From Thermoanaerobaculia bacterium (GTDB lineage Bacteria; Acidobacteriota; Thermoanaerobaculia; Multivoradales; J023), in the NCBI GenBank assembly GCA_030431255.1, contig JAUIJL010000020.1, forward strand, positions 62,001-126,000: 64,000 bases of DNA, written 5' to 3'. Numbering within the stretch: position 1 is the first letter of the stretch; each line of letters starts with the position of its first letter. Shown here piece after piece: positions 1-64,000 of this stretch. A model generated the notes under the pieces. The model made no database searches and had not been told where the DNA came from. It was given only the letters and a program-made list of their open reading frames with translations. The translations under genes were made by a program, and so were the position numbers.

Positions 1-390
1 AATCCGGTTGCCGCCGCGGTCGCAACCACGGCCCTCGAGGTCCTGGTGGACGAAAACCTGGTCGAGAAATCCGCGGAGCTCGGCACCTACGCCATTGAGC
101 GTTTGAAGAAGCTCGAGACCGAAACCGACCACGTCAAAGAGGTTCGTGGCCGCGGGCTTTGGATCGGTGTGGAGCTGCACGCTTCCGCCGGTGGAGCGCG
201 CCGCTTCTGCGAGGCTCTCGAGGACCTGGGTGTCTTGTGCAAAGAAACCCACGATCATGTGATCCGCATCGCCCCGCCGCTGTCCATCAGCCGCGAGGAC
301 TTGGATTGGGGCCTGCAGATGATCGAGGACGTGTTGAAGGGCGAATCCTCCAAGGTCGAGAAAGAGGCCGAGGTCGCGGTCGCCGGTTGA
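1..390 (+). CDS. rocD: ornithine aminotransferase, C-terminal part (5' end outside window)
   Basis: This is the last 129 codons of a class III PLP-dependent aminotransferase. The reading frame is open from base 1, so the gene begins upstream of the window. The stretch CKETHDHVIRIAPPLSIS and the preceding RGRGLWIGVEL are characteristic of ornithine--oxo-acid transaminases, which move the delta-amino group of ornithine to 2-oxoglutarate and give glutamate semialdehyde for proline or glutamate metabolism in the cytosol. The catalytic lysine and most of the PLP pocket lie upstream and cannot be checked. The tail after ESSKVEKEAEVAVAG is slightly longer than in typical family members. A strong hairpin terminator follows. 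Other class III aminotransferases, such as acetylornithine aminotransferase, are less likely. Confidence 0.85.
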   Translation, partial: NPVAAAVATTALEVLVDENLVEKSAELGTYAIERLKKLETETDHVKEVRGRGLWIGVELHASAGGARRFCEALEDLGVLCKETHDHVIRIAPPLSISREDLDWGLQMIEDVLKGESSKVEKEAEVAVAG

Positions 391-442
391 TCCGGTCGCC
401 GTCTACGGGCGCCGTCTCCGGGGCGCTCAGCCCAGAAGTCGG

Positions 443-478
443 AAAAGCGGGATGGCCCTCGAGGGCGATCCCGCTTTT
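443..478. terminator. bidirectional intrinsic terminator
   Basis: An 18-base arm (443-460) is followed immediately by its near-perfect reverse complement (461-478), with one mismatch. The hairpin starts with AAAAGCGGG and ends with CCCGCTTTT followed by CTTTTC. With A-runs on one side and T-runs on the other, it can end transcription in both directions. It sits between the convergent rocD (+) and PilZ (-) genes. Confidence 0.88.
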
Positions 479-499
479 CTTTTCCGTCGATTCAGGAGC

Positions 500-2242
500 C
501 TACCGGCCGATGCGCACCAGGAATCGATTGCCTTCCGGCTTTACCGAAAGCACCCGGCTCTGGCGATCGGCCATGTCCATGACCAGATGAATCTCGTTTC
601 CCCGACGCTTTTTGTGCCAACCGAATCGAATCTGCCGAACCCCGCCCACACCGACCTGTAGGGTCGACAAGCTCGCCCGCCGGTCCACACCGAGCAATCG
701 CACGACCTCCCGGGGCGACTCTCCGTCCAAACGGAAGTGATTCACCCGTGCTGAAGACGCCGCTCCGTCGACGGTAATCGTCAACAGCAATCCCTGCCCC
801 TCGGCTCGCCAAGTCACGTCCGACAAGCTCTTGAACGCTTTTCCGCCGGCCGGACGGGAAGCGGTAGGAGGGGATGTCTGCCGAGGCTCAGGATCGGCGG
901 CCTTCGGCGGCGGTGTTTCAGCCGGAGCTCGCGAAGGCGAGGCGGACTGTCGCGGGGGGGGCGAGGATCCTGGGGACGGTTTGGATTGAGATTCCCCAGG
1001 ATCTGCTTGGGTGGGTGTGGCTTTCGCCGGCGACTCGTCGACTTTTGAGCTGCCTGGCGCTTGGTAAACGCTTCCCGGCGCCGCAGACTGTGTCGCCGGA
1101 GCTTCAGTGGGAGGCGGGGTTACTTGAGCTTGGCCGTCCGCGCTGGCCCATTCGAATAATTGATCGCTAAAGAGGTACCCCAAGGCCGCCGCCAGCACCA
1201 AGACCAAAGACGCGATCGGCAAGATCGGTAGATCCCTTTTGGGCGCCGGGCGGTGGTCAAAATGATCCTCGCCCAAATGTTGGAGATAGGGATCCGACGC
1301 GGCGTCCGAAGGCATGGGGGTCACCAGAGGTAGCTCGGGCTCATCGGCCATCTTCGGATCCAACGGCAGGTCCAGGGCGAAATCCTGGTCCTTCATGAAG
1401 ACGTTGGAGAGCGAGTCGACCTCAGACTCCAGGGGCGGCGGAGCGAGGGGAGATTCGGGAGCAGCTTCCACCCCCGCAAACGAAAGCTCCCCCGGTTGAT
1501 GTCCCACCGATGGGGAGGGCTCGTGGCCAGTAACCTTTGGGATGTCAGCCTTTGGGATGTCAGCCTTTGGGATGTCAGCCTTTGGGATGTCGAACGCCGT
1601 GGGATCCGAATCCCAATCATCGGGCAGCTCCGAGCCTTCCGACTGGAGATCCTGCTCCGAGGGGCTGTCGAGCCCCTCACCCGAATCGAAAATCGAGCGT
1701 TCTTTCATCCCCCCGGGCAAGGCATGATCGGATGCGGCCGGCTGAGGTGCGGCCGGCTGAGGTGCGGCCGGCTGAGGTGCGGCCGGCTGGGGCACCGGCG
1801 GACGAGCAACGACCGGTGGAATCACCATGTCGCCCGCGGAAGGACTGACTTCCTGAACCGGAGCCGGGTGACGACTGGCCAGTCGATCCTTGATGTGTCG
1901 ACTGACCAGTTTGAAAATCAGCTGACGGTCCCGTTGCTCCAGAAACTTGAACTTTAGGCCGAAGCCCATTTCTTTGCCCGGTCCGCCATCCGTGGCTCGG
2001 ATCCACATCACGTCCGCCAGCCCTCGAATCGCGGAGCCGTCCTCTAGACCGAGCTCGAATCGAGCGGTTTCCCCGGCCGCCCCCGCGCAGGCGCCGACCA
2101 CGAACATGCCGCCAATGGAAATGTTGCGGCATTCGCCCTCGGTCACCGCTTGCGACTTTTCGAATTGCAGGCGAACCCGTCGCTCGACGGGAGCGCGGGT
2201 GGCGTGGCGTTGTGGGGAATAGGCGTCGCTGCTATTGGCCAT
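500..2242 (-). CDS. PilZ-domain membrane protein with AMIN-like C-terminal domain
   Basis: The product is 580 residues. An N-terminal PilZ-type domain (about residues 10-120) shows the arginine cluster ERRVRLQF and the NISIGG motif, variants of the RxxxR and (D/N)xSxxG c-di-GMP contacts. A long low-complexity linker follows, with PAAPQ and IPKAD pentapeptide repeats, then one membrane segment near residues 338-358. A proline/serine-rich region precedes a C-terminal beta-rich domain (about 470-580) resembling the AMIN domain of PilQ and amidase-type proteins. This suggests c-di-GMP sensing in the cytoplasm coupled to an envelope-binding domain, perhaps for type IV pilus or gliding control (inference). 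A GTG at 2266 is the alternative start; neither has a convincing ribosome site. The gene converges on rocD. Confidence 0.72.
   Translation of the reverse strand: MANSSDAYSPQRHATRAPVERRVRLQFEKSQAVTEGECRNISIGGMFVVGACAGAAGETARFELGLEDGSAIRGLADVMWIRATDGGPGKEMGFGLKFKFLEQRDRQLIFKLVSRHIKDRLASRHPAPVQEVSPSAGDMVIPPVVARPPVPQPAAPQPAAPQPAAPQPAASDHALPGGMKERSIFDSGEGLDSPSEQDLQSEGSELPDDWDSDPTAFDIPKADIPKADIPKADIPKVTGHEPSPSVGHQPGELSFAGVEAAPESPLAPPPLESEVDSLSNVFMKDQDFALDLPLDPKMADEPELPLVTPMPSDAASDPYLQHLGEDHFDHRPAPKRDLPILPIASLVLVLAAALGYLFSDQLFEWASADGQAQVTPPPTEAPATQSAAPGSVYQAPGSSKVDESPAKATPTQADPGESQSKPSPGSSPPPRQSASPSRAPAETPPPKAADPEPRQTSPPTASRPAGGKAFKSLSDVTWRAEGQGLLLTITVDGAASSARVNHFRLDGESPREVVRLLGVDRRASLSTLQVGVGGVRQIRFGWHKKRRGNEIHLVMDMADRQSRVLSVKPEGNRFLVRIGR
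1536..1592. repeat. 15-bp in-frame tandem repeat, 4 units
   Basis: The unit TTTGGGATGTCAGCC (plus strand) is repeated about four times and encodes the IPKAD pentapeptides of the PilZ protein linker. The copies are nearly identical at DNA level, which points to recent slippage expansion. Confidence 0.9.
1734..1793. repeat. 15-bp in-frame tandem repeat, 4 units
   Basis: The unit GCGGCCGGCTGAGGT is repeated four times, the last copy slightly diverged. It encodes the PAAPQ repeats in the same PilZ protein linker. The sequence is unrelated to the second array in this gene. Confidence 0.9.
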
Positions 2243-2318
2243 GAAAATTTTATTCGGGTCTCGCACCGCATGTGCGGTAGATGCCGCATGCTATCGCATC
2301 GGCTATGATGAGCGGCCC

Positions 2319-2442
2319 GCAAAATTGCGGCGCTGTAAATTTATAGGGCTGCAATTTTGTAGTTCCGCAAAATTGCAACGCTGCAAAATTGCTGGGTTGT
2401 AAATTTACAGGGCTGCAAATTTGCAGGATTGCAAAATTGCAG
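2319..2442. repeat. eight-unit array of AT-rich palindromes with exact 16-bp period
   Basis: Eight short palindromic cores (types GCAAAATTGC, TGTAAATTTACA, GCAATTTTGT and CTGCAAATTTGCAG) follow one another between the PilZ gene and the NUDIX-MBL gene. Their centres lie at 2323.5, 2339.5, 2355.5, 2371.5, 2387.5, 2403.5, 2419.5 and 2435.5, so every step is exactly 16 bp. The cores vary in sequence while spacing and symmetry are kept. The array is far more AT-rich than its surroundings. Two members (2398-2409 and 2413-2426) are perfect palindromes. It has no spacers of CRISPR type. Possible roles are an iterated binding site for a dimeric protein or a hypervariable promoter element; neither is shown. 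Confidence 0.9.
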
Positions 2443-2466
2443 GCTCACAACCTTCGGACGACTACC

Positions 2467-4056
2467 GTGACCCACAAACCCCTCTACGAATCCATTCTCA
2501 GCACCCAGACCACCCTGCCGGAGACCAAGATCCGAGCTTCCGCCAGCATCGTGCCGTGGCGCTTGACCGAGGGAGGCAAGGTTCAGGTTTATTGGGTTCG
2601 AAGGTCTCGCACGATGCCGTTTATGGGGGGTTGGTACGCCTTTCCCGGCGGCGGGCTGTCCCGCAAGGACGCGGGGGTTCAGATCCACGGAGAGCCGAGC
2701 GGCTGCCCAGCGGGACAAATCACGCCGCCGACCGCAGATTCGAGCCCGGAAGCGCTTCCGGATTTGCCCGCGGACCTCATCCCCGGTCTAGCAGCTTGCG
2801 CTCTGCGGGAGCTCTTCGAGGAGACCGGCATTCTGCCGACCAGCTCGCCGATGGATCTTTCAACCACGGACCTGGCCGTCTACCGAGAAAGGCTGTTGGC
2901 CAAAGACCTCACTTTCGAAGAAATGGCAGAGCCTTTTTCGTGGCAACCCGATGCTACCCCCTTGGTTTTTGCCGGTCGCTGGCTGACCCCACCATTCGCT
3001 CCCATGCGTTTCGACAATCGGTTCTTCCTGCTCCACTGGCCCGCCGACGAGCCGATCCAGCCCACCATGATGGGCCGGGAGCTGGATCTCGGTGAATGGC
3101 TGGAGCCCGCCGCGGCCTATGATCGATGGCTTGCGGGGGAGGTGCTGGCCGCACCGCCGATTCTCCACATCCTGAAAGTCATGGCAGAGCATGGGCCACA
3201 CCGGGGGCTCGGTCGCCTCCGCTCCACGGAAGCGGCTAATTTCGGCCCTTTGAGACGCATCGAATTCCGCCCGGGAGTCGTGCTCTTCCCCCTCCGAACC
3301 CCGACCTTGCCGCCCGCCACTCACACCAACGCCTTCCTGCTCGGTCGCGGCGAAGCCGTGTTGATCGATCCCGCGACTCCGTTCGAGGACGAGCAACAAC
3401 GTCTGCTGGACGCTTTGGACGCGGCACGGGACCAGGGCTACTCCATTCGCGAGATTTGGCTCACCCACCATCACTCCGATCACATCGGAGCCGTGGAGGC
3501 AGTGCGTCGCCACCTCGATATCCCGGTGCTCGCCCATGCCGAAACGGGACGCCTGCTGTCCTCGCGGGGCATCTCCATCGATGGCGAGCTTTTCGACGGA
3601 CAACGGGTGGTTCTAGACGGCGCTCCACCCCTCTCGGTGACCGTCCACCACACCCCAGGACACGCCCCGGGTCACCTCTGCTTCTTCGACGATACTTTTC
3701 GGACCCTGATCGCGGGCGACTTGATCTCCACCCTCAGCACCATCGTGATCGATCCTCCCGAGGGCAATATGCACGACTATCTCGAATCCTTGGAACGGAT
3801 GGCCGCCCTCGACGCCCGCATCGTTTTCCCTTCCCATGGTCCCGGCACTTTGGAGCATCCGGAAAAGATGGACGCATACCGTTCCCATCGTTTGGAACGG
3901 GAGTCCATGGTTCTGGAGGCCCACCGCTCCGGCAAAACCACGCCGTCGGAGATGGTCGCCGAGGTGTATGCGGACGTCCCCCCTTTCGTGCATCCCATCG
4001 CCATGCGCCAAATTCAGGCCCATTTGGATCGCCTGAGGGCCTTGGGACAGATCTGA
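2467..4056 (+). CDS. NUDIX hydrolase - metallo-beta-lactamase fusion protein
   Basis: The product is 529 residues from a GTG start; an upstream in-frame start would fall inside the palindrome array and add junk residues. The N-terminal NUDIX domain resembles NUDT19/RP2-type proteins: FPGGGLSRKD, then a long insertion, then the Nudix helix core RELFEETG near residue 115. The second half is an MBL-fold hydrolase with metal ligands H334, H336, D338 and H339 (THHHSDH), then HTPGH, GDLIS and SHGPG motifs, ending in a LACTB2-type winged helix. NUDIX domains cleave nucleoside diphosphate derivatives such as CoA; the LACTB2 type includes nucleases and thioesterase-like hydrolases. A combined CoA or nucleotide clean-up role is inference. 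There is a single weak upstream purine tract and no obvious partner gene. Confidence 0.85.
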   Translation: MTHKPLYESILSTQTTLPETKIRASASIVPWRLTEGGKVQVYWVRRSRTMPFMGGWYAFPGGGLSRKDAGVQIHGEPSGCPAGQITPPTADSSPEALPDLPADLIPGLAACALRELFEETGILPTSSPMDLSTTDLAVYRERLLAKDLTFEEMAEPFSWQPDATPLVFAGRWLTPPFAPMRFDNRFFLLHWPADEPIQPTMMGRELDLGEWLEPAAAYDRWLAGEVLAAPPILHILKVMAEHGPHRGLGRLRSTEAANFGPLRRIEFRPGVVLFPLRTPTLPPATHTNAFLLGRGEAVLIDPATPFEDEQQRLLDALDAARDQGYSIREIWLTHHHSDHIGAVEAVRRHLDIPVLAHAETGRLLSSRGISIDGELFDGQRVVLDGAPPLSVTVHHTPGHAPGHLCFFDDTFRTLIAGDLISTLSTIVIDPPEGNMHDYLESLERMAALDARIVFPSHGPGTLEHPEKMDAYRSHRLERESMVLEAHRSGKTTPSEMVAEVYADVPPFVHPIAMRQIQAHLDRLRALGQI

Positions 4057-4114
4057 AGCCGCATCAACCTCTTGCATTCCAGCAGCCTACTCTCAGCAAA
4101 AATTTCTTGAACAT

Positions 4115-5140
4115 TTGACAACATCCTCGCCAGAAGACAAACTTACGCCTAATTTTCACCCATCTCGTGAGGACCGAGCCATTCCCAAAAGCGACTACGA
4201 CAGCCCATGGAAAGAAATCCTGGAGCTCTACTTAGAGGAGTTTTTCGGCTTCTATTTCCCGAGCATCCACACAGAAATCGACTGGAGCCGCCCGCCGATC
4301 AGCCTAGACAAAGAGCTGCTTAAGATCTATCCAGACTCTGAGGTCTCGAATCGGTTGGCCGACAAGCTATTTCAAGTTTGGACCCTCGACGGTGAGCCTT
4401 TCGACGTCATCGTAAACGTTGAAATCCAGGCCCAGAACGACCGGAGCTTTGCCGAGAGAGTTTTCATCTACAATTACCGAACTTTCGATCGGTTTAGGAG
4501 ACCGGTCGTTTCAGTCGCCCTCCTGTGTGACACCGACCGAAATTTTCACCCTAAAAGCTTCACAGCTTGCGACCTTTGGGGGTGTCGTCTCCATCTCGAT
4601 TTTCCGACGGCAAAGTTGCTGGAGTACAATAGCCGATGGAACGAGCTGGAGAGAAATCCCAATCCCTTTGCAGTGGTTTCCATGGCTCATCTTAAGACCC
4701 AGGCGACTCACTCCCAGCCCGAAGAGCGCTTTCGTTGGAAAATCCGTTTGATCAGAGGTCTCTATGACCGAGGATATTCAAAGCGAGATGTCGTCAGCCT
4801 TTTTAGATTCATTGATTGGATCATGTCTCTACCGGCAGAGCTGAGTCACCGAGTCAAAGAAACCGTCCGTGAAATTGAAACGGAGAAAAACGTGCAGTAC
4901 GTCACCAGCATCGAACGCCTAGCGGGAGAAGAGGGCATGCAGAAGGGCATGCAGAAGGGCATGCAGGAAGGCATCCGAAAAGGGGAATCTCGCTTGTTGA
5001 AAGCTCTCCTGAGCAGCGCCTTCGGACGACTACCCAGCCAGCTGGAAGAGCGACTCGAACAAGCCAGTCCCGATGAAATCGAACGGTGGGCGATTCGGGC
5101 TCGAACCGCCGACTCTCTAGACGAGGTCTTCGAGCGGTAG
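4115..5140 (+). CDS. Rpn/PD-(D/E)XK-family nuclease with DUF4351 tail
   Basis: This 341-residue protein is related to the Rpn (recombination-promoting nuclease) or PDDEXK-type putative transposase family. The core holds the pattern DVIVNVEIQAQ, giving the D...ExQ catalytic signature around residues 98-108, followed by FAERVFIYNYRTFD. The C-terminus, from about residue 290, is a DUF4351 helical domain (LLSSAFGRLPSQLEERL). Between them lies a short repeat of KGMQ units. The likely start is TTG with no clear ribosome site, so the N-terminus is uncertain. Such genes move between genomes and often occur in many copies. No terminal inverted repeats flank it here, so it is not annotated as an insertion sequence. 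Confidence 0.78.
   Translation: MTTSSPEDKLTPNFHPSREDRAIPKSDYDSPWKEILELYLEEFFGFYFPSIHTEIDWSRPPISLDKELLKIYPDSEVSNRLADKLFQVWTLDGEPFDVIVNVEIQAQNDRSFAERVFIYNYRTFDRFRRPVVSVALLCDTDRNFHPKSFTACDLWGCRLHLDFPTAKLLEYNSRWNELERNPNPFAVVSMAHLKTQATHSQPEERFRWKIRLIRGLYDRGYSKRDVVSLFRFIDWIMSLPAELSHRVKETVREIETEKNVQYVTSIERLAGEEGMQKGMQKGMQEGIRKGESRLLKALLSSAFGRLPSQLEERLEQASPDEIERWAIRARTADSLDEVFER
4937..4972. repeat. 12-bp in-frame tandem repeat, 3 units
   Basis: Three copies of ATGCAGAAGGGC (the last with two changes) encode MQKG repeats in the Rpn-type protein, in the linker before the DUF4351 domain. Confidence 0.85.
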
Positions 5141-5156
5141 CCGTCGGCTGATTCGC

Positions 5157-6110
5157 CTATCCGACGGAATCCCTGAGCTTTCGGCGAGCCCAGGTCGAGA
5201 GGCCGTCGCCACATAGGACCAACACCCCTCCGCAGAGGATCAAGAAGACCATTTCGTCGAGATGCTGACGCGCCCGAGCGTCTTGGATCCAATAGCCGAG
5301 AGAAGCCACGCCCAACATGCCGAGCACCGTGGCTTCGCGGACGCAGGTCTCCCAGCGATAGAAGAAATACAAGAGCCAGCGTCCCGAGACTTCCGGCACC
5401 ACTTGAGCCCAAACTATTTGCAGGCGATCAGCCCCGAGGCCCCGCAATGCCTCACCCCGACGAGGGTCCAGGTTGTCGACCGCCTCCGCGCCTAGGCGAG
5501 ACAGAATGCCGGCATTGTGCATCGCGAGGGCCAACACGACCGCCCACGCGCTCGGTCCGATGAGCGCGACGAAGAAAAAAGCCGCCACATATTCAGGTAC
5601 CGCCCGCATCCCCAGGGCCGCGCCGCGAGCCGAGGCTCGAACTATCCACCAGAGCTTGCGGGACGCCCCGGTCGTCACGGACGGCGAGCTCGATCCGAAA
5701 GGATCCGCGGATGCCACCCGCCGGCTAGAAGCCAATCCACCGACCATCGCCCACAGGCCCGCCGCCGCCATCGCGACCACCGACATCAAGAGGGTGATCC
5801 ACGTGGCCTCCAGCGCCCTGCCCAGCTGCCCAACACCCCAGGCCCTAAGCCTCGGCAAGAGCCCTGTGTCGCCTTGCCCGACGGTTCCGGACATCCCGTG
5901 CTGTTGGAGAGGATAGGGAAGGATCTCGAAGGCGAAGCGGCGAACATTGGACCACCGGTCGGTTTCGAAGAGCCCGCCGACCTGAAGATCACCGGCGAGC
6001 CAAGAGAAAACGGTCGCCACCATCAGCAGCAGCAATGAGACTCGGGAGAAAGTATCTCGAGGCCGATGCCGCCACAAACGGTCGATGCTTCGACGGGAAT
6101 CTTCCTTCAC
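5157..6110 (-). CDS. PhnE-type ABC transporter permease, second copy
   Basis: The product is 317 residues with several hydrophobic segments. The binding-protein-dependent permease EAA-type loop appears as ALRGLGADRLQIVWAQVVPE, the cytoplasmic loop that contacts the ATPase. The GTG start at 6110 has GGAGG eight bases upstream and overlaps the stop codon of the preceding permease as GTGA. The gene is last in the selD-phnD-phnC-phnE-phnE order on the minus strand. With its partner it would form the heterodimeric membrane channel of a phosphonate-family importer. Given co-transcription with a selenoprotein selD, selenium oxyanion import is the preferred role (inference); phosphonate or phosphite import is the alternative. 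Confidence 0.82.
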   Translation of the reverse strand: MKEDSRRSIDRLWRHRPRDTFSRVSLLLLMVATVFSWLAGDLQVGGLFETDRWSNVRRFAFEILPYPLQQHGMSGTVGQGDTGLLPRLRAWGVGQLGRALEATWITLLMSVVAMAAAGLWAMVGGLASSRRVASADPFGSSSPSVTTGASRKLWWIVRASARGAALGMRAVPEYVAAFFFVALIGPSAWAVVLALAMHNAGILSRLGAEAVDNLDPRRGEALRGLGADRLQIVWAQVVPEVSGRWLLYFFYRWETCVREATVLGMLGVASLGYWIQDARARQHLDEMVFLILCGGVLVLCGDGLSTWARRKLRDSVG

Positions 6111-6949
6111 CCCACCCACCTCCGCCGTAGGGACGCGCTCCAGACCTCGAGCATCGCGACCATCACGAACATCACGTAGAGATGGGTCCACATCTCACGG
6201 TAGTGAAGATTTTCGAAGGCCACCGCCACGTAATAGCCTAGGGTCGGGAATCCGAAGAACCCCAACACCGCCGACGACCTCAAGGCGCATTCCAGACGGT
6301 AGACGGCATAGGCCCCCAAGTCCGGCAGGGCTGCCGGCAGCAGGCCCCAACACACCTGCCCCAGAGGTCCCGCTCCGGCCCCGGCCAAGGCAAATGTGGC
6401 GGACTGGGGTGATTCGTCCAGCAGCTCCGAGAACACCTTGGCAAAGATGCCCGCGAACGGGATGGCCATGGCCAAGACGGCTGTGCCGTTGGACAAGCCT
6501 AGGGCGGCCAGCAAGACCACCGCCCACAGGAGCTCGTGAATCGATCGCAACGCCGCTGACAGCCATCGCGCACACCGGCGGCAGGTCCCGGGTCGTCGGC
6601 CCAATAGCCTCCAAAACACCTCAGATGCCATCAAGCCCAACGGCAGACCCCAGAGCAAGGCCAGGCTGCACCCGGCCAAAGCGAAAGTGACGGTGCGTTG
6701 AGCCGCCCCCAAAGCCTCGCTGAGCACGGAGCCCTCACCTCGCCCGGCCGTTTCGAAGCCGGCTTCCGGCGACAAGGTTGGGCTCAGCGCCGCCCGAAGC
6801 ATCTCACCGGCCAACGCCCAGCCGCCGTCCGTCGGCCACCGAGGCGGCGAGCCGACCATCAACCCCCAGGCCGCCAAGGCTCCAAGGGCGAGGATAGCCC
6901 CAAAGACGCGTGCCCGGAACGACCATGTCCATCTCCGACCGACCGTCAC
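6107..6949 (-). CDS. PhnE-type ABC transporter permease, first copy
   Basis: This 280-residue inner-membrane permease of the PhnE family has at least five hydrophobic stretches and a family-typical loop near ALAGAGAGPLGQVCWGLLPA. The start is GTG, overlapping the PhnC stop by four bases (GTGA), so the two are translationally coupled. Together with the next gene it forms the transmembrane part of the importer. Tandem permease genes are common in phosphonate-type systems. The substrate cannot be read from the permease; the gene context with selD suggests selenite or selenate. Confidence 0.82.
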   Translation of the reverse strand: MTVGRRWTWSFRARVFGAILALGALAAWGLMVGSPPRWPTDGGWALAGEMLRAALSPTLSPEAGFETAGRGEGSVLSEALGAAQRTVTFALAGCSLALLWGLPLGLMASEVFWRLLGRRPGTCRRCARWLSAALRSIHELLWAVVLLAALGLSNGTAVLAMAIPFAGIFAKVFSELLDESPQSATFALAGAGAGPLGQVCWGLLPAALPDLGAYAVYRLECALRSSAVLGFFGFPTLGYYVAVAFENLHYREMWTHLYVMFVMVAMLEVWSASLRRRWVG

Positions 6950-7779
6950 GGCAAGCCCGCTTCCTCTGCTCCATCGCTCTCCGCTACCCCGTCACCGCGA
7001 AAGAGAGCCCTGAGCTCGGCGGACGTGACCTCAGAGGTCGGACGATCGAAAGCGATTCGACCGCCGGCCACGCCGATCAAGCGGGGGAAGAGCCGCCGGG
7101 CCAGCTCCACATCGTGCAAGCTGGCTAGGAATGCGGCGCCACGGTCCGCAGCTTCTTCCCGCATCAAATGCAGGACCGCTTCGGCTCGTGCCGGGTCGAG
7201 ACTGGCGACCGGCTCGTCCGCCAACAGCAGACGTCCCCGTTGAAAAAGGGCACGGGCCACGGCCACCCGCTGCTGCTGCCCGCCGGAAAGCCGATCCGTC
7301 CGCTGATAGAGCTTCTCCTCTAGCTCCAATCGCTCGAGCAGCTCAAAGGCTTCCACGGTCAGCTCCCGGGACGGCATCATCAAATTTCGAATCGTCGAGA
7401 AGAGCGACATGGACCCCAGGCGACCGCTGAGCACGTTTTGGATCACCCTCAGCTGGGGAACGAGCCGGAAGTTCTGGAAGACGAATCCGATTTGAGACCT
7501 GAGGGCCCGCGCCTTCGACGCCGGGCTCCCAGAAGCCCACACATGCTCTCGGCCATCGGCTTCCGTCCAACGCGCCGAGCCAGAGGTCGGCATCCACGAC
7601 GCGGCACACACTCGCAGCAGTGTGGTTTTGCCCGCTCCGCTCGGACCGACCAAGGCGGCGACCGAGCCCGATTCGAGGTCTAAGCCCACCCCGTCCAAAG
7701 CTCGGGAGCCGTCGGCATAGTCGAAGGTCACGTTTCGCAAGCGGAGGCCGAGGCCGACCCCCGCCTCAGCCGCGATCAT
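6946..7779 (-). CDS. PhnC-type ABC transporter ATP-binding protein
   Basis: This 277-residue cytoplasmic ATPase carries all ABC motifs: Walker A GPSGAGKTTLL near residue 42, the Q-loop at GFVFQNF, signature LSGGQQQRVAVARAL, Walker B LLLADEP and the switch histidine in SLHDVELA. The length and the spacing around the Q-loop fit PhnC, the phosphonate-family subgroup. Its ATG overlaps the stop of the binding-protein gene (ATGA) and its own stop overlaps the first permease. It powers uptake by the PhnD/PhnE-type proteins encoded on either side. Confidence 0.88.
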   Translation of the reverse strand: MIAAEAGVGLGLRLRNVTFDYADGSRALDGVGLDLESGSVAALVGPSGAGKTTLLRVCAASWMPTSGSARWTEADGREHVWASGSPASKARALRSQIGFVFQNFRLVPQLRVIQNVLSGRLGSMSLFSTIRNLMMPSRELTVEAFELLERLELEEKLYQRTDRLSGGQQQRVAVARALFQRGRLLLADEPVASLDPARAEAVLHLMREEAADRGAAFLASLHDVELARRLFPRLIGVAGGRIAFDRPTSEVTSAELRALFRGDGVAESDGAEEAGLP

Positions 7780-8759
7780 CGAGTCATTCCGAGCTCTAGG
7801 GCCACCTCCCGAATCCCGTCGAAGTCCTCGTTGCGGGCTGGGATAAGCCCCTGCCTGGGCAACGCCACCAACAACGCGGGATCGTCGATGGCGATCAACG
7901 CCTTCTGGAGCCGATCGATAAACCCTTCGCCATAGCGTTGATCGAGCTCGGGATGCGCCGTCCAGTTGTAGTCCGCGTACTCAGGGGTCTGCCAAATCAC
8001 CCGACAGATCTCGGGATCGGTTTTACCCTCCGCGACCCGCCTCTCGTACACCTTGTAATTCGCCACACCCGCTTGGTACTGGCCCGATTCCACCAACTCG
8101 ACCGTGCGATCATGGCTGCCGGAGAACCCGGGCGTTTGACGAAAAAATTCACTCGGGCTCTTGCCCGTTGCCTGTTTGAGGAAATACTCGGGCATCAAAC
8201 GCCCGGAGGTCGAGCTCTCGGAGCCGAAGGTGAAATCCAGGTCGGCAATGGCCGTCGGAAATTGATCGGATCGCTCCAAACCCGTGGACCGGTGGGCGAT
8301 GAAGTAGGAGTAGTAATCCGGATCGGAGATGCCTTGGGCGATGGCCCGCGCTCCGGGCACCGCCTGCCGAGCCTGCACGCCCGTCAGCCCTCCGAACCAA
8401 GCCAGCAGGACGTCGCCGTTCTTAAACATCTCTACCGAGGCTTGGTAGTCCCGCGACGGGATGTATTGCACCTCCACCCCGAGCTCGTTTGAAAGATAGT
8501 CCACCAAGGGTGCGATCTTCGCTTCCAGCCGGCTCGAGGTTTGGTCTGGAATCGCGGAGAACCTCAACACCGGCGGCGCCTCCACTGTGGGTTCAGTGGA
8601 GCTGGGCTCGGTGGAGCTGGGTTCGGTGGAGCTGGGTTGCGGACCGCAAGCCGTCACCGCCATGAGGGCGGTGACGGCCACGGCGAGCCTTGAGGCGCGG
8701 CTCCAGGCCGAGAGAGCTTGATGACGAGATGGGTCTTTTTTAGACGATGTTTTAGACAC
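7776..8759 (-). CDS. PhnD-family substrate-binding lipoprotein, likely selenium oxyanion importer
   Basis: The product is 327 residues. A basic N-terminus and hydrophobic stretch end in the lipobox VTAC (Cys38), so it should be a lipid-anchored periplasmic binding protein. A low-complexity SSTEP repeat links the anchor to the PhnD-like fold (FSAIPDQ, then VQYIPSRDYQASVEMF and LAWFGGLTG). The GTG start has GGAGG eight bases upstream. The family binds phosphate, phosphite or phosphonates, but one branch is annotated as putative selenate-binding because it occurs with selenium genes. Here it starts 59 bases after the stop of a selenoprotein SelD gene on the same strand, so selenium uptake is favoured. 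Specificity is not proven by sequence. Confidence 0.83.
   Translation of the reverse strand: MSKTSSKKDPSRHQALSAWSRASRLAVAVTALMAVTACGPQPSSTEPSSTEPSSTEPTVEAPPVLRFSAIPDQTSSRLEAKIAPLVDYLSNELGVEVQYIPSRDYQASVEMFKNGDVLLAWFGGLTGVQARQAVPGARAIAQGISDPDYYSYFIAHRSTGLERSDQFPTAIADLDFTFGSESSTSGRLMPEYFLKQATGKSPSEFFRQTPGFSGSHDRTVELVESGQYQAGVANYKVYERRVAEGKTDPEICRVIWQTPEYADYNWTAHPELDQRYGEGFIDRLQKALIAIDDPALLVALPRQGLIPARNEDFDGIREVALELGMTR
8592..8636. repeat. 15-bp in-frame tandem repeat, 3 units
   Basis: Three near-identical copies of a unit containing GTGGAGCTGGG encode SSTEP repeats in the linker just after the lipid-anchor cysteine of the PhnD-like protein. Confidence 0.88.
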
Positions 8760-8818
8760 GGGGATACCTCCGTCGAGCGACGGTTAGGGTGAAAGGTCTG
8801 ATTCAAGACGGGAATAAG

Positions 8819-9877
8819 CTAGCTGAAGATCAGGAGATGCTCGCCTTGGGCCTCGACGGAGCCGATTCGCACGGCGTGCTCGCACCCCGCGGCCCTCAAG
8901 GCTTCGAGGGCGGATTCCGCTTGATGCTCCGGAAGCGCGACCAACAATCCGCCGCTGGTTTGGGGATCCACCACGATCTCCTGAAACCAAGTCGGCAAGG
9001 AGCGCTCGAAGCGAAGGGTATCTTGCACTCGCTGTCGGTTGACCTTGTTGACCCCGGTGGTCATGCCGCGACGGTAGGCTTCGAGGGCCTCGTCCATCAC
9101 CGGCACGGTCGACAAATCGACGCGCAGGGACACGTCCGAGGCGCGGGCTATCTCCAGCCCATGACCGGCGAGGCCGAATCCGGTGACGTCGGTCACCGCA
9201 TGGACCTCGAAAGCCTTCAGCGCCTCGGCCGCGTCTTTGTTGAGGGTCACCAGGGTTTCGATGCACTGTTCCATCGCTTGCGTCGAAATCCAGCCCTTCA
9301 GATTGGCGTTGAAAAGAACGCCGGAGCCGATGGGCTTGGTCAGGATCAGCGCGTCGCCCTCTTGGGCTCCCGCGTTGGTCCAAACCCGATCAGGGTCCAC
9401 AATGCCGGTGACCGAAAGGCCGAGCTTGGGCTCTTCGTCTTCGGTGGTGTGACCACCACCCAGCACCGCTCCCGCTTCCGTAATCTTGGTCAACGCCCCC
9501 GCCACCATTTGGTGCAAGACCGAATCGTCCAGCTTCCCTTCGGGGAAGCCCACGATCGTCAAGCAGACGAGGGGTTTGCCGCCCATGGCATAAACATCCG
9601 AGAGGGCATTGGCGGCCGCGATCTGTCCAAAGAGGTGGGCATCGTCCACCGGTGGAGTGATCAGATCCGCGGTAGTGACCAAAGCCGTCGAATCGTCCAA
9701 GCGGTAGACGGCGGCGTCATCGCTGGTCTCGAAACCGACCAGCAGGTTCGGATCCTCATTCCGGGGCAAGCCGGCGAGCAGCGAGTCGAGCCCGACCGGG
9801 CTCAGCTTCGCAGCTCAACCGCAGGTCTTGGCCAGCCCGGTGAGGGTGCGCTTTTGGAAAAGCTTCCCTATTGGCAT
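8819..9877 (-). CDS. selD: selenide, water dikinase (selenophosphate synthase), selenocysteine-containing
   Basis: The product is 352 residues if the in-frame TGA at 9817-9815 is read as selenocysteine. SelD makes selenophosphate from selenide and ATP, the selenium donor for Sec-tRNA and selenouridine. The true start is ATG at 9877, with AGGAG seven to eight bases upstream, giving residues up to TCGUAAKLSP with Sec21 and the essential Lys24. This matches the C17/K20 spacing of E. coli SelD, with Sec in the catalytic Cys place as in many Sec-decoding organisms. A SECIS-like hairpin follows the TGA directly. The rest is a complete AIRS-type ATP-binding enzyme (DDAAVY, GGGHTTEDEEPKLG, VTDVTGFGLAGHG). 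Standard gene callers would start at TTG 9769 and lose the active site. It heads an operon with the PhnD-C-E-E importer. Confidence 0.93.
9788..9803 (-). promoter_or_regulatory. SECIS-like hairpin for UGA recoding in selD
   Basis: On the coding strand GAGCCC-GGUC-GGGCUC forms a six-pair GC stem with a GGUC loop. The stem starts 11 bases after the UGA and the loop lies about 17 bases after it, within the window seen for bacterial SECIS elements, which carry a G/U-containing apical loop bound by SelB. It lies inside the reading frame, as expected in bacteria. Confidence 0.75.
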
Positions 9878-10136
9878 AGTCGACTCCTGTCGTGGCTCCC
9901 GGAGGAGCGGTGGATGATCGCGAAACCCGGCGACAAGTAAACCGACCCGGGCCCGCGGCGATGGAAACGCGACCGACGCTAGCCCACACTCCGAGGTTCG
10001 TCAATCATCGATCCACGGACGGCCCACGTCGGCGAGCTTTCTCGTGGTGTCGCTCCGTAGTACGTCACCGGCCCCGACTCGGTTCGCCCCGAGCCACGAT
10101 TCCGCCCAAAGAGCCGGGTCCAGCTCGACATCTCCC
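9878..10136. other. intergenic region between divergent selD and R-body operons
   Basis: The region between the selD start (9877) and the first reb-like gene (10210) is 332 bases long. Its right end holds the reb promoter and ribosome site, listed separately. The left end holds the selD ribosome site (AGGAG on the minus strand). No convincing minus-strand promoter or protein-coding signal is visible in the remainder. Confidence 0.6.
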
Positions 10137-10165
10137 TCGACACCCAGGGCGCTCGACGATAGATT
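10137..10165 (+). promoter_or_regulatory. sigma-70-type promoter of the R-body-like operon
   Basis: A -35 box TCGACA (10137-10142, five of six matches) is separated by exactly 17 bases from a -10 box TAGATT (10160-10165, four of six). Transcription would start near 10172, leaving a leader of about 38 bases that contains the AGGAG ribosome site at 10198-10202, seven bases before the ATG at 10210. Confidence 0.55.
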
Positions 10166-10209
10166 TAGGTTCCTCGCCCTTCATCTCGATCCACACCAGG
10201 AGCCTTCCC

Positions 10210-10560
10210 ATGGCTGAGCCAACTCCGGTCAACGGTCAAATTACCGACGCCGTCTCCGAAGACGCCGACGCTCAAGACCACGCCCACACCCAAACCGAGG
10301 CCGATTCCAATGAGAGCGACGTCATCGGGTCCTCACCAGCCGTGGCGCTCAGCACCCTCTACCAAGCTTCCGCTCAATCCCTCGGCATTGCCATGCAAAA
10401 TGCGGTCAGCGCCCAACAGAGCATGAACACATTGGCGATGGCAGTGACCGCTTCGAGCGTGAAGCTGGTCCAATCCGTTCCCGGGGACCAGACCATCGGC
10501 TTGGAAGACTTATTGCGGGTGCCCATGTTGCCGACCATGTCGGATGAGGAGAACAACTGA
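10210..10560 (+). CDS. RebB-family R-body protein (first of three)
   Basis: This 116-residue protein matches the RebB/R-body family pattern: an N-terminal VNGQITDAVSED segment, an acidic variable stretch, then SPAVALSTLYQ, a small-residue helix with NAVSAQQSMNTLAMAVTA and VKLVQ. In Caedibacter and some free-living bacteria, Reb proteins of this kind polymerise into coiled ribbons (R-bodies) that unroll with force, often on a pH change. The ATG start has AGGAG seven bases upstream and a sigma-70-like promoter ahead. The stop overlaps the next ATG by one base. Assignment rests on motif recognition, not on a profile search. Confidence 0.82.
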   Translation: MAEPTPVNGQITDAVSEDADAQDHAHTQTEADSNESDVIGSSPAVALSTLYQASAQSLGIAMQNAVSAQQSMNTLAMAVTASSVKLVQSVPGDQTIGLEDLLRVPMLPTMSDEENN

Positions 10561-10874
10561 TGTCGAGCCCTGAAGACGTCTCCGAGCCGACCGAAGAAGC
10601 TCACATGGAAACCAGGGAGAGCCCGGCACGGGATGCGCCGGACGTCGCCATTGCCACGATCTATCAGCACCTCGCCCACTCCAGCATCTTGGCGATGCAA
10701 AACGCCGTGCAGCAACAGCAGAATACGTGGACCGTGCAAATGGCGGTCACCGCCAAGCTGGTCCAGCAGATCTTGTCGGCAGACGCCGCTCCCATCTCCG
10801 GGGATCCGCTTTACGATCTCTTCGACGACATGGACGGCTTCGAAGACTACGACGACGAGGAAGGTGATTTCTGA
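10560..10874 (+). CDS. RebB-family R-body protein (second of three)
   Basis: This 104-residue paralogue of the preceding protein shows DVAIATIYQHLAHSSILAMQ, then NAVQQQQNTWTVQMAVTAKLVQ, aligned with the SPAVALSTLYQ...NAVSAQQ core of the first gene. It lacks the ITDAV segment and has instead an acidic N-terminus and a strongly acidic C-terminus (DDMDGFEDYDDEEGD). Start and stop codons overlap the flanking genes (TGATG), so all three should be translated in a coupled way at matched levels. It is likely a structural or assembly partner of the R-body ribbon. Confidence 0.78.
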   Translation: MSSPEDVSEPTEEAHMETRESPARDAPDVAIATIYQHLAHSSILAMQNAVQQQQNTWTVQMAVTAKLVQQILSADAAPISGDPLYDLFDDMDGFEDYDDEEGDF

Positions 10875-11275
10875 TGGCCGAGGGCAAGCTGGACGACGGC
10901 TCGCATTTGGACGAGGGCGCGCTTCACCACGAGGTGGCGGCGGCCATGGAGAAAGTCGGCGAGCACCTGCGGCACAGGGGCCCGAAAGATGGTCAGAGCT
11001 TGATCCAACTACAGATCGCCCATTCGCTCTCCTTGGCTCTGGCCGATTCCGTCGCCCAAACCCGCCGGCTCCAAACCCTGGCCATGGCCGGACAAGCCGC
11101 GGCGCAGAAAAAGCTGTTGGACGGCGGTGATCCGGAAACCGCCAGATTGGCCGCGCAGATGGGTCACGAGGCGGTAGAAGCTTCCGTTCAAGAAACCGTC
11201 GACCTGGCTCGGGCGGCCCTGGAGCTTTTTCAGCAATCCGAAAACGGCCGACACCTCGAACAACAAGAAGACTGA
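10874..11275 (+). CDS. RebB-like R-body-associated protein (third of three)
   Basis: This 133-residue helical protein overlaps the preceding gene by one base. Its middle, IQLQIAHSLSLALADSVAQT, then RRLQTLAMAGQAAAQKKLL, keeps the pattern of the Reb core (LYQ...S.G.A..NAV..QQ..NTLA) but is more diverged. A downstream segment, AAQMGHEAVEASVQETVDLARAALELF, has no counterpart in the other two. It could be the third ribbon subunit or an assembly factor. Known reb loci also contain several small related proteins in a row. The family match is weaker than for the first two genes. Confidence 0.62.
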   Translation: MAEGKLDDGSHLDEGALHHEVAAAMEKVGEHLRHRGPKDGQSLIQLQIAHSLSLALADSVAQTRRLQTLAMAGQAAAQKKLLDGGDPETARLAAQMGHEAVEASVQETVDLARAALELFQQSENGRHLEQQED

Positions 11276-11427
11276 GCTTTGCCCCTCGTGATTGGCCCAG
11301 CAAGCCGCGCCTGACATACTCCGCCGGTCGGGTCTCATCCGCCATCGAGCCTCGACCAGATGTGCAAGCTATCCGTCTAACCCTGCCCCGGGTCCCTTCC
11401 GGTGGGCACGTAGAGACAACGTCAAAT

Positions 11428-14163
11428 ATGCCCGATCTCTCCCGACTCAGCCATCCCGACCTCGATCCCACCGAAACCCGCGAGTGGTTGGAAGCGCTCG
11501 AAGATGTGCTTCGCCACGACGGCCCGGAACGAGCCGCCTTCCTGCTCGACCACTTGCTCGACCTCAGCCGACGTCGGGCCGCCGCCGAGGGCCACCATTT
11601 CGGCCCCCTCGGGCTTAATACCCAATATGTGAGCTCGATCTCCAAAGAGCAAGAGCCCGACTATCCGGGCGACTTGGACCTAGAGCGAAAGATCCGCGCG
11701 CTGCTCCGTTGGAACGCCATGGCCATGGTGGTCGGCGCCAACAAACGGCTCGACGGCATCGGCGGTCACATCGCCACCTACCAAAGCGTGGCGGTGCTCT
11801 TCGAAACCGGCTTCCAACACTTCTGGCATGCCGCCACCGAAGAGCACGGAGGCGACCTGGTCTTCTTCCAAGGGCACGCCTCGCCGGGCATTTACGCCCG
11901 TGGATTCCTCGAGGGGACCTTTGAAGAATCTCAATTGCTGCGGTTCCGTCAAGAGGTCGAGCCCGGGGGTATCTCCTCCTACCCCCACCCCTGGCTGATG
12001 CCCGACTATTGGCAAATGGCCACGGTTTCCATGGGCATCGGCCCCCTGAACGCGATCTACCAGGCTCGATTCCTCAAATATTTGCACCATCGCGGACTGG
12101 CCGACACCGCGAATCGGCATGTTTGGGCGTTCTGTGGTGACGGCGAGATGGACGAGCCCGAGTCCCAGGGCGCTTTGACCGTCGCCGGACGCGAAGGTCT
12201 GGACAACCTCATCATCGTCATCAATTGCAATCTTCAACGGCTCGACGGCCCGGTGCGTGGTAACGGCAAAATCATCCAGGAAATGGAGCGGTTATTCCAC
12301 GGCGCCGGCTGGAATGTGCTCAAGATCATGTGGGGATCCGATTGGGATCCCTTGCTGGCGGCCGATCACGATGGTCGATTGGTGCGCCGCATGCTCGAAG
12401 CGGTGGACGGTGAGATGCAAAACTACGGCGCCGCCAATCGCGGCGGCGCTTATATGCGCGAGCATTTCTTCGGCACCGACCCGGAGCTGGCGAAGCGGGT
12501 GGAGCATCTTTCCGATGAGCAGCTCGCCGGCTTGACCCGTGGCGGCCACGATCCGGTCAAAGTGCATGCCGCTTACAAAAAAGCGGTCGATCATGAGGGT
12601 CAGCCCACCGTCATCCTCGCCCATACGGTCAAGGGTTACGGCATGGGCGGCGATGGTGAGGGGCTCAACACCGCCCACCAGCAAAAGAAGATGAAGGTGG
12701 ACTCCATTCGCTCCCTGAGGGATCGCTTCCAGGTGCCCGTGGCCGACGAGCTGCTGCCCACCGAGGACAGCGATCTGGGCAACCTGCCCTTCGTGCGACC
12801 GGACGACGACCAGCCGGAGATAGCTTATCTCAAAGCCCGGCGTCAAGAGCTCGGTGGACCGTTCCCGAGCCGGCGGACCTCGGCGCCGGCCCTCGAAATC
12901 CCCGGGCTCGACACCTTCAAAGCCCTTTTCGAGGACACCGGGGATCGGGAGATCTCAACGACCCAGGCTTTTGTCCGCTTCTTGAACCTGCTGACCCGAG
13001 ACAAGAATCTCAAAGAGAGATTGGTGCCCATTCTCGCCGACGAAGCCCGCACCTTCGGCATGGAGGGCATGTTCCGACAACTGGGCATTTACTCGCCCAA
13101 GGGTCAGCTCTACGAGCCCGTGGACCGGGATCAGCTGATGTTCTACAAAGAATCCACCAGCGGCCAGATCCTGCAGGAGGGCATCAACGAAGCCGGCGCG
13201 GTGTCGTCGTGGACGGCGGCGGGCACCTCCTACTCCACCAGCGGCCTGCACATGATTCCGTTCTACATCTTCTATTCCATGTTCGGCTTCCAGCGGGTCG
13301 GCGATTTCATCTGGGCCGCCGCCGACATGCAAGCCAGGGGATTCCTCCTGGGTGGAACCTCCGGGCGGACCACTTTGAACGGTGAGGGTCTACAACACGA
13401 AGACGGCCACAGCCTGTTGATGGCCGCCACCGTGCCCACTTGCAAAGCCTACGACCCCACCTTCCACTATGAGGTGGCGGTGATCCTGCAAGACGGCTTG
13501 CGCCGCATGTACGGGCCCGACGACGAGAATTGCTTCTACTACCTGACCCTGCTGAACGAAAACTACAGCCAGCCGGCGATGCCCGAGACGACGACACCGG
13601 ATTCGGTGACCGAAGGCATCATCCGCGGCATGTATCTCTTCCAAAAGTCGCCGAGCCGGGCCAAGAAGAAACGAGTCCAGCTCATGGGCAGCGGCTCCAT
13701 TTTGCGCGAGGTGCTCGCGGCGGCCGAGCTGCTCGAGCAGGATTGGGGTGTGGCCGCCGATGTTTGGTCTTGCCCGAGCTTCGTTGAGCTGCGCCGCGAC
13801 GGCATGGCGACCGATCGCTGGAATCTACTGCATCCGGAAAGCGAGCCGCGGGTTGCGTACGTCACCCAATGCTTGGAAGGACACGCTGGCCCGGTGATCG
13901 CCTCCACCGACTACATGAAGGCCTACGCCGATCAGATCCGCGCTTGGGTGCCCGGCCGTTTCTCGGTGCTCGGCACCGACGGATTCGGCCGTTCCGACAC
14001 CCGAGAAAAGCTGCGCTATTTCTTCGAGGTCGACCGCCATTGGGTCACTGTGGCGGCCCTCAAAGCCTTGGCCGACGACAAAGCCGTCAGCGCCAACACC
14101 GTGAGCCAGGCCATCGAGGCCTATGGCTTGGACCCGGAAAAAGCCGACCCCACTACTGTTTAA
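11428..14163 (+). CDS. aceE: pyruvate dehydrogenase E1 component, homodimeric type
   Basis: The product is 911 residues, close to the usual 890 of the AceE family. It is the ThDP-dependent decarboxylase that passes acetyl units from pyruvate to the lipoyl arm of E2. The ThDP/Mg signature runs from CGDGEMDEPESQGAL (near residue 236) to NCNLQRLDGPVRGN. The PDH-specific N-terminus (YVSSISKEQEPDYPGDLDLE) and the histidine-rich active-site strands (GHASPGIYARGFLEG) are present. The ATG at 11428 is preferred over GTG at 11362 because it gives a family-typical N-terminus. The gene is followed by aceF and lpd in one operon; the reb-like genes end 152 bases upstream on the same strand. Confidence 0.95.
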   Translation: MPDLSRLSHPDLDPTETREWLEALEDVLRHDGPERAAFLLDHLLDLSRRRAAAEGHHFGPLGLNTQYVSSISKEQEPDYPGDLDLERKIRALLRWNAMAMVVGANKRLDGIGGHIATYQSVAVLFETGFQHFWHAATEEHGGDLVFFQGHASPGIYARGFLEGTFEESQLLRFRQEVEPGGISSYPHPWLMPDYWQMATVSMGIGPLNAIYQARFLKYLHHRGLADTANRHVWAFCGDGEMDEPESQGALTVAGREGLDNLIIVINCNLQRLDGPVRGNGKIIQEMERLFHGAGWNVLKIMWGSDWDPLLAADHDGRLVRRMLEAVDGEMQNYGAANRGGAYMREHFFGTDPELAKRVEHLSDEQLAGLTRGGHDPVKVHAAYKKAVDHEGQPTVILAHTVKGYGMGGDGEGLNTAHQQKKMKVDSIRSLRDRFQVPVADELLPTEDSDLGNLPFVRPDDDQPEIAYLKARRQELGGPFPSRRTSAPALEIPGLDTFKALFEDTGDREISTTQAFVRFLNLLTRDKNLKERLVPILADEARTFGMEGMFRQLGIYSPKGQLYEPVDRDQLMFYKESTSGQILQEGINEAGAVSSWTAAGTSYSTSGLHMIPFYIFYSMFGFQRVGDFIWAAADMQARGFLLGGTSGRTTLNGEGLQHEDGHSLLMAATVPTCKAYDPTFHYEVAVILQDGLRRMYGPDDENCFYYLTLLNENYSQPAMPETTTPDSVTEGIIRGMYLFQKSPSRAKKKRVQLMGSGSILREVLAAAELLEQDWGVAADVWSCPSFVELRRDGMATDRWNLLHPESEPRVAYVTQCLEGHAGPVIASTDYMKAYADQIRAWVPGRFSVLGTDGFGRSDTREKLRYFFEVDRHWVTVAALKALADDKAVSANTVSQAIEAYGLDPEKADPTTV

Positions 14164-14199
14164 CGCTTGGTTGATGCCTCGAAGACCGGAGACGAATTG

Positions 14200-15516
14200 A
14201 TGTCAGAGCTGATGGAAGTAAGGGTCCCCGACATCGGTGATTTCGACACCGTGGACGTGGTTGAAATTCTCGTGTCGGTGGGGGATTCCGTGGATGAGGA
14301 GGATCCGTTGATCACCCTCGAAAGCGATAAGGCCTCCATGGAAGTGCCTTCACCCGCGGCCGGCGTGGTGAAAGAAATCAAGGTCAACACTGGTGATCAG
14401 ATCGGCCAAGACGCGCCGATCCTTATGCTCGAGACCTCCGGCCCGTCGGCTTCCAAGCCCGACGCCGGTGAGAGCCCGGCCCAAGAGCCTCCTAAGTCCG
14501 AGTCCACGCCGAGCCACGCGCCGGCCGAGCCCCGGTCGGCGGCCGCCCCCCCGAAGCCCCAACCCGCCCAGCCGTCCTCCACCGTCGACGAGCAGGCGTT
14601 TGCCGATGCCTATGCCGGACCGGGCGTGCGCAAGCTGGCCCGGGAGCTGGGGGTCGATTTGGGCCGAGTCCAAGGAACCGGCCGCAAGGGCAGGATCACT
14701 CCCGAAGATCTCAGAAATTGGGTGAAATCCGCCCTAGCCGGCGGGGGAGCGCGGACCGGCGGCGGCGCGGTCGACGGCTTCCAATGGCCGGCGATGCCGA
14801 ATATCGACTTCTCCAAATTCGGCGAGGTGGAGCTCAAGTCCCTGTCACGCATCCGGAAAGTTTCGGCCCGCAATCTGCATCGCTCCTGGCTGCACGTCCC
14901 CCATGTCACCCAACACGACGAAGCGGACGTCACGGAGATGGAGGCCTTCCGCAAGGGCCACGCCGAGCAAGCAAAGAAGGAAGGCTACAAGCTCACCCCG
15001 TTGGCCTTCCTGCTCAAGGCCTCGGCTGCGGCCCTCAAAGCCTTCCCGGATTTCAACGCCTCCCTTTCCGCCGACGGCGAGTCCCTGGTGCTGAAGAAAT
15101 ATGTACACATTGGAGTCGCTGTCGACACGCCGGACGGTCTGGTGGTGCCGGTCATTCGCGACGTCGATCAGAAAGGATTGAAGCAGCTGGCCCAAGAGGT
15201 GGTCGAGGCGAGCGTCAAAGCTCGGGAAGGCAAGCTCACTCCCAAGGACTTCCAGGGGGCCTGCTTCACCATCTCGAGCCTCGGCGGCATCGGTGGAACC
15301 GCGTTCACGCCCATCGTCAACGCACCGGAAGTCGCGATCCTCGGTGTGTCGCGCACCCAAACGAAGCCGGTCTGGAACGGCTCGGAATTCGAGCCGCGCC
15401 CGATGCTGCCCCTCTCCCTATCCTACGATCACCGGGTGATCGACGGTGCCTCCGCCGCGCGGTTCACCGTCTACCTGTCCGGGTTGTTGTCCGACCTCCG
15501 CAAGCTCCTGCTTTAA
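14200..15516 (+). CDS. aceF: dihydrolipoamide acetyltransferase (PDH E2)
   Basis: This 438-residue core subunit of the pyruvate dehydrogenase complex has one N-terminal lipoyl domain (residues 1-76, lipoyl lysine K44 in ESDKASME). An Ala/Pro-rich flexible linker and a peripheral subunit-binding domain (about 142-180, VRKLARELGVDLGRVQGTG) come next, then the catalytic acyltransferase domain ending with SYDHRVIDGA (H411 and D415). The ATG at 14200 lies nine bases after a GGAGA tract; an upstream TTG would add unrelated residues. A single lipoyl domain contrasts with three in E. coli AceF. It lies 36 bases after aceE and 26 before lpd. Confidence 0.95.
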   Translation: MSELMEVRVPDIGDFDTVDVVEILVSVGDSVDEEDPLITLESDKASMEVPSPAAGVVKEIKVNTGDQIGQDAPILMLETSGPSASKPDAGESPAQEPPKSESTPSHAPAEPRSAAAPPKPQPAQPSSTVDEQAFADAYAGPGVRKLARELGVDLGRVQGTGRKGRITPEDLRNWVKSALAGGGARTGGGAVDGFQWPAMPNIDFSKFGEVELKSLSRIRKVSARNLHRSWLHVPHVTQHDEADVTEMEAFRKGHAEQAKKEGYKLTPLAFLLKASAAALKAFPDFNASLSADGESLVLKKYVHIGVAVDTPDGLVVPVIRDVDQKGLKQLAQEVVEASVKAREGKLTPKDFQGACFTISSLGGIGGTAFTPIVNAPEVAILGVSRTQTKPVWNGSEFEPRPMLPLSLSYDHRVIDGASAARFTVYLSGLLSDLRKLLL

Positions 15517-15542
15517 TCGCTTGATCGCAAGAGGAAACCAAG

Positions 15543-17405
15543 ATGAGCCATGTTGAGGTCTCAATTCCCGACATCGGGGACGACGGCGAGGTGGATGTCG
15601 TTGAAATCCTGGTGCGGGCCGGCGCCACCGTGGAGGTGGACGACCCGCTGATCACACTGGAAAGCGATAAAGCCTCCATGGAGGTGCCGTCTCCCGTAGC
15701 CGGCACCGTGACGTCCATTTCGGTCGCCATCGGAGACAAAATCAAGCAGGGCGCGGTGTTCGCGGTGGTCGATTCCCCCCAAGAGACCCCAGCCGCCAAT
15801 GACGAGAATGAGGGGCCCGGTGTCGAAGAGCAGGAGAGCTCACAGGAAAGCCCCGCCCCTGCCGCTGCCCCTTCGTCGGCCTCTCCGCCGACGGACGAGC
15901 CGACTCCGGTATCCCAAGCCCAAGACGATTCCGAGCAAGCCTTCCAGCAGGCCTCGGCCGACGCCGATTTCGTCTGTGACTTGGCGGTCCTGGGCTCCGG
16001 ACCCGGAGGTTATACCGCGGCGTTCCGCGCCGCAGACCTGGGCCAATCCGTGGTGTTGATCGAGCGCTACGCCACCCTCGGCGGCGTCTGCCTGAACGTC
16101 GGCTGTATTCCGTCGAAGGCCCTCCTTCATATGGCCAAAGTGCTCGACGAAACCCGAGCCTTCGCCGACCACGGTGTGACCTTCGGCGAGCCGACCATCG
16201 ATCTCGACAAGCTGCGTAGCTGGAAGGAAAGCGTGGTGGCTCGGCTGACCGGTGGGCTGGCCTCCATGTCGAAACAGCGCAAGGTGCAAGTCGTCACTGG
16301 AACTGGTGAGCTGATCGATGCGCACCGCATACGGGTCGAAACTGCTGACGGGTCCAAGGTGGTCGCTTTCCGGAATGCCGTGCTCGCCGCCGGATCCCGA
16401 TCCGTTCGCATCCCCGGCTGGCCCTATGACGACGATCGTTTGATGGACTCCACCAGCGCCCTCGAAATCGCCGATGTGCCGAAGCGTTTGTTGGTCGTCG
16501 GTGGCGGCATTATCGGTCTTGAAATGGCCACGGTATACCAAGCGCTCGGCTCGAAGATCACTATCGTGGAGCTCTTGCCCGGCATCATGCCCGGTGCCGA
16601 CCGTGATTTGGTCCGTCCGCTGGAAAAACGGCTCAAGGAAAGATACGAGCGCATCTTGACCCGTACCAAGGTCACCTCCGTCAAGAGCCTGAAAAAAGGC
16701 CTCAAGGTGACCTTCGAAGGAGAAGGTCTGGGCGACGCTCCAGCCCAAGACACCTTCGATCGCGTCTTGCTCAGCGTCGGCCGGGCCCCCAACGGCAAAA
16801 CCATCGGCGCGGAGAACGCCGGAGTCCAAGTCGACGATAGGGGATTCGTAGGGGTCGACAAGCAGATGCGGACCAACGTGCCCAACATCTTTGCCATCGG
16901 TGATTTGGTCGGCCAACCCATGCTGGCCCACAAAGCCGTCCACGAGGGCAAGGTCGCCGCGGAAGCCGCGGCCGGCGAGACATCCTACTTCGACGCCCGG
17001 GTCATCCCGTCGGTGGCCTATACCGACCCCGAGGTCGCCTGGGTCGGCATCACCGAGACTCAAGCCAAGGAAGAAGGCATCCCCTACGAAAAAGGAGCTT
17101 TTCCTTGGGCCGCGTCGGGCCGGGCCTTGGCCTCGGGGCGAAGCGAGGGATCCACCAAGCTGCTCTTCGATCCCACCCACCATCGAGTCATCGGCGGCGG
17201 CATCGTCGGTCCCCACGCGGGGGACCTGATCGCGGAAGTCGCTCTAGCGATCGAGATGGGTTGCGACGCCGCGGATATCGGGCTGACCATCCACCCCCAT
17301 CCCACCCTCTCGGAAACCGTCGCCATGTCGGCCGAAGCCTTTGAGGGCACCATCACCGATCTCTACCTGCCCAAGAAGAAGAATAAGAAGAGCCGGCCGG
17401 ACTAG
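15543..17405 (+). CDS. lpd: dihydrolipoamide dehydrogenase (PDH E3) with N-terminal lipoyl domain
   Basis: The product is 620 residues, about 140 longer than common E3 proteins because of an N-terminal lipoyl domain (residues 1-80, K43 in ESDKASME) and a Pro/Ala/Glu-rich linker. The flavoprotein part has the FAD motif GSGPGGYTAAFRA, the redox disulfide C183/C188 in GGVCLNVGCIPSK, the NAD motif GGGIIGLEMA, and the C-terminal active-site base HPHPTLSE. It reoxidises dihydrolipoamide with NAD+. Lipoyl-bearing E3 proteins are known from Neisseria and Alcaligenes-type complexes. The AGAGGA ribosome site is eight bases before the ATG. It is the last gene of the aceE-aceF-lpd operon and converges on a kinase gene five bases away. 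Confidence 0.95.
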   Translation: MSHVEVSIPDIGDDGEVDVVEILVRAGATVEVDDPLITLESDKASMEVPSPVAGTVTSISVAIGDKIKQGAVFAVVDSPQETPAANDENEGPGVEEQESSQESPAPAAAPSSASPPTDEPTPVSQAQDDSEQAFQQASADADFVCDLAVLGSGPGGYTAAFRAADLGQSVVLIERYATLGGVCLNVGCIPSKALLHMAKVLDETRAFADHGVTFGEPTIDLDKLRSWKESVVARLTGGLASMSKQRKVQVVTGTGELIDAHRIRVETADGSKVVAFRNAVLAAGSRSVRIPGWPYDDDRLMDSTSALEIADVPKRLLVVGGGIIGLEMATVYQALGSKITIVELLPGIMPGADRDLVRPLEKRLKERYERILTRTKVTSVKSLKKGLKVTFEGEGLGDAPAQDTFDRVLLSVGRAPNGKTIGAENAGVQVDDRGFVGVDKQMRTNVPNIFAIGDLVGQPMLAHKAVHEGKVAAEAAAGETSYFDARVIPSVAYTDPEVAWVGITETQAKEEGIPYEKGAFPWAASGRALASGRSEGSTKLLFDPTHHRVIGGGIVGPHAGDLIAEVALAIEMGCDAADIGLTIHPHPTLSETVAMSAEAFEGTITDLYLPKKKNKKSRPD

Positions 17406-17410
17406 GTGGG

Positions 17411-18754
17411 CTAAGAGACGTCGACTCCGTCGAGCCCCTGGACCGCTTCGCGGCAGCTTTCGATCAGCCTTTCCACCTCGGATTCTCGCCGGGGATCGTA
17501 GACGAAGGTCAAAGTCCGGGTGCTCAGGCCGACACTCGACGCATCCCCGCTGAGCAGCTGGTGAATTTCGTCACACGACGCGAATCTCTCTTTCGGATCC
17601 TTGGCGGTGGCCCGCCGAACGACCTCTTCCAGATCCGTGGGCAGCCCCACCCGGCTGACACTGAGGGGCGGTACCGGTTGCTCACGATGCGCTTGAAGCA
17701 CCCGGTGAATGGGGCCCGTAAAGGGTTGCTTACCGGTGACCAGCTCGTAGGCCATGATGCCCAATGAATAGATGTCCGTTCGGGCATCGATTTGCGCGCC
17801 ATCGATTTGCTCAGGCGCCATATAGGCCGGCGTGCCCGAGAACGGCTGCTCGACCTGATCCGCGGGGCTCCCGTGGAGGTCCAGGGCGAGGCCGAAGTCC
17901 GTGAGCTTCACCAAGCCGTCTCGACTGATCATGATGTTGGACGGTTTGACGTCTCGATGCACGATGCCCTGACGATGGGCCGCGGCCAAGGCCGAGGCCA
18001 CTTGCCGCAGAATGTCCCGTGCGACGTCCGCCTCGAGGGGACCCTGGGATTCGATCCACTCATCGAGCGGGATACCGTGCAAACGCTCCATGACGATGAA
18101 GAGGGTCGCATAGGCCTGCTCGGTATCGAAAACCTCTACGATGTGCGGATGCCTAAGCCGGCTGATGATCTTCGCCTCGTTGCGAAAATGCTCGCGAAAA
18201 TTAGTGCGGCAGACCAGCTCGTGGGACAGCATTTTCACCGCCACGGTGCGCTCGAGGTCGGGGTGGATCCCCTCATAAACGATCGACATGCTGCCCCGGC
18301 CGAGCTCGCCGGTCAGCTTGTATTTGCCGATCTGGCGGATGTGCCCGGAACGCAAAAGGCGCTCTCCCAAAATCGCCGTCAGCAGCTGCGCAACCTCCGG
18401 ATGCTCGGCGATCAGCTCCTCCACCACATCCCGATAGAGCTTGATACACCGGCAATTTGATGCTGCAAAGACATCAGCAGTCCGAGATTCGCCGGTCAGC
18501 AGGGCCATTTCCCCGAACATTTGCCGCGGCCCGAGCCGCACCACCAGCTTCTCGCGCCCGTCCGGCTGATAGATCGGAATCTCAACCCGCCCTGAGATCA
18601 AAACGTACATGCAATCGCCGGGATCGCCCTTCTTTAGGATGTGGCTGCCTTTTTCGAAGCTGACCTCCACCACATGGCCGACCAATCGCTGAGCCGCCTC
18701 ACGCCCGAGCGAGTCGAAACCTTCGATGTCCGTCAGAAAACCGGCTACGTCCAT
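17411..18754 (-). CDS. cyclic-nucleotide-binding Ser/Thr protein kinase
   Basis: The product is 447 residues. The N-terminal cNMP-binding domain (about 15-125) contains a phosphate-binding-cassette-like FGEMALLTGESRTADV (80-95). The Hanks-type kinase domain (about 144-400) has the glycine loop GRGSMS, lysine K174 (VAVKM), HRDVKPSN at 266-273, DFG at 286-288 and APE at 313-315, so it appears active. The tail is about 50 residues with no recognised domain. No transmembrane segment is seen, so it is probably cytosolic. The ATG at 18754 has AAGG seven bases upstream. Direct fusion of a CRP-type sensor to a kinase suggests that cAMP or a related nucleotide controls phosphorylation (inference). Confidence 0.88.
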   Translation of the reverse strand: MDVAGFLTDIEGFDSLGREAAQRLVGHVVEVSFEKGSHILKKGDPGDCMYVLISGRVEIPIYQPDGREKLVVRLGPRQMFGEMALLTGESRTADVFAASNCRCIKLYRDVVEELIAEHPEVAQLLTAILGERLLRSGHIRQIGKYKLTGELGRGSMSIVYEGIHPDLERTVAVKMLSHELVCRTNFREHFRNEAKIISRLRHPHIVEVFDTEQAYATLFIVMERLHGIPLDEWIESQGPLEADVARDILRQVASALAAAHRQGIVHRDVKPSNIMISRDGLVKLTDFGLALDLHGSPADQVEQPFSGTPAYMAPEQIDGAQIDARTDIYSLGIMAYELVTGKQPFTGPIHRVLQAHREQPVPPLSVSRVGLPTDLEEVVRRATAKDPKERFASCDEIHQLLSGDASSVGLSTRTLTFVYDPRRESEVERLIESCREAVQGLDGVDVS

Positions 18755-18979
18755 AAGAGACCTTGTGCAAGAGAATCTGCAGCCGAGGCGCGGCAAAGCC
18801 CGCTTCGGCCCTGGAATCAAGGCTCAGCCGAGCCGAAGCCTTCCAGCTTTGGGCCTCCAGTCTGAGCTCCATCATTGATAGGAGATTCTGCTGCATCCCG
18901 AGCAGGCATTCAAGCCATAGATATAGATGCGGCGCGAAGCCCGGGCTACAGCTCGGAAGCTACCCAAAGGTGCCTGCTT

Positions 18980-19011
18980 GGGTTCTATGAATCGTAGGTT
19001 CTATGAATCGT
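18980..19011. repeat. 16-bp tandem duplication
   Basis: GGTTCTATGAATCGTA occurs twice back to back, without change, in a non-coding stretch. It looks like a recent slippage duplication. Confidence 0.85.
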
Positions 19012-19042
19012 AGAGGAGGAGATAGGGCCGGAATGGAGCCAT

Positions 19043-19056
19043 CCGTCTTCAGACGG
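19043..19056. repeat. REP-like short palindrome
   Basis: CCGTCT-TC-AGACGG forms a small inverted repeat in an intergenic region. Its TCTTCAGA core resembles the one at 25479-25494, which suggests a dispersed extragenic palindrome family. Only two copies are visible here. Confidence 0.45.
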
Positions 19057-19107
19057 AGCTGTGCAGACCAAACGGCGCCTGTGTGGCTACCAGACGGTGC
19101 CTTCCGG

Positions 19108-19869
19108 CTACCAGACGAATCGGAAGGAGAGGGAGAGCAGGTCGCCGAATTTCTCGGTGTCGGGCTCGTAAGTCAGGTTCAGGAATCGAATCTGATCGTC
19201 GAACTTCAACATGTAGATGGGCCGAGCTTCCTCGAAATCGTAGCGAACCCGCAGACTCAGGTGATCGAGCACCCCGAGGTCCGAGTACGGCATCCGAAAT
19301 TTGACGCCGAGATAATTCGAAGAGAATCGAGGGGAGATCCGCAAACGGAACGAAGAGCCGGATTGTCGCTTATTGCCACTGCTTGGGCGCTTGCTGTCCA
19401 ACCATTCGTCGATCCCGAGCACTTGCTCCAGATGCTCGCGCTGCAACTTCGCGTAGGCGGAGAGCACCGTGTCGGCCATCTCGTCCATGGCATAGGGATT
19501 TTGCCAGAGATCGTGGCCATAGGCCGGGGAGTAGAGGTTGTAGCGGAAAAGAGTCCGATCAAGCTCTCGGCATCGGCTGGCACCGAGAATTTTTTCGTAG
19601 GGTTTCCAGCTGGTCTCCCCTTCTTCGAGCGCCTGTTCCAGAATCGTTTGGCGGAGCGCCAAGTGCTCTTCCTGCTCCGGCGTCATCACCTCGCCTTTGC
19701 GCGGCTCTTCGGTGGCAATGACCGCTAGGGTCGAAGCTGAAAGGGGATCGAGACCTTCCGCCGAGCAGGGGATCGAGCTGAAGAAAGCTCCTACCGTCAA
19801 GCCGGCCAACGCATAGAGGACGAGCGAAATAGCCGAAGAGCGGCGCGTTTGCGTCACCGTTGGCTTCAT
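19108..19869 (-). CDS. exported protein of unknown function, possible outer-membrane association
   Basis: The product is 253 residues. A signal peptide is likely (RRSSAISLVLYALAGLTVGAFF, cleavage near PCSAEG). The middle is helical and charged (EEHLALRQTILEQALEEGE). The last 90 residues alternate polar and hydrophobic positions in beta-strand style (FRLRISPRFSSNYLGVKFRM, later LSLRVRYDFEEARPIYMLKF) and the protein ends in LSLSFRFVW. An aromatic C-terminal residue with that alternation is the usual signal for outer-membrane insertion, though the beta part is short for a full barrel. No family is recognised. The ATG has AAAGGAGGT seven bases upstream, an excellent ribosome site, and a promoter-like pair of boxes lies about 100 bases further up. 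Confidence 0.7.
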   Translation of the reverse strand: MKPTVTQTRRSSAISLVLYALAGLTVGAFFSSIPCSAEGLDPLSASTLAVIATEEPRKGEVMTPEQEEHLALRQTILEQALEEGETSWKPYEKILGASRCRELDRTLFRYNLYSPAYGHDLWQNPYAMDEMADTVLSAYAKLQREHLEQVLGIDEWLDSKRPSSGNKRQSGSSFRLRISPRFSSNYLGVKFRMPYSDLGVLDHLSLRVRYDFEEARPIYMLKFDDQIRFLNLTYEPDTEKFGDLLSLSFRFVW

Positions 19870-19966
19870 CGCTGACCTCCTTTCGTGACCGGTGATCAGA
19901 TAGCGGGTCGGCAGACTTTGATGATGTCTGCAGGGACACCCGAGGCTTCGTCTCTTAGCTCATGGG

Positions 19967-19995
19967 ATAGTAACATCTCACCGATTTCGAGACAA
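19967..19995 (-). promoter_or_regulatory. promoter-like boxes for the exported protein gene
   Basis: On the minus strand TTGTCT (19995-19990) is followed after 17 bases by TACTAT (19972-19967). Both match the sigma-70 boxes at four of six positions with ideal spacing. The pair faces the gene starting at 19869 and lies back to back with the fadE-facing pair. Confidence 0.4.
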
Positions 19996-20012
19996 GGCCT
20001 CTTATTCTAAAT

Positions 20013-20040
20013 TTGCTATTAATTTTCCGCACAATATCTT
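20013..20040 (+). promoter_or_regulatory. promoter-like boxes for fadE
   Basis: TTGCTA (20013-20018) is followed after 16 bases by TATCTT (20035-20040), in an AT-rich island upstream of the acyl-CoA dehydrogenase gene. The leader would be about 120 bases. Its position back to back with the promoter-like boxes at 19967-19995 supports it weakly. Confidence 0.35.
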
Positions 20041-20168
20041 CTTTTTTCCACATCTTCTTTCGCGCATCCCGCCACTCACCGAAGGGCCCACCTGCTCACG
20101 GAATCCGACCTACCGGTAAGTCGACGACTGCCCGCGGGATATACTCTCCACCTTCTTTGGAGGCCGCC

Positions 20169-22442
20169 ATGTTCAAAATCTTGCTCAATACCCTCAGTCG
20201 AGCCGGAATGGCTCCGGACATGTCATCGACGGAACGCACCGCTTTGCAAGCGGGAGATGTCTGGCTCGATGGCGAGCTCTTCTCGGGACGCCCGGACTTT
20301 CGATCGATGCTCAAGGAAGTCTATCCAGAGCTTTCCGAACGGGAACGGGACTTTCTCGAGGGACCGGTGGAAGAAGTCTGCCATGCCATGGACACCGAGC
20401 ACACGGACCGCACCAAAGAGATTCCAGCGGCGGTTTGGGCCCTGTTGAAAAAGCACCGCTTCTTTGGTTTGGGCATTCCCGAAGCCTATGGCGGCCACGG
20501 CTTCTCCGCCCTGGCGCAATCCACCATCTTCGGCAAGCTCGGCAGTCGATCGATGCCCCTGTCTTCGGTGGTTTTGATCCCAAATTCCGTGGGCCCGGGT
20601 GAGCTTTTGGTAGAGGTCGGCACCGAGGAGCAGAAGAGCTATTACCTTCCCCGGCTGGCGTCTGGACAAGAGATTCCCTGCTTTGCCCTGACGGAGCCGG
20701 AGGCCGGCTCCGACGCCGGCTCATTGACCTCCCGCGGGGTGCTCTTCCAGGCCCCCGGGTCGGACGGTCGTCCCGGAGAGCTGTCGATTCGCCTCGACTG
20801 GGACAAGCGATACATCACCCTGGCACCGATCGCGACCCTGCTCGGCTTGGCCTTTCGACTCTACGACCCGGAGGGTTTGTTGGGCAGAGAGCAAGATCTC
20901 GGCATTACCTGCGCTCTGGTGCCCACCCGATTGCCGGGCGTGGAGATCGGCTCTCGACACGATCCCCTCGGCGTTCCTTTTCCCAACGGACCGACCCGCG
21001 GGTTTGGTGTGGAGATTCCCGCCGCCAACATCATCGGCGGGGTGGCCAAGGCCGGTCACGGCTGGCAGATGCTGATGGAGGCTCTATCCGGCGGCCGGGC
21101 GGTATCGCTCCCGGGCCAAGCGACCGTGGGCGCCAAATATGTGGCGCGCGTGGCCGGCGCCTACTCCATGGTGCGCCAACAATTCGGATTGTCCGTCGGG
21201 CGCTTCGAAGGAGTGGAAGAGGCCCTGGCACGGGTTGCCGGACGGGCCTATCTCCTAGAGGCGGCCCGGGTCTTCACCTGTGGCGCTCTCGACGCCGGCA
21301 AGCGACCCGCCGTGGTGTCGGCGATGATGAAATACAACTCCACGGAGCTGTCTCGCCAGAGCGCTTTGGACGGCATGGACATCATGGGCGGCGCCGCCAT
21401 CTGTCTCGGCCCCAGAAATTTGATGGCTCGAGCGTGGCAAGCTTCTCCCATCGGCATCACGGTCGAAGGCGCCAACATTCTGACCCGAACCCTCATCGTC
21501 TTCGGACAAGGCGCGATCCGCTGCCATCCTTTTGCCCATCGCCTGCTGGAGTCCATTCGCCGTCGGGACCTGCCGGAGTTCCGTCGAGCCTTGGTCGGTC
21601 ACCAACTTCATGTCGTCGCCAACTTTTTCCGCGGCCTGCTGCTCGGTCTCTCCCGTGGCCACTTGCGACCCGCTCCGGTAGGGGGCGCCGCGGCTCCCTA
21701 CTTTCGGCGCTTGGCTTGGGCTTCCGCCCGCTTCGCGTTCTATTCGGATCTCGCCATGATGACTCTGGGCTCCGGGCTGAAGAAACGCGGCCGCCTCACC
21801 GGACGGCTGGCGGATATGCTGTCCTGGATGTACCTGGTCTTTGCCTGCTTGCGTCGATTCGAAGCCGAGGGGCGTCAAAAAGAGGACGAAGCCCTCATGC
21901 AGTGGGCTTGCGAAGAAGGGCTGTTTAGAATTCAAGAGTCCTTCGAGGGTGTTTTGCAAAACCTGGACGTTCCCCTTCTCGGGCCGTGGCTGCGGGGTCC
22001 CGCGAGTTGGTGGGCAAGGCTGAATCCCATGGGCAAACCCCCGGCGGACCACATTGGATCCCGGGCCGCCCAATCCGTCCGCCGGCCCGGAGCTCAACGG
22101 GATCGCCTGACCCCACACCTCCACATCGAGCCGGGCTCACCGTGGGCGGAGCTGGAAGAAGCGTTCGAGCTCTGCCATCTCAGCGAGCCGGCGGTGGCCA
22201 AAATCCGGTCGGCCATGCGGGCGGGAGCCCTGCCGAAAACCAGTGTCGAGGATGCCCTGGCCGAGGCCGTCGAACGCGATATCGTTAGCGCCGAGCAGGC
22301 CGGCCTGATCCGACGGTCGAACGAGGCCCGTGCCAAGGTGATTCAAGTCGATGAGATGTCGTTGGAAGCCTTGCGAGGTCACGCCCGGGTATCGGACGAC
22401 GGCTCGAGCACCGACGCCTCCCGCGAGGTAGCCGGCGGCTGA
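20169..22442 (+). CDS. fadE: acyl-CoA dehydrogenase, FadE type
   Basis: This 757-residue enzyme is in the size class of E. coli FadE (814) rather than the 380-residue common acyl-CoA dehydrogenases. It performs the first, FAD-dependent step of fatty acid beta-oxidation. The core has the flavin/substrate motif CFALTEPEAGSDAGS and VKAGHGWQMLMEALSGGR, and the long C-terminal extension has the FadE-type helical region. The N-terminus is a hydrophobic/basic helix suited to membrane association. The ATG at 20169 follows TTGGAGG by six bases. The electron acceptor gene is not nearby. The final 50 residues are acidic and not conserved-looking. Confidence 0.9.
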   Translation: MFKILLNTLSRAGMAPDMSSTERTALQAGDVWLDGELFSGRPDFRSMLKEVYPELSERERDFLEGPVEEVCHAMDTEHTDRTKEIPAAVWALLKKHRFFGLGIPEAYGGHGFSALAQSTIFGKLGSRSMPLSSVVLIPNSVGPGELLVEVGTEEQKSYYLPRLASGQEIPCFALTEPEAGSDAGSLTSRGVLFQAPGSDGRPGELSIRLDWDKRYITLAPIATLLGLAFRLYDPEGLLGREQDLGITCALVPTRLPGVEIGSRHDPLGVPFPNGPTRGFGVEIPAANIIGGVAKAGHGWQMLMEALSGGRAVSLPGQATVGAKYVARVAGAYSMVRQQFGLSVGRFEGVEEALARVAGRAYLLEAARVFTCGALDAGKRPAVVSAMMKYNSTELSRQSALDGMDIMGGAAICLGPRNLMARAWQASPIGITVEGANILTRTLIVFGQGAIRCHPFAHRLLESIRRRDLPEFRRALVGHQLHVVANFFRGLLLGLSRGHLRPAPVGGAAAPYFRRLAWASARFAFYSDLAMMTLGSGLKKRGRLTGRLADMLSWMYLVFACLRRFEAEGRQKEDEALMQWACEEGLFRIQESFEGVLQNLDVPLLGPWLRGPASWWARLNPMGKPPADHIGSRAAQSVRRPGAQRDRLTPHLHIEPGSPWAELEEAFELCHLSEPAVAKIRSAMRAGALPKTSVEDALAEAVERDIVSAEQAGLIRRSNEARAKVIQVDEMSLEALRGHARVSDDGSSTDASREVAGG

Positions 22443-22521
22443 CGACGGACCGTATTGAGGTGTCGAGCATCGATCGCTCGGCCCGGACGAGCCCGAGCAA
22501 CCCACACACAAGGTAGGATTC

Positions 22522-23181
22522 ATGTGCGGACGTTATACCCTGAGTGATCCAGGGACGTTGTTGGAAGACATGCACGTCGACGCCCAAGGCGGCGAGCTCG
22601 TGCCCCGATTCAATATCGCACCGACCCAAACAGTGCCCGCCATCCGACAAAGTGCCGAAGGCTCACGGGCCCTCTCGTTCCTGCGTTGGGGCCTGATTCC
22701 GTTTTGGGCCAAAGACGCCTCCATCGGCAGTCGCATGATCAACGCTCGGTCGGAAACCGCCGCCGAGAAGCCTTCCTTCAAACACGCCATCAAACGACGT
22801 CGATGCCTTTTGGTGACCGATGGTTTCTATGAATGGAAGAAGCTCTCGGACGGCAAGCAGCCGATTCACATCCATCGCCCGGATCGCAAAGCCTTTGTGT
22901 TTGCCGGTCTTTGGGAAAAGTGGGACCGAGGCGCCGAGCCCATCGAATCCTGCACCATTCTGACCACCCGAGCCAATGAGCAAGTCGCGGAGGTCCACGA
23001 TCGCATGCCGGTGATTCTCGACGGCGATGCGCGGGACTTCTGGCTCGACGCTTCGATTCAAGATCCTTCTGGGTTCGAGCCCCTTTTCGAGCCCTATGGC
23101 GGTGAGCTCGCGTTCACCGCCGTCTCCCGCATGGTCAACAATCCGCGCAACGATTCACCGCAGTGCGTAGAGCCCATCTGA
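22522..23181 (+). CDS. SRAP-family abasic site processing protein
   Basis: This 219-residue homologue of E. coli YedK and human HMCES carries all family hallmarks: Cys2 directly after the initiator Met (MCGRYTL), which links covalently to abasic sites in single-stranded DNA; FNIAPTQ; LRWGLIPFWAKD; NARSET; the GFYEWK glutamate; and HDRMPVIL with the catalytic histidine. Removal of Met1 is needed to expose the cysteine. It shields AP sites at replication forks. It starts 79 bases after fadE on the same strand with an AAGGTAGGA tract upstream; it has no functional tie to its neighbours that I can see. Confidence 0.94.
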   Translation: MCGRYTLSDPGTLLEDMHVDAQGGELVPRFNIAPTQTVPAIRQSAEGSRALSFLRWGLIPFWAKDASIGSRMINARSETAAEKPSFKHAIKRRRCLLVTDGFYEWKKLSDGKQPIHIHRPDRKAFVFAGLWEKWDRGAEPIESCTILTTRANEQVAEVHDRMPVILDGDARDFWLDASIQDPSGFEPLFEPYGGELAFTAVSRMVNNPRNDSPQCVEPI

Positions 23182-23358
23182 AGATCCATCGGAAATCCCG
23201 AACGGCGTCCCCGATCCGCGTGCAGATTCGACGTCGCGGTTGGGGCCGCCGTTTCTTTGCGGTACAGTGACTCATCCCCAATGAGCGAAGCCCGTTACCG
23301 CACCATCGACACCCACTAGAGATACCCAGGTATCCACAGCCGTGCTTCGAGGAACCCG

Positions 23359-24300
23359 ATGATCGCCCCTTCTCCTCCAACAGCTGAAGATCGCCGGATC
23401 GACGTCTACCGACGCGGCCGACAATTCCTTTGCATAGCGAGGTCCGCCGCCGTGGGCAGCCTCGGCCTGCTCTTTGAAGGCGAGATCAATGACGAGGAGG
23501 ACCGCGAGCAGCTGGGACGCTCGGCGCTCAGCTGGCTCGAAGAGGCTCGACGGCTCGAGCCACCAGGCAGTAGTTTTCAATATCCTGAGGACCTTCTTCC
23601 CGAAGGCTGGGACGTCATCCGCTGGCACGCTTTCATGAGCGAAGCCAGCCTCTGTGCGGTGGAGCCGATCTCAGCTGAGCAGCTGGTGCTCCGGCCCTTC
23701 AAAAACTTGCACGCCGTCGGCGAAGAGTTCTCTCACGAGGGAGGACACGCCTTGGACAGCCCCTTGGCGGCCAAAACCTTGGCCGCCGCCCTGCGCGCCG
23801 CCCTGGATGTTGCCGAGAGCATCTCCAGGATCAAAAAGGCCGACCGGGCCGCGTACCTCGGGGAGCCCCAGCTCAGCCCGCTGGTGACCGAAAAGCTGGT
23901 CGTCCTCAAGGCTCGCCTTTTCGAGCGGCCGGCAAGGACCGAGGTCATCGAGATCAGCGAGGGTTTCTTCCTCCTGCCACCGCCCCTCCGCCAGCTGATT
24001 TTCGATGTGGTCTGGCGACGGGGAGTGCACGTCAAAGACGGCCTTGGACGCCAATGGGAGGTCCGTTGGTTACCCCTGACCGCGGACCCGGCGTTCCGCG
24101 CCTATCCCCTTTTCAGCCTCTTCCGTAGCGAGGACACGGAGCTCTTGATCCGCCTCGACTCCAAACGTCCGGCGGATCCCGAGGTGTATCGGTTGAATGC
24201 ATCGAGAAGGGATGAGCTCGCCGCGGTGCTCGGCGAGCCCGAGACCCCGGGCCCAGGACCGGCCCTCTCCAAGGTGTTGGCCACCCTGGAGCCGGCCTAG
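23359..24300 (+). CDS. protein of unknown function
   Basis: This 313-residue protein has no family I recognise. It has no signal peptide or membrane segment, and is mixed alpha/beta with an acidic N-terminal half (EGEINDEEDREQLGRSALSW) and a hydrophobic segment FFLLPPPLRQLIFDVVW near residue 205. Codon use and composition match its neighbours, so it is probably a real gene. GAGGA lies six bases before the ATG, and a possible promoter (TTGGGG at 23240, TACAGT at 23263, 17 bases apart) lies upstream. It ends six bases before the convergent rsgA stop. Confidence 0.6.
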   Translation: MIAPSPPTAEDRRIDVYRRGRQFLCIARSAAVGSLGLLFEGEINDEEDREQLGRSALSWLEEARRLEPPGSSFQYPEDLLPEGWDVIRWHAFMSEASLCAVEPISAEQLVLRPFKNLHAVGEEFSHEGGHALDSPLAAKTLAAALRAALDVAESISRIKKADRAAYLGEPQLSPLVTEKLVVLKARLFERPARTEVIEISEGFFLLPPPLRQLIFDVVWRRGVHVKDGLGRQWEVRWLPLTADPAFRAYPLFSLFRSEDTELLIRLDSKRPADPEVYRLNASRRDELAAVLGEPETPGPGPALSKVLATLEPA

Positions 24301-24306
24301 CCGCGG

Positions 24307-25410
24307 CTAGCGGAACCGATTTCTCTTCTCAGCCTGGATGCGTTTGTAGAGACGGCCGGTCTGCTTGTCTTGGCGACGCATGGCCGCCACATCCCGTCGA
24401 CGCTCCAGATGTTGGAGCTCCTTTTCCATCTCCCGCCAATTGTCCAACCGGCCCGCCTCCAGCTCGCCGGATCGGACCGCCTCCAGGACCCGGCATCCCG
24501 GTTCGTCGAGGTGCCGGCAATCGTTGAATCGGCAACCCGACGCGAAGCTTTCGATATCGTCGAAAGCCGCCGCCAGCGCCGTCTCCTCCGCCCATAGCTG
24601 GATCTCGCGAACCCCGGGATTGTCCACCAACAACCCACCCCCCGACAATCGCACCAACTGTCGGTGGGTGGTGGTGTGGCGACCTCGGTCGTCGCCCTCA
24701 CGGACGGCGCCCGTGCGCATCACCTCGGCGCCGTTCAGGCGATTGAGCAGCGTCGATTTGCCGGCGCCCGATGAGCCGATCATGGCCACGGTTCGGCCGG
24801 CGGCGAGAAACGCCCTCAAGGGCTCAAGGCCCTCATCGAGCAAGGAGGACACGGTGTAGATCGGTAGAGCCGGAGCCGAGGTTTGAGCATCGATGCGCGC
24901 GCCGGCGGCGTCGGCATGCAAGTCCGACTTGGTCAGCACCACCACCGGATCCGCACCGCTTTCTTCCGCCATCACAGCGAACCGCTCTAGGCGCCGGAGG
25001 TTGTAATCGCCGTCGAGCCCCATGACCAGGAATACCGTATCGATATTCGCCGCCACCACCTGCTCTCGGGTTTGATCCCCCGCGACTTTTCGCGACAAGC
25101 GCGTTTGCCGAGGAACCACGGCTTGGAGTCGGCAAATGCCATCCGCGGGAACCTCCGCCGCGACCCAATCGCCTACCGCGGGCAAATCCTCGCCGCGACG
25201 CAAACGGCCGGCAAGGCGGGCTTCCCGTTCGCCAGTGGCTGTGACGACCCGATAGTGCTCACGGGATTCGAAGACCACACGGGCCGGCTCGAGGTGCTCG
25301 TGGAAGCTGGAGGACAGCTCGTCGAATCGACGAGCCCAAGTGTTGGAGAATCCGAATTCTAGAAGCAGGGACGAGTCTGTGGACTCATTGCGAGCTGGGC
25401 TGGAATGCAT
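24307..25410 (-). CDS. rsgA: ribosome small subunit-dependent GTPase A
   Basis: The 367-residue product is a circularly permuted GTPase that matures the 30S subunit. The order is an OB-fold N-terminus (AVGDWVAAEV), then G4 TKSD, then G1 GSSGAGKSTLLN, the switch TTTHRQL, G3 DNPG, then a zinc finger with Cys-Cys-x-His-Cys ligands (CRFNDCRHLDEPGC) and a basic C-terminal helix. This order of motifs is diagnostic of RsgA/YjeQ. The ATG at 25410 is preferred over an upstream GTG or TTG since it has AAGG about eight bases upstream. The gene is single, convergent with the unknown protein. Confidence 0.95.
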   Translation of the reverse strand: MHSSPARNESTDSSLLLEFGFSNTWARRFDELSSSFHEHLEPARVVFESREHYRVVTATGEREARLAGRLRRGEDLPAVGDWVAAEVPADGICRLQAVVPRQTRLSRKVAGDQTREQVVAANIDTVFLVMGLDGDYNLRRLERFAVMAEESGADPVVVLTKSDLHADAAGARIDAQTSAPALPIYTVSSLLDEGLEPLRAFLAAGRTVAMIGSSGAGKSTLLNRLNGAEVMRTGAVREGDDRGRHTTTHRQLVRLSGGGLLVDNPGVREIQLWAEETALAAAFDDIESFASGCRFNDCRHLDEPGCRVLEAVRSGELEAGRLDNWREMEKELQHLERRRDVAAMRRQDKQTGRLYKRIQAEKRNRFR

Positions 25411-25478
25411 GATTGGAGACCTTTTCGAGAAACTTTTCCGAGGTGCTCGTCTGCCGGGGCTAGGACACAGCAAAGCCG

Positions 25479-25494
25479 ACAGACTGAAGTCTGT
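25479..25494. repeat. REP-like short palindrome
   Basis: ACAGACT-GA-AGTCTGT is a 7-bp inverted repeat in the 207-base gap between rsgA and the uricase gene. It resembles the smaller palindrome at 19043-19056. It has no T-run, so it is an unlikely terminator. Confidence 0.5.
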
Positions 25495-25617
25495 TTGCGC
25501 CGCGGGCTAAGCATCGCCAAGCGCGCGGAAGGTCGGAAAGGTAAGGTCTCAAACAATCATAGGCAGAGGAATTATAAACACCGTGCTGCCGAGGTGCCAG
25601 AGGCTTCTCCCAGATAC

Positions 25618-26409
25618 TCAGGTTCGCTCGAGGGTGATCTCGATTCGGCCGGCCGGCTCCAGGGTCGGCACGAAGAAAGAAGCCCCTTCCACTTCTTCCA
25701 GGTCCCAGGGCCGACAAGGAATCTGGGGCAGCACCAAATGAATTCGCCACACTGCTTCCATGGCGGAAAGCACCCCACAACCCATATCCCACAACATGCG
25801 GTGAGCCGACGAAGACTCATGCTCGGCAAAGGTACCGACCAACAAATCCCTGACCGTCCGGCGAGCTTCGTCATAATCGACCTCGGTGAGGCGATAGTCC
25901 CAGACCGCGCGCAACCGGTCACCGAACACCGGGGGCTCCTCTGAGCTCGGACGCCCGGTCTGCAACAGGCCGAGCTCCAACACACCGGATCGCACTCGGG
26001 TGCCGCCGCCGTCGACGATCACCCTGGCGGTGTGTCGCTCCCCGCCGACCGCCCTAAAGGCGTGGTCGTGCTCGAGCACCCCCAGCCACCGGCGCTCCGC
26101 CAGCTCCACCGCCGCCCGGCTGACCGGCCCGACGGACTCTACAAAGTGGTGCCCGAGGGCCAGGCCCAGCTGCTCGAGGGAGCTGCCGGACTGCTTCGCG
26201 GCCACCCGTCGAACACGATCCGCCAGCTCGGTCGTGGAGAGAAGCTGCGAGTCATCCCCTTGTCGAAAGGCCGGCAGATGATTGCCTTCGAGACGAACGT
26301 CGACTTCCACCTCAAAAGCGCCCTGTGGCTCGGAATCTCTATGCAATCGCAGCAGACGGATCCCGGTGGATCCATAATTGTGATCAGCGAGACGAATTTT
26401 TGCGGACAA
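25618..26409 (-). CDS. urate oxidase (uricase)
   Basis: This 263-residue cofactor-free oxidase turns urate into 5-hydroxyisourate. Family signs are LADHNYGSTGIRLL (the active-site Lys/Thr region appears as DNYGK-like), EGDDSQLLSTTELADRVRR-type sequence around the catalytic Thr, GLALGHHFVESVGPVSRA and the C-terminal region with ITLER. The start is TTG at 26409, with GAGGAGA nine bases upstream, and the gene overlaps the end of xdhC by 26 bases, so it is translated from within that gene's tail. Together with xdhA, xdhB and xdhC it makes a hypoxanthine-to-hydroxyisourate pathway. The usual next enzymes (hydroxyisourate hydrolase, OHCU decarboxylase) are not in this window. Confidence 0.85.
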   Translation of the reverse strand: MSAKIRLADHNYGSTGIRLLRLHRDSEPQGAFEVEVDVRLEGNHLPAFRQGDDSQLLSTTELADRVRRVAAKQSGSSLEQLGLALGHHFVESVGPVSRAAVELAERRWLGVLEHDHAFRAVGGERHTARVIVDGGGTRVRSGVLELGLLQTGRPSSEEPPVFGDRLRAVWDYRLTEVDYDEARRTVRDLLVGTFAEHESSSAHRMLWDMGCGVLSAMEAVWRIHLVLPQIPCRPWDLEEVEGASFFVPTLEPAGRIEITLERT

Positions 26410-27430
26410 GACGGCTCTCCTCTTCCTCGATCATAATTCCCGATTCATCAGATCCAAGCGACTCGTCGGATTCCCAGCGTGAACGCCGGCCGATCAGCTG
26501 GGCCATCACACTGACGGCGATCTCAGCCGGGGTGCGACTGCCGATCGGCAGGCCTACGGGGGCGGTGATGGTGCTCAAATCTTCGCCGGAAAAGCCCTCC
26601 CGCTTCAACCGCTTGAAAATCTCTGAGAGCTTGGCCCGACTACCCATTGCACCCAAAAATGGAAACCCACGGCCGAGGGCTCCGCCCAGGGCCCTGACGT
26701 CGTTGGGTACATCCGGGGTCATGACCAGCACCGGGGTCTGCTCGGGTGAGCGAACGCGCTCGCCGACCCGGCGGAAGTCCTCCACCCACCGGGTCCGATA
26801 CCCTTCCGCTTCGAGGGACTGCACCAAATCTCGGCGAATATCCCAAACCTCAACGCCGTAGCCCAAGCCGCCGGCCAGGTCGGCGAGGGCGCGCCCGCAG
26901 TGTCCGGCTCCGAGAATCGTCAAGCGACGCGGCGGATCGAGCCCTTGTTCCAGCCGAGACCGGCCGTTTTCGTCCACATGAAACCGGGTGCCGCGGCAAG
27001 GCGCCTCTTCCAGCCAGCACAAACCGTCGCGATCCAAAGCCCATCCGCCCCGCTGCTCCTCGAATCCCTGAGCAATTCTCTCGACGACCTCGCGGTCATG
27101 GTCCGGACGGCATAAATACACGACGTTGACCTGACGCCCCGCACAGATCATGCCCGAGAGCTCGAGCTCAGAGCCCTGCACGGACGCGGCGCGATGGTGA
27201 AGCTCGCGCGTTTCGAAGAAGTATCGGCCGTCGGCCAAGATCCGCTTTGCCCGGGTTTGCAGCGCCAGCTCCATGGCCCCGCCACCAATGGTTCCGCCGC
27301 CGGCATCTTCGGCCAGCCACATCATGGCTCCTGCGGTTCCCGGAGAATGGCGAGTTCCTTCCCCCACCACCGCCAGAAGCACGCTCTTGCCGCGGCTCAG
27401 GCGGTCTCGGATTTCATGCCAAAGCTCCAA
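26384..27430 (-). CDS. xdhC: xanthine dehydrogenase accessory protein, XdhC/CoxI family
   Basis: This 348-residue protein binds molybdenum cofactor and inserts its sulfurated form into XdhB. The N-terminal XdhC/CoxI domain shows GEGTRHSPGTAGAMMW and GGTIGGGAME; the C-terminal Rossmann-type domain starts at LTILGAGHCGRALADLA and contains VMTPDVPNDV and PFLGAMGSRAK. The TTG start at 27430 has AGAGGA seven bases upstream. It lies 21 bases after xdhB and overlaps the uricase gene. The last 30 residues are Ser/Glu rich and not typical of the family. Confidence 0.9.
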   Translation of the reverse strand: MELWHEIRDRLSRGKSVLLAVVGEGTRHSPGTAGAMMWLAEDAGGGTIGGGAMELALQTRAKRILADGRYFFETRELHHRAASVQGSELELSGMICAGRQVNVVYLCRPDHDREVVERIAQGFEEQRGGWALDRDGLCWLEEAPCRGTRFHVDENGRSRLEQGLDPPRRLTILGAGHCGRALADLAGGLGYGVEVWDIRRDLVQSLEAEGYRTRWVEDFRRVGERVRSPEQTPVLVMTPDVPNDVRALGGALGRGFPFLGAMGSRAKLSEIFKRLKREGFSGEDLSTITAPVGLPIGSRTPAEIAVSVMAQLIGRRSRWESDESLGSDESGIMIEEEESRLVRKNSSR

Positions 27431-27451
27431 CGGAGAATCCTCTTTTGCGGC

Positions 27452-29794
27452 TCAGGGCTGGGCCGTTGCGTCTTCCACGGGAACCAGCTGGGGCGACGCC
27501 TCAGTTGATGGGGGTCGACACAAAAAGGCCAAGGCCTTCTCGGGGGTGACGGGCGATTCGTAACGCCAGTCGCCGTCCGGACGAGCCGCCAACAGGGCAT
27601 CTCGAAGCGCGAAATGAGCGCCGATTCCGTACATCAACGGTGGCTCGCCCACGGCCTTCGAGCCGAACGGACCGTGCTCCGTGGGCACACCTTCGAGAAA
27701 CTCGACCTCGAGATCCCGGGGCATGAAGAACACATCAGGAACTTTATAAGTCGCCAAGGCCCCCGAGAGCATGCGGCCCTGATCATCGAATCTCATGTCC
27801 TCCAGGGTCATCCACCCTAGGCCCTGGGCCAGACCGCCCTCCACTTGGCCGAGATCCACCAGGGGATTGAGGGATCGGCCTAAATCGTGGACGATCCTCA
27901 CCGCCTCAATGTCGTAGGTTCCGAGCAGTGCATCCACCGATACCTCGATGACCGCCGTGCCGTAGACGTGGTAGGCGAAGGGGTGTCCCTCCCCTTTTTC
28001 GGCGTCGAAATAAAGCTTTGGTGTGGCGTAGAAACCGTGATCCGACAAAGAAACCCGGGCCAAGTAGGCGTCCCGGACCAAGCTCTGCCAATCCTTGGCG
28101 GTCGGCCGACCGTCAAGATGCACGATCTCGTCTTCCAGCGTCAGCCGGTCCGGATCCACCTCCAGCCGCTTCGCCTCCTCCGCCAGCAACCGATCGCGAA
28201 TCGAAGTCGCTGCCCGCAGGGCGGCATTGCCGTTCAGCAGGGTCGTGGCGGAGGCCGCCGAGGCCGACATATTGGCGATGCGTCGGGTATTGGTGCTCTC
28301 CACCCGCAATCGACTGCGCGCGATGCCCAAGGCCCGCGACACGACGGTGGCGATGTTGGTATTCAAGCCCTGGCCCATCTCGACCCCGCCGGTGGAAACC
28401 GACACACTGCCGTCGGTGTAGACGTGGACCAACGACGACGCCTGATTCATGAAGGTCGCCGTGAACGAGATCCCGAAACAAACGGGCATCATCGCCAAGC
28501 CCTTTTTATGGCGCGGGTTGCGGCGATTCCAGGCGTCGATCTCCGACCGCCTGCGAGGCACGTCGAAGCGTTCCATCGCCTGTTGCCAACAGCGCCTGGC
28601 GTGGCAAGCCTCGGCCACCTGCCCGTAGGGGAATCTGTCCCCTTCGGCCAATAGGTTTATCTCCTGAACCCGCTCGCGGCTAAGGCCCACAGCCTCGGCC
28701 GCGTCGGTCAGGGCCGACTCCATCACGAACATGCCCTGAGGACCGCCGAATCCGCGGAAGGCGGTCATCGGCGGCAGATGGGTACGGCAGCAGACGGCAA
28801 AAATCCGCACATTCGGAATGCCGTAGCTGGCGGTGGAGTGAAAGACCGTGCGGCCGAGCACCGCCAGGGACAAATCCGTGGCCGCCCCCGAGTTTTGGTA
28901 GTGGCGAACGTCAAAAGCGAGGATCTTGCCGTCTTTTCGGATGCCGATCCGATATTCGCACCGATAGGGGTGGCGCTTGCCGGTCCACCGCATGTCTTCG
29001 TCGCGACGAAGGACCAACTGAACCGCTCGACCCGTGTGCTGGGTGCCCAGGGCGGCCAGACAGGCCCAAGCGGTCGCTTGGTCTTCTTTGCCGCCGAAAC
29101 CGCCGCCGAGGCGCCGCACGTCCACCTCGATCTCGTGGAACGGACGCCCGAGCACCTTGGAAATCGCTTTCTGAGCGGCGTACGGGCTTTGGGTGGAGGA
29201 GCAAACCCTCAAGACGCCCCCTTCCTCGGCATAGGCACGGGCCCTTTGGGTCTCCAAATACACATGCTCTTGGCCACCGATCTCGCAGCTGCCTTCCACC
29301 ACCTCGTCACAATCGGCCCAGGCCTCGTCCACGTTCCCGCGGCTCAGCCGTTGCGGCTCGGCGATGAGAGAGCCGCGCTCAAAGGCCACCTTGGGATCGA
29401 CGATCGGCTCGAGCTCCTCGAAGTCGAGGGTGACGAGCCCTTGAGCCGCCCTGGCTTGCTCGGGTGTTGAGGCCAACACCAAGGCCACGGGTTGTCCCTG
29501 GAAGTGCAGCTCCTCTTCCGCCAGCAACGGCTCGTCTTGGATCACCGGTCCGATTTGGTTCTCGCCGGGAATATGCTCCGCCAATAGGACCGCGACCACC
29601 CCCGGCGATGCTTTCGCTCTGGACGTGTCGACAGCGATGAGCCGACCGTGGGCCACGGGCGACGGCACGACCACCCCATGCAACATATTCGACGGAGGCG
29701 GGTCGTCGTCCACATAGCGGGTCTGACCTCGGGTGTGCCGCTCCGCGTCGAGATGATCCTTCACCGGGCCTCCCTGGCTTGAAGGGTTTTTCAA
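27452..29794 (-). CDS. xdhB: xanthine dehydrogenase, molybdopterin-binding subunit
   Basis: The product is 780 residues, the usual size for bacterial XdhB. Molybdenum hydroxylase features are RRLGGGFGGKEDQA, the substrate-side segment THLPPMTAFRGFGGPQG, NTNIATVVSRALG, and the catalytic glutamate loop AVGEPPLMYGIG near the end. It hydroxylates hypoxanthine and xanthine at the Mo-pterin centre. The TTG start overlaps the xdhA stop by four bases (TTGA); a GTG ten codons later with GGGAGG upstream is an alternative. It works with XdhA (FeS/FAD) as a heteromeric cytosolic enzyme. Confidence 0.94.
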   Translation of the reverse strand: MKNPSSQGGPVKDHLDAERHTRGQTRYVDDDPPPSNMLHGVVVPSPVAHGRLIAVDTSRAKASPGVVAVLLAEHIPGENQIGPVIQDEPLLAEEELHFQGQPVALVLASTPEQARAAQGLVTLDFEELEPIVDPKVAFERGSLIAEPQRLSRGNVDEAWADCDEVVEGSCEIGGQEHVYLETQRARAYAEEGGVLRVCSSTQSPYAAQKAISKVLGRPFHEIEVDVRRLGGGFGGKEDQATAWACLAALGTQHTGRAVQLVLRRDEDMRWTGKRHPYRCEYRIGIRKDGKILAFDVRHYQNSGAATDLSLAVLGRTVFHSTASYGIPNVRIFAVCCRTHLPPMTAFRGFGGPQGMFVMESALTDAAEAVGLSRERVQEINLLAEGDRFPYGQVAEACHARRCWQQAMERFDVPRRRSEIDAWNRRNPRHKKGLAMMPVCFGISFTATFMNQASSLVHVYTDGSVSVSTGGVEMGQGLNTNIATVVSRALGIARSRLRVESTNTRRIANMSASAASATTLLNGNAALRAATSIRDRLLAEEAKRLEVDPDRLTLEDEIVHLDGRPTAKDWQSLVRDAYLARVSLSDHGFYATPKLYFDAEKGEGHPFAYHVYGTAVIEVSVDALLGTYDIEAVRIVHDLGRSLNPLVDLGQVEGGLAQGLGWMTLEDMRFDDQGRMLSGALATYKVPDVFFMPRDLEVEFLEGVPTEHGPFGSKAVGEPPLMYGIGAHFALRDALLAARPDGDWRYESPVTPEKALAFLCRPPSTEASPQLVPVEDATAQP

Positions 29795-31380
29795 GGATTT
29801 CCCCCCGGTGCCATCGGCGCAAGCCAGGACGACGGTTCGAAAAGGTCGGGGAAAAGCTCTAGGAAATGGGCGATTTGCAGACGCCGACAGAGGGCTCTTT
29901 TGTAGTCGGCGCTGCCCCGAACGTCGTCAATCGGCGAGATGGTCTCTTGGGTCGCCCGCAGGATCCCGTGCAAACACGCATCGTCCAGCTCTCGGCCCAC
30001 CGCCGCCTCGGATACCTGCCCGAGATAGAGTGGGATGGGCGCGACTCCTCCCACCGCTAGATCCAGCGCTTCGATGCGTCCTTCTCGGACCCTTATTCGG
30101 CAAGCGCTGTTGACCGTCGCGATATCCAGGCACTTCCTTTTCGACACCTTTTGGAAATCCACCGTGGCCGACTCGGTAGCCGAAACATCGATCAGCACGT
30201 GGCTCACCCACTCGCCTGGAGCAAGATCCAAATCTTTATATCCACGGTAAAGCTTGTGAAGCGGCAGCAGTCGCTCGCGGTCGGCCCCATCCGAGAAGCG
30301 CCGACACCGCAGCTCGGCTCCCAAAGCCAGCATCAAGACCGTGACGTCGCCGATCGGCGAGGCGTTGATCAAATTGCCGGCGACGGTAGCTCGATGGCGC
30401 ACTTGGAGAGACGCGATCCCGTGCAAGAAGCGAGCGACATCCGGCACCAATCGCCGGAATTCAGCGGATTCCGCAAGCTGCTCAAAGGTCACCTGCGCGC
30501 CGATTTCGAGCCGATCGCCGACGAGCCGCAGGGACCGCAGGGCCGGCTCCCTACCGAGCACTCGTAGGCCCGTGCCGGGCAGCTGGTCTCCGCGTTGCAC
30601 GTAGAGGTCTGTGCCGCCCGCGAGAATACGCGATGTCTCTCCCGCTGGGTCGGTATCTGCCTCGGAGGCCGTTTCAAGCTCGGCCCGTAGAGAAGCGAGC
30701 CGGCCGGCCGCGGTCGAAAAGAAGGCCGGCAGCCAACCCCGCTTCACCCACAGATCCATCGATTGTGGATCGTCTCCCAGCCCGCTCGGCAGAGCTTCCA
30801 ACACCTCGAGGCCGGCCTGCCGGAGGGATCTATATCCAGTGCAGCGGCAGAGATGGCCGGAAAGAGCCCGCTCCACCTGCGCCATGCTCCGGCTCGCACC
30901 AGGGGTCTTGTAGAGGGAGCCGGCACCGTTTCCTCCCGGTGAAGCCGGCCCAGAAGCGGCCTCCAAAGCCATCGACGTCAGCGACACCACGATACCCGGA
31001 GTGCAGAAACCACATTGGCTGGCGCCGTGCTCGACGATTTTTTCCTGGACCGGGCTCGGCTGTCCCAAATCCAACCCTTCGATCGTCACCAAATGCTTTC
31101 CATGGAGCTCGTCGACGGGCATCAGGCAGGAGGTCACCGGCCGATAGCGCACACCCTCGTCGGAGTGGAGCTCTCCCACCAAGACGACACAGGCGCCACA
31201 GTCTCCCTCTTTGCAGCCTTCCTTGGTGCCCACAAGGTCAGGTCGACGGCGCAAGAAGTCCAACACCAGGGTGCCGGAAGGCTCCAAGGCCGTCACCAAA
31301 CGGCCGTTGAGAAGAAATCGCGTCCCGCTTTGCGTTGGGGCGATGGCGGATTGGGTTCCTAAATCTCGATGATTCGTCAT
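29791..31380 (-). CDS. xdhA: xanthine dehydrogenase, iron-sulfur and FAD subunit
   Basis: The product is 529 residues. The N-terminal ferredoxin-like domain holds one 2Fe-2S site (GCKEGDCGACVVL) and the following helical domain the second (QCGFCTPGIVVSL and GHLCRCTGYRSLRQ). From about residue 225 an FAD-binding domain of the CO-dehydrogenase flavoprotein type follows (ILAGGTDLYV, ASLQVRHRATVAGNLINASPIGD). It passes electrons from the molybdenum centre of XdhB to NAD+. The ATG at 31380 is chosen; an in-frame GTG at 31416 is possible and neither has a strong ribosome site. It heads the xdhA-xdhB-xdhC-uricase operon. Confidence 0.94.
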   Translation of the reverse strand: MTNHRDLGTQSAIAPTQSGTRFLLNGRLVTALEPSGTLVLDFLRRRPDLVGTKEGCKEGDCGACVVLVGELHSDEGVRYRPVTSCLMPVDELHGKHLVTIEGLDLGQPSPVQEKIVEHGASQCGFCTPGIVVSLTSMALEAASGPASPGGNGAGSLYKTPGASRSMAQVERALSGHLCRCTGYRSLRQAGLEVLEALPSGLGDDPQSMDLWVKRGWLPAFFSTAAGRLASLRAELETASEADTDPAGETSRILAGGTDLYVQRGDQLPGTGLRVLGREPALRSLRLVGDRLEIGAQVTFEQLAESAEFRRLVPDVARFLHGIASLQVRHRATVAGNLINASPIGDVTVLMLALGAELRCRRFSDGADRERLLPLHKLYRGYKDLDLAPGEWVSHVLIDVSATESATVDFQKVSKRKCLDIATVNSACRIRVREGRIEALDLAVGGVAPIPLYLGQVSEAAVGRELDDACLHGILRATQETISPIDDVRGSADYKRALCRRLQIAHFLELFPDLFEPSSWLAPMAPGGNP

Positions 31381-31685
31381 GTGATTATCTGTCGAATTGC
31401 GGCTCGATCCTATCACGCGGACGGCCCCCCGAAAGCCTGCTCACTAGCCTCAGGACCGGCCGAAAGCACGATCCGAGCGCCCAATTCGAAGCTTGCCGGC
31501 ACCGAGACGGAAATTCCTTATGGCCAAATTGCCTCACGCTTTATCCATACTTGGATCGACCCACTTTCATGCAAAAAGTCGAGCCGAACGCTAAATGCTC
31601 TGATTAATGAGGATAGACACTTCTGAAAAGTTTCACATCCTCTCTGCCCCAACCATCAAGGAATTTTCGTAACAAAGCTTGTAAC
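31381..31685. other. AT-rich intergenic region between divergent operons
   Basis: The 601 bases between xdhA and the ThDP enzyme gene are more AT-rich than the coding flanks. The right part holds a promoter and operator (listed). In the rest no minus-strand promoter for xdhA could be fixed with confidence, and no coding sequence or RNA gene is evident. Confidence 0.55.
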
Positions 31686-31714
31686 TTGACACTAACGGGG
31701 GTCAAACATATTCT
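31686..31714 (+). promoter_or_regulatory. sigma-70 promoter of the ThDP/KAS III cassette
   Basis: A perfect -35 box TTGACA (31686-31691) is followed after exactly 17 bases by TATTCT (31709-31714, four of six). Transcription would start around 31721, inside the adjacent operator, leaving a leader of about 260 bases before the ATG at 31982. This is the strongest promoter match in the window. Confidence 0.7.
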
Positions 31715-31728
31715 ACCGACCGTTCGGT
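31715..31728. promoter_or_regulatory. TetR-type operator
   Basis: ACCGA-CCGT-TCGGT is an inverted repeat with 5-bp arms of the ACCGACC...TCGGT type used by many TetR-family repressors. It abuts the -10 box and covers the expected transcription start, so a bound dimer would block the promoter. The TetR gene at 35264 in the same cluster is the obvious candidate regulator (inference). Confidence 0.6.
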
Positions 31729-31981
31729 TGAAAGCTTCTAGCTTGTCATTTTGACCTCCAAAAAGCTCTCGACTCCAATGTTCGAGACCTGGGAGCGCCG
31801 GGAGCCGAACGCTTTTCGGATGGATCGGCCTCGCCGCCCCAGAGCCTTGCGCTCTCGCATCCGAGAAAGCCGCGACCGACTTTCCTTTATTCGTGCTTGT
31901 TTTGGTGTTTCAGACCTGCTCTCTTTTCGATGGATGCGGCGGAGCTTGCTCGCGCCTCCGCACGCATAGTAAGGACGTCAT

Positions 31982-33796
31982 ATGCAAAACCTTGCTCAGC
32001 GGCGCGCCGAGAGCCCTAGGCTCACCCAGCCCGCCGACTCCCCGGCCCCGGCCCCGGCCGAACCCGTCCTCCGCCCTCGCTCCAAACCGACCCCAGAAGG
32101 TGAAACCGCGGTCCACGCCTTCGCCCGCCAATTCGCGGAGTGGGGTATCGAAGAAGCTTTCGGTGTGAGTGGAGGCGCTATTGCCCTTCTATTCGACGCC
32201 ATCGCCGAAAGCCCGATCCATTTGCGCCACTTCCGCCACGAAACCGGCGCGGCGTTTGCGGCTTGCGAAGCCCATTTCGCCACCGAGAAGCCGACCCTGG
32301 TCTTCGCCACCACCGGCCCGGGCCTGCTGAACGCCCTCAACGGCATCACCGCCGCGAAGTGGGAAGGAGCCAAGGTCATTTTGGTCTCCGGTTATACGAG
32401 CTCGCCCCAACGGGGACGCTGGGCGACCCAAGAGTCTTCGCCCTACACCCTGCCCCAAGACGCCCTCTACTCGGCCGGACCGATCTTCGACTTCGCCGTG
32501 CGCATGGAAAGCTCCGCCGAGCTGCCCCAAATTTTTCGTCGCCTCGCCCTCGGTTTGGCCAAACCCGGCGGATTCGTCGCCCACGTTGCTTTGCCCATGG
32601 CCGTCCAATCGAGCCGAGTCGAGCTCGAGCGCTCCATGGCCCCCGCCAAAGGGTCGGTTCCCACTTGTCGTTCGGAAGACCTTGCCCAGATCGCTGCTCT
32701 GCTCCATCCCGAGCCCTTCGCCATTTGGGTCGGCTTCGGCGCCACCCGCTCGGCGGCAAAAGTGCGCGAGCTCGTTCAACGCACCGGAGCGAAGGTATTT
32801 TGCTCTCCCCGAGCTAAAGGCATCATCCCTGAGGATCACCCCCAATACCTGGGCGTCACCGGGTTGGGCGGCCACGACGGCCCCCTGCAATATATGGTGC
32901 AGCAGAAGCCCAAATGGACCTTGGTCTTGGGCACCCGATTGGGTGAGGCCACCTCTTTTTGGGATCGCGACCTCCTGCCGAGCGAGGGATTGATCCACGT
33001 CGACATCGATCCCGAGGCGCCCGGCACATCCTTCCCCGATTTCCCAACCCTAGCGGTTCACGCGGAAATCGACGCTTTTCTCGACGGGCTGCTGGACCAC
33101 TTCCCGACCCAAAAACCCAAACATCACAGCAATCTGAGCTTTTTCCCACCGCAGACCGAGATTCCGGTGATCGACTCCGCGGATCGCAGCCCGGTGCGCC
33201 CCCAGCTCTTGATGTCGGCTTTGCAGCGCTCGGCCATCGACGAGCACGATGCTTTGATCATGGCCGAATGCGGCAACTCATTCGCCTGGTGCAATCACTA
33301 TCTCCGTTTCAAAAACCCGCAGCGCTATCGGGTCTCGACCCTCTTCGGATCCATGGGACACACCGCCTCGGGAGTGGTCGGCGCCGCCATCGCCTCCGGT
33401 CGCAAAACCGTGGCGGTGGTCGGCGACGGCTCCATGTTGATGAACGCCGAGGTCAGCACCGCGGTCCAATATCAAGCCCCCGCGGTTTGGGTGGTGCTCA
33501 ACGACGCCGGCTACGGCATGTGTCGCGACGGTCACGCCGCCTTGGGTTTGACCTCGGACGGCATCGATCTTCCGCGGGTCGAGTTCGTGGCCTGGGCGAG
33601 GGCCATGGGTGCCGACGGCACCATGGTCGAGGCCGAGCACGAGCTGGAAAAAGCCCTCAAGGCAGCCATGGAGGCGCCTGGGCCCTATGTGGTGGATGTG
33701 CGCATCGATCCCAACGAGGCTTCGCCCTTGCTGCGCCGCTTCGAAAGCCTGATCAAACAAGGCAACTCCAAACACGTCGCCGGCTGGGAGCGTTGA
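31982..33796 (+). CDS. ThDP-dependent enzyme, acetolactate synthase-like
   Basis: This 604-residue member of the acetolactate synthase/pyruvate oxidase-like ThDP superfamily has the catalytic glutamate E87 in RHETGAAFAACEAH, the TTGPGLLNALNGI segment, and the ThDP/Mg motif from GDG (481-483) to VLNDAGYG. The first 40 residues are Pro/Ala-rich and non-conserved. AAGGA lies six bases before the ATG. It cannot be assigned to branched-chain amino acid synthesis because no ilvN/ilvC neighbours exist. Instead it is followed by a KAS III-like gene, a pairing seen in acyloin-type natural product loci such as the xenocyloin cluster. Formation of an alpha-hydroxyketone from a 2-oxo acid is the suggested reaction (inference). 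Confidence 0.82.
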   Translation: MQNLAQRRAESPRLTQPADSPAPAPAEPVLRPRSKPTPEGETAVHAFARQFAEWGIEEAFGVSGGAIALLFDAIAESPIHLRHFRHETGAAFAACEAHFATEKPTLVFATTGPGLLNALNGITAAKWEGAKVILVSGYTSSPQRGRWATQESSPYTLPQDALYSAGPIFDFAVRMESSAELPQIFRRLALGLAKPGGFVAHVALPMAVQSSRVELERSMAPAKGSVPTCRSEDLAQIAALLHPEPFAIWVGFGATRSAAKVRELVQRTGAKVFCSPRAKGIIPEDHPQYLGVTGLGGHDGPLQYMVQQKPKWTLVLGTRLGEATSFWDRDLLPSEGLIHVDIDPEAPGTSFPDFPTLAVHAEIDAFLDGLLDHFPTQKPKHHSNLSFFPPQTEIPVIDSADRSPVRPQLLMSALQRSAIDEHDALIMAECGNSFAWCNHYLRFKNPQRYRVSTLFGSMGHTASGVVGAAIASGRKTVAVVGDGSMLMNAEVSTAVQYQAPAVWVVLNDAGYGMCRDGHAALGLTSDGIDLPRVEFVAWARAMGADGTMVEAEHELEKALKAAMEAPGPYVVDVRIDPNEASPLLRRFESLIKQGNSKHVAGWER

Positions 33797-33920
33797 CGGG
33801 CCGGATCCGCCGGGTGACGGCACCCACAACGCTCTGAAGACGGCCTGTGCCTCGTCGCTGATTCCCCCCAGCGCGGCGATGTGCTGTTATCATTATCTCT
33901 TGCAGGAAGGAGGCCCTACG

Positions 33921-35120
33921 ATGTCGACCTATGTGGGCATGCAGTCGCTTGCCATCAGCGTCCCGGATCGGGTGATAACCAACGAGCACTGGCGCCGGTG
34001 CCAGCCGCAGCTGGTTGAAGAAGCCGAAAAAAGAATTTGGATGTGGAAGAAACCCCTGAAGTGGGACGAAGGAGGCTCGGTAGCGTTCAACCGTGAAATG
34101 GAGCCTTTCCTGAGCGATCCCTTCCGAGGTGCCATCCAGCGTCGATTGCTGCCGAAAGGCGGCTCCGCCCTCGAGCTCGAGGCCGACGCCGCCCGCAAAG
34201 CGATGGACGCCGCCGGGGTGACGGCCAAAGACATCGACCTCATGCTGCTGACCTCGTTCTTGCCCGATTGCCACGGCATCGGCGGCTCCGCTTTCCTCGC
34301 CCGCGAGCTCGGGCTCGAAGGCGCCGCTTGGAATATGGAATCCGCCTGCTCCTCGGCCAATCTCGCGTTCATGACCGCCGCCAACCTGATCAAAGCGGGC
34401 CAATACAAACGGGCCCTGGTGGTGACCTCGTGCACCTACTCCCGGGTCGCCGAGGAATCCGACCCCATTTCTTGGACCGTCGGCGATGCCGCCACCGCCG
34501 TGGTGGTCGGTGAGGTGGAGGCCAACCGCGGCTTCTTAGGGGCCCATTCCATCCACTCCGGCAATACCTGCGGCGCGGTGGAATACATCCTCGACATCAA
34601 CGACCAAGGCCAGGCCTACCATCGCATGCGCACCGGAAAAAGCGCCGGCAAGCTGTTGCGAGAAACCTCGGAGCCGAATCTCAAGGCGTGCACCTCGAGA
34701 GCTTTGGAACGGGCCGGTCTGTCGGTCCAGGACATCGACTTCGCGGTCTTCAATACGCCTCTCGCCTGGTATGCGTCGTTCTGTGCTCGGGCATTGGGCA
34801 TCGACAAAAGTCGAACCATCAACATGCACCCGATCTACAACAACGTGGGTCCGTGCCTGACCTTTACCAACCTCTTTCACGCCGCCCACTGGCGCCTCAA
34901 ACCCGACGACAACGTGCTGCTCTACAGCGTCGGAAGTGTTTCCAGCTGCGCCGCGATCGTCCTGCGCTGGGGAGACGTCGCCTTGGGACCGATTCCGGAG
35001 GGCGCCTCCCTCGAGGACTACGAGGCGCTGACCCACGATTATCCCCAAGCCCTCGACGACACGACGCCGAGCCCTGCTCCGGATAGCTCGACCGATGGCG
35101 ACAAGGAAGCCGTTGCTTGA
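33921..35120 (+). CDS. KAS III-like acyltransferase with catalytic His replaced by Asn
   Basis: This 399-residue thiolase-fold protein is related to 3-oxoacyl-ACP synthase III. The nucleophile is C143 in ESACSSANLAF, and GDAATAVVVGEV is conserved. The Asn that completes the triad is N308 (NNVGPCLTF). At the place of the HQAN histidine, 30 residues before N308 as in E. coli FabH (H244/N274), the sequence reads FNTPLAW, so N278 stands for His. Such changes suggest an acyl-transfer rather than a decarboxylative condensation. The ATG at 33921 has GGAAGGAGG eight bases upstream. It lies 124 bases after the ThDP enzyme gene and before a TetR gene. The last 40 residues are disordered. Confidence 0.83.
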   Translation: MSTYVGMQSLAISVPDRVITNEHWRRCQPQLVEEAEKRIWMWKKPLKWDEGGSVAFNREMEPFLSDPFRGAIQRRLLPKGGSALELEADAARKAMDAAGVTAKDIDLMLLTSFLPDCHGIGGSAFLARELGLEGAAWNMESACSSANLAFMTAANLIKAGQYKRALVVTSCTYSRVAEESDPISWTVGDAATAVVVGEVEANRGFLGAHSIHSGNTCGAVEYILDINDQGQAYHRMRTGKSAGKLLRETSEPNLKACTSRALERAGLSVQDIDFAVFNTPLAWYASFCARALGIDKSRTINMHPIYNNVGPCLTFTNLFHAAHWRLKPDDNVLLYSVGSVSSCAAIVLRWGDVALGPIPEGASLEDYEALTHDYPQALDDTTPSPAPDSSTDGDKEAVA

Positions 35121-35143
35121 CGAGCCTCGCCACTGAAAGGGGG

Positions 35144-35164
35144 GCTCCGCTCTCAGAGCGGGGC
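35144..35164 (+). terminator. GC-rich hairpin after the KAS III-like gene
   Basis: A stem formed by GCTCCGCTCT and AGAGCGGGGC (one G-U pair) lies 23 bases after the stop codon. There is no T-run after it, so it may be a Rho-assisted or weak terminator, or an mRNA-stabilising hairpin between the KAS III-like gene and tetR. Confidence 0.35.
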
Positions 35165-35263
35165 GTTCCAGTCCCGAAACGGTCGCTCGACACGACGGTT
35201 CGACGGCTCGGACCATGCTCAGCCCGCAAACCCTCGCTGAAGGCTTCGCCCAGGGGCTAAACC

Positions 35264-35908
35264 ATGTCTACCTTTCAGAAACCACCGACGGTCAGTGACG
35301 ACTACCGGGCCGTCGACCTCTACCGCAAGGCTGCGGAAGTGATTTTCCGCAAGGGTTTCAACGGTACGTCCATGGGCGACATCGCCGAGGCTGTGGACCT
35401 CACCAAAGGCGGTCTCTACTACTACATCAAGGGCAAGAAGGCGTTGCTCTTCGCCATCATGAGCTTCGCGTTGGACCTGCTCGAGAACGAGGTATTCGCG
35501 GACTCCGGCTCGGGAATCGACCCGGTGGAACGGTTGCGATCCATGATCTCCGGCCATCTCAAAGTGGTGCTGCGGGATCCGAGCGCCATGACCCTTCTGA
35601 TCGACGAGGAAGAGCATCTCAGCAACGAGCACCGCGAAAAAGTAGCTGCCCGAAAGCTCGCTTACACGCGATCTCTTCGCGATGCGATTCAGGATCTCCA
35701 GGAGTTCCAAAACCCACCGTCGAGCGGGGCTTCGCAGCCGGTGGACGCCATGATCGCCGCCCAAAGCCTTATCGGTATGGTGCATTGGACGGTGCGGTGG
35801 TACTCGGGTCCTCGAACCGAAGCCGATTTCCAGCGCATTGCCGATCACCTCACCCGTCTCGCGCTGCAGGGGGTTCAGTCCGGCTCGATCGTCGTCTCCC
35901 GCCACTGA
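35264..35908 (+). CDS. TetR-family transcriptional regulator
   Basis: This 214-residue protein has an N-terminal TetR-type helix-turn-helix: AAEVIFRKGFNGTSMGDIAE, then AVDLTKGGLYYYIKGKKALL. The C-terminal ligand domain is diverse, as expected, and ends in a region (MVHWTVRWYSGP) seen in fatty-acid- or acyl-CoA-responsive members. The ATG has AGGGG seven to nine bases upstream. As the nearest regulator to the operator at 31715-31728 it probably represses the ThDP/KAS III-like operon and responds to its product or an acyl-CoA (inference). Confidence 0.88.
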   Translation: MSTFQKPPTVSDDYRAVDLYRKAAEVIFRKGFNGTSMGDIAEAVDLTKGGLYYYIKGKKALLFAIMSFALDLLENEVFADSGSGIDPVERLRSMISGHLKVVLRDPSAMTLLIDEEEHLSNEHREKVAARKLAYTRSLRDAIQDLQEFQNPPSSGASQPVDAMIAAQSLIGMVHWTVRWYSGPRTEADFQRIADHLTRLALQGVQSGSIVVSRH

Positions 35909-36043
35909 GCTTCGGCTCGGCCCGGTTGGGTCCTTGTGGCTCAAAACCGGACCTAGCACTCGCGCCCACTGGCCAAACCCCGTACAATCTGGTGATCTCT
36001 CGACAGGTCGTATTCTCATCCCCATCCGGTCACGGAGAGCTCA

Positions 36044-37495
36044 TTGGCTGACGAATCCCATACTCTGCTCGTTGTCGACGACAATGAAGAGAACCGAGAC
36101 ATGCTCTCGCGCCGTCTCAAGCGGCGCGGTTATAAAGTGCTTTCCGCGGAAAGTGGCGAGGAGGCCCTCAAGCTGCTCGAGACGGTGGCCCTCGACCTGA
36201 TCCTGCTCGACATCATGATGCCCGGCATGGACGGCATCGAGGTCTTACGTCGCGTCCGCAGCCGCTTCGCCCAGGACGAGCTGCCGATCATCATGGCGAC
36301 CGCCAAAGACGAGAGCCACGACATGGTGGAGGCTCTCGACCTTGGGGCCAACGACTACGTCACCAAACCGATCGACTTCGCCGTGGTCACCGCCAGGGTG
36401 CAGAAAGAGCTGCGCGGCCTCGACCGGGCCCGAGCCGCCAAGGCCGCATCCTCCGAACCGCCGGCCGCTGGGGCTTCGAGCGGCGACGGAGGCCCTTTGG
36501 GGCCAGGTAGTGTGATTCAGGGCCGATATCGACTCGAAAAAGTAGTCGGCCGGGGAAATTTCGGCACGGTCTACCAAGCCCATCACATCGAGCTCGACAT
36601 GCCCGTGGCGGTCAAGATCTTGTCGACCCAAGCCGCTGAAGGCGAAGAAGCGCTTGCACGGTTCCGATCCGAGGGTCGGGCCACGGTCAAAGTGAAACAC
36701 CCCAACGCGGTCATGGTGTACGACTTCGGCACCACCGAAGCCGGTACCGCCTTCTTGGCCATGGAGCTGCTCTCGGGGGAGCCTCTTTCTAAAGAGCTTT
36801 CGAGAACCCCCCTGCTCTGGCCTCGGCGCGCCCTCGAGATCTTGCTTCCCGTCAGCCGGGTGCTGGCCGAGGCACATCAGATGGGTTTGGTGCACCGGGA
36901 CATCAAGCCGGAAAACGTCTTTCTGCAGGACACCCCCGGAGGAGAGGTGATCAAAGTCGTCGACTTCGGCATTGCCAAGCTGGCGGGAGATCGCATCAAC
37001 CAACAGAATTTGACGGCCGAGGGATATGTGCTCGGAACCCCCGCCTACGTGGCGCCGGAACGGCTGCAAAACCAACCCTACGGCGGCCCTTCGGACGTCT
37101 ACAGCGTTGGCATCATGGCCTTCCAAATGCTGGCGGGAGAGCTTCCATTCAAACCCAACAAAGACGATCCCGTAGCTTTGCTGATGATGCACGTCAACGA
37201 CGCGCCACCCAAGCTGCGCTCGGTCGTGCCCGAGCTACCCAAAAAGATCGAGGCCTTGGTCATGGCGTGCCTGGAGAAAAAACCCGCCAAACGGCCGACG
37301 GCGCTTCAGCTCGCGGCGCGAATTGAAGCTCTGCTCGAAGAGCTTCCAGAGCTTTCCCCCGAAGCCTTGGCGGCAGCCCGCCATCCCGCGGCTGCCGACG
37401 TCCTCGAAGGGCCGACCCATCGCTTGGAAACCCCCATCGCCGGACAAGGGATCTTCCACCGCCTACTGGATCGACTCCGCAACCCGGGAAAATAA
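36044..37495 (+). CDS. receiver domain - Ser/Thr protein kinase fusion
   Basis: The product is 483 residues. An N-terminal CheY-type receiver (about 5-122) has the acidic pocket VVDDNEEN, phosphoacceptor D56 in LLDIMMPGMDG, and the conserved lysine in YVTKP. A short Ala/Gly linker leads to a Hanks-type kinase (about 163-435) with GRGNFGTVY, AVKIL, HRDIKPEN (HRD at 284-286), DFG and the APE-like VAPERL. The protein is soluble. It joins two-component input to Ser/Thr phosphorylation. The start is TTG with GGAGA about six to seven bases upstream. Only six bases separate it from a histidine kinase gene, which is the likely phosphodonor. Confidence 0.9.
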   Translation: MADESHTLLVVDDNEENRDMLSRRLKRRGYKVLSAESGEEALKLLETVALDLILLDIMMPGMDGIEVLRRVRSRFAQDELPIIMATAKDESHDMVEALDLGANDYVTKPIDFAVVTARVQKELRGLDRARAAKAASSEPPAAGASSGDGGPLGPGSVIQGRYRLEKVVGRGNFGTVYQAHHIELDMPVAVKILSTQAAEGEEALARFRSEGRATVKVKHPNAVMVYDFGTTEAGTAFLAMELLSGEPLSKELSRTPLLWPRRALEILLPVSRVLAEAHQMGLVHRDIKPENVFLQDTPGGEVIKVVDFGIAKLAGDRINQQNLTAEGYVLGTPAYVAPERLQNQPYGGPSDVYSVGIMAFQMLAGELPFKPNKDDPVALLMMHVNDAPPKLRSVVPELPKKIEALVMACLEKKPAKRPTALQLAARIEALLEELPELSPEALAAARHPAAADVLEGPTHRLETPIAGQGIFHRLLDRLRNPGK

Positions 37496-37501
37496 TCGCC
37501 C

Positions 37502-39256
<1,755 letters not shown>

Positions 39257-39294
39257 GCCCATGCACGATGCACGGAGCAGAGGAATTCGACCCT

Positions 39295-39750
39295 ATGCCT
39301 TCTGAGGATCTACCGTCTTCTGAGGATCTACCGTCTTCTGAGGATCTACCGTCTTCTGAGGATCTACCGTCTTCTGAGGATCAGCAGACCGACCGGCACA
39401 TCCTGCTCGTCGAGGACAACGAAATGAACGCGGATATGTTGTCCAGACGCTTGCGACGCAGGGGCTATCGCATCTCCTTGGCGGTCGATGGCCAAGAGGG
39501 CATTGATTGCACGCGCCGGCTCAGGCCCAGGCTCGTGCTCATGGACATGAGCTTGCCGGGAATCGACGGATGGGAAGCCACCCGCAGATTGAAGGCCGAT
39601 CCAGAAACCCGTCATATCCCGATCATCGCGCTGACCGCCCACGCCATGTCGGAAGATCGCCAAAAAGCGCTCGACGCGGGCTGCGACGAATACGACACCA
39701 AACCCGTGGAGCTACGACGTCTGCTGCGAAAGATAGAAAGCCTGCTCTAA
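39295..39750 (+). CDS. single-domain response regulator with repeat N-terminus
   Basis: The product is 151 residues. The first 30 are a Pro-Ser-Ser-Glu-Asp-Leu repeat, then a complete receiver: ILLVEDNEMNADML, phosphoacceptor D84 (VLMDMSLPGIDGW), ALTAHAM, and the lysine in YDTKPVE. No output domain is present, so it acts by protein contact or as a phosphate relay. The ATG at 39295 is chosen because AGAGGA lies ten bases upstream; the ATG at 39268 is possible. It is probably phosphorylated by the adjacent histidine kinase. Confidence 0.88.
   Translation: MPSEDLPSSEDLPSSEDLPSSEDLPSSEDQQTDRHILLVEDNEMNADMLSRRLRRRGYRISLAVDGQEGIDCTRRLRPRLVLMDMSLPGIDGWEATRRLKADPETRHIPIIALTAHAMSEDRQKALDAGCDEYDTKPVELRRLLRKIESLL
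39298..39381. repeat. 18-bp in-frame tandem repeat, about 4.7 units
   Basis: The unit CCGTCTTCTGAGGATCTA is repeated without change and encodes PSSEDL at the N-terminus of the receiver protein. The lack of substitutions suggests recent expansion and possible length variation between strains. Confidence 0.92.
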
Positions 39751-39786
39751 CCCGGACCGGTCGGCTCGGGTCATCGATCTCGTCCT

Positions 39787-40407
39787 TCAGCCCCCGCCGC
39801 CCACCACCACCGCTTTGAGCTTGGCCAGGGCTTGCTCTTTGCGCGCCAGCTCGGCGCGGACTTGCTCCAGCTCTTTGCGCAGGCGGGCATTCTGCTTTTT
39901 GAGCTTTTCCAAATCCTCTTCAGCTTCCTTGGTTTCCGTGGCTTCCGCCGCGATTTCCGCCTCGGCTTCCTTTTCTTGCTCGGCCAGGGCTTGCTTCGCC
40001 CTTTGCTCGGCAACGGCTACGGACTCGACGCGCTCCAGCAGGCCGCGCAAGGCCTCGACCTCGGTGCCGCTCTGCCCCTTGAAAGACGCCGGCAAAGCGG
40101 CCAAATGCTCCCGCGCCAGCTCCAGATCCGCGGGCTCCTTGACCAAGGCCGCCATCGCCGACCGATAGCGAGCTTCGCTCTGCCGCTTGTCGGATTTGTC
40201 CAGACCGGCGATCAACCGACCGTAAAGCTCCAGGGCCTCGTCGGGGCGTCCGGACTCGAGGGCCTGATCGGCTTCTTTGGCGACCCGTCTCGACTCGAAA
40301 AATCCCAATTTCTCCGCGTCGTCGCTCGCCCAGGCCCCGCCGGCTCCGAGACAAACGGTCAAGCAGCCGACCATCAAGACCCGCTGTCCCACTAGACCTA
40401 TACTCAT
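39787..40407 (-). CDS. exported coiled-coil protein of unknown function
   Basis: The product is 206 residues. The N-terminus (MSIGLVGQRVLMVGCLTVCLGAG, cut near AWASDD) is a signal peptide. Residues 30-120 form a TPR-like helical region (ADQALESGRPDEALELYGRL), and residues 125-200 a strongly predicted coiled coil rich in Ala, Glu, Lys and Arg (EEDLEKLKKQNARLRKELEQ). It ends in GGGG. A periplasmic scaffold or adaptor role is likely but unproven. AGGGAGA lies about ten bases before the ATG. It converges with the receiver gene and is divergent from the polymerase gene at 40510. Confidence 0.75.
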   Translation of the reverse strand: MSIGLVGQRVLMVGCLTVCLGAGGAWASDDAEKLGFFESRRVAKEADQALESGRPDEALELYGRLIAGLDKSDKRQSEARYRSAMAALVKEPADLELAREHLAALPASFKGQSGTEVEALRGLLERVESVAVAEQRAKQALAEQEKEAEAEIAAEATETKEAEEDLEKLKKQNARLRKELEQVRAELARKEQALAKLKAVVVGGGG

Positions 40408-40509
40408 GACATGAATCTCCCTTGATTAGCCCGTGGTAGACCACCGCGGACAGCCGATTGTAGCGACTCTGAAGCCACCTTCCCAGCCCCAGAGCTCCCA
40501 GCAAAGACC

Positions 40510-42342
40510 ATGAATCGACCCGATCCCCCCGTTATGGCATGTTCCGCGGCCCCGACGCCGGGGGCGACGCTCTCTGCCACCGGTATCGAGTGGGCGGCTT
40601 GGGGCGCGGTGGGAAGCAGCCTCGGATTCACGGTGCTCTTCGGCACGACCCCAGCCTCCCAATCCAGTGGACTTTGGGCATGGCTAGGAGGTTGGATTCT
40701 CTTCGGCATCCTTCGAGGGTGGGCTTCGTTCGAGGGCCCAAGAGCCGCGCACCACGTCGTCGGCGTGGCGACCCTCTTCTTGCCGTGGCTTTTATCGTCT
40801 GAGATCTGCTCAGCCGGGCTTGCCCCGTTCTTGGAACGGACAGGGTTCTCCGGATGGGGTCAAAACCAGGCGGCCGGTGCCTTGGTGCTGTTCTTGCCCA
40901 TCTGGTGGGTTGGGCCGGGATCCTCCCACGGACATCGAGCTCGTCGGATGTGCTTTGCCGTGTTGTGCCTGTGTGCCTTGATCCGACTGGGCCAGCTCCA
41001 GTCCAGGGGGGCTTGGCTAGCTACGGCATCGGCGATTTTCGCCCTGTGGGGGCTCACTTTGGGCCTCGAGCGGGGTCGGCTGAGGACTATCGCCCTCAAG
41101 TTGGCTTCGACGCTCCTGGTGACGATCCTCTTGATGCCCAGCGTGCCCCAAAGGGCCCTCGAAGCCTTGATCTTCGAGGGTCAGCTCAAGGGGCCGAGTC
41201 TCGAAGCCGCCCTCACCGGCCGGCCCTCTATCTGGTGGCGCAGTCTGGTCGCTTGGTCCGATTTGCCGTTCGGCGCGGGGCTCGGCGCGTCCCCGAGGGT
41301 CCTTTCCGAGCTTTACCCCGGCGCGATCCCGAATCCCGGACATGCCCACCAGCAGTGGCTTCAGCTCGGCTTGGAGCTCGGCTGGCTGGGCTTAGGGTCC
41401 TGGCTTCTCCTGTGGCTGGTCTGCGTCCAACCCCTGTGGCGCTCACTGTGCTCCTCACTGTGTTTCTCACCAAGGACCGACTCGACACTTCTGACCCATG
41501 AGCGGGCGGCCCTGATCTCCGCCTGGCTCGGATGGCTCGTCTTCGGGCTCGCAGATTGCCTGCCGCCGGCCGAGCTCTCGAGCTTGGGGCTTTGGACCCT
41601 GCTGGCGCTTTCCGCTGCCTCCCGTGGGGCCCACATTCCCGAGACTTCCGACGATAGGCCTAAATCGTCGCCAAAGTCGGCTTCGGCTCTCGCCCGATGG
41701 TCGATCGGGTTGCCGCTGCTGGCGGGCGCTTTCCTGTTGCTCGGCTCGATCCCGGAGGATCTACGGCACCGACGAGCTGTCCATGCGCTGCTCCGCGCGC
41801 CAGGCCCGGAGGACCGCGACATCGCCCGAAGGCTTACTTCTCCGTCGTCCACCTCAGGGGATTTGTGGCTGGCGGCCCTGCTCGCCCAAGGGACGGCCGA
41901 TCAGGTCCGCGAGCAACCGTGGCGGCGTCTGATCGAGCACACCGGCTCGCGCGTGGCATTGCTTCGCTTCCAACGCGCCACCAAAGATTCTGTGGAGCTG
42001 GCGGACCGCGCCGTTTCCCGCTACCCGGAACATTGTGACGCGTGGTGGTGGCGGGCAGCGAGCCGACAAACGATTTCGAGCTGGCGTCAGGGTCTGTCCC
42101 GATGCCCCCAAAACGGCCAGGCCTGGCTCGCGCTCGCGGATCTCTTACGGGCATCCGGCTCAACGGACGCATTGAGCCCCGCTCTGGACGCCTACGAGCG
42201 CGCCTGTCGGCTCGGTGACCCGGGCGCCAACGCCTGTTGGCGGGGTGGACATCTGGCTGAGAGGCTCGGCCAGAATCCGCGGGCTGCGCGGCTATTCAGC
42301 AGGTCGAGATTGCCGCAAGCCCGAAAGCGAATTACGCCTTGA
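40510..42342 (+). CDS. O-antigen ligase/polymerase family membrane protein with TPR-like tail
   Basis: The product is 610 residues. It has about ten hydrophobic segments in the first 410 residues and the Wzy/WaaL-family signature in the last periplasmic loop, NPGHAHQQWLQLGLELGWLG. The last 170 residues are soluble and repeat-like (AWLALADLLRASGSTDALSP). Members of this family join or polymerise lipid-linked sugar units on the periplasmic side. It converges with the nucleotide-sugar dehydrogenase gene, the 3' ends overlapping by 11 bases. A second, diverged member of the same family lies at 43668, so the two may act on different polymers. Confidence 0.82.
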   Translation: MNRPDPPVMACSAAPTPGATLSATGIEWAAWGAVGSSLGFTVLFGTTPASQSSGLWAWLGGWILFGILRGWASFEGPRAAHHVVGVATLFLPWLLSSEICSAGLAPFLERTGFSGWGQNQAAGALVLFLPIWWVGPGSSHGHRARRMCFAVLCLCALIRLGQLQSRGAWLATASAIFALWGLTLGLERGRLRTIALKLASTLLVTILLMPSVPQRALEALIFEGQLKGPSLEAALTGRPSIWWRSLVAWSDLPFGAGLGASPRVLSELYPGAIPNPGHAHQQWLQLGLELGWLGLGSWLLLWLVCVQPLWRSLCSSLCFSPRTDSTLLTHERAALISAWLGWLVFGLADCLPPAELSSLGLWTLLALSAASRGAHIPETSDDRPKSSPKSASALARWSIGLPLLAGAFLLLGSIPEDLRHRRAVHALLRAPGPEDRDIARRLTSPSSTSGDLWLAALLAQGTADQVREQPWRRLIEHTGSRVALLRFQRATKDSVELADRAVSRYPEHCDAWWWRAASRQTISSWRQGLSRCPQNGQAWLALADLLRASGSTDALSPALDAYERACRLGDPGANACWRGGHLAERLGQNPRAARLFSRSRLPQARKRITP

Positions 42343-43684
42343 CCACTTTTGGATCGGATTGCCGGTAGACCCCCCGGGTATCGACGACCAGCGGGGCGTT
42401 TTCGAGGACCAGCTGATAGTCCACGTCACGATGGTTGGTGATCAGCAAGACCGCGTCTTGGCTCGCCAATCCGGACGCTTCCAAGGGCACCGATTCCATG
42501 GCCGGGAGTCGGGGCCAGGTGCGCATCCTCGGCGCTTCGGCAATGTGGGGATCGTGGTACGACACATCGGCTCCAAGCTCGATGAGCAAGTCGAGGATCT
42601 CAAAAGCCGGGCTTTCCCGCGGGTCGGCGATGTCTGGTTTGTAGGCAAGGCCGAGCACCAAAATCCGGCTTCCGCGCACCGCCTTGCCGGCGTCGTTCAA
42701 GGCTCGCTGGAGCTTGGCGATCACATATCGGGGCATCTCTACGTTGACCTCGCCGGCGAGCTCGACAAATCTCGCGGTTTGTCCGAATTCCCGAGCTTTC
42801 CACGTCAAATAGAACGGATCCACGGGAATGCAATGGCCGCCCCAACCCGGGCCCGGTGTGAATCTCATGAAACCGAACGGCTTGGTGGCAGCGGCGTCGA
42901 GCACCTCCCACACGTCGATGCCCATGGCGTCGTAAACCACCTTCAGCTCGTTGACCAAGGCGATGTTGACCGCTCTAAAAATATTCTCGGTCAGCTTGGA
43001 GGCCTCAGCCACCCGAGCCGAGGACACCAGCACGGTGTCGGCAAAGACATCCCGATAGAGAGCGACGGCCATATCACCGGCTTCTTTAGTGACCCCCCCC
43101 ACCACCTTGGGAATTCCCGTGGTCCCGAACTCCAGATTGCCGGGATCTTCCCGCTCCGGCGAGAAGGCCAAGAAGTACTCCCGGCCGCACTCCAGACCCG
43201 CGGCGTCGAGAATCGGACGAACCAGATCGTCGGTAGTGCCCGGATAGGTGGTGGACTCCAGGATCACCAGCTGCCCCGGTCGCAATCGGCCCGCGATCTC
43301 CCGAGCCGTGCTTTCCACATAGGCGAGGTTGGGTTGACGGTGCTCGTCCAAAGGGGTCGGCACGCAGATCAACAGGCAATCGGGCTCCCGCAGGCGTCCG
43401 AAGTCGGCGCTCGCCTCGAAGCTCCCGCCTTTCACCACCTTCGCGACTCGGCTCGCATCCAGGTGCTCGATGTAGCATTCACCGGCATTGAGGGTCTCCA
43501 CCTTGCCGGCGTCGACATCGAAGCCCAGGACCTTGAAGCCGGCTTCGCAAAAGGCCAGCCCCAAAGGCAGGCCCACATAACCCAAGCCTAAAATGCCCAC
43601 CAGGCTCGAATGGGCCTCGGCTCGACGGATCCAATCGCCGACATCCCATGCTTCCGCCTGCTCCGTCTCACGATTCTCCGTCAT
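42332..43684 (-). CDS. nucleotide-sugar (UDP-sugar) 6-dehydrogenase
   Basis: This 450-residue NAD-dependent enzyme oxidises C6 of a UDP-sugar to the uronic acid. It has the Rossmann motif GILGLGYVGLPLGLAF, the substrate loop SPEREDPGN, the linker TENIFRAVNIALVNE, and the catalytic cysteine in GWGGHCIPVDP near residue 280. The sequence looks closest to UDP-GlcNAc/ManNAc dehydrogenases of the WbpA/WecC group, although UDP-glucose cannot be excluded. The ATG at 43684 has AAGG nine bases upstream; it overlaps the preceding polymerase gene by 17 bases, so the two are coupled. It supplies acidic sugars for a surface polysaccharide. Confidence 0.9.
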   Translation of the reverse strand: MTENRETEQAEAWDVGDWIRRAEAHSSLVGILGLGYVGLPLGLAFCEAGFKVLGFDVDAGKVETLNAGECYIEHLDASRVAKVVKGGSFEASADFGRLREPDCLLICVPTPLDEHRQPNLAYVESTAREIAGRLRPGQLVILESTTYPGTTDDLVRPILDAAGLECGREYFLAFSPEREDPGNLEFGTTGIPKVVGGVTKEAGDMAVALYRDVFADTVLVSSARVAEASKLTENIFRAVNIALVNELKVVYDAMGIDVWEVLDAAATKPFGFMRFTPGPGWGGHCIPVDPFYLTWKAREFGQTARFVELAGEVNVEMPRYVIAKLQRALNDAGKAVRGSRILVLGLAYKPDIADPRESPAFEILDLLIELGADVSYHDPHIAEAPRMRTWPRLPAMESVPLEASGLASQDAVLLITNHRDVDYQLVLENAPLVVDTRGVYRQSDPKVVKA

Positions 43685-45632
43685 TTCCCTCACCTTTCCG
43701 CTGCTGCCATTCCTGGTGTCGACGTTCTCTTTTCAGGATAGCTCCAAATGCCTTGCGTTGATTGTGATCAAGCTTGATCGCCATGTCGATAGCCTCAAAG
43801 GCCTTCTCTTTCTCATCCATCGCCAAATAGCAGTGGGCGAGATTGGCATAGGGCTCGGCTCTCGGCTCGAGCTCGATAGCCCGTTCCAGGGAGCGGATCG
43901 CCGCCGGGTACCTCTTCATCACCATGTACTGACCGCTCAAGGCCATCGGCGCCTCCACCGCCGCCGGATCCAGCTCCTCCGCCTTTTTCATCATGGCGAT
44001 GTTCTGCTGCATGGCTTGGGCGGGAATTCTGGCGCCGGCGGCCATCATGGCGCGGCTTCGCCCCTCGACCATCGCAATCAGGCGATTGGCGCCCAATAGG
44101 TCCCTGGCGCTGCCGAAGCGCAGGGCTGCAAGACCTAGAAAGACGACAAGGCCGACCACAGCGAGCAGGGTGCGGGGGACCCGTGCCGAGCCTCCGGCCT
44201 CCCCCACGTGATCGATATCCTCTTCGGCCGGACGAGCCCCTTGGAGCTGAGACGGGGGCAGTCCGGACAAGAAAATCAACCAGGGATAAGCGATCAGCGC
44301 GAGATGGAACGGAAAGTTGGTGGACGCCAGCACGAACATCCCCGCCAGGGCGGCGGGCTCCAGCCGACGAAGCTCCTCCACATGGCCTTCCCCGGGGGCC
44401 CTGACCCGCCGGCAATGCCAAAGAAACCCGGCCGCCCAGATCAAAGCCAGACCGCCCAAAAGCCCCCACTCGGCGATCGCCTCCAACCAATCGTTGTGGG
44501 CATTGACGAAAAACACCCGATGCTGACCCCGAAAGAATTTGACCCCTTGGTCGACCAGAGCCACTCGGGCATTCCCGAATTCCGCCCTGAAGGCCCCGTG
44601 ACCGACCCCGGCTACGGGATGGGTCTTGATCAGATGCGCCGCCGCCCGCCATCCGTCGAGGCGACCGGTGAGCAGCCGATTGATCTCTCCCTTTTGTAGG
44701 CTCTCGAGCTTGGATACCACGCGGGGTCGCAACGGGCTGGCGAAGGCCAGCAACAGGGCCACGGTGACCACCAAAAGACCGCCGCCGATCAACCGGCGAC
44801 GGGGCAAAGCCGGTGCCCAATACACACAGATCGCGACCACCGAAGCCACGACCGCGGTGAGAGTTTGGGTGAGCAGCAAGCCGTAGACGCAGATCGCCGT
44901 GGCGATCGCCAAACCGATCCGCAGCTTGCCCACGGACCGGCGCCACCAAACCTGCAGAATCAGAATCGGCAACAGCAAATAACCCGCGAGATCGAACGCT
45001 CCGCCCGCCAAGGAGGTCATGGTCAATCGCTGGGTCAGGCGCCGCTCAAATGTGAAGGGATCGAAGATGCCGTGGAATTGCAGGATGACCAGCAAGGCCA
45101 GCAGAGTGGCGGGAAGCGTCAAGGCCCGCATCAACCGCCAACGCTCGTCGGCAGTCAGAGCCAGGGTCCAGCCCACCCAACAGGCCAAGCCGATGAGAAA
45201 GGACGGCAGGCTGCGCGCCACGTGAGCTGCATGGTCGCCGGTGAGACTTGAAATACCCGCCGCCACCACCAGGGGACCTGCGGCCAACAGGATGGGAGAT
45301 TTGAGCAAAGCTCGCCAATTCATCGGCCCCTGCCGCCGAAGACGCAAGGACAAGAGGGCCAACGACAACAGCCCCAGGAGCTCCGAGGCGTAGAGCTTTG
45401 GAAGCCTGAAATTGTCGGTCAGACCCGGGAGCAGCAACAGGGGTGTCGCCCACAGCAACAAGCCGATGGTCAGCAAGCCGGGGTCGAGGCCCGCCCCCGA
45501 GGGCCGATCGGAGCTTGCGGATCCGGGCGCCTTCTTGAGGGTCGCGGACACGGAAGATTTGTTTTTCTTGGTCGACGCCACGGTGGAGGCAGACTTCTTC
45601 TTGACGCTTCCGGAAGATCTTTTTTTCGACAT
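43668..45632 (-). CDS. O-antigen ligase family protein with N-terminal basic tail and C-terminal TPR
   Basis: The product is 654 residues. A Lys/Ser-rich cytosolic tail of 40 residues precedes about eleven membrane segments. The family loop appears as FVNAHNDWLEAIAEWGLLGG, with the usual AHNxxLE pattern. After the last membrane segment there are about 130 residues including TPR-like helices (YPAAIRSLERAIELEPRAEP, YANLAHCYLAMDEKEKAFEA) that would face the periplasm. Probable role: polymerase or ligase for the polymer that uses the sugar made by the downstream dehydrogenase. It is only distantly similar to the polymerase at 40510. Confidence 0.85.
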   Translation of the reverse strand: MSKKRSSGSVKKKSASTVASTKKNKSSVSATLKKAPGSASSDRPSGAGLDPGLLTIGLLLWATPLLLLPGLTDNFRLPKLYASELLGLLSLALLSLRLRRQGPMNWRALLKSPILLAAGPLVVAAGISSLTGDHAAHVARSLPSFLIGLACWVGWTLALTADERWRLMRALTLPATLLALLVILQFHGIFDPFTFERRLTQRLTMTSLAGGAFDLAGYLLLPILILQVWWRRSVGKLRIGLAIATAICVYGLLLTQTLTAVVASVVAICVYWAPALPRRRLIGGGLLVVTVALLLAFASPLRPRVVSKLESLQKGEINRLLTGRLDGWRAAAHLIKTHPVAGVGHGAFRAEFGNARVALVDQGVKFFRGQHRVFFVNAHNDWLEAIAEWGLLGGLALIWAAGFLWHCRRVRAPGEGHVEELRRLEPAALAGMFVLASTNFPFHLALIAYPWLIFLSGLPPSQLQGARPAEEDIDHVGEAGGSARVPRTLLAVVGLVVFLGLAALRFGSARDLLGANRLIAMVEGRSRAMMAAGARIPAQAMQQNIAMMKKAEELDPAAVEAPMALSGQYMVMKRYPAAIRSLERAIELEPRAEPYANLAHCYLAMDEKEKAFEAIDMAIKLDHNQRKAFGAILKRERRHQEWQQRKGEGNDGES

Positions 45633-45662
45633 GATGGATCGCGAGAAGGGCTAAGACTCGGC

Positions 45663-46511
45663 TTATGCCTCTTCGGCTCCCTCGAGCTCCGACTCGACGA
45701 AATAGCCGTCGATCAGCTCCCGGGCCCGCTGGATATCGTCGCCCGGCTCGACGATCCGCTGGAAAAGAGTCGACCGGGTATGCTGCAGGGTTTCGAAATC
45801 GCGTTCGCGCAGCAGCTTGACCAGCTCTTCCAGCACCCGCACCGAGGTTGCGCCGTACGATTCATTTCGCGCTTCCCTCTCCAGGACCACCAATGCGAAG
45901 AACAGAGGTTCCGGCAGCTCCTCGCCGACCTCGAGGATCCGATTGGGCAAGCTCGATACCTCCATTCCCCTTGAGGTCACAGGCGGCACCGGAGGGTGGG
46001 TCGGAGCGGCTGGGGCCATGGCAGAATCTGTGGGTGAAACGCCAGGAGTCGGCGGTAGCCGGCCGGGCTCGCTGCTCGATGCCCGATCGAAATAGAAGGG
46101 CAAAGAGCGCAGTTGTTGAGCAAAACGGGAAAAGAGCAAAAAGAGCTCTTTCTCCGACGAAAAATTACCCACCAATTTGGCGTTCTTGCCGATCTCCACG
46201 GCGTCGGTCTCCTGAAGCACCACCCTCGCCTGAGCTTTTTCCTCGAGATTGATGGACTTGGCCTTCACCTTCCAAGAGGTCAAGCTGCCTTGGACATAGC
46301 AAGTCTCGGCGCATTTGACCGACACGGCCTCGACTTCCGCATTGGCCTCGATGCGAATCGAGCCGTGCACCGATTCGATCTCGCCGTAGTGACCGGAGTT
46401 CTGGATCACCAAATTGCCGGGGGTACGCACCGAAAGCTGACCATGCACATCGATTTGGATCTCAGTGCCACTCGGAATGATCATCGTTGGGGAGCTTTCG
46501 CCTTTGCTCAT
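45663..46511 (-). CDS. bactofilin-like polymer-forming protein
   Basis: The product is 282 residues. The first 130 have the short repeated beta pattern of bactofilin-type right-handed beta helices (GQLSVRTPGNLVIQNSGHYG, SVHGSIRIEANAEVEAVSVK, AKLVGNFSS). After a Pro-rich hinge, a charged helical domain follows (RVLEELVKLLRERDFETL). Bactofilins form non-polar filaments that place cell-wall or polysaccharide enzymes. The ATG at 46511 has GGAG six to seven bases upstream. It lies just ahead of the polymerase gene on the same strand (30-base gap), which suggests a role in positioning polymer synthesis (inference). The helical C-terminal half is unusual for the family. Confidence 0.65.
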   Translation of the reverse strand: MSKGESSPTMIIPSGTEIQIDVHGQLSVRTPGNLVIQNSGHYGEIESVHGSIRIEANAEVEAVSVKCAETCYVQGSLTSWKVKAKSINLEEKAQARVVLQETDAVEIGKNAKLVGNFSSEKELFLLFSRFAQQLRSLPFYFDRASSSEPGRLPPTPGVSPTDSAMAPAAPTHPPVPPVTSRGMEVSSLPNRILEVGEELPEPLFFALVVLEREARNESYGATSVRVLEELVKLLRERDFETLQHTRSTLFQRIVEPGDDIQRARELIDGYFVESELEGAEEA

Positions 46512-46560
46512 GGGGATCTCCGGCCTGCGGGCCATGCGGGGTCATCGTCGCGAATTCGGA

Positions 46561-46574
46561 GCCATAGAATACAC
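46561..46574 (-). promoter_or_regulatory. shared 14-bp promoter-like motif, copy 1
   Basis: On the minus strand GTGTATTCTATGGC is present about 50 bases before the bactofilin-like gene. It contains the -10-like box TATTCT. The identical 14-mer occurs at 50449-50462. The -35 region is not recognisable. Confidence 0.4.
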
Positions 46575-46641
46575 TTCGAAAGCACAGACAGCGAATATCG
46601 ATTCCGCGGCTCCGGCGGCCCCTGTCGAAGCCGCGGTCGGC

Positions 46642-48576
46642 TCAAGGCTGATGGTCCGCGGGATCTTTTTCCGCGGGCTCCGATACCTGCCAAGGAGCCA
46701 GCCCTCGACGACCGTCGCGGTAGCGTTTCAGATTCCTTTCCAGGCGGCGGAGCGTCCTTCCATCCGCTTGCAGGGACTGGATCTGCTCCACCAATCGCTC
46801 CTGCCACAAAATCGCGGTTGCGAAGTCACCGGCAGCCGACAAGACCAAGGCCATGGTCTCGGCCCCCTCCGGAGTCGCTTGTGTCTCGAAACCCTGTTGG
46901 GCCAACTGAGCTGCTCGCCGCTCATCGCGAAGGGTTTCCGGTCCCACCGCCAGCCACTGGGCCGCCAGGGTGAGCACCGCTACCGAGGGACCGGGCCGTT
47001 CGAGCCACGCCATAAGGATCGCGCCACCGTCCTCTGCCCGACCGGAAAAAAGCAAAGCTTCAACCAGCTTCAGACGGATCTCACGAGCCAGATCTCCCCT
47101 CGGATCTGAGGCCAAAGCCGCTTGCAGGTGCTCGGCCGCATCCTTGAAAGCGCCGCTCGACATCAAGACGCTACCGAGATCCAGTCGCAGGGACACTTCC
47201 GTCGGCGCCAGCTCCACCGCCTTCTTGAGGAATTGGAGGGTCGACGCCACATCCCCGTCGGACAAGCTTTGGTGCGCCCGACGAGCCCACAAACCCGCCA
47301 ATGCAACGGTCGCGCGCGGCTCCCCCGGCGACAGCTCCAGGGCCCGTTGAAGACTTTCCATGGCCGCCTCCACCTCTCCCATACGGGTTCGGCAGGTCGC
47401 CAACAACAGATGGCCGTTCAGGAAGTCGGGCGCCGCCGCCAGGGCCCGTTCCAGCTCCGGGGCAACTTGCTCCGGCGCCGTTCCGGCCTTCATCGCTGCC
47501 CGGGCCCAATCGTAGAGATAGAGAGGATTCGCGGCGGACAAACGACCGGCCTCGGCATAGAGCTCCAAGGATTCGGCGGTTTGCCCCAGCTCCTCCAAGG
47601 TCAAGGCCAAGGCCCGCGCCGCCGCGGGGTCCTGCGGATTGAGCCGATGGGCTCGGCGGTGGTACGACAGGGCTGCCTGCGGATTTCCTACCCTCAGCTG
47701 GGCGTTGCCCAGCAACAGCTGGGCTGTCGCTCCTTCCGCGGGCCGAATGAGCTCGGACCAGGGATCCTCGAATCGAGCTGCCTGGGCCCCAGCTTTGGAA
47801 GAGGCTTCCGCTGCCTGCTCCCGGTCTCCGAGTCGGCGGTGGGCCGAGGCCAAGGCGTGGAAAAGAGCATCCGCTTCGGGCTGCTGCGAGATCGCGGATC
47901 GCAGCAGCTCAACCACCCGTTCCGCCTTACCTTGAGCATTGGCCAATTTGGCAAGCCCCCACAGGGCGTAGGGACGTGCTCCGGGATGGGCGGATAGGGT
48001 CGGATCGTCCAAAATCCTTTGGAATCGGGCCTCGGCCTCGTCGGCCCGACCCTGGAGCCGAAATACCTCTGCGGATCGGAGCAGGGACGGCACATGGGCC
48101 GGATCGAGCCCCAAGACTTGCCCGAAGAGCCCCGCGGCCGCTTCGAGATCGCGATGTCCCTGGGACAGGATCGCCGACAAATAGAGCCACTTCGGCTCCA
48201 TCGGATTCAGCCGCGAGGCGTTTCGGTAGCACATCGCGGCCGCCCCCTCGAGGCCGAAACCGTGGTAGAGCAAGCCGTTTTGGCCGTAGATTTCCGCCAA
48301 TCGTCGCGCGTCTTCTTCTCCGCCCGAGGCTATCCTCTCAGAGCTGAGCTGGGTCAAGCTCTGAGAGGCTGCTCGCAGGACCTCGCGGACCTCCGGCTCC
48401 ATGCCTTCCAAGCTCGGCTCAGGAACGACCTCGAGAAGGGCCGCCGGCTCCGGCGCCCCAGGCTCCGAGCCCTCAAGCTCTGGCACCTCGAGTCCCGAGA
48501 CCGGCCCAGCCGATCCTCCCGAGCATGCCGCCATCCAGATCAACATGCCCAAGGCGCCACACCGGCTCAGGCTCAA
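46642..48576 (-). CDS. TPR lipoprotein
   Basis: The product is 644 residues. A lipobox MAAC at Cys18 predicts a lipid anchor. From about residue 70 to 560 there are many tetratricopeptide-like repeats (GNPQAALSYHRRAHRLNPQD, VESALHxHGD-type helices, ALERALAAAPDFLNGHLLLA). The TTG start overlaps the stop of the FG-GAP protein gene by four bases (TTGA). Pairing of a TPR protein with a CRTAC1/ASPIC-UnbV protein is a common arrangement; both are exported. It probably acts as a protein-protein scaffold at the outer membrane. The substrate or partner is unknown. Confidence 0.85.
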   Translation of the reverse strand: MSLSRCGALGMLIWMAACSGGSAGPVSGLEVPELEGSEPGAPEPAALLEVVPEPSLEGMEPEVREVLRAASQSLTQLSSERIASGGEEDARRLAEIYGQNGLLYHGFGLEGAAAMCYRNASRLNPMEPKWLYLSAILSQGHRDLEAAAGLFGQVLGLDPAHVPSLLRSAEVFRLQGRADEAEARFQRILDDPTLSAHPGARPYALWGLAKLANAQGKAERVVELLRSAISQQPEADALFHALASAHRRLGDREQAAEASSKAGAQAARFEDPWSELIRPAEGATAQLLLGNAQLRVGNPQAALSYHRRAHRLNPQDPAAARALALTLEELGQTAESLELYAEAGRLSAANPLYLYDWARAAMKAGTAPEQVAPELERALAAAPDFLNGHLLLATCRTRMGEVEAAMESLQRALELSPGEPRATVALAGLWARRAHQSLSDGDVASTLQFLKKAVELAPTEVSLRLDLGSVLMSSGAFKDAAEHLQAALASDPRGDLAREIRLKLVEALLFSGRAEDGGAILMAWLERPGPSVAVLTLAAQWLAVGPETLRDERRAAQLAQQGFETQATPEGAETMALVLSAAGDFATAILWQERLVEQIQSLQADGRTLRRLERNLKRYRDGRRGLAPWQVSEPAEKDPADHQP

Positions 48577-50453
48577 GGTCTTCCCTCTGATTCGCCGCCC
48601 CTTTGGATCTCGGAGCTGCCCACCGAATCAGGACGCTCCTCAGCATCCGCGGCGGTCTGCCCCGTACCTCGGCGCAGCTCTCGATAGGTCCCGAGATCCT
48701 GCCGGCCGAGCTCGAAGACCTCGATCACGCCATCGGACCAAGTGACCCTGACGCGTGCTGGAATCTCTCCCGGGCTCAAGGTCCACAACAGACGAGGGTC
48801 CTTGGCGGAGGCATAGCTACCGTCTGTGGTTACGGTGCCGACCCAGCGGCGTCCCTTCGCGGTTTCGACCACCACCTCGGCACCGATCGCAGGTCTAGCT
48901 CGCCCGCCGGTACCGATCGTCGGCACCACACCCAACCAGGGCTTTCGGTGCTCGGTTCGATTGATCCACAATCGAAGGGGTCCGTGATTATTGCTGATCA
49001 ACAGATCCGTATCACCGTCGTTGTCCACATCCCCGGCGGCGACACCACGGCCGACCTCCGGCCCACTCTCGGCCAATTCACGCAGGGGCACCTCGGCGAA
49101 TCGTCCATCTCCCAGACCTCGAAAAAGCTGATCACCCTCTGCCAAGGCATAAGATTCTCCCGCGGCTTTTCGGGCGGCATGCTCCGTTACCCGACCATTG
49201 GCGATGAAGAGGTCCATCCGGCCGTCGAGGTCGTAGTCGAGCTTCGCCGTGCCGAAACCGGTAGAGGTCCAGCTGCCGTTGGCCAGCCCGCTTTCCAGGC
49301 TGACGTCGGCGAAGAAACCCTGGCCCTCGTTGCGATAGAAGGTGTTGGTCTGACGGTCCAGATGGGTCATGAACAGGTCCACATCGAAGTCACCGTCCAG
49401 ATCGCCGGCGATCACCCCCATGGAGGCCTGAGCCTCTCCCTCGCCGGAAAGGGCGCAGCCCGCCAAAAGCGCCTCATCCTCGAAACGCCTGGTACCTGAA
49501 TCGGGACCGGCGCCCCCGGTGACCGAGCCCCGGTTGAGCCAAAGGTGGTTGGCCGCCAAGTCGTTGGCGACATAGATGTCCATCCAGCCGTCGCCGTCGA
49601 AATCCGCGGTCGTGACCCCGAGACCCGCTCCTCGGCCTTCGATCCAAGCCGGCCCCAAGACCTCGGCGGAGACGTCCTCAAACGTGCCGTCTCCGCGATT
49701 GCGCAAAAGCTGGTCCCGTTCGGCGGTAAAGTTCTGAGGACCACAATAGCTGACGGCACCCGTCGGGCTTTTGCAGACGACCCGGGCGCCGAAGCTGTGC
49801 ACCACATAGTTGGCCACATAGAGATCAAGATCACCGTCACGGTCGTAGTCGAGAAATGCCGCGGAGACGCTCCATCTCGGATCGCGGACCCCGGCGCGCT
49901 CGGAGATCTCCTCGAATCGCCCTCGGCCGAGATTCCGCCACAGCTGATTGGGACCGTAGTTGGCCAGGAAGAGATCCACTCGGCCGTCACCGTCGACGTC
50001 GCCGACGGCCACTCCCATGCCGTATTCGGTGGTCGCGGAAAGGCCCGAGGATTCGGTGGCATCGACAAATCGAAGCGCGCCGTCCTTATCCAGGCGGTTG
50101 AGAAACAACTGATCGGACGGCAGTCGGGTGCCCTTTCGACGCGCCGGCGGCCCGCCTTGGACTGCATAGACATCCAGATCGCCATCGCCGTCGGCGTCGA
50201 GCAGAGCGACTCCTGCTCCCATGATCTCGGGGAAGTAGAAGCTTCCGTCCCGCCCGTTCTGGTGCTCAAATCGGAGACCGACCCGAGACGCAACCTCTTC
50301 AAAGGGTGGCGCCGACTGGCCGAAGCTGAAGATCGGACACAGCCCGGCGAGCAGGCACCAAAGCCCGTTTCGAAGGAGATAGCGCCGATCGCCGCGGCTC
50401 AGCTTCGAGCAACGTCGATCAAGGGAGAGACTCGTCCATTGGCTCACGGCCAT
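48573..50453 (-). CDS. FG-GAP repeat protein with ASPIC/UnbV domain (CRTAC1-like)
   Basis: The product is 626 residues. After a basic N-terminus and a hydrophobic export segment (LLRNGLWCLLAGLCPIFSFGQS), about seven calcium-binding FG-GAP blades follow, each with a DxDxDGxxD pattern (DADGDGDLDVY, DVDGDGRVDLF, DYDRDGDLDLY, DFDGDGWMDIY and others), building a beta-propeller. The end is an ASPIC/UnbV domain (RPAIGAEVVVETAKGRRWVG). It is a secreted or surface protein, probably in adhesion or matrix binding. The chosen ATG (50453) is two bases after a TATTCT box, so the start or the promoter reading may be wrong; a longer start at 50546 would precede it. It is coupled to the TPR lipoprotein gene. 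Confidence 0.85.
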   Translation of the reverse strand: MAVSQWTSLSLDRRCSKLSRGDRRYLLRNGLWCLLAGLCPIFSFGQSAPPFEEVASRVGLRFEHQNGRDGSFYFPEIMGAGVALLDADGDGDLDVYAVQGGPPARRKGTRLPSDQLFLNRLDKDGALRFVDATESSGLSATTEYGMGVAVGDVDGDGRVDLFLANYGPNQLWRNLGRGRFEEISERAGVRDPRWSVSAAFLDYDRDGDLDLYVANYVVHSFGARVVCKSPTGAVSYCGPQNFTAERDQLLRNRGDGTFEDVSAEVLGPAWIEGRGAGLGVTTADFDGDGWMDIYVANDLAANHLWLNRGSVTGGAGPDSGTRRFEDEALLAGCALSGEGEAQASMGVIAGDLDGDFDVDLFMTHLDRQTNTFYRNEGQGFFADVSLESGLANGSWTSTGFGTAKLDYDLDGRMDLFIANGRVTEHAARKAAGESYALAEGDQLFRGLGDGRFAEVPLRELAESGPEVGRGVAAGDVDNDGDTDLLISNNHGPLRLWINRTEHRKPWLGVVPTIGTGGRARPAIGAEVVVETAKGRRWVGTVTTDGSYASAKDPRLLWTLSPGEIPARVRVTWSDGVIEVFELGRQDLGTYRELRRGTGQTAADAEERPDSVGSSEIQRGGESEGRP

Positions 50454-50462
50454 AGAATACAC
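50449..50462 (-). promoter_or_regulatory. shared 14-bp promoter-like motif, copy 2
   Basis: This is an identical copy of GTGTATTCTATGGC (minus strand), here directly overlapping the candidate ATG of the FG-GAP protein. If TATTCT is a -10 box, transcription would start inside the gene, so translation would need a later start or the motif has another function. Confidence 0.35.
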
Positions 50463-50538
50463 CGCGCACACGCGTCGACGCCCCAGGGCTGTCCACCACC
50501 TCCGATTCCATCCATCCGACGACGGCCAGGAGGCCACC

Positions 50539-51516
50539 ATGTCCAACTCATCATGTCCCCCATCCGGATCCCCATCGCAGTCCTATCTTGCCCCGACCGT
50601 CGCGTCCATGCTGGCCTGGCTGGTCGCGGTGGGCCTGATCTGGCCGGGCCTCGCCCCTGCCCAATCCCCGGCCGCGGATTCAGCGTCCGAGCGCGGCGGC
50701 ACGGTGAAGGTCTTGATGGTGGGTGACAGCTGGGCTGAATTCATGTGGGTGGCCGGCTCTCTGCGCACGATTTTTGCCGCCAACGGACATCCGGAGATCC
50801 TGGAGGAGGGCGGCACCACAGCCATCAGCGGCTCAACCGCCGCCGAATGGGCTCAACCCGAGTTTTTGGCCCTGATTTCCGACGCCTTAGCCAACCATCC
50901 GGAGGTCGAGGTCGTGCAGCTGACGATCGGCGGCAACGATTTCTTGGCGGGTCAGCCCGGCGGTGGATGGCATACCGGCATGTCGGCTGAGGATTTCACC
51001 GCCTTGCAAGCCCAGGTCCTGGGGCACGCCGAAACCGTGGTGGACCACATTCTGAGCATCCGACCGGGTCTCCACGTGTTGTTGAGCCAATACGACTACA
51101 CCAATTTCGTCGACAGTCTGCTGCCCCAATGCCCAGGGACGTTCAATGACTTGGGCCAGCCCACCCCGCTGCAGATCAACACGGCGGCGACCCAGCTGCA
51201 GGACCAAGTGGAGGCCTTTGCCGCGACCCGAAGCCGCGTCACCTCGGTTCGATTCCTCGGGCTGATGCAATTTCACTTCGGTTTTCCCGACGAAGGCATC
51301 GAGCCCGGTGATTTGATCCCCCCTGGTGATCTGAGCCGCCCGAGCCCTCTTCCGTCCATGTTTCTCCAGAGCGACTGTTTCCACCTGGGCGGCAGTGGAT
51401 ACGATCTCATCGCCCAACACCTTTGGGACGGTTTTTACGCCCTGCAACTGACCGGTCTGCTCTTCACCGACGGATTCGAATCCGGCGATTTGAGCGCCTG
51501 GACGCCCGGCCGCTAG
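50539..51516 (+). CDS. exported SGNH/GDSL-type hydrolase with DGFESG tail
   Basis: The product is 325 residues. A long N-region and a hydrophobic stretch (ASMLAWLVAVGLIWPGLAPAQ) form the export signal. Block I is VGDSWAEF (nucleophile S64), block III is LTIGGNDF, and block V is DCFHLGGSGY with the catalytic Asp and His. SGNH enzymes cleave esters of lipids, sugars or acyl groups; the natural substrate is unknown. The C-terminus LLFTDGFESGDLSAWTPGR matches a short tail that recurs on secreted proteins in some bacteria. AGGAGG lies seven bases before the ATG. The 3' end overlaps the convergent 1405-residue gene by four bases. Confidence 0.82.
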   Translation: MSNSSCPPSGSPSQSYLAPTVASMLAWLVAVGLIWPGLAPAQSPAADSASERGGTVKVLMVGDSWAEFMWVAGSLRTIFAANGHPEILEEGGTTAISGSTAAEWAQPEFLALISDALANHPEVEVVQLTIGGNDFLAGQPGGGWHTGMSAEDFTALQAQVLGHAETVVDHILSIRPGLHVLLSQYDYTNFVDSLLPQCPGTFNDLGQPTPLQINTAATQLQDQVEAFAATRSRVTSVRFLGLMQFHFGFPDEGIEPGDLIPPGDLSRPSPLPSMFLQSDCFHLGGSGYDLIAQHLWDGFYALQLTGLLFTDGFESGDLSAWTPGR

Positions 51517-54500
51517 ATGGAATCGGCTTTCGCCAAACCGGCGATGCGTCGCTTCGCCAGGGTCGAGGTGGCGAACGCCTCCGGGTCGTCTTCCGAATCT
51601 TCCGTTTCGACCACTCGTTGGTACAGCTCTACCGCCGCCTGGGGCTCCCCCAAGCTCTCGGCGATCCGCCCGAAGACATACCAATCGTGGCTCCTCGGCT
51701 CCTCGACTCCCGCCATCTCAACGGATTGCATGAGCACCTTCAACGCCTCGGACGGCCGATCCTTTTCCGCCAAGATCGTCGCCAGGGTGTGGAGGCTGGC
51801 GGCGTTTTCATATTTGTCCATCTGGGCCCCTCGCTGGGCCATGGCCAACGCGCGATCGAGGTCCGGTTGATCGGTGAACAGCAGATACCACGCGTAGTTG
51901 TTGAAGTCTGTCGCCACCGAAAGGGATGCCGACTCCTTGGCGTCGAGCAGCTCGAAAATCTTGTTGAGATCCGACGATTGAACCGCGGCCATATGCATGA
52001 AGTCGTAGGTGAAAGCTCGCTTGGGCTTCTCTTCGAGCATCGCTCGCCCCAGCTCGTAGGCCTTCTCCGCTTCGCCCAACGCGGCCCACGCCATGGCGCG
52101 CAGCGCTAAGGTAAATTGGGAATCCGGCTCTTCGTCCAGCCACGTCGCGGTCATCTCCAGGGCCAGCTCGGCCTGCTCCTTCTCCAGCTGCGATACTGGA
52201 AAGAACGACGCCACGACCGCCATTTGGACTGCCCTCTTGGCGTCTTGCTGCTCTACCGAAAGCCACTTCTCCCGCAGCTCGTCGACCGCATCCTGCTTAC
52301 CGTCCACAGCCTTGAAGAGCTGCGCGATGAAGCTCAGGTAGTCCGCCTCGGACAACCCTTCCATGGGCTCGCCGAATCCTTTGGCTCCTTTCCACAGGGG
52401 TTGCGAGGCGTGCCCAACGAAGGGATCGGGGGAGTCGATCGTCAGATCGTCGTGGGCCCAACCGAGCCACGTTCTCGCGATGTCGTAGCGGCCGTCCGCC
52501 ACCAAGGACAAAGCATGGTCGGCGATCAACGTGCCCTGGCGGGCAAGGCTGAGCAGCACGAGCCGACCCTTCTCCCGGACCAAATAGGCCACCACGGGCA
52601 ATTCTCCACTGCCTGGGATGCCGGCCTCGACCCGCATCCCGTTGCCGGTGCCGTCGTCCGAAACCTTCACCTGGACTTGAGCGATGGCTAGATCCAAGGC
52701 GGCGTCGATCCCAGTGTCGCTGAGCAACTGGCGGTCCATATGGCTCTGAATGATCAGCTCGAGCTGCTCTCGCTCCTCCTCGCTCAGCCCCTGAAGCTCC
52801 TCCGTCATCCGGGTGCCGGCCAGCTCCAGGAGGCCATCGAATCCACCCTTCAGCAGGGTTTCCATCACCCGTCGGGCCCAATGCTCCGGATTCGAGAGAT
52901 CGAGCTCCATCTCCTCGTGACGCTGGGATCGGCGCAGAACGTCCACAAACACCAAGAGTTGGGCGGCATTGCTTTGGCCGCTGCTCGCCAGCTGCGCTAA
53001 GTCGGCGGCCAAACCGTATTCCCGGTGCGCCAACAGCTGATAAGCGGCGGTGGCCAAGATTTGGGTGGCGTCGGCGTCGCCCGCACGGGCCGCGGCCGCT
53101 TTTTCGGTGCCTTCGAGCACGGCGATCGCTCCCGTGTGCCAGCCGCGCACCCCTTGATCCTCGGCCACTTCCTTAGTCGCCTCATAAAGGTCGCGGACCT
53201 CTTCGAAACGCCCCATGCGATAGAGCAGCTCCAGACGCCGACGGGCGAGGTCGGCCGGATCGGTTTCCAAGCCCTCCATGGCTTCCAGCTGTTCCAGCGC
53301 TCCCTCGAGATCCGCGCCTTCGCCGAGCCAATTGCCGTCGTCATTGAAGCTCAGCAGGGCCGACAACCGCAGCCGATGGACCGGATTCTCGGGATCGAGC
53401 TCGATCGCCTTCCGGTAGGCCGCGGCCGAGCCCTGACGGTCGAAGCCCGACCTGTGCATGCGGCCGATCTCATCGTGATCGAGCACCAGGCCGAGAAATT
53501 GATGGGCGATGTCCGAATCGGGCTCCATCTCCACCGCGGCACGGGCCTCTTGGCGAGCGCGCAGGCCCAAGCCGGCGTTGAGCAAACCCCGAGCCAGACG
53601 CGCCCGGTGCAAGGCCAGCTCCGGCTCCGCTTGTCGGTGAGAGCGGTAGATTTCGAGCGCCGCCGCGAGATCCCCCGCCACCAGGGCCTGCTCGCCGGCA
53701 TGGCGCAGCTCCAACAACCAAACCGAGCTCTCCAGCAGCTCTTTCAGGGCCCCGCGAGCCTGATTCACTTGCTCGGCGGTCCAGCGAGCAGGGCCGGTGT
53801 CGAAGATCAGCTCCAGGTCGAGAGATCCGTCATCGTTGAGCTTCCACGATTGCTCGAATTTACCCGCACCGATCTCCACGGTCTTGGTCTCGGGCTGCTC
53901 CAAGGGAAGATAGCCCAAGGGCGGAACCACGTGCTGACGGGACTCGTGGCGATAGGGCAACAGCAGCAGATCGTGCTCTCGGGGCGTCTCTTCATCGAAT
54001 TCGAAAAGCGTCTGGGGCAGATCGTCGAAGAGGTCGTTCAAGTTCCGAGCGACGGCCGCGTCGGTCAGGTCGGTCAACGCCCATGCCACGTCCTCGGCTT
54101 CCAGATTGAATTCAAAAGGCGCCGACAGATCCGCGGGATCGGACCAAGTCAGCTTGCTGACCGTGCCCACGCCCATCTGCTCGGACATGTTGGTCTTCAC
54201 CTCGTCTTGAATCTGTCGCGCCTCGATCACCGCATAGGAGCCCCGCAGCTCCCTTTCACTGGCTCCCGAGATCAACCCTTTCTCCACCATGGAGCCTTTG
54301 CCGAGACGGGGATTGAGCGCCACTTGTCGTTCCTCAACGGTGAGGTTGTCAGCGGGCGAATCCATCGGGGTCCGTACCAGCTCGCGGGCACCCGGACCGG
54401 TGACCAACGCCATCCGGTCTTGATCGGGAAACGGTAGCTCACCGACCCGCGCGTGCACGGCCGTGGCATCGATCCACAGCTCCGGGTCACCGGGCATCAC

Positions 54501-55730
54501 CACGATCGCGTGGTTGAAGGCGCCGAAGCCCGGGGTCGAAGGATCGACGTCGCGGCCGTATCCGGTGCGCAACAACACGACCCGGGCATCGATCCCCACC
54601 TGCCGCAGCAGGCCGACCACCAGGGTGGCCTTGTCCTTACAATCCCCGTACCCACGGGTCAGGGTTTCGCTCGGAGCGCGTGGAAATAGGGCGGCCTCGC
54701 CGAGCTCCAAGCCGGTGTAGCGCACGTTGTCGTGCACCCAGGCCAGCAGACGCTCCGCCATCCTTTGGCGAGATGTCGCATCACCCACGGCCTCGGCGGC
54801 TTGGGCGGAGAGGTCCTCACCTTCGAGCGCTTTATCGACCACCTCGCCGTAGCTCTCGGCGACCGCTTGCCAGGACTTCGCGGTGGAGATCGTCAGCCGC
54901 GGCCAAAGCCCGATGTCTCCGGGCAAATAATCCTCCAGCTCTTTGATGGGCTCTCCCGGCCCGGGACGAAACTCCCAGAGCTTTCGACCATCGGCCTTCC
55001 TCACCTTCGGCTCGAGCCCTCCGACGGCGTCCGCGGACCACCTCACGGGAAGATCTTTGGGGGCGCTCACCCGGATGTGACGGTCGAGCATCGGTACCCA
55101 ATGCCCCATGTTGACCCGCTGAACGACGCCCGCCGCGAAGAGGGGCTCCTCGTCGACCACCTCCGACCACTCCTCCACCGTGGCTCCGACGGCGACCCCG
55201 GGCAGAGGCGCCCGCAATCGTTTTTGGTCGGTCAGGATTTCCGGATCCTCGGAGGGGATCGACTCTTCGACCACCGTGGCGGGATCCAACTGGTGCTCAC
55301 GGCCATCGGGCCCGATCACCCGCGCACCAATAAAAGGCGTGCGCTGGTGCCAAGGGTCCCAAGTGACGGACATGCTGCCCCAACCATCGACCCCAGCGGG
55401 ATCCAGAATTCGATAGATCCGGTGGCTTTTGCGGGTCAATCGACCGCCTTCGTCGAAATCCAGGGTTTGCCCTTCGTAGAGAATAACCGCGGCGGTGCCG
55501 GCCTCGACTCCCTCCGAGGCCTCCTGGGCCGCTTTCCGCAGCTCCTCACCGCTGGCGACCAAGGGCCCGGCGTCCCACGGCGTGGCGGCGGCCGATTCCT
55601 CCGCGATCACAGGCCCGTTCAGCTCGGCCATGAAGAGCACGAGACAGAGCAGAGCAACGCGGACGACAGCGGACAAGGGTTGTTTCAAGAAAATCGAGAA
55701 GGTAGCGGCGGAAATGACGGATCGGATCAA
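51513..55730 (-). CDS. DUF3857-transglutaminase-TPR giant exported protein
   Basis: The product is 1405 residues. A signal segment (VVRVALLCLVLFMAEL) precedes a DUF3857 domain (about 60-270), then a transglutaminase-like domain with Cys in GYGDCKDKA, His in FNHAIV and Asp in WIDATA, so the triad is intact. From about residue 680 onward, TPR-like helical repeats alternate with less regular parts (SDIAHQFLGLVLDHDEIGRM, WMLGEAEKAYELGRAMLEEK-type). The TTG start at 55730 is uncertain. Family members are periplasmic or outer-membrane proteins of unknown substrate. The length is unusual; typical DUF3857 proteins are 600-1200. The 3' end overlaps the SGNH gene in the opposite direction. Confidence 0.83.
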   Translation of the reverse strand: MIRSVISAATFSIFLKQPLSAVVRVALLCLVLFMAELNGPVIAEESAAATPWDAGPLVASGEELRKAAQEASEGVEAGTAAVILYEGQTLDFDEGGRLTRKSHRIYRILDPAGVDGWGSMSVTWDPWHQRTPFIGARVIGPDGREHQLDPATVVEESIPSEDPEILTDQKRLRAPLPGVAVGATVEEWSEVVDEEPLFAAGVVQRVNMGHWVPMLDRHIRVSAPKDLPVRWSADAVGGLEPKVRKADGRKLWEFRPGPGEPIKELEDYLPGDIGLWPRLTISTAKSWQAVAESYGEVVDKALEGEDLSAQAAEAVGDATSRQRMAERLLAWVHDNVRYTGLELGEAALFPRAPSETLTRGYGDCKDKATLVVGLLRQVGIDARVVLLRTGYGRDVDPSTPGFGAFNHAIVVMPGDPELWIDATAVHARVGELPFPDQDRMALVTGPGARELVRTPMDSPADNLTVEERQVALNPRLGKGSMVEKGLISGASERELRGSYAVIEARQIQDEVKTNMSEQMGVGTVSKLTWSDPADLSAPFEFNLEAEDVAWALTDLTDAAVARNLNDLFDDLPQTLFEFDEETPREHDLLLLPYRHESRQHVVPPLGYLPLEQPETKTVEIGAGKFEQSWKLNDDGSLDLELIFDTGPARWTAEQVNQARGALKELLESSVWLLELRHAGEQALVAGDLAAALEIYRSHRQAEPELALHRARLARGLLNAGLGLRARQEARAAVEMEPDSDIAHQFLGLVLDHDEIGRMHRSGFDRQGSAAAYRKAIELDPENPVHRLRLSALLSFNDDGNWLGEGADLEGALEQLEAMEGLETDPADLARRRLELLYRMGRFEEVRDLYEATKEVAEDQGVRGWHTGAIAVLEGTEKAAAARAGDADATQILATAAYQLLAHREYGLAADLAQLASSGQSNAAQLLVFVDVLRRSQRHEEMELDLSNPEHWARRVMETLLKGGFDGLLELAGTRMTEELQGLSEEEREQLELIIQSHMDRQLLSDTGIDAALDLAIAQVQVKVSDDGTGNGMRVEAGIPGSGELPVVAYLVREKGRLVLLSLARQGTLIADHALSLVADGRYDIARTWLGWAHDDLTIDSPDPFVGHASQPLWKGAKGFGEPMEGLSEADYLSFIAQLFKAVDGKQDAVDELREKWLSVEQQDAKRAVQMAVVASFFPVSQLEKEQAELALEMTATWLDEEPDSQFTLALRAMAWAALGEAEKAYELGRAMLEEKPKRAFTYDFMHMAAVQSSDLNKIFELLDAKESASLSVATDFNNYAWYLLFTDQPDLDRALAMAQRGAQMDKYENAASLHTLATILAEKDRPSEALKVLMQSVEMAGVEEPRSHDWYVFGRIAESLGEPQAAVELYQRVVETEDSEDDPEAFATSTLAKRRIAGLAKADSI

Positions 55731-55872
55731 AGGAGTATCCCCCTGGACAGTCGATGCATGACAAATTGCAGTGAATGAGCCCTAGGCATTGTAGGGATTA
55801 ACCCCAAAAGCCGCAAGAACGCACCCACATGAGAACCTCGGCGAAAGCAAGGCTCGGCGGACCGCTGGGCTG

Positions 55873-56238
55873 CTAGCTCGCCGCCAGCAGCCCCAGCTCC
55901 CGTTGTTTTTTCTTCGATAGCTTTGAAGCTACCAATCCATGGGACGCGGTCAAGAGGTCCTTCAGAACGTCTTCCGGCAGCAAATGGCGACCTTCGATGC
56001 GCACCCAGTGATGGCGTGCGAGATAGGGAGCGGGCTCAATGCCGTCTTGCGCCGTCAACATCTCGAAGGCGACGGGCTCCACCTTGAACGAGAAGGCGTC
56101 AGGATCCTCTACGTCACAGGCCGCGAACATCTTCGCGGCGACCGAAAAAACAAGGTCGTTCCCCCACTTAAGATCTTCGGTCGCGCCCGGCAAAGAACGG
56201 CAATGTTGGATGATGGGATCATCTCGATGATTGTCCAT
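55873..56238 (-). CDS. MmcQ/YjbR-family DNA-binding-like protein
   Basis: This 121-residue protein has the YjbR (CyaY-like fold) family pattern: CRSLPGATEDLKWGNDLVF, VAAKMFAACD, FSFKVEP, and a C-terminal HHWVRIEGRHLLPEDVLKDL with SHGLVASKL. The family is thought to bind DNA but no biochemical role is agreed. The ATG is at 56238. It stands alone on the minus strand downstream of the tRNA operon and its terminator. Confidence 0.88.
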   Translation of the reverse strand: MDNHRDDPIIQHCRSLPGATEDLKWGNDLVFSVAAKMFAACDVEDPDAFSFKVEPVAFEMLTAQDGIEPAPYLARHHWVRIEGRHLLPEDVLKDLLTASHGLVASKLSKKKQRELGLLAAS

Positions 56239-56272
56239 AGTCAGCTAGTTTACGGGTTTGCCAAAACCTAGA

Positions 56273-56296
56273 AAAGCGCCCGATCAAGGGCGCTTT
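56273..56296 (-). terminator. intrinsic terminator of the tRNA operon
   Basis: A perfect 9-bp stem (AAAGCGCCC at 56273-56281 and GGGCGCTTT at 56288-56296) with a six-base loop lies 31 bases after the last tRNA. On the minus strand it is followed by a T-rich run (TTTTCT), the expected form for an intrinsic terminator. Confidence 0.85.
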
Positions 56297-56326
56297 CGCA
56301 TATCTGCCGAATCTTGGATGTCGATC

Positions 56327-56411
56327 TGGTGCCGGAGACGGGACTCGAACCCGTAAGCCTTGCGGCGGCGGATTTTAAGTCCGCTGCGTATACCGATTTC
56401 GCCACTCCGGC
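56327..56411 (-). tRNA. tRNA-Leu (UAA)
   Basis: This 85-base tRNA includes an encoded CCA. The acceptor stem GCCGGAG pairs with CTCCGGC. It has a long variable arm, the T arm GGTTCGAGTCC, and anticodon TAA within the loop CTTAAAA. It is the last gene of the cluster. Confidence 0.96.
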
Positions 56412-56475
56412 GCGCTGCGGATCTTAGCAGGGAGATGGGGACGAATTGTAGGGTGTCGAGAGGCGAAAGGCAGAC

Positions 56476-56550
56476 TGGAGCGGGAAACGGGATTCGAACC
56501 CGCGACCCCAACCTTGGCAAGGTTGTGCTCTACCACTGAGCTATTCCCGC
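56476..56550 (-). tRNA. tRNA-Gly (GCC), copy 2
   Basis: This 75-base tRNA has an encoded CCA, acceptor GCGGGAA, D-loop AGCTCAGTGGTAGAGC, and anticodon GCC in the loop TTGCCAA. The sequence is identical to the copy at 56781-56855. Confidence 0.97.
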
Positions 56551-56661
56551 TTGGAGCTTGGCTGCATGAGGCGTTTCGGCTCACTCCGGTCCGAAACCGG
56601 ATAAGGCCGGAAGCCGGATATGACACGAAGCATGCTGGAGAGATCTGGAGGCCGGTCGAGT

Positions 56662-56736
56662 TGGAGGCGACGGCCGGATTCGAACCGGCGAATGAGGGTT
56701 TTGCAGACCCTTGCCTTACCACTTGGCCACGTCGCC
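56662..56736 (-). tRNA. tRNA-Cys (GCA)
   Basis: This 75-base tRNA has an encoded CCA, acceptor GGCGACG, anticodon GCA in the loop CTGCAAA, and T arm GGTTCGAATCC. It lies between the two tRNA-Gly copies. Confidence 0.97.
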
Positions 56737-56780
56737 AGCTTCGCACTCGGCGGTCGGCACTGGCTACCGACTTTGAATTC

Positions 56781-56855
56781 TGGAGCGGGAAACGGGATTC
56801 GAACCCGCGACCCCAACCTTGGCAAGGTTGTGCTCTACCACTGAGCTATTCCCGC
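56781..56855 (-). tRNA. tRNA-Gly (GCC), copy 1
   Basis: This 75-base tRNA is the first of the cluster in transcription order Gly-Cys-Gly-Leu. It is identical to the second Gly copy over the whole gene including CCA. The short flanks differ, so the duplication is limited to about the gene itself. Confidence 0.97.
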
Positions 56856-56999
56856 CCGGGGATGCGTAGGATAGGTAAATGGCTGCGGCGTGTCAAGCTT
56901 CCCGACTCGTGGATTTACGCTTTCTTCACCGGACCTCCCGAGGCCCCCGAGCTACGGGCATTCTTGCCCCGCCCTACCATCGGGAATCACCATCGAACA

Positions 57000-57380
57000 T
57001 CAGAGCTGAAATGCATCGGGCACCCAAGTGAAAACCCACCCGCCTACCCTTAGGTCCAAGGCGACGACATCGAATCGGCAGGGTTGGTCCGTGGGATTCC
57101 GGGCCAGATAGTAGGAAGCCGCCCTGGCGATACGCCGTTGTTTCTTGATCGAGATCGCTTCCACCGCTTCGCCGAACGCGCGATTGGCACGAGCCTTGAT
57201 CTCCACAAAGCAGAGAACGCCCTCGAGCTCGGCGATACGGTCGATCTCGCCGGACCTACAGCTGTAATTGCGTTCGAGAATCCGGTACCCGCGCTCGACC
57301 ATCCACTGCTCCGCCTCGTCCTCCCCCAAACGACCTTGGGCACGGGTATCGGGTAGGTCTCGGAAGCGGGATCCAGCCAC
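57000..57380 (-). CDS. yraN: YraN/UPF0102 nuclease-like protein
   Basis: This 126-residue protein of the YraN family has an endonuclease-like fold: AQGRLGEDEAEQWMVERGYR, NYSCRSGEIDRIA, and FVEIKARAN, giving the E...D...ExK pattern of restriction-type nucleases. The function is not fixed. The GTG start has GGGAG about six bases upstream. It lies 14 bases after the def stop, so the two form an operon. The gene for RNase HII that often precedes yraN is absent here. Confidence 0.92.
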   Translation of the reverse strand: MAGSRFRDLPDTRAQGRLGEDEAEQWMVERGYRILERNYSCRSGEIDRIAELEGVLCFVEIKARANRAFGEAVEAISIKKQRRIARAASYYLARNPTDQPCRFDVVALDLRVGGWVFTWVPDAFQL

Positions 57381-57394
57381 CGGCCGCTCCCGAC

Positions 57395-57898
57395 TCAGGT
57401 CAACCCGAGCTTACGGATTTGCCGTTTGACCTTCTCTCGACGGAGACCGCGCAAATGATCGATGAAGAGGACCCCATCTAGATGGTCCACTTCATGGCAA
57501 ACCGCGCGCGCTTCGAAATCCTCGGTTTCGAAAGTGAAGCGCTCACCGTCGACATCCTGGGCCTCGACCTCGATTTTTCGTGGCCGAGCCACCTTCTCCG
57601 AGATGTCCGGGATCGATAAACAGCCCTCGAAGTCGGTGACCTTGCCCTCCTGGGAAACGATCTTGGGGTTGACCAAGACCTTCAGCGCCCCCTCGGCTTT
57701 GCCCACCGAGACGTCGACAACCGCCAATCGCTTTTCAATGCCCACCTGCGGAGCCGCCAAGCCGACACCGGGAGCGGCGTACATGGTTTCGACCATATCT
57801 TCCACCAAGCGGCGAAGGTCGTCATCGAACTCCGTGACTTCTGGGCAGTCCACCCGTAGCACTGAATCTGGAATCAATCGAATCGGCAATATGGCCAT
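57395..57898 (-). CDS. def: peptide deformylase
   Basis: This 167-residue metalloprotease removes formyl groups from new proteins. All three motifs are intact: GVGLAAPQVG, EGCLSIP (Cys metal ligand) and HEVDHLDG (the two His ligands and catalytic Glu). The length is typical. The ATG is at 57898. It is followed by yraN; no fmt gene is seen nearby. Confidence 0.97.
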   Translation of the reverse strand: MAILPIRLIPDSVLRVDCPEVTEFDDDLRRLVEDMVETMYAAPGVGLAAPQVGIEKRLAVVDVSVGKAEGALKVLVNPKIVSQEGKVTDFEGCLSIPDISEKVARPRKIEVEAQDVDGERFTFETEDFEARAVCHEVDHLDGVLFIDHLRGLRREKVKRQIRKLGLT

Positions 57899-57969
57899 AG
57901 CTAATCTGAACCGACAAATATCGGTGAATCGGAATCCGTCAGGTCGAGAGCCGAGTGAATCTGTGGATC

Positions 57970-58857
57970 TCAGCTCCGTTGAAGTTTCTGCAGGGAGGCG
58001 AGCACATCCCGGTCGTTATGCTGCTGACGCAGCACGCTGATGAAGGCCCGAGGATCCGGATGTCCGGACATGGTGGTCTGCATGCCGTTTCGATCGAGCG
58101 TGAATACCTTGGCGTCCTCGACAATCTTATAGGTCGCGGGCCAAACCGAGTGCTCGAGCAACGCGGAATCGCCGATTAGATCGCCGGTGGAGAAGGTCCG
58201 CAAGCCGAAGTATTTTCCGTTGACCGAGGCTCCCGCCTCGATCACCCCTTCAACGATCAGATGGATCAGGGGTAGGTTCCCGCCGACTTCCACCAGAACT
58301 TGCCCGGCCTTAAGCCGCTTCAGGATCATCACCGAGAAGAGCTTCTTGAGCTGCTCACCGTCGAGCTGCGCCACGAGATGACTCTTGGCGATCTTATTCC
58401 ACATCATTTCGATTTCGAGCGCCGAGTTGGCCGCCGAGGATACCTGGGTCGAGCTGTTCATCATCAGCCCTTCGATGGCATAGCTCCGGCGGTGCTCCAA
58501 CTTTTTCATGGAGCGATATCGATTGATGCGCTTGGGCAGCTGATCGTCGCCGGGAGCCAGCTTGGCAGCCTTCGACAGCAGGGCGATGGCCTTGTCGAAA
58601 AAGCCGTCGTCGGCCATGGAGTCGGCGACAAAGATGTACGAGTCCAGGGCCCTCGTCACGTTCTTCAACGAGACGTAGACCTCGGCAATTTTCAGATGGG
58701 AATGCAGATCCTTCGGATAAAGCCTAGCTCGTTGTTTGAGCTCTTCGAGGGCTTCCTCATAGCGTTCGAGGGTAATCAGATCCTCGATCGAGAGATCTTT
58801 ACCGTCTTCGGGATTCGCAAGACCCTTTTTCTTGCGCCCGAAAATTTTGTTGAGCAA
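57970..58857 (-). CDS. TPR protein with cyclic-nucleotide-binding-like domain
   Basis: The product is 295 residues from a TTG with GGAGG eight bases upstream; starts further up (58932, 58902) have no such site. A basic N-terminus (KIFGRKKKG) is followed by TPR-like helices (LERYEEALEELKQRARLYPK, about 30-110) and a C-terminal cNMP-binding-like beta domain (about 165-280) with LVEVGGNLPLIHLIVEGVIE, FSTGDLIGDSALL and no obvious phosphate-binding Arg. It has no DNA-binding helix, so it is a protein-contact or sensory module. Basic residues suggest membrane or nucleic-acid contact. The function is unknown. Confidence 0.8.
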   Translation of the reverse strand: MLNKIFGRKKKGLANPEDGKDLSIEDLITLERYEEALEELKQRARLYPKDLHSHLKIAEVYVSLKNVTRALDSYIFVADSMADDGFFDKAIALLSKAAKLAPGDDQLPKRINRYRSMKKLEHRRSYAIEGLMMNSSTQVSSAANSALEIEMMWNKIAKSHLVAQLDGEQLKKLFSVMILKRLKAGQVLVEVGGNLPLIHLIVEGVIEAGASVNGKYFGLRTFSTGDLIGDSALLEHSVWPATYKIVEDAKVFTLDRNGMQTTMSGHPDPRAFISVLRQQHNDRDVLASLQKLQRS

Positions 58858-59060
58858 AACGAATTCCTCCGAGGCTGGGGTGGGCTTCTCGGATGGCCGC
58901 ATCCCCAGATTCAACACGGACCGATCGAACAAAGTGGGAATTGAAAAACAACAACGAGTCGCTCAGGATCCCGTTGATTATACCCGATTTGCGCCGTTTG
59001 GCAGCCCGTCTCTCCATATCGCTCGGTTCCTAGGCAATAATCGCGTACAATCGCCGTCCC

Positions 59061-59423
59061 ATGGCGCTCGAGCGGCTTTACCTCTTCACCTTCGTCATCT
59101 ACTGCACCACCGTCGGCACGGTCCTCGTGATGATGCCTTGGTCCCCAGCCTGGGATCAGCTTCTCCTACACCTGCCCTTCGACGACATTCGGCTGCTACA
59201 GAGTCCGTGGCTGCGCGGGCTCTTGACTGGATTCGGGCTGGTCCATCTGATCTGGAGCGTGCACGATCTCAACCTCGTGTTGAATCCGAGCTTGCTCGCG
59301 GACCATCGGTCCGTCCAGCCTTCCCATGGCGGACGTCGTCAGCCGACGGAATCCGCCGAGCCGGAGGGCACCGAGTCGGAGGCAGACGGAGCGAGCGGCA
59401 CTTCCGAGCCGACTCCGCGCTGA
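59061..59423 (+). CDS. small membrane protein of unknown function
   Basis: The product is 120 residues. Two hydrophobic helices (LYLFTFVIYCTTVGTVLVMM and the later LRGLLTGFGLVHLIWSVHDL) come before a hydrophilic, Glu/Ser-rich C-terminal tail of about 45 residues. No family is recognised. A -10-like TACAAT (59046-59051) lies only nine bases before the ATG, so the message could be nearly leaderless. It is followed after three bases by thiE, which suggests it is the first gene of the thiE-acpS-lspA-rluD operon. Confidence 0.62.
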   Translation: MALERLYLFTFVIYCTTVGTVLVMMPWSPAWDQLLLHLPFDDIRLLQSPWLRGLLTGFGLVHLIWSVHDLNLVLNPSLLADHRSVQPSHGGRRQPTESAEPEGTESEADGASGTSEPTPR

Positions 59424-59426
59424 CCC

Positions 59427-60071
59427 ATGGCCGTTCCCAAGCTGATGGCCATCTCCGATGCGACGGCACGCCGGCGGGCGAGTCGTGAGGATGGCGCGAG
59501 CCGTTTTGAGGATCATCTGAAGCGGTGGGTCGAGGCGGGCGTGGATTCGATCCAGATTCGCGAAAAAGACGCTCAGACTCGACAGCTATTCGGCCGGGCT
59601 CGTCGGGCCGTGGAAGCTTTCGGCGGAAGTCTCAATATCTTGATCAACAGCCGAGCCGACGTGGCGGTGGCAGCCGGCGCTCAAGGCGTGCATTTGCCCG
59701 CCCGTGGGATACCGCCGGCGGCGATCCGAAGACGCTTCGGTGATCGGGTCACCATCGGGGTATCCACCCACTCAATCGAAGAAATCCGCAGGGCCGCGGC
59801 GGAGGGAGCCGACTACGCGACCTTCAGCCCCATCTATGTGACCCCGAGCAAAGCTGCATTCGGACCGCCCCAAGGTCTTGCAGCCCTGGAACAAGCGACC
59901 CGCTTCGGCTTGCCGATCATTGCTTTGGGCGGCATCCGCCCCGAGGTCGTCGGTGAGGTGCTGGCCGCCGGGGCTTCCGGCGTCGCCGCGATTCGGGCAT
60001 TTCACCACCGATCATCCCTGGATGAGCTGGTGGCGGCATATGGGCAAGCGACAGGAGGCGAGGAATCCTGA
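59427..60071 (+). CDS. thiE: thiamine phosphate synthase
   Basis: This 214-residue TIM-barrel enzyme joins HMP-pyrophosphate and thiazole phosphate in thiamine synthesis, which would serve ThDP enzymes such as AceE. Motifs are SIQIREKDAQTRQL, ILINSRADVA, GVHLPARG, VSTHSIEE, FSPIYVTPSK and ALGGIRPEVVGEVLAAGASG. TenI-type relatives look alike; the presence of the pyrophosphate-binding INSR and PSK motifs favours ThiE. The stop overlaps the acpS ATG by one base. Confidence 0.86.
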   Translation: MAVPKLMAISDATARRRASREDGASRFEDHLKRWVEAGVDSIQIREKDAQTRQLFGRARRAVEAFGGSLNILINSRADVAVAAGAQGVHLPARGIPPAAIRRRFGDRVTIGVSTHSIEEIRRAAAEGADYATFSPIYVTPSKAAFGPPQGLAALEQATRFGLPIIALGGIRPEVVGEVLAAGASGVAAIRAFHHRSSLDELVAAYGQATGGEES

Positions 60072-60451
60072 TGGCGATCCTTGGAATCGGCTCGGACATC
60101 GTCGAGCTTCAGCGAATCGAAAGAATCCATCGGCGACACGGCGAGGCGTTCATCCGTAAGATCTGCCGTGAAGGAGAAGCCAAGCCACGGACCGGCCCGG
60201 CTTTGATCGAACACCTCGGCGGCCTCTTCGCCGCCAAGGAGGCCGGATTGAAAGCCCTCGGCACCGGCTGGGCTGAGGGCCTCGGCCTCTCGCAGATCGA
60301 GGTGGCTCACCGACCTTCGGGGGCGCCGTTCCTGCGAATGCATCGAGCCGCGGCGGAACGGGCCGAAGCCATGGGAGTGACCCGAGCTCATCTGACCATC
60401 AGCCACGAAAAGCATTATGCCGTGGCATTCGTGATACTCGAAGGACCCTGA
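60071..60451 (+). CDS. acpS: holo-ACP synthase
   Basis: This 126-residue enzyme transfers the phosphopantetheine arm of CoA to acyl carrier protein. It shows the family motifs GIGSDIVELQRIER (Mg-binding Asp), FAAKEAGLKALGTG (Glu and Lys) and LTISHEKHYAVAFV. It is translated from an ATG overlapping thiE by one base and ends two bases before lspA. Confidence 0.95.
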   Translation: MAILGIGSDIVELQRIERIHRRHGEAFIRKICREGEAKPRTGPALIEHLGGLFAAKEAGLKALGTGWAEGLGLSQIEVAHRPSGAPFLRMHRAAAERAEAMGVTRAHLTISHEKHYAVAFVILEGP

Positions 60452-60453
60452 TC

Positions 60454-60987
60454 GTGCTGAAACAAAAGGCTCCCTATCTCATCATCTCCGTGGCTGTGCT
60501 GCTCTTGGATCAATGGAGCAAGCGGTGGATTGAGCATCGGCTCGCTCTTTTTGAAGTGGAGCCCGTGATCCCCGGCTTCTTCAATTTGACCCACGTCCAA
60601 AACACCGGAGTGGCTTTCGGCATGCTCGCTTCCCACGGTGACAACACGGGAACCCTGCTGCTGATCGGCTTGGGCATCGCCGCCTTGGGCTTCGTCGGCT
60701 TCTATTTCTACTGGGTTCCACTATGGGACCGGATGCTGCTGACCGCGCTCGCTTTGGTGGTCGGCGGTGCGATCGGCAATCTCATCGATCGGGTGCACCA
60801 GGGCGGTGTGACGGATTTCCTCGACTTCTATGTCGGCACCTACCATTGGCACACTTTCAACGTGGCCGATAGCGCGATCTCCGTAGGAATCGCCCTGATG
60901 CTGCTGAGCAGCTTTCGCTCGCCGCCGGAGCAGGCCCAGGACGATGAGGAAGGCGATGAGCAAGGATCCGATAGGCCCGAACCCTGA
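60454..60987 (+). CDS. lspA: lipoprotein signal peptidase II
   Basis: This 177-residue inner-membrane aspartic protease cuts lipoprotein signal peptides. It has four membrane segments and the motifs NTGVAFG, GGAIGNLIDRV (first catalytic Asp) and FNVADSAISVG (second catalytic Asp). The C-terminal tail is strongly acidic (DDEEGDEQGSD). The start is GTG. It would process PhnD (Cys38) and the TPR lipoprotein (Cys18) in this window. Confidence 0.95.
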   Translation: MLKQKAPYLIISVAVLLLDQWSKRWIEHRLALFEVEPVIPGFFNLTHVQNTGVAFGMLASHGDNTGTLLLIGLGIAALGFVGFYFYWVPLWDRMLLTALALVVGGAIGNLIDRVHQGGVTDFLDFYVGTYHWHTFNVADSAISVGIALMLLSSFRSPPEQAQDDEEGDEQGSDRPEP

Positions 60988-60995
60988 ATTCCCCC

Positions 60996-61973
60996 ATGCC
61001 TGCCGACGACGACATCCTCCAGTGGACCGTGCCCGAAGAAGCCGCGGGAGAGCGCATGGACAAATACCTGGCTTCTCACCTGGGTTGCCCCAGGAACCGT
61101 GCCCAGCGGTGGCTCAAAGAGGGTCGGGTCGAGCGAGACGGCAAATCCCCCAAAGCGTCGGACCCGGTCCTAGCCGGCCAAAGGCTGATCGTCCGTCCGC
61201 CGACTTTGAGCGTCGAATCCCAGATCATTGCCGAAACGGGCGAGCTCAGAATCCTGCACGAAGACGAGCACCTAGCGGTGGTCGACAAGCCGGCCGGGAT
61301 CGCGGTACATCCCGGTGCCGGGCGACCCACCGGCACCCTGGTCCACCGGCTGCTGGGGAGATATCCCGAGATCCAACAAATCGGCGGTCCTGGGCGTCCC
61401 GGTATCGTGCACCGCTTGGACCTCGACACCACCGGGGTCATGGTCATCGCACGAACCGACGCGGCTTATCTCGGCCTTTCTAAAGCCTTTGCCGAGCGGC
61501 GGGTTCAAAAAACCTACAACGCCATCGCCCACGGTCACCTCCGGCAGAACCTGACCCTCGACCACCCCATCGGCCGCCATCCCCAAGATCGCAAGCGCAT
61601 GGCCGTGCGTTCCGACGGACGACCAGCGGTATCCCACGTGCGCCCCCTGGCGGTGGTGGAATCGGTGGCGTCGGCGGTGGAGATCGATTTGGAAACCGGC
61701 CGCACCCACCAGATTCGGGTGCATATGAAAGCCGCCAAACATCCGTTGGTGGGCGATCCCGTCTACGGCGAGGCCCGGTGGAAGGGAGCGCCGCCCCGCT
61801 TTCGCAAGACGCTGGAACGCTTCCCCCGACCGGCCCTACACGCCCGGTGCCTGCGATTTCGGCATCCGGTAACGGACCTCGACCTCGACCTCGAGGCCCC
61901 CGTGCCGGAGGACCTGCTCAGCCTATGGCAGAAGCTCTCGGGCGGACCTTGGCCAGAATCGTCGGACTTATAG
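60996..61973 (+). CDS. rluD: RluD-family 23S rRNA pseudouridine synthase
   Basis: The product is 325 residues. An N-terminal S4 domain (RMDKYLASHLGCPRNRAQRW) precedes the catalytic domain with VDKPAGIAVHPG, the HRLDLDTTGVMVIA motif carrying the catalytic Asp, TGRTHQIRVHMKAAKHPLVG and the closing HARCLRFRHP. This domain order and HRLDxxTSG-type motif fit RluD, which modifies U1911, U1915 and U1917. It is the last gene of the operon; its end overlaps bioA on the other strand by six bases. Confidence 0.93.
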   Translation: MPADDDILQWTVPEEAAGERMDKYLASHLGCPRNRAQRWLKEGRVERDGKSPKASDPVLAGQRLIVRPPTLSVESQIIAETGELRILHEDEHLAVVDKPAGIAVHPGAGRPTGTLVHRLLGRYPEIQQIGGPGRPGIVHRLDLDTTGVMVIARTDAAYLGLSKAFAERRVQKTYNAIAHGHLRQNLTLDHPIGRHPQDRKRMAVRSDGRPAVSHVRPLAVVESVASAVEIDLETGRTHQIRVHMKAAKHPLVGDPVYGEARWKGAPPRFRKTLERFPRPALHARCLRFRHPVTDLDLDLEAPVPEDLLSLWQKLSGGPWPESSDL

Positions 61974-63251
61974 AGACCCGACCACCTCTTCGATGACGTC
62001 GAAAACCCGATGACATTCGTCGTCGGTGATGACGTAAGGCGGCAGAAAATAGACCACGTTGCCGAGCGGTCTCAGCAAGATGTCACGGTCCAAGAAGGCC
62101 TGCTGCAGTCTCGGCCCGAGCCCATCCAAATAGCCGCCTTGCCCCTCGGGCGAGACATCAAAAGCCGCCATCGGCCCCAACACTCTTCCGTTGAGCACTC
62201 GAGGCAGCTCCGCCAATCGCTCCATCCGCCCCTGAAACAGCCGCTCCAGCCGACCAATGCGTGCCAGGCATTGGCTATCGTCAAAGAGCCGTAAGCTTTC
62301 CACCGCCACCGCGCAAGCCAAGGTATTCGCTGTATAGCTGTGTCCGTGAAAGAAGGTCTTGGTGCGGTCTCGGGATAGAAAGGCTTCGAAGATTTCCTCG
62401 CTCGCCAGGGTGGCGGAAAGGGGTAAATAGCCGCCGGTCAACGCTTTGGAAACACACAGCAGATCCGGCTCGACGCCCGCGTGCTCGCAGGCGAAAAACC
62501 GACCGGTGCGGCCAAAACCGGTGAAGATCTCGTCGGCGATCAAGGGAATTCCATGTGCGCGAGTCAGGTCTCGTATGCGTCTTAAATATTCCGCCGAGTG
62601 GATGCGCATGCCCGCCGCTCCTTGCAGGATGGGCTCCACCAACACCGCGGCCACGCGATGCCCCTCCCGCTCGAGCAGATGCTCGAGATCCTCACCGTGA
62701 TCGTCCCGCCGGCTCGAATCGGGGGTCGCCAACCGACGAACCTCGAAAAAAAGATCCTGGAACATATGGTGAAACACCCCCGAGCCACCGGCGGCCATGG
62801 TGCCGAAGGTGTCACCATGGTAAGCATCGTCCAAGGCGACGAAGAGCCGGCGCTCGGTCTCCCCACGGAGCTGCCAAGCCTGGTACGCCATCTTCATAGC
62901 CACCTCCACCGCCGTGGATCCGTCGTCCGAATAGAACACCCGCGGCAGATCGCCCGGTGCCCGCGCCACCAGCTCAGAAGCCAATCTGGCCGCGGGCTCG
63001 TGGGTAAATCCGGCGAACATCACGTGCTCGAGCTCGTCGGCTTGCCTGGCCAAAGCCGCGTTCAAGCGCGGATGGCTATGGCCGTGGATATTCACCCACC
63101 AAGACGAGATCCCATCCAGGATCCGTCGGCCGTCGGGGGTGATCAAGTAGACCCCGTCACCCCGAGCAACGGGAATCGGAGGCGGCGAGGTCAACATCTG
63201 GGTGTAGGGGTGCCACAAGTGGCGGCGATCGAGCTCAGTCCAATCCGTCAC
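61968..63251 (-). CDS. bioA: adenosylmethionine-8-amino-7-oxononanoate aminotransferase
   Basis: This 427-residue PLP enzyme makes 7,8-diaminopelargonate for biotin. Family marks are HLWHPYTQM, SSWWVNIHGHSHP (substrate pocket), YSDDGSTAVEVAMKMA, ALDDAYHGDTFG, ADEIFTGFGRTG and the PLP lysine in VSKALTGGYLPL, ending with ITDDECHRVFDVI. The GTG start has GAGG about ten bases upstream. It converges with rluD, overlapping six bases. No other bio genes are in the window. Confidence 0.95.
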   Translation of the reverse strand: MTDWTELDRRHLWHPYTQMLTSPPPIPVARGDGVYLITPDGRRILDGISSWWVNIHGHSHPRLNAALARQADELEHVMFAGFTHEPAARLASELVARAPGDLPRVFYSDDGSTAVEVAMKMAYQAWQLRGETERRLFVALDDAYHGDTFGTMAAGGSGVFHHMFQDLFFEVRRLATPDSSRRDDHGEDLEHLLEREGHRVAAVLVEPILQGAAGMRIHSAEYLRRIRDLTRAHGIPLIADEIFTGFGRTGRFFACEHAGVEPDLLCVSKALTGGYLPLSATLASEEIFEAFLSRDRTKTFFHGHSYTANTLACAVAVESLRLFDDSQCLARIGRLERLFQGRMERLAELPRVLNGRVLGPMAAFDVSPEGQGGYLDGLGPRLQQAFLDRDILLRPLGNVVYFLPPYVITDDECHRVFDVIEEVVGSL

Positions 63252-63336
63252 GATATATCCTCATGCCTCTTTGACGGGGGCGGTATCTTTGTCGGTGCGG
63301 TCGGCTAGTCTACGTCGACCCAGGCCGTGAGAAAGT

Positions 63337-64000
63337 ATGGAAACGATGACAATCCGCTCCGACTCCTCCGCTTCCACCAGGGCAGAGCCCGCCGACCACC
63401 GAGAGATGGCCGCCATCGCGCCTCGCCCTTCCTGGACGGTCTTGCCGGCGGTCGATAGCTGGAATGAGCCCCCCGCCTCTGTGCTCGAATACCTGACGGT
63501 GAAATTCCCCCGCATTTCACCCTCCACGTGGCTGGACCGAATGCGCAGAGGTTTGGTGATCGACCGTGACGGCCGTCCCTTGGATCCCACGGCGCCGTAC
63601 CGTGCCCACCAGAGAGTCGGCTATTTTCGAGAGCTGAAGCGGGAAGAGGTCAATCCTCACCAGGAAAAGATCCTCTTCCAATCGGATCGCCTGTTGGTGG
63701 TCGACAAGCCTCCTTTTCTGCCGGTCACGCCTTCCGGACGTTTCGTCAACGAATGCCTGATCTATCGGGTCGAAAGGCGATTGGGGCTCGAGGGAATCGC
63801 GCCCATTCATCGGTTGGATCGAATGACCTCAGGCTTGGTGTTGCTCTCGAGCTGCCCGTCGGCCCGTGCGGCCTACGGCAGCCTCTTCGAGCAGAATGCC
63901 GTCACCAAGACCTATCAAGCCTGGTGCTCGGCGCCACAGAAGCCGGCGACCGACTCTTGGACGGTGGAGAGCGTGATCGAAAAAGGCGACCCCTGGTTCA
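63337..64000 (+). CDS. second RluA-family pseudouridine synthase, 3' end outside window
   Basis: The open frame runs to the window edge: 221 codons with no stop. The N-terminal part (YLTVKFPRISPSTWLDRM) looks like an S4-like segment, then ILFQSDRLLVVDKPPFLPVTPSG and the catalytic motif HRLDRMTSGLVLLSS with Asp, then TKTYQAWC. It is closest in style to the RluA or 23S/tRNA pseudouridine synthase type rather than RluD, so it is not a simple duplicate of the gene at 60996. ATG 63337 has a GAGAAAG tract upstream; ATG 63346 and ATG 63406 are other choices. Partial. Confidence 0.85.
   Translation, partial: METMTIRSDSSASTRAEPADHREMAAIAPRPSWTVLPAVDSWNEPPASVLEYLTVKFPRISPSTWLDRMRRGLVIDRDGRPLDPTAPYRAHQRVGYFRELKREEVNPHQEKILFQSDRLLVVDKPPFLPVTPSGRFVNECLIYRVERRLGLEGIAPIHRLDRMTSGLVLLSSCPSARAAYGSLFEQNAVTKTYQAWCSAPQKPATDSWTVESVIEKGDPWF

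Follow-up and report, generated by a model that had tools for sequence, protein, structure and literature searches.

The locus lies in a window of 64,000 nucleotides, which is the whole stretch of DNA that was analysed, and comprises three small genes on the + strand: reb gene 1 (10210-10560, 116 aa) and reb gene 2 (10560-10874, 104 aa, with an acidic tail), both of the RebB family, and gene 3 (10874-11275, 133 aa), a probable diverged Reb-related closing gene with a core-like helix and an extra C-terminal helix. Both junctions, read directly, are TGATG, a one-base stop/start overlap, as the initial annotation had described. Ribosome-binding-like sites can be read in the same way: AGGAG at 10198-10202 (+), 7 nt before the ATG of gene 1, AGGAG 8 nt before the start of gene 2, and AGGAAGG, which ends 9 nt before the start of gene 3. 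A promoter and a good ribosome site had been placed ahead of gene 1; the ribosome site stands, whereas evidence for the promoter is weak, consisting of hexamers (TCGACA-17-TAGATT, 10137-10165, +) that are promoter-like by consensus match only (9 of 12 positions) and are the only site of this kind in 2 kb of scanned sequence, shuffled sequences giving a mean of 0.3. The cassette is flanked upstream by selD (8819-9769, on the opposite strand) and downstream by aceE, neither of which is a regulator; beyond aceE, two frames resemble, by eye, the E2 and E3 subunits of pyruvate dehydrogenase. The overall GC of the cassette is similar to that of its surroundings, and its codon-position GC broadly resembles that of five nearby genes.

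Several other features of the window were observed. Downstream of the cassette, a few genes away, a cyclic-nucleotide-binding domain is fused to a Ser/Thr protein kinase (17411-18820, -), and four tRNA genes (Leu, Gly, Cys, and Gly, with Gly-GCC in two copies) are located at 56327-56855 (-). In addition, an ORF at 4115-5140 (+), which may resemble transposase-like nucleases, has a GMQKGMQEG-type short tandem repeat close to its end.

Membership of genes 1 and 2 in the RebB family was examined with the family model, as had been proposed as a check of the R-body reading. Against Pfam RebB (PF11747, curated gathering cut-off 24 bits), gene 1 matched over residues 37-90 with 57.7 bits (E 1.2e-15) and gene 2 over residues 25-77 with 40.1 bits (E 3.9e-10), and both are therefore above the cut-off. 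These two genes gave the only RebB matches in the whole 10.2 Mb assembly, and none of the 14 control genomes had a match. According to a 2026 survey (PMC13430693), primary Reb proteins have a QITD signature, a KXXXD/E motif and few charged residues in domain 1, NAV and QQ(Q) motifs in domain 3, and a charged variable C-terminus. The RebB match in genes 1 and 2 covers domains 2-3, including LYQ in gene 1 and IYQ in gene 2, the NAV motif, and the glutamine run (NAVSAQQ and NAVQQQQ, respectively), and the C-terminal tails of both are acidic, which fits the described C-terminus; VNGQITDAV is present in gene 1 only. The claim that all three genes share a RebB core thus holds for genes 1 and 2 but not for gene 3, which gave no match to Pfam RebB at E up to 1 and has no signature motifs (LYQ is absent, and NAV with the glutamine run occurs in genes 1 and 2 only).

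A sister operon was found in another genus of the same family, in Acidobacteriota MAG OFTM328 (JAJCXR010000004.1, loci L023/L030; hereafter G002), where the same three-gene order is kept with overlaps of 1 base and 8 bases and a homologue of gene 3 (49%) follows two RebB genes. The core regions of the subunits differ between the two operons with dN of 0.26-0.32 and dS of 0.65-1.76, and dN well under dS indicates that the cores are under constraint. The sister operon differs in that its genes 1 and 2 are canonical, with a less charged domain 1 (3 and 4 Asp/Glu) that carries QITD, and in its neighbours, a CHAT-domain protein, an M48-peptidase-like protein, and a winged-helix and TPR (wHTH-TPR) regulator (L023:5425-8845 and 10168-11625). 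No paper was found in a literature search with the isolate name OFTM328. The RebB matches and this sister operon support the initial reading of a putative R-body operon; judged by its sequence, the locus is a real, intact-looking reb operon and a member of a known system, in a genome that is probably acidobacterial, the phylum being deduced from the kinship with G002. Several reb genes thus appear side by side with one-base overlaps, two of them RebB genes and one probably Reb-related, and the threshold for a Reb cluster used in the 2026 survey, three or more Reb genes, is reached only if gene 3 is counted.

The distribution of the cassette is patchy. Counting its own genome each time, RebB matches were found in 4 of the 59 genomes screened as relatives, 6 of the 148 belonging to the class, and 4 of the 396 sampled from the phylum, and the single same-genus genome searched had no RebB match. 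Two genomes of one genus each have a single RebB-like gene with QITDA and a long C-terminal extension (L070:6313-6828 in G443 and L058:6609-7337 in G329); as no second RebB-profile match was present in the stretches examined, they were not counted as clusters. An empty site was also sought in stretches of ~6.5-7 kb from five relatives (G001-G005), in which aceE was found in 5/5 and selD in 0/5, and the absence of selD means that an insertion site is not definable.

Gene 3 had been described as strongly diverged, which is right but understated, as it is recognisable only through intermediates. Besides lacking a RebB match, it has no NCBIfam or PHROGs match, and its single Pfam match is below the cut-off of that family. 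The intermediates are genes that close other reb clusters: the closing genes in G018, G020, and the Azospirillum and Bealeia plasmid clusters encode proteins of 116-165 aa in which a C-terminal region is added to a Reb-like core. A closing-type gene ends the cluster, on the same strand, in all six genomes in which two or more clustered RebB genes were found (G000, G002, G018, G020, G245, and G420), four of which went into the first profile (A1); in G245 and G420, which were outside this profile, the closing gene was the top match among the ORFs of the searched stretches (1.8e-15 and 3.5e-15). In G020, the gene that closes the cluster itself passes the RebB cut-off (32.6 bits) and also matches gene 3 (29%, E 9.8e-4), and therefore bridges RebB and the closing-gene family. 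Directly upstream of this five-gene cluster, a 734-aa fusion of sigma-70 region 2/4 and TPR (L024:6056-8260) was observed, which is a candidate regulator.

Against a closing-gene profile built without it, gene 3 scored 24.8 bits, compared with a maximum of 11.0 among 500 shuffles, 496 of which were scored. In hhalign comparisons, gene 3 and its G002 homologue together reached 34.1 against the closing-gene family in a match spanning 103 columns (null maximum 19.1 in 300 permutations; reversed 12.7) and, more weakly, 19.5 against RebB (null maximum 17.3); the closing-gene family without the bridging row, with gene 3 and its G002 homologue included, scored 46.8 against RebB (maximum 17.7 in 100 column permutations; reversed 10.9). 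It is conceivable, yet in our view rather unlikely, that gene 3 has no relation to Reb and encodes a helical protein recruited to the operon, such as a regulator or chaperone. Such a recruit would explain the missing family matches and the weak hhalign result with the plain RebB profile (probabilities of 7.4 and 3.3; E 0.0048 and 0.013). It would also agree with a genome-wide search at E 0.01 using closing-gene profile A4, built without gene 3 and its G002 homologue, which returned genes 1 and 2 but neither of these two; moreover, alanine-rich helices raise chance similarity. However, scores above those of the scored shuffles and the reversed control, the length of the hhalign match, and the bridging gene of G020 all argue for relatedness. 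Because the A4 search missed both proteins, gene 3 is called here a probable, and not a proven, Reb relative outside RebB itself.

The AlphaFold model of gene 3, from a two-row alignment, contains helices at residues 14-34, 40-82, and 87-132 (mean pLDDT 76.9), and a fold search with this model against the PDB and viral models returned no hit reaching E 0.001. Among the annotated plasmid clusters, a closing gene was recognised in two of four, those of Azospirillum and Bealeia. None was recognised in the Ruegeria cluster, whose long protein Rue_2 scored 18.5 bits against the closing-gene profile with gene 3 included (shuffle maximum 10.0) and 1.7 without gene 3, and the Caedibacter stretch stops directly behind the final reb gene. 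The closing-gene family, which is HP1.2-like, is perhaps a "secondary" Reb group.

Such loci were said to be known by sequence from many bacteria, which agrees with the 2026 survey (PMC13430693), where reb clusters are reported from several phyla and three or more reb genes from multiple species of Acidobacteriota. The accompanying statement that they have rarely been studied outside Caedibacter does not do justice to experiments reported in Pseudomonas aeruginosa (PMC8322103) and Azorhizobium (PMC5527310). In Caedibacter taeniospiralis (rebABC(D), pKAP298), RebA, RebB, and RebC are reported to suffice for R-bodies in E. coli (PMC3583457); in Azorhizobium, the non-reb gene AZC_3784 is described as essential for R-body formation (PMC5527310), and in P. 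aeruginosa PA14, RapA is reported to co-localise with the ribbon protein RebP1 (PMC8322103). The published systems thus show a recurring pattern of homologous structural subunits with accessory factors, which the 2+1 set of the window, by analogy, fits.

Caedibacter has likewise two homologous structural proteins and an accessory protein, and a tblastn search with gene 1 finds a RebB family gene of pKAP298 (E 3e-3). It differs in that its accessory RebC is given no known homologues elsewhere (PMC3583457), that its two larger Reb proteins have QITD, and that all three have only 2-3 acidic residues before the core. The PA14 cluster, rebP1P2-rapA, similarly combines two structural subunits with an associated protein (PMC8322103), RapA being likened here by its description, but it contains sigma-factor and transcription-factor genes, in contrast to the selD and aceE flanks of the window. 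A layout like the cassette's tandem RebB genes with a same-strand closing-type gene appears in clusters of the Group 1 type on the Azospirillum and Candidatus Bealeia plasmids, although each of these has six annotated RebB genes and further associated genes. HP1.2 is described as ~110-120 aa and an A. brasilense plasmid as carrying the Group 1 genes (PMC3583457); we infer the Group 1 and HP1.2 labels for the two plasmids, and the Azospirillum closing gene (116 aa) fits HP1.2 by position and size. A literature search joining R-body and Myxococcota found nothing, and no chain among solved structures matched a Reb profile in a sequence search at E up to 1.

Taken together, the locus is quite probably a compact reb (R-body) operon that encodes two ribbon subunits and a diverged protein, probably related to Reb, with an accessory or assembly role. 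Genes 1 and 2 would encode RebB-family subunits, small and largely helical, which together polymerise into a ribbon that is coiled within the cell, and the product of gene 3 would most likely bind the ribbon or its growing end and be needed for assembly. By analogy with characterised R-bodies, the stored coil might extend when conditions change, for example upon acidification in the food vacuole of a grazer, and rupture membranes.

A distinctive feature of the subunits is an acidic domain 1. Before the core, gene 1 has 10 Asp/Glu among 42 residues and gene 2 has 8 among 26, compared with 1-6 Asp/Glu, and at most 0.171 of residues, in the same region of 32 comparison Reb proteins. Domain 1 of genes 1 and 2 thus departs from the few charges described in the survey (PMC13430693), and their core is nearly uncharged, as described there. 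The comparison set was drawn from 50 proteins, with 18 left out: window genes 1-3 (3), those with a misplaced anchor (Azo_4, Azo_5, and L056_6784; 3), Reb-like proteins without the anchor (Bea_4, Azo_6, and L057_6576; 3), closing genes (G002_3, G018_4, G020_5, Azo_7, and Bea_7; 5), and other cluster proteins (Rue_2, Rue_3, Rue_4, and Bea_8; 4). Nine other proteins of the window were only mildly acidic (Asp+Glu 0.11-0.17, Lys+Arg 0.07-0.12), which argues against a strongly acidic proteome in general. In gene 1, alignments place an acidic insertion of ~16 residues inside domain 1, just after the retained QITDAV, and the alignable part of domain 1 has an identity of 0.65 to the G002 protein; in gene 2, QITD and its surroundings are replaced by an acidic stretch of the same length. 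QITD is present in 25 of the 32 comparison proteins and missing in 7, so its loss in gene 2 is not special; similarly, KXXXD/E, which is absent from genes 1 and 2, occurs in only 17 of the 32 and is not absolute.

One tentative reading, which we consider unlikely, is that domain 1 became acidic in parallel in the two subunits and that this re-tunes the ribbon, charge repulsion holding the coil extended or closed. Type 51 R-bodies are reported to unroll at pH values under 6.5 and to roll up again above 7.0 (PMC3583457), and titratable residues in domain 1 could, we infer from this pH switching, change the trigger. As each N-terminus has 8 to 10 titratable carboxylates, such a ribbon might switch at a different pH or in response to salt or divalent cations, and a charge switch might stand in place of the K-to-D/E contact that has been suggested for other Reb proteins. 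If this is true, the operon and its G002 counterpart would form a natural two-state comparison for the R-body extension trigger.

It is equally improbable that the proteins are Reb-derived and no longer build an R-body, the cores still assembling while the acidic domain 1 blocks coiling, so that a filament, a small oligomer, or a storage or scaffold protein results. Domain 1 of gene 2 has diverged from that of G002 far beyond the core (identity 0.19 vs. 0.66; dN 1.05 vs. 0.26), with dN close to dS (1.05/1.30), and the acidic insertion of gene 1 lies at the same place. The AlphaFold model of gene 2 also leaves residues 1-25 at pLDDT <50 ahead of a helix at 25-73; however, this is a low-confidence model (mean 60.9) from a four-row alignment, without a folded canonical control. 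Members of otherwise canonical clusters are among the proteins without QITD, and the conservation of both the cores and the gene order further argues for the compact R-body operon. It is very unlikely that the locus is the decaying remnant of a reb cluster acquired by horizontal transfer: the patchy distribution, including the match-free same-genus genome and the few matches among relatives, and the fast divergence of domain 1 of gene 2 and of the C-terminal parts (dN 1.11 and dS 1.13 in that of gene 1) would suit it, but the three open frames with ribosome-binding-like sites and overlapping junctions, the GC values, and the constrained cores speak against it.

The system is already known, and its occurrence in the phylum had been reported; this new member carries a sequence variant, an acidic domain 1, which is worth testing. 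The trigger of R-body extension and the parts of Reb proteins that matter are unsettled in the field, and the compact 2+1 cassette would offer a small set for reconstitution. As the sister operon differs most in domain 1 and the tails of the subunits, the pair would provide a built-in test of the role of domain 1. The cassette also suggests what to expect of the closing gene, whose annotation is hypothetical in both annotated clusters where it was recognised.

Phage origin or carriage was considered and rejected: none of 429 pattern matches between the RebB alignment and viral contigs was confirmed as a relative, and a search of 50,697 phage records with a canonical RebB was negative at E 0.01. 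As a separate observation, the PHROG family phrog_32040, of unknown function, matches gene 1 (10210-10560) with E 5e-8, and this phage family may, by sequence, be Reb-like.
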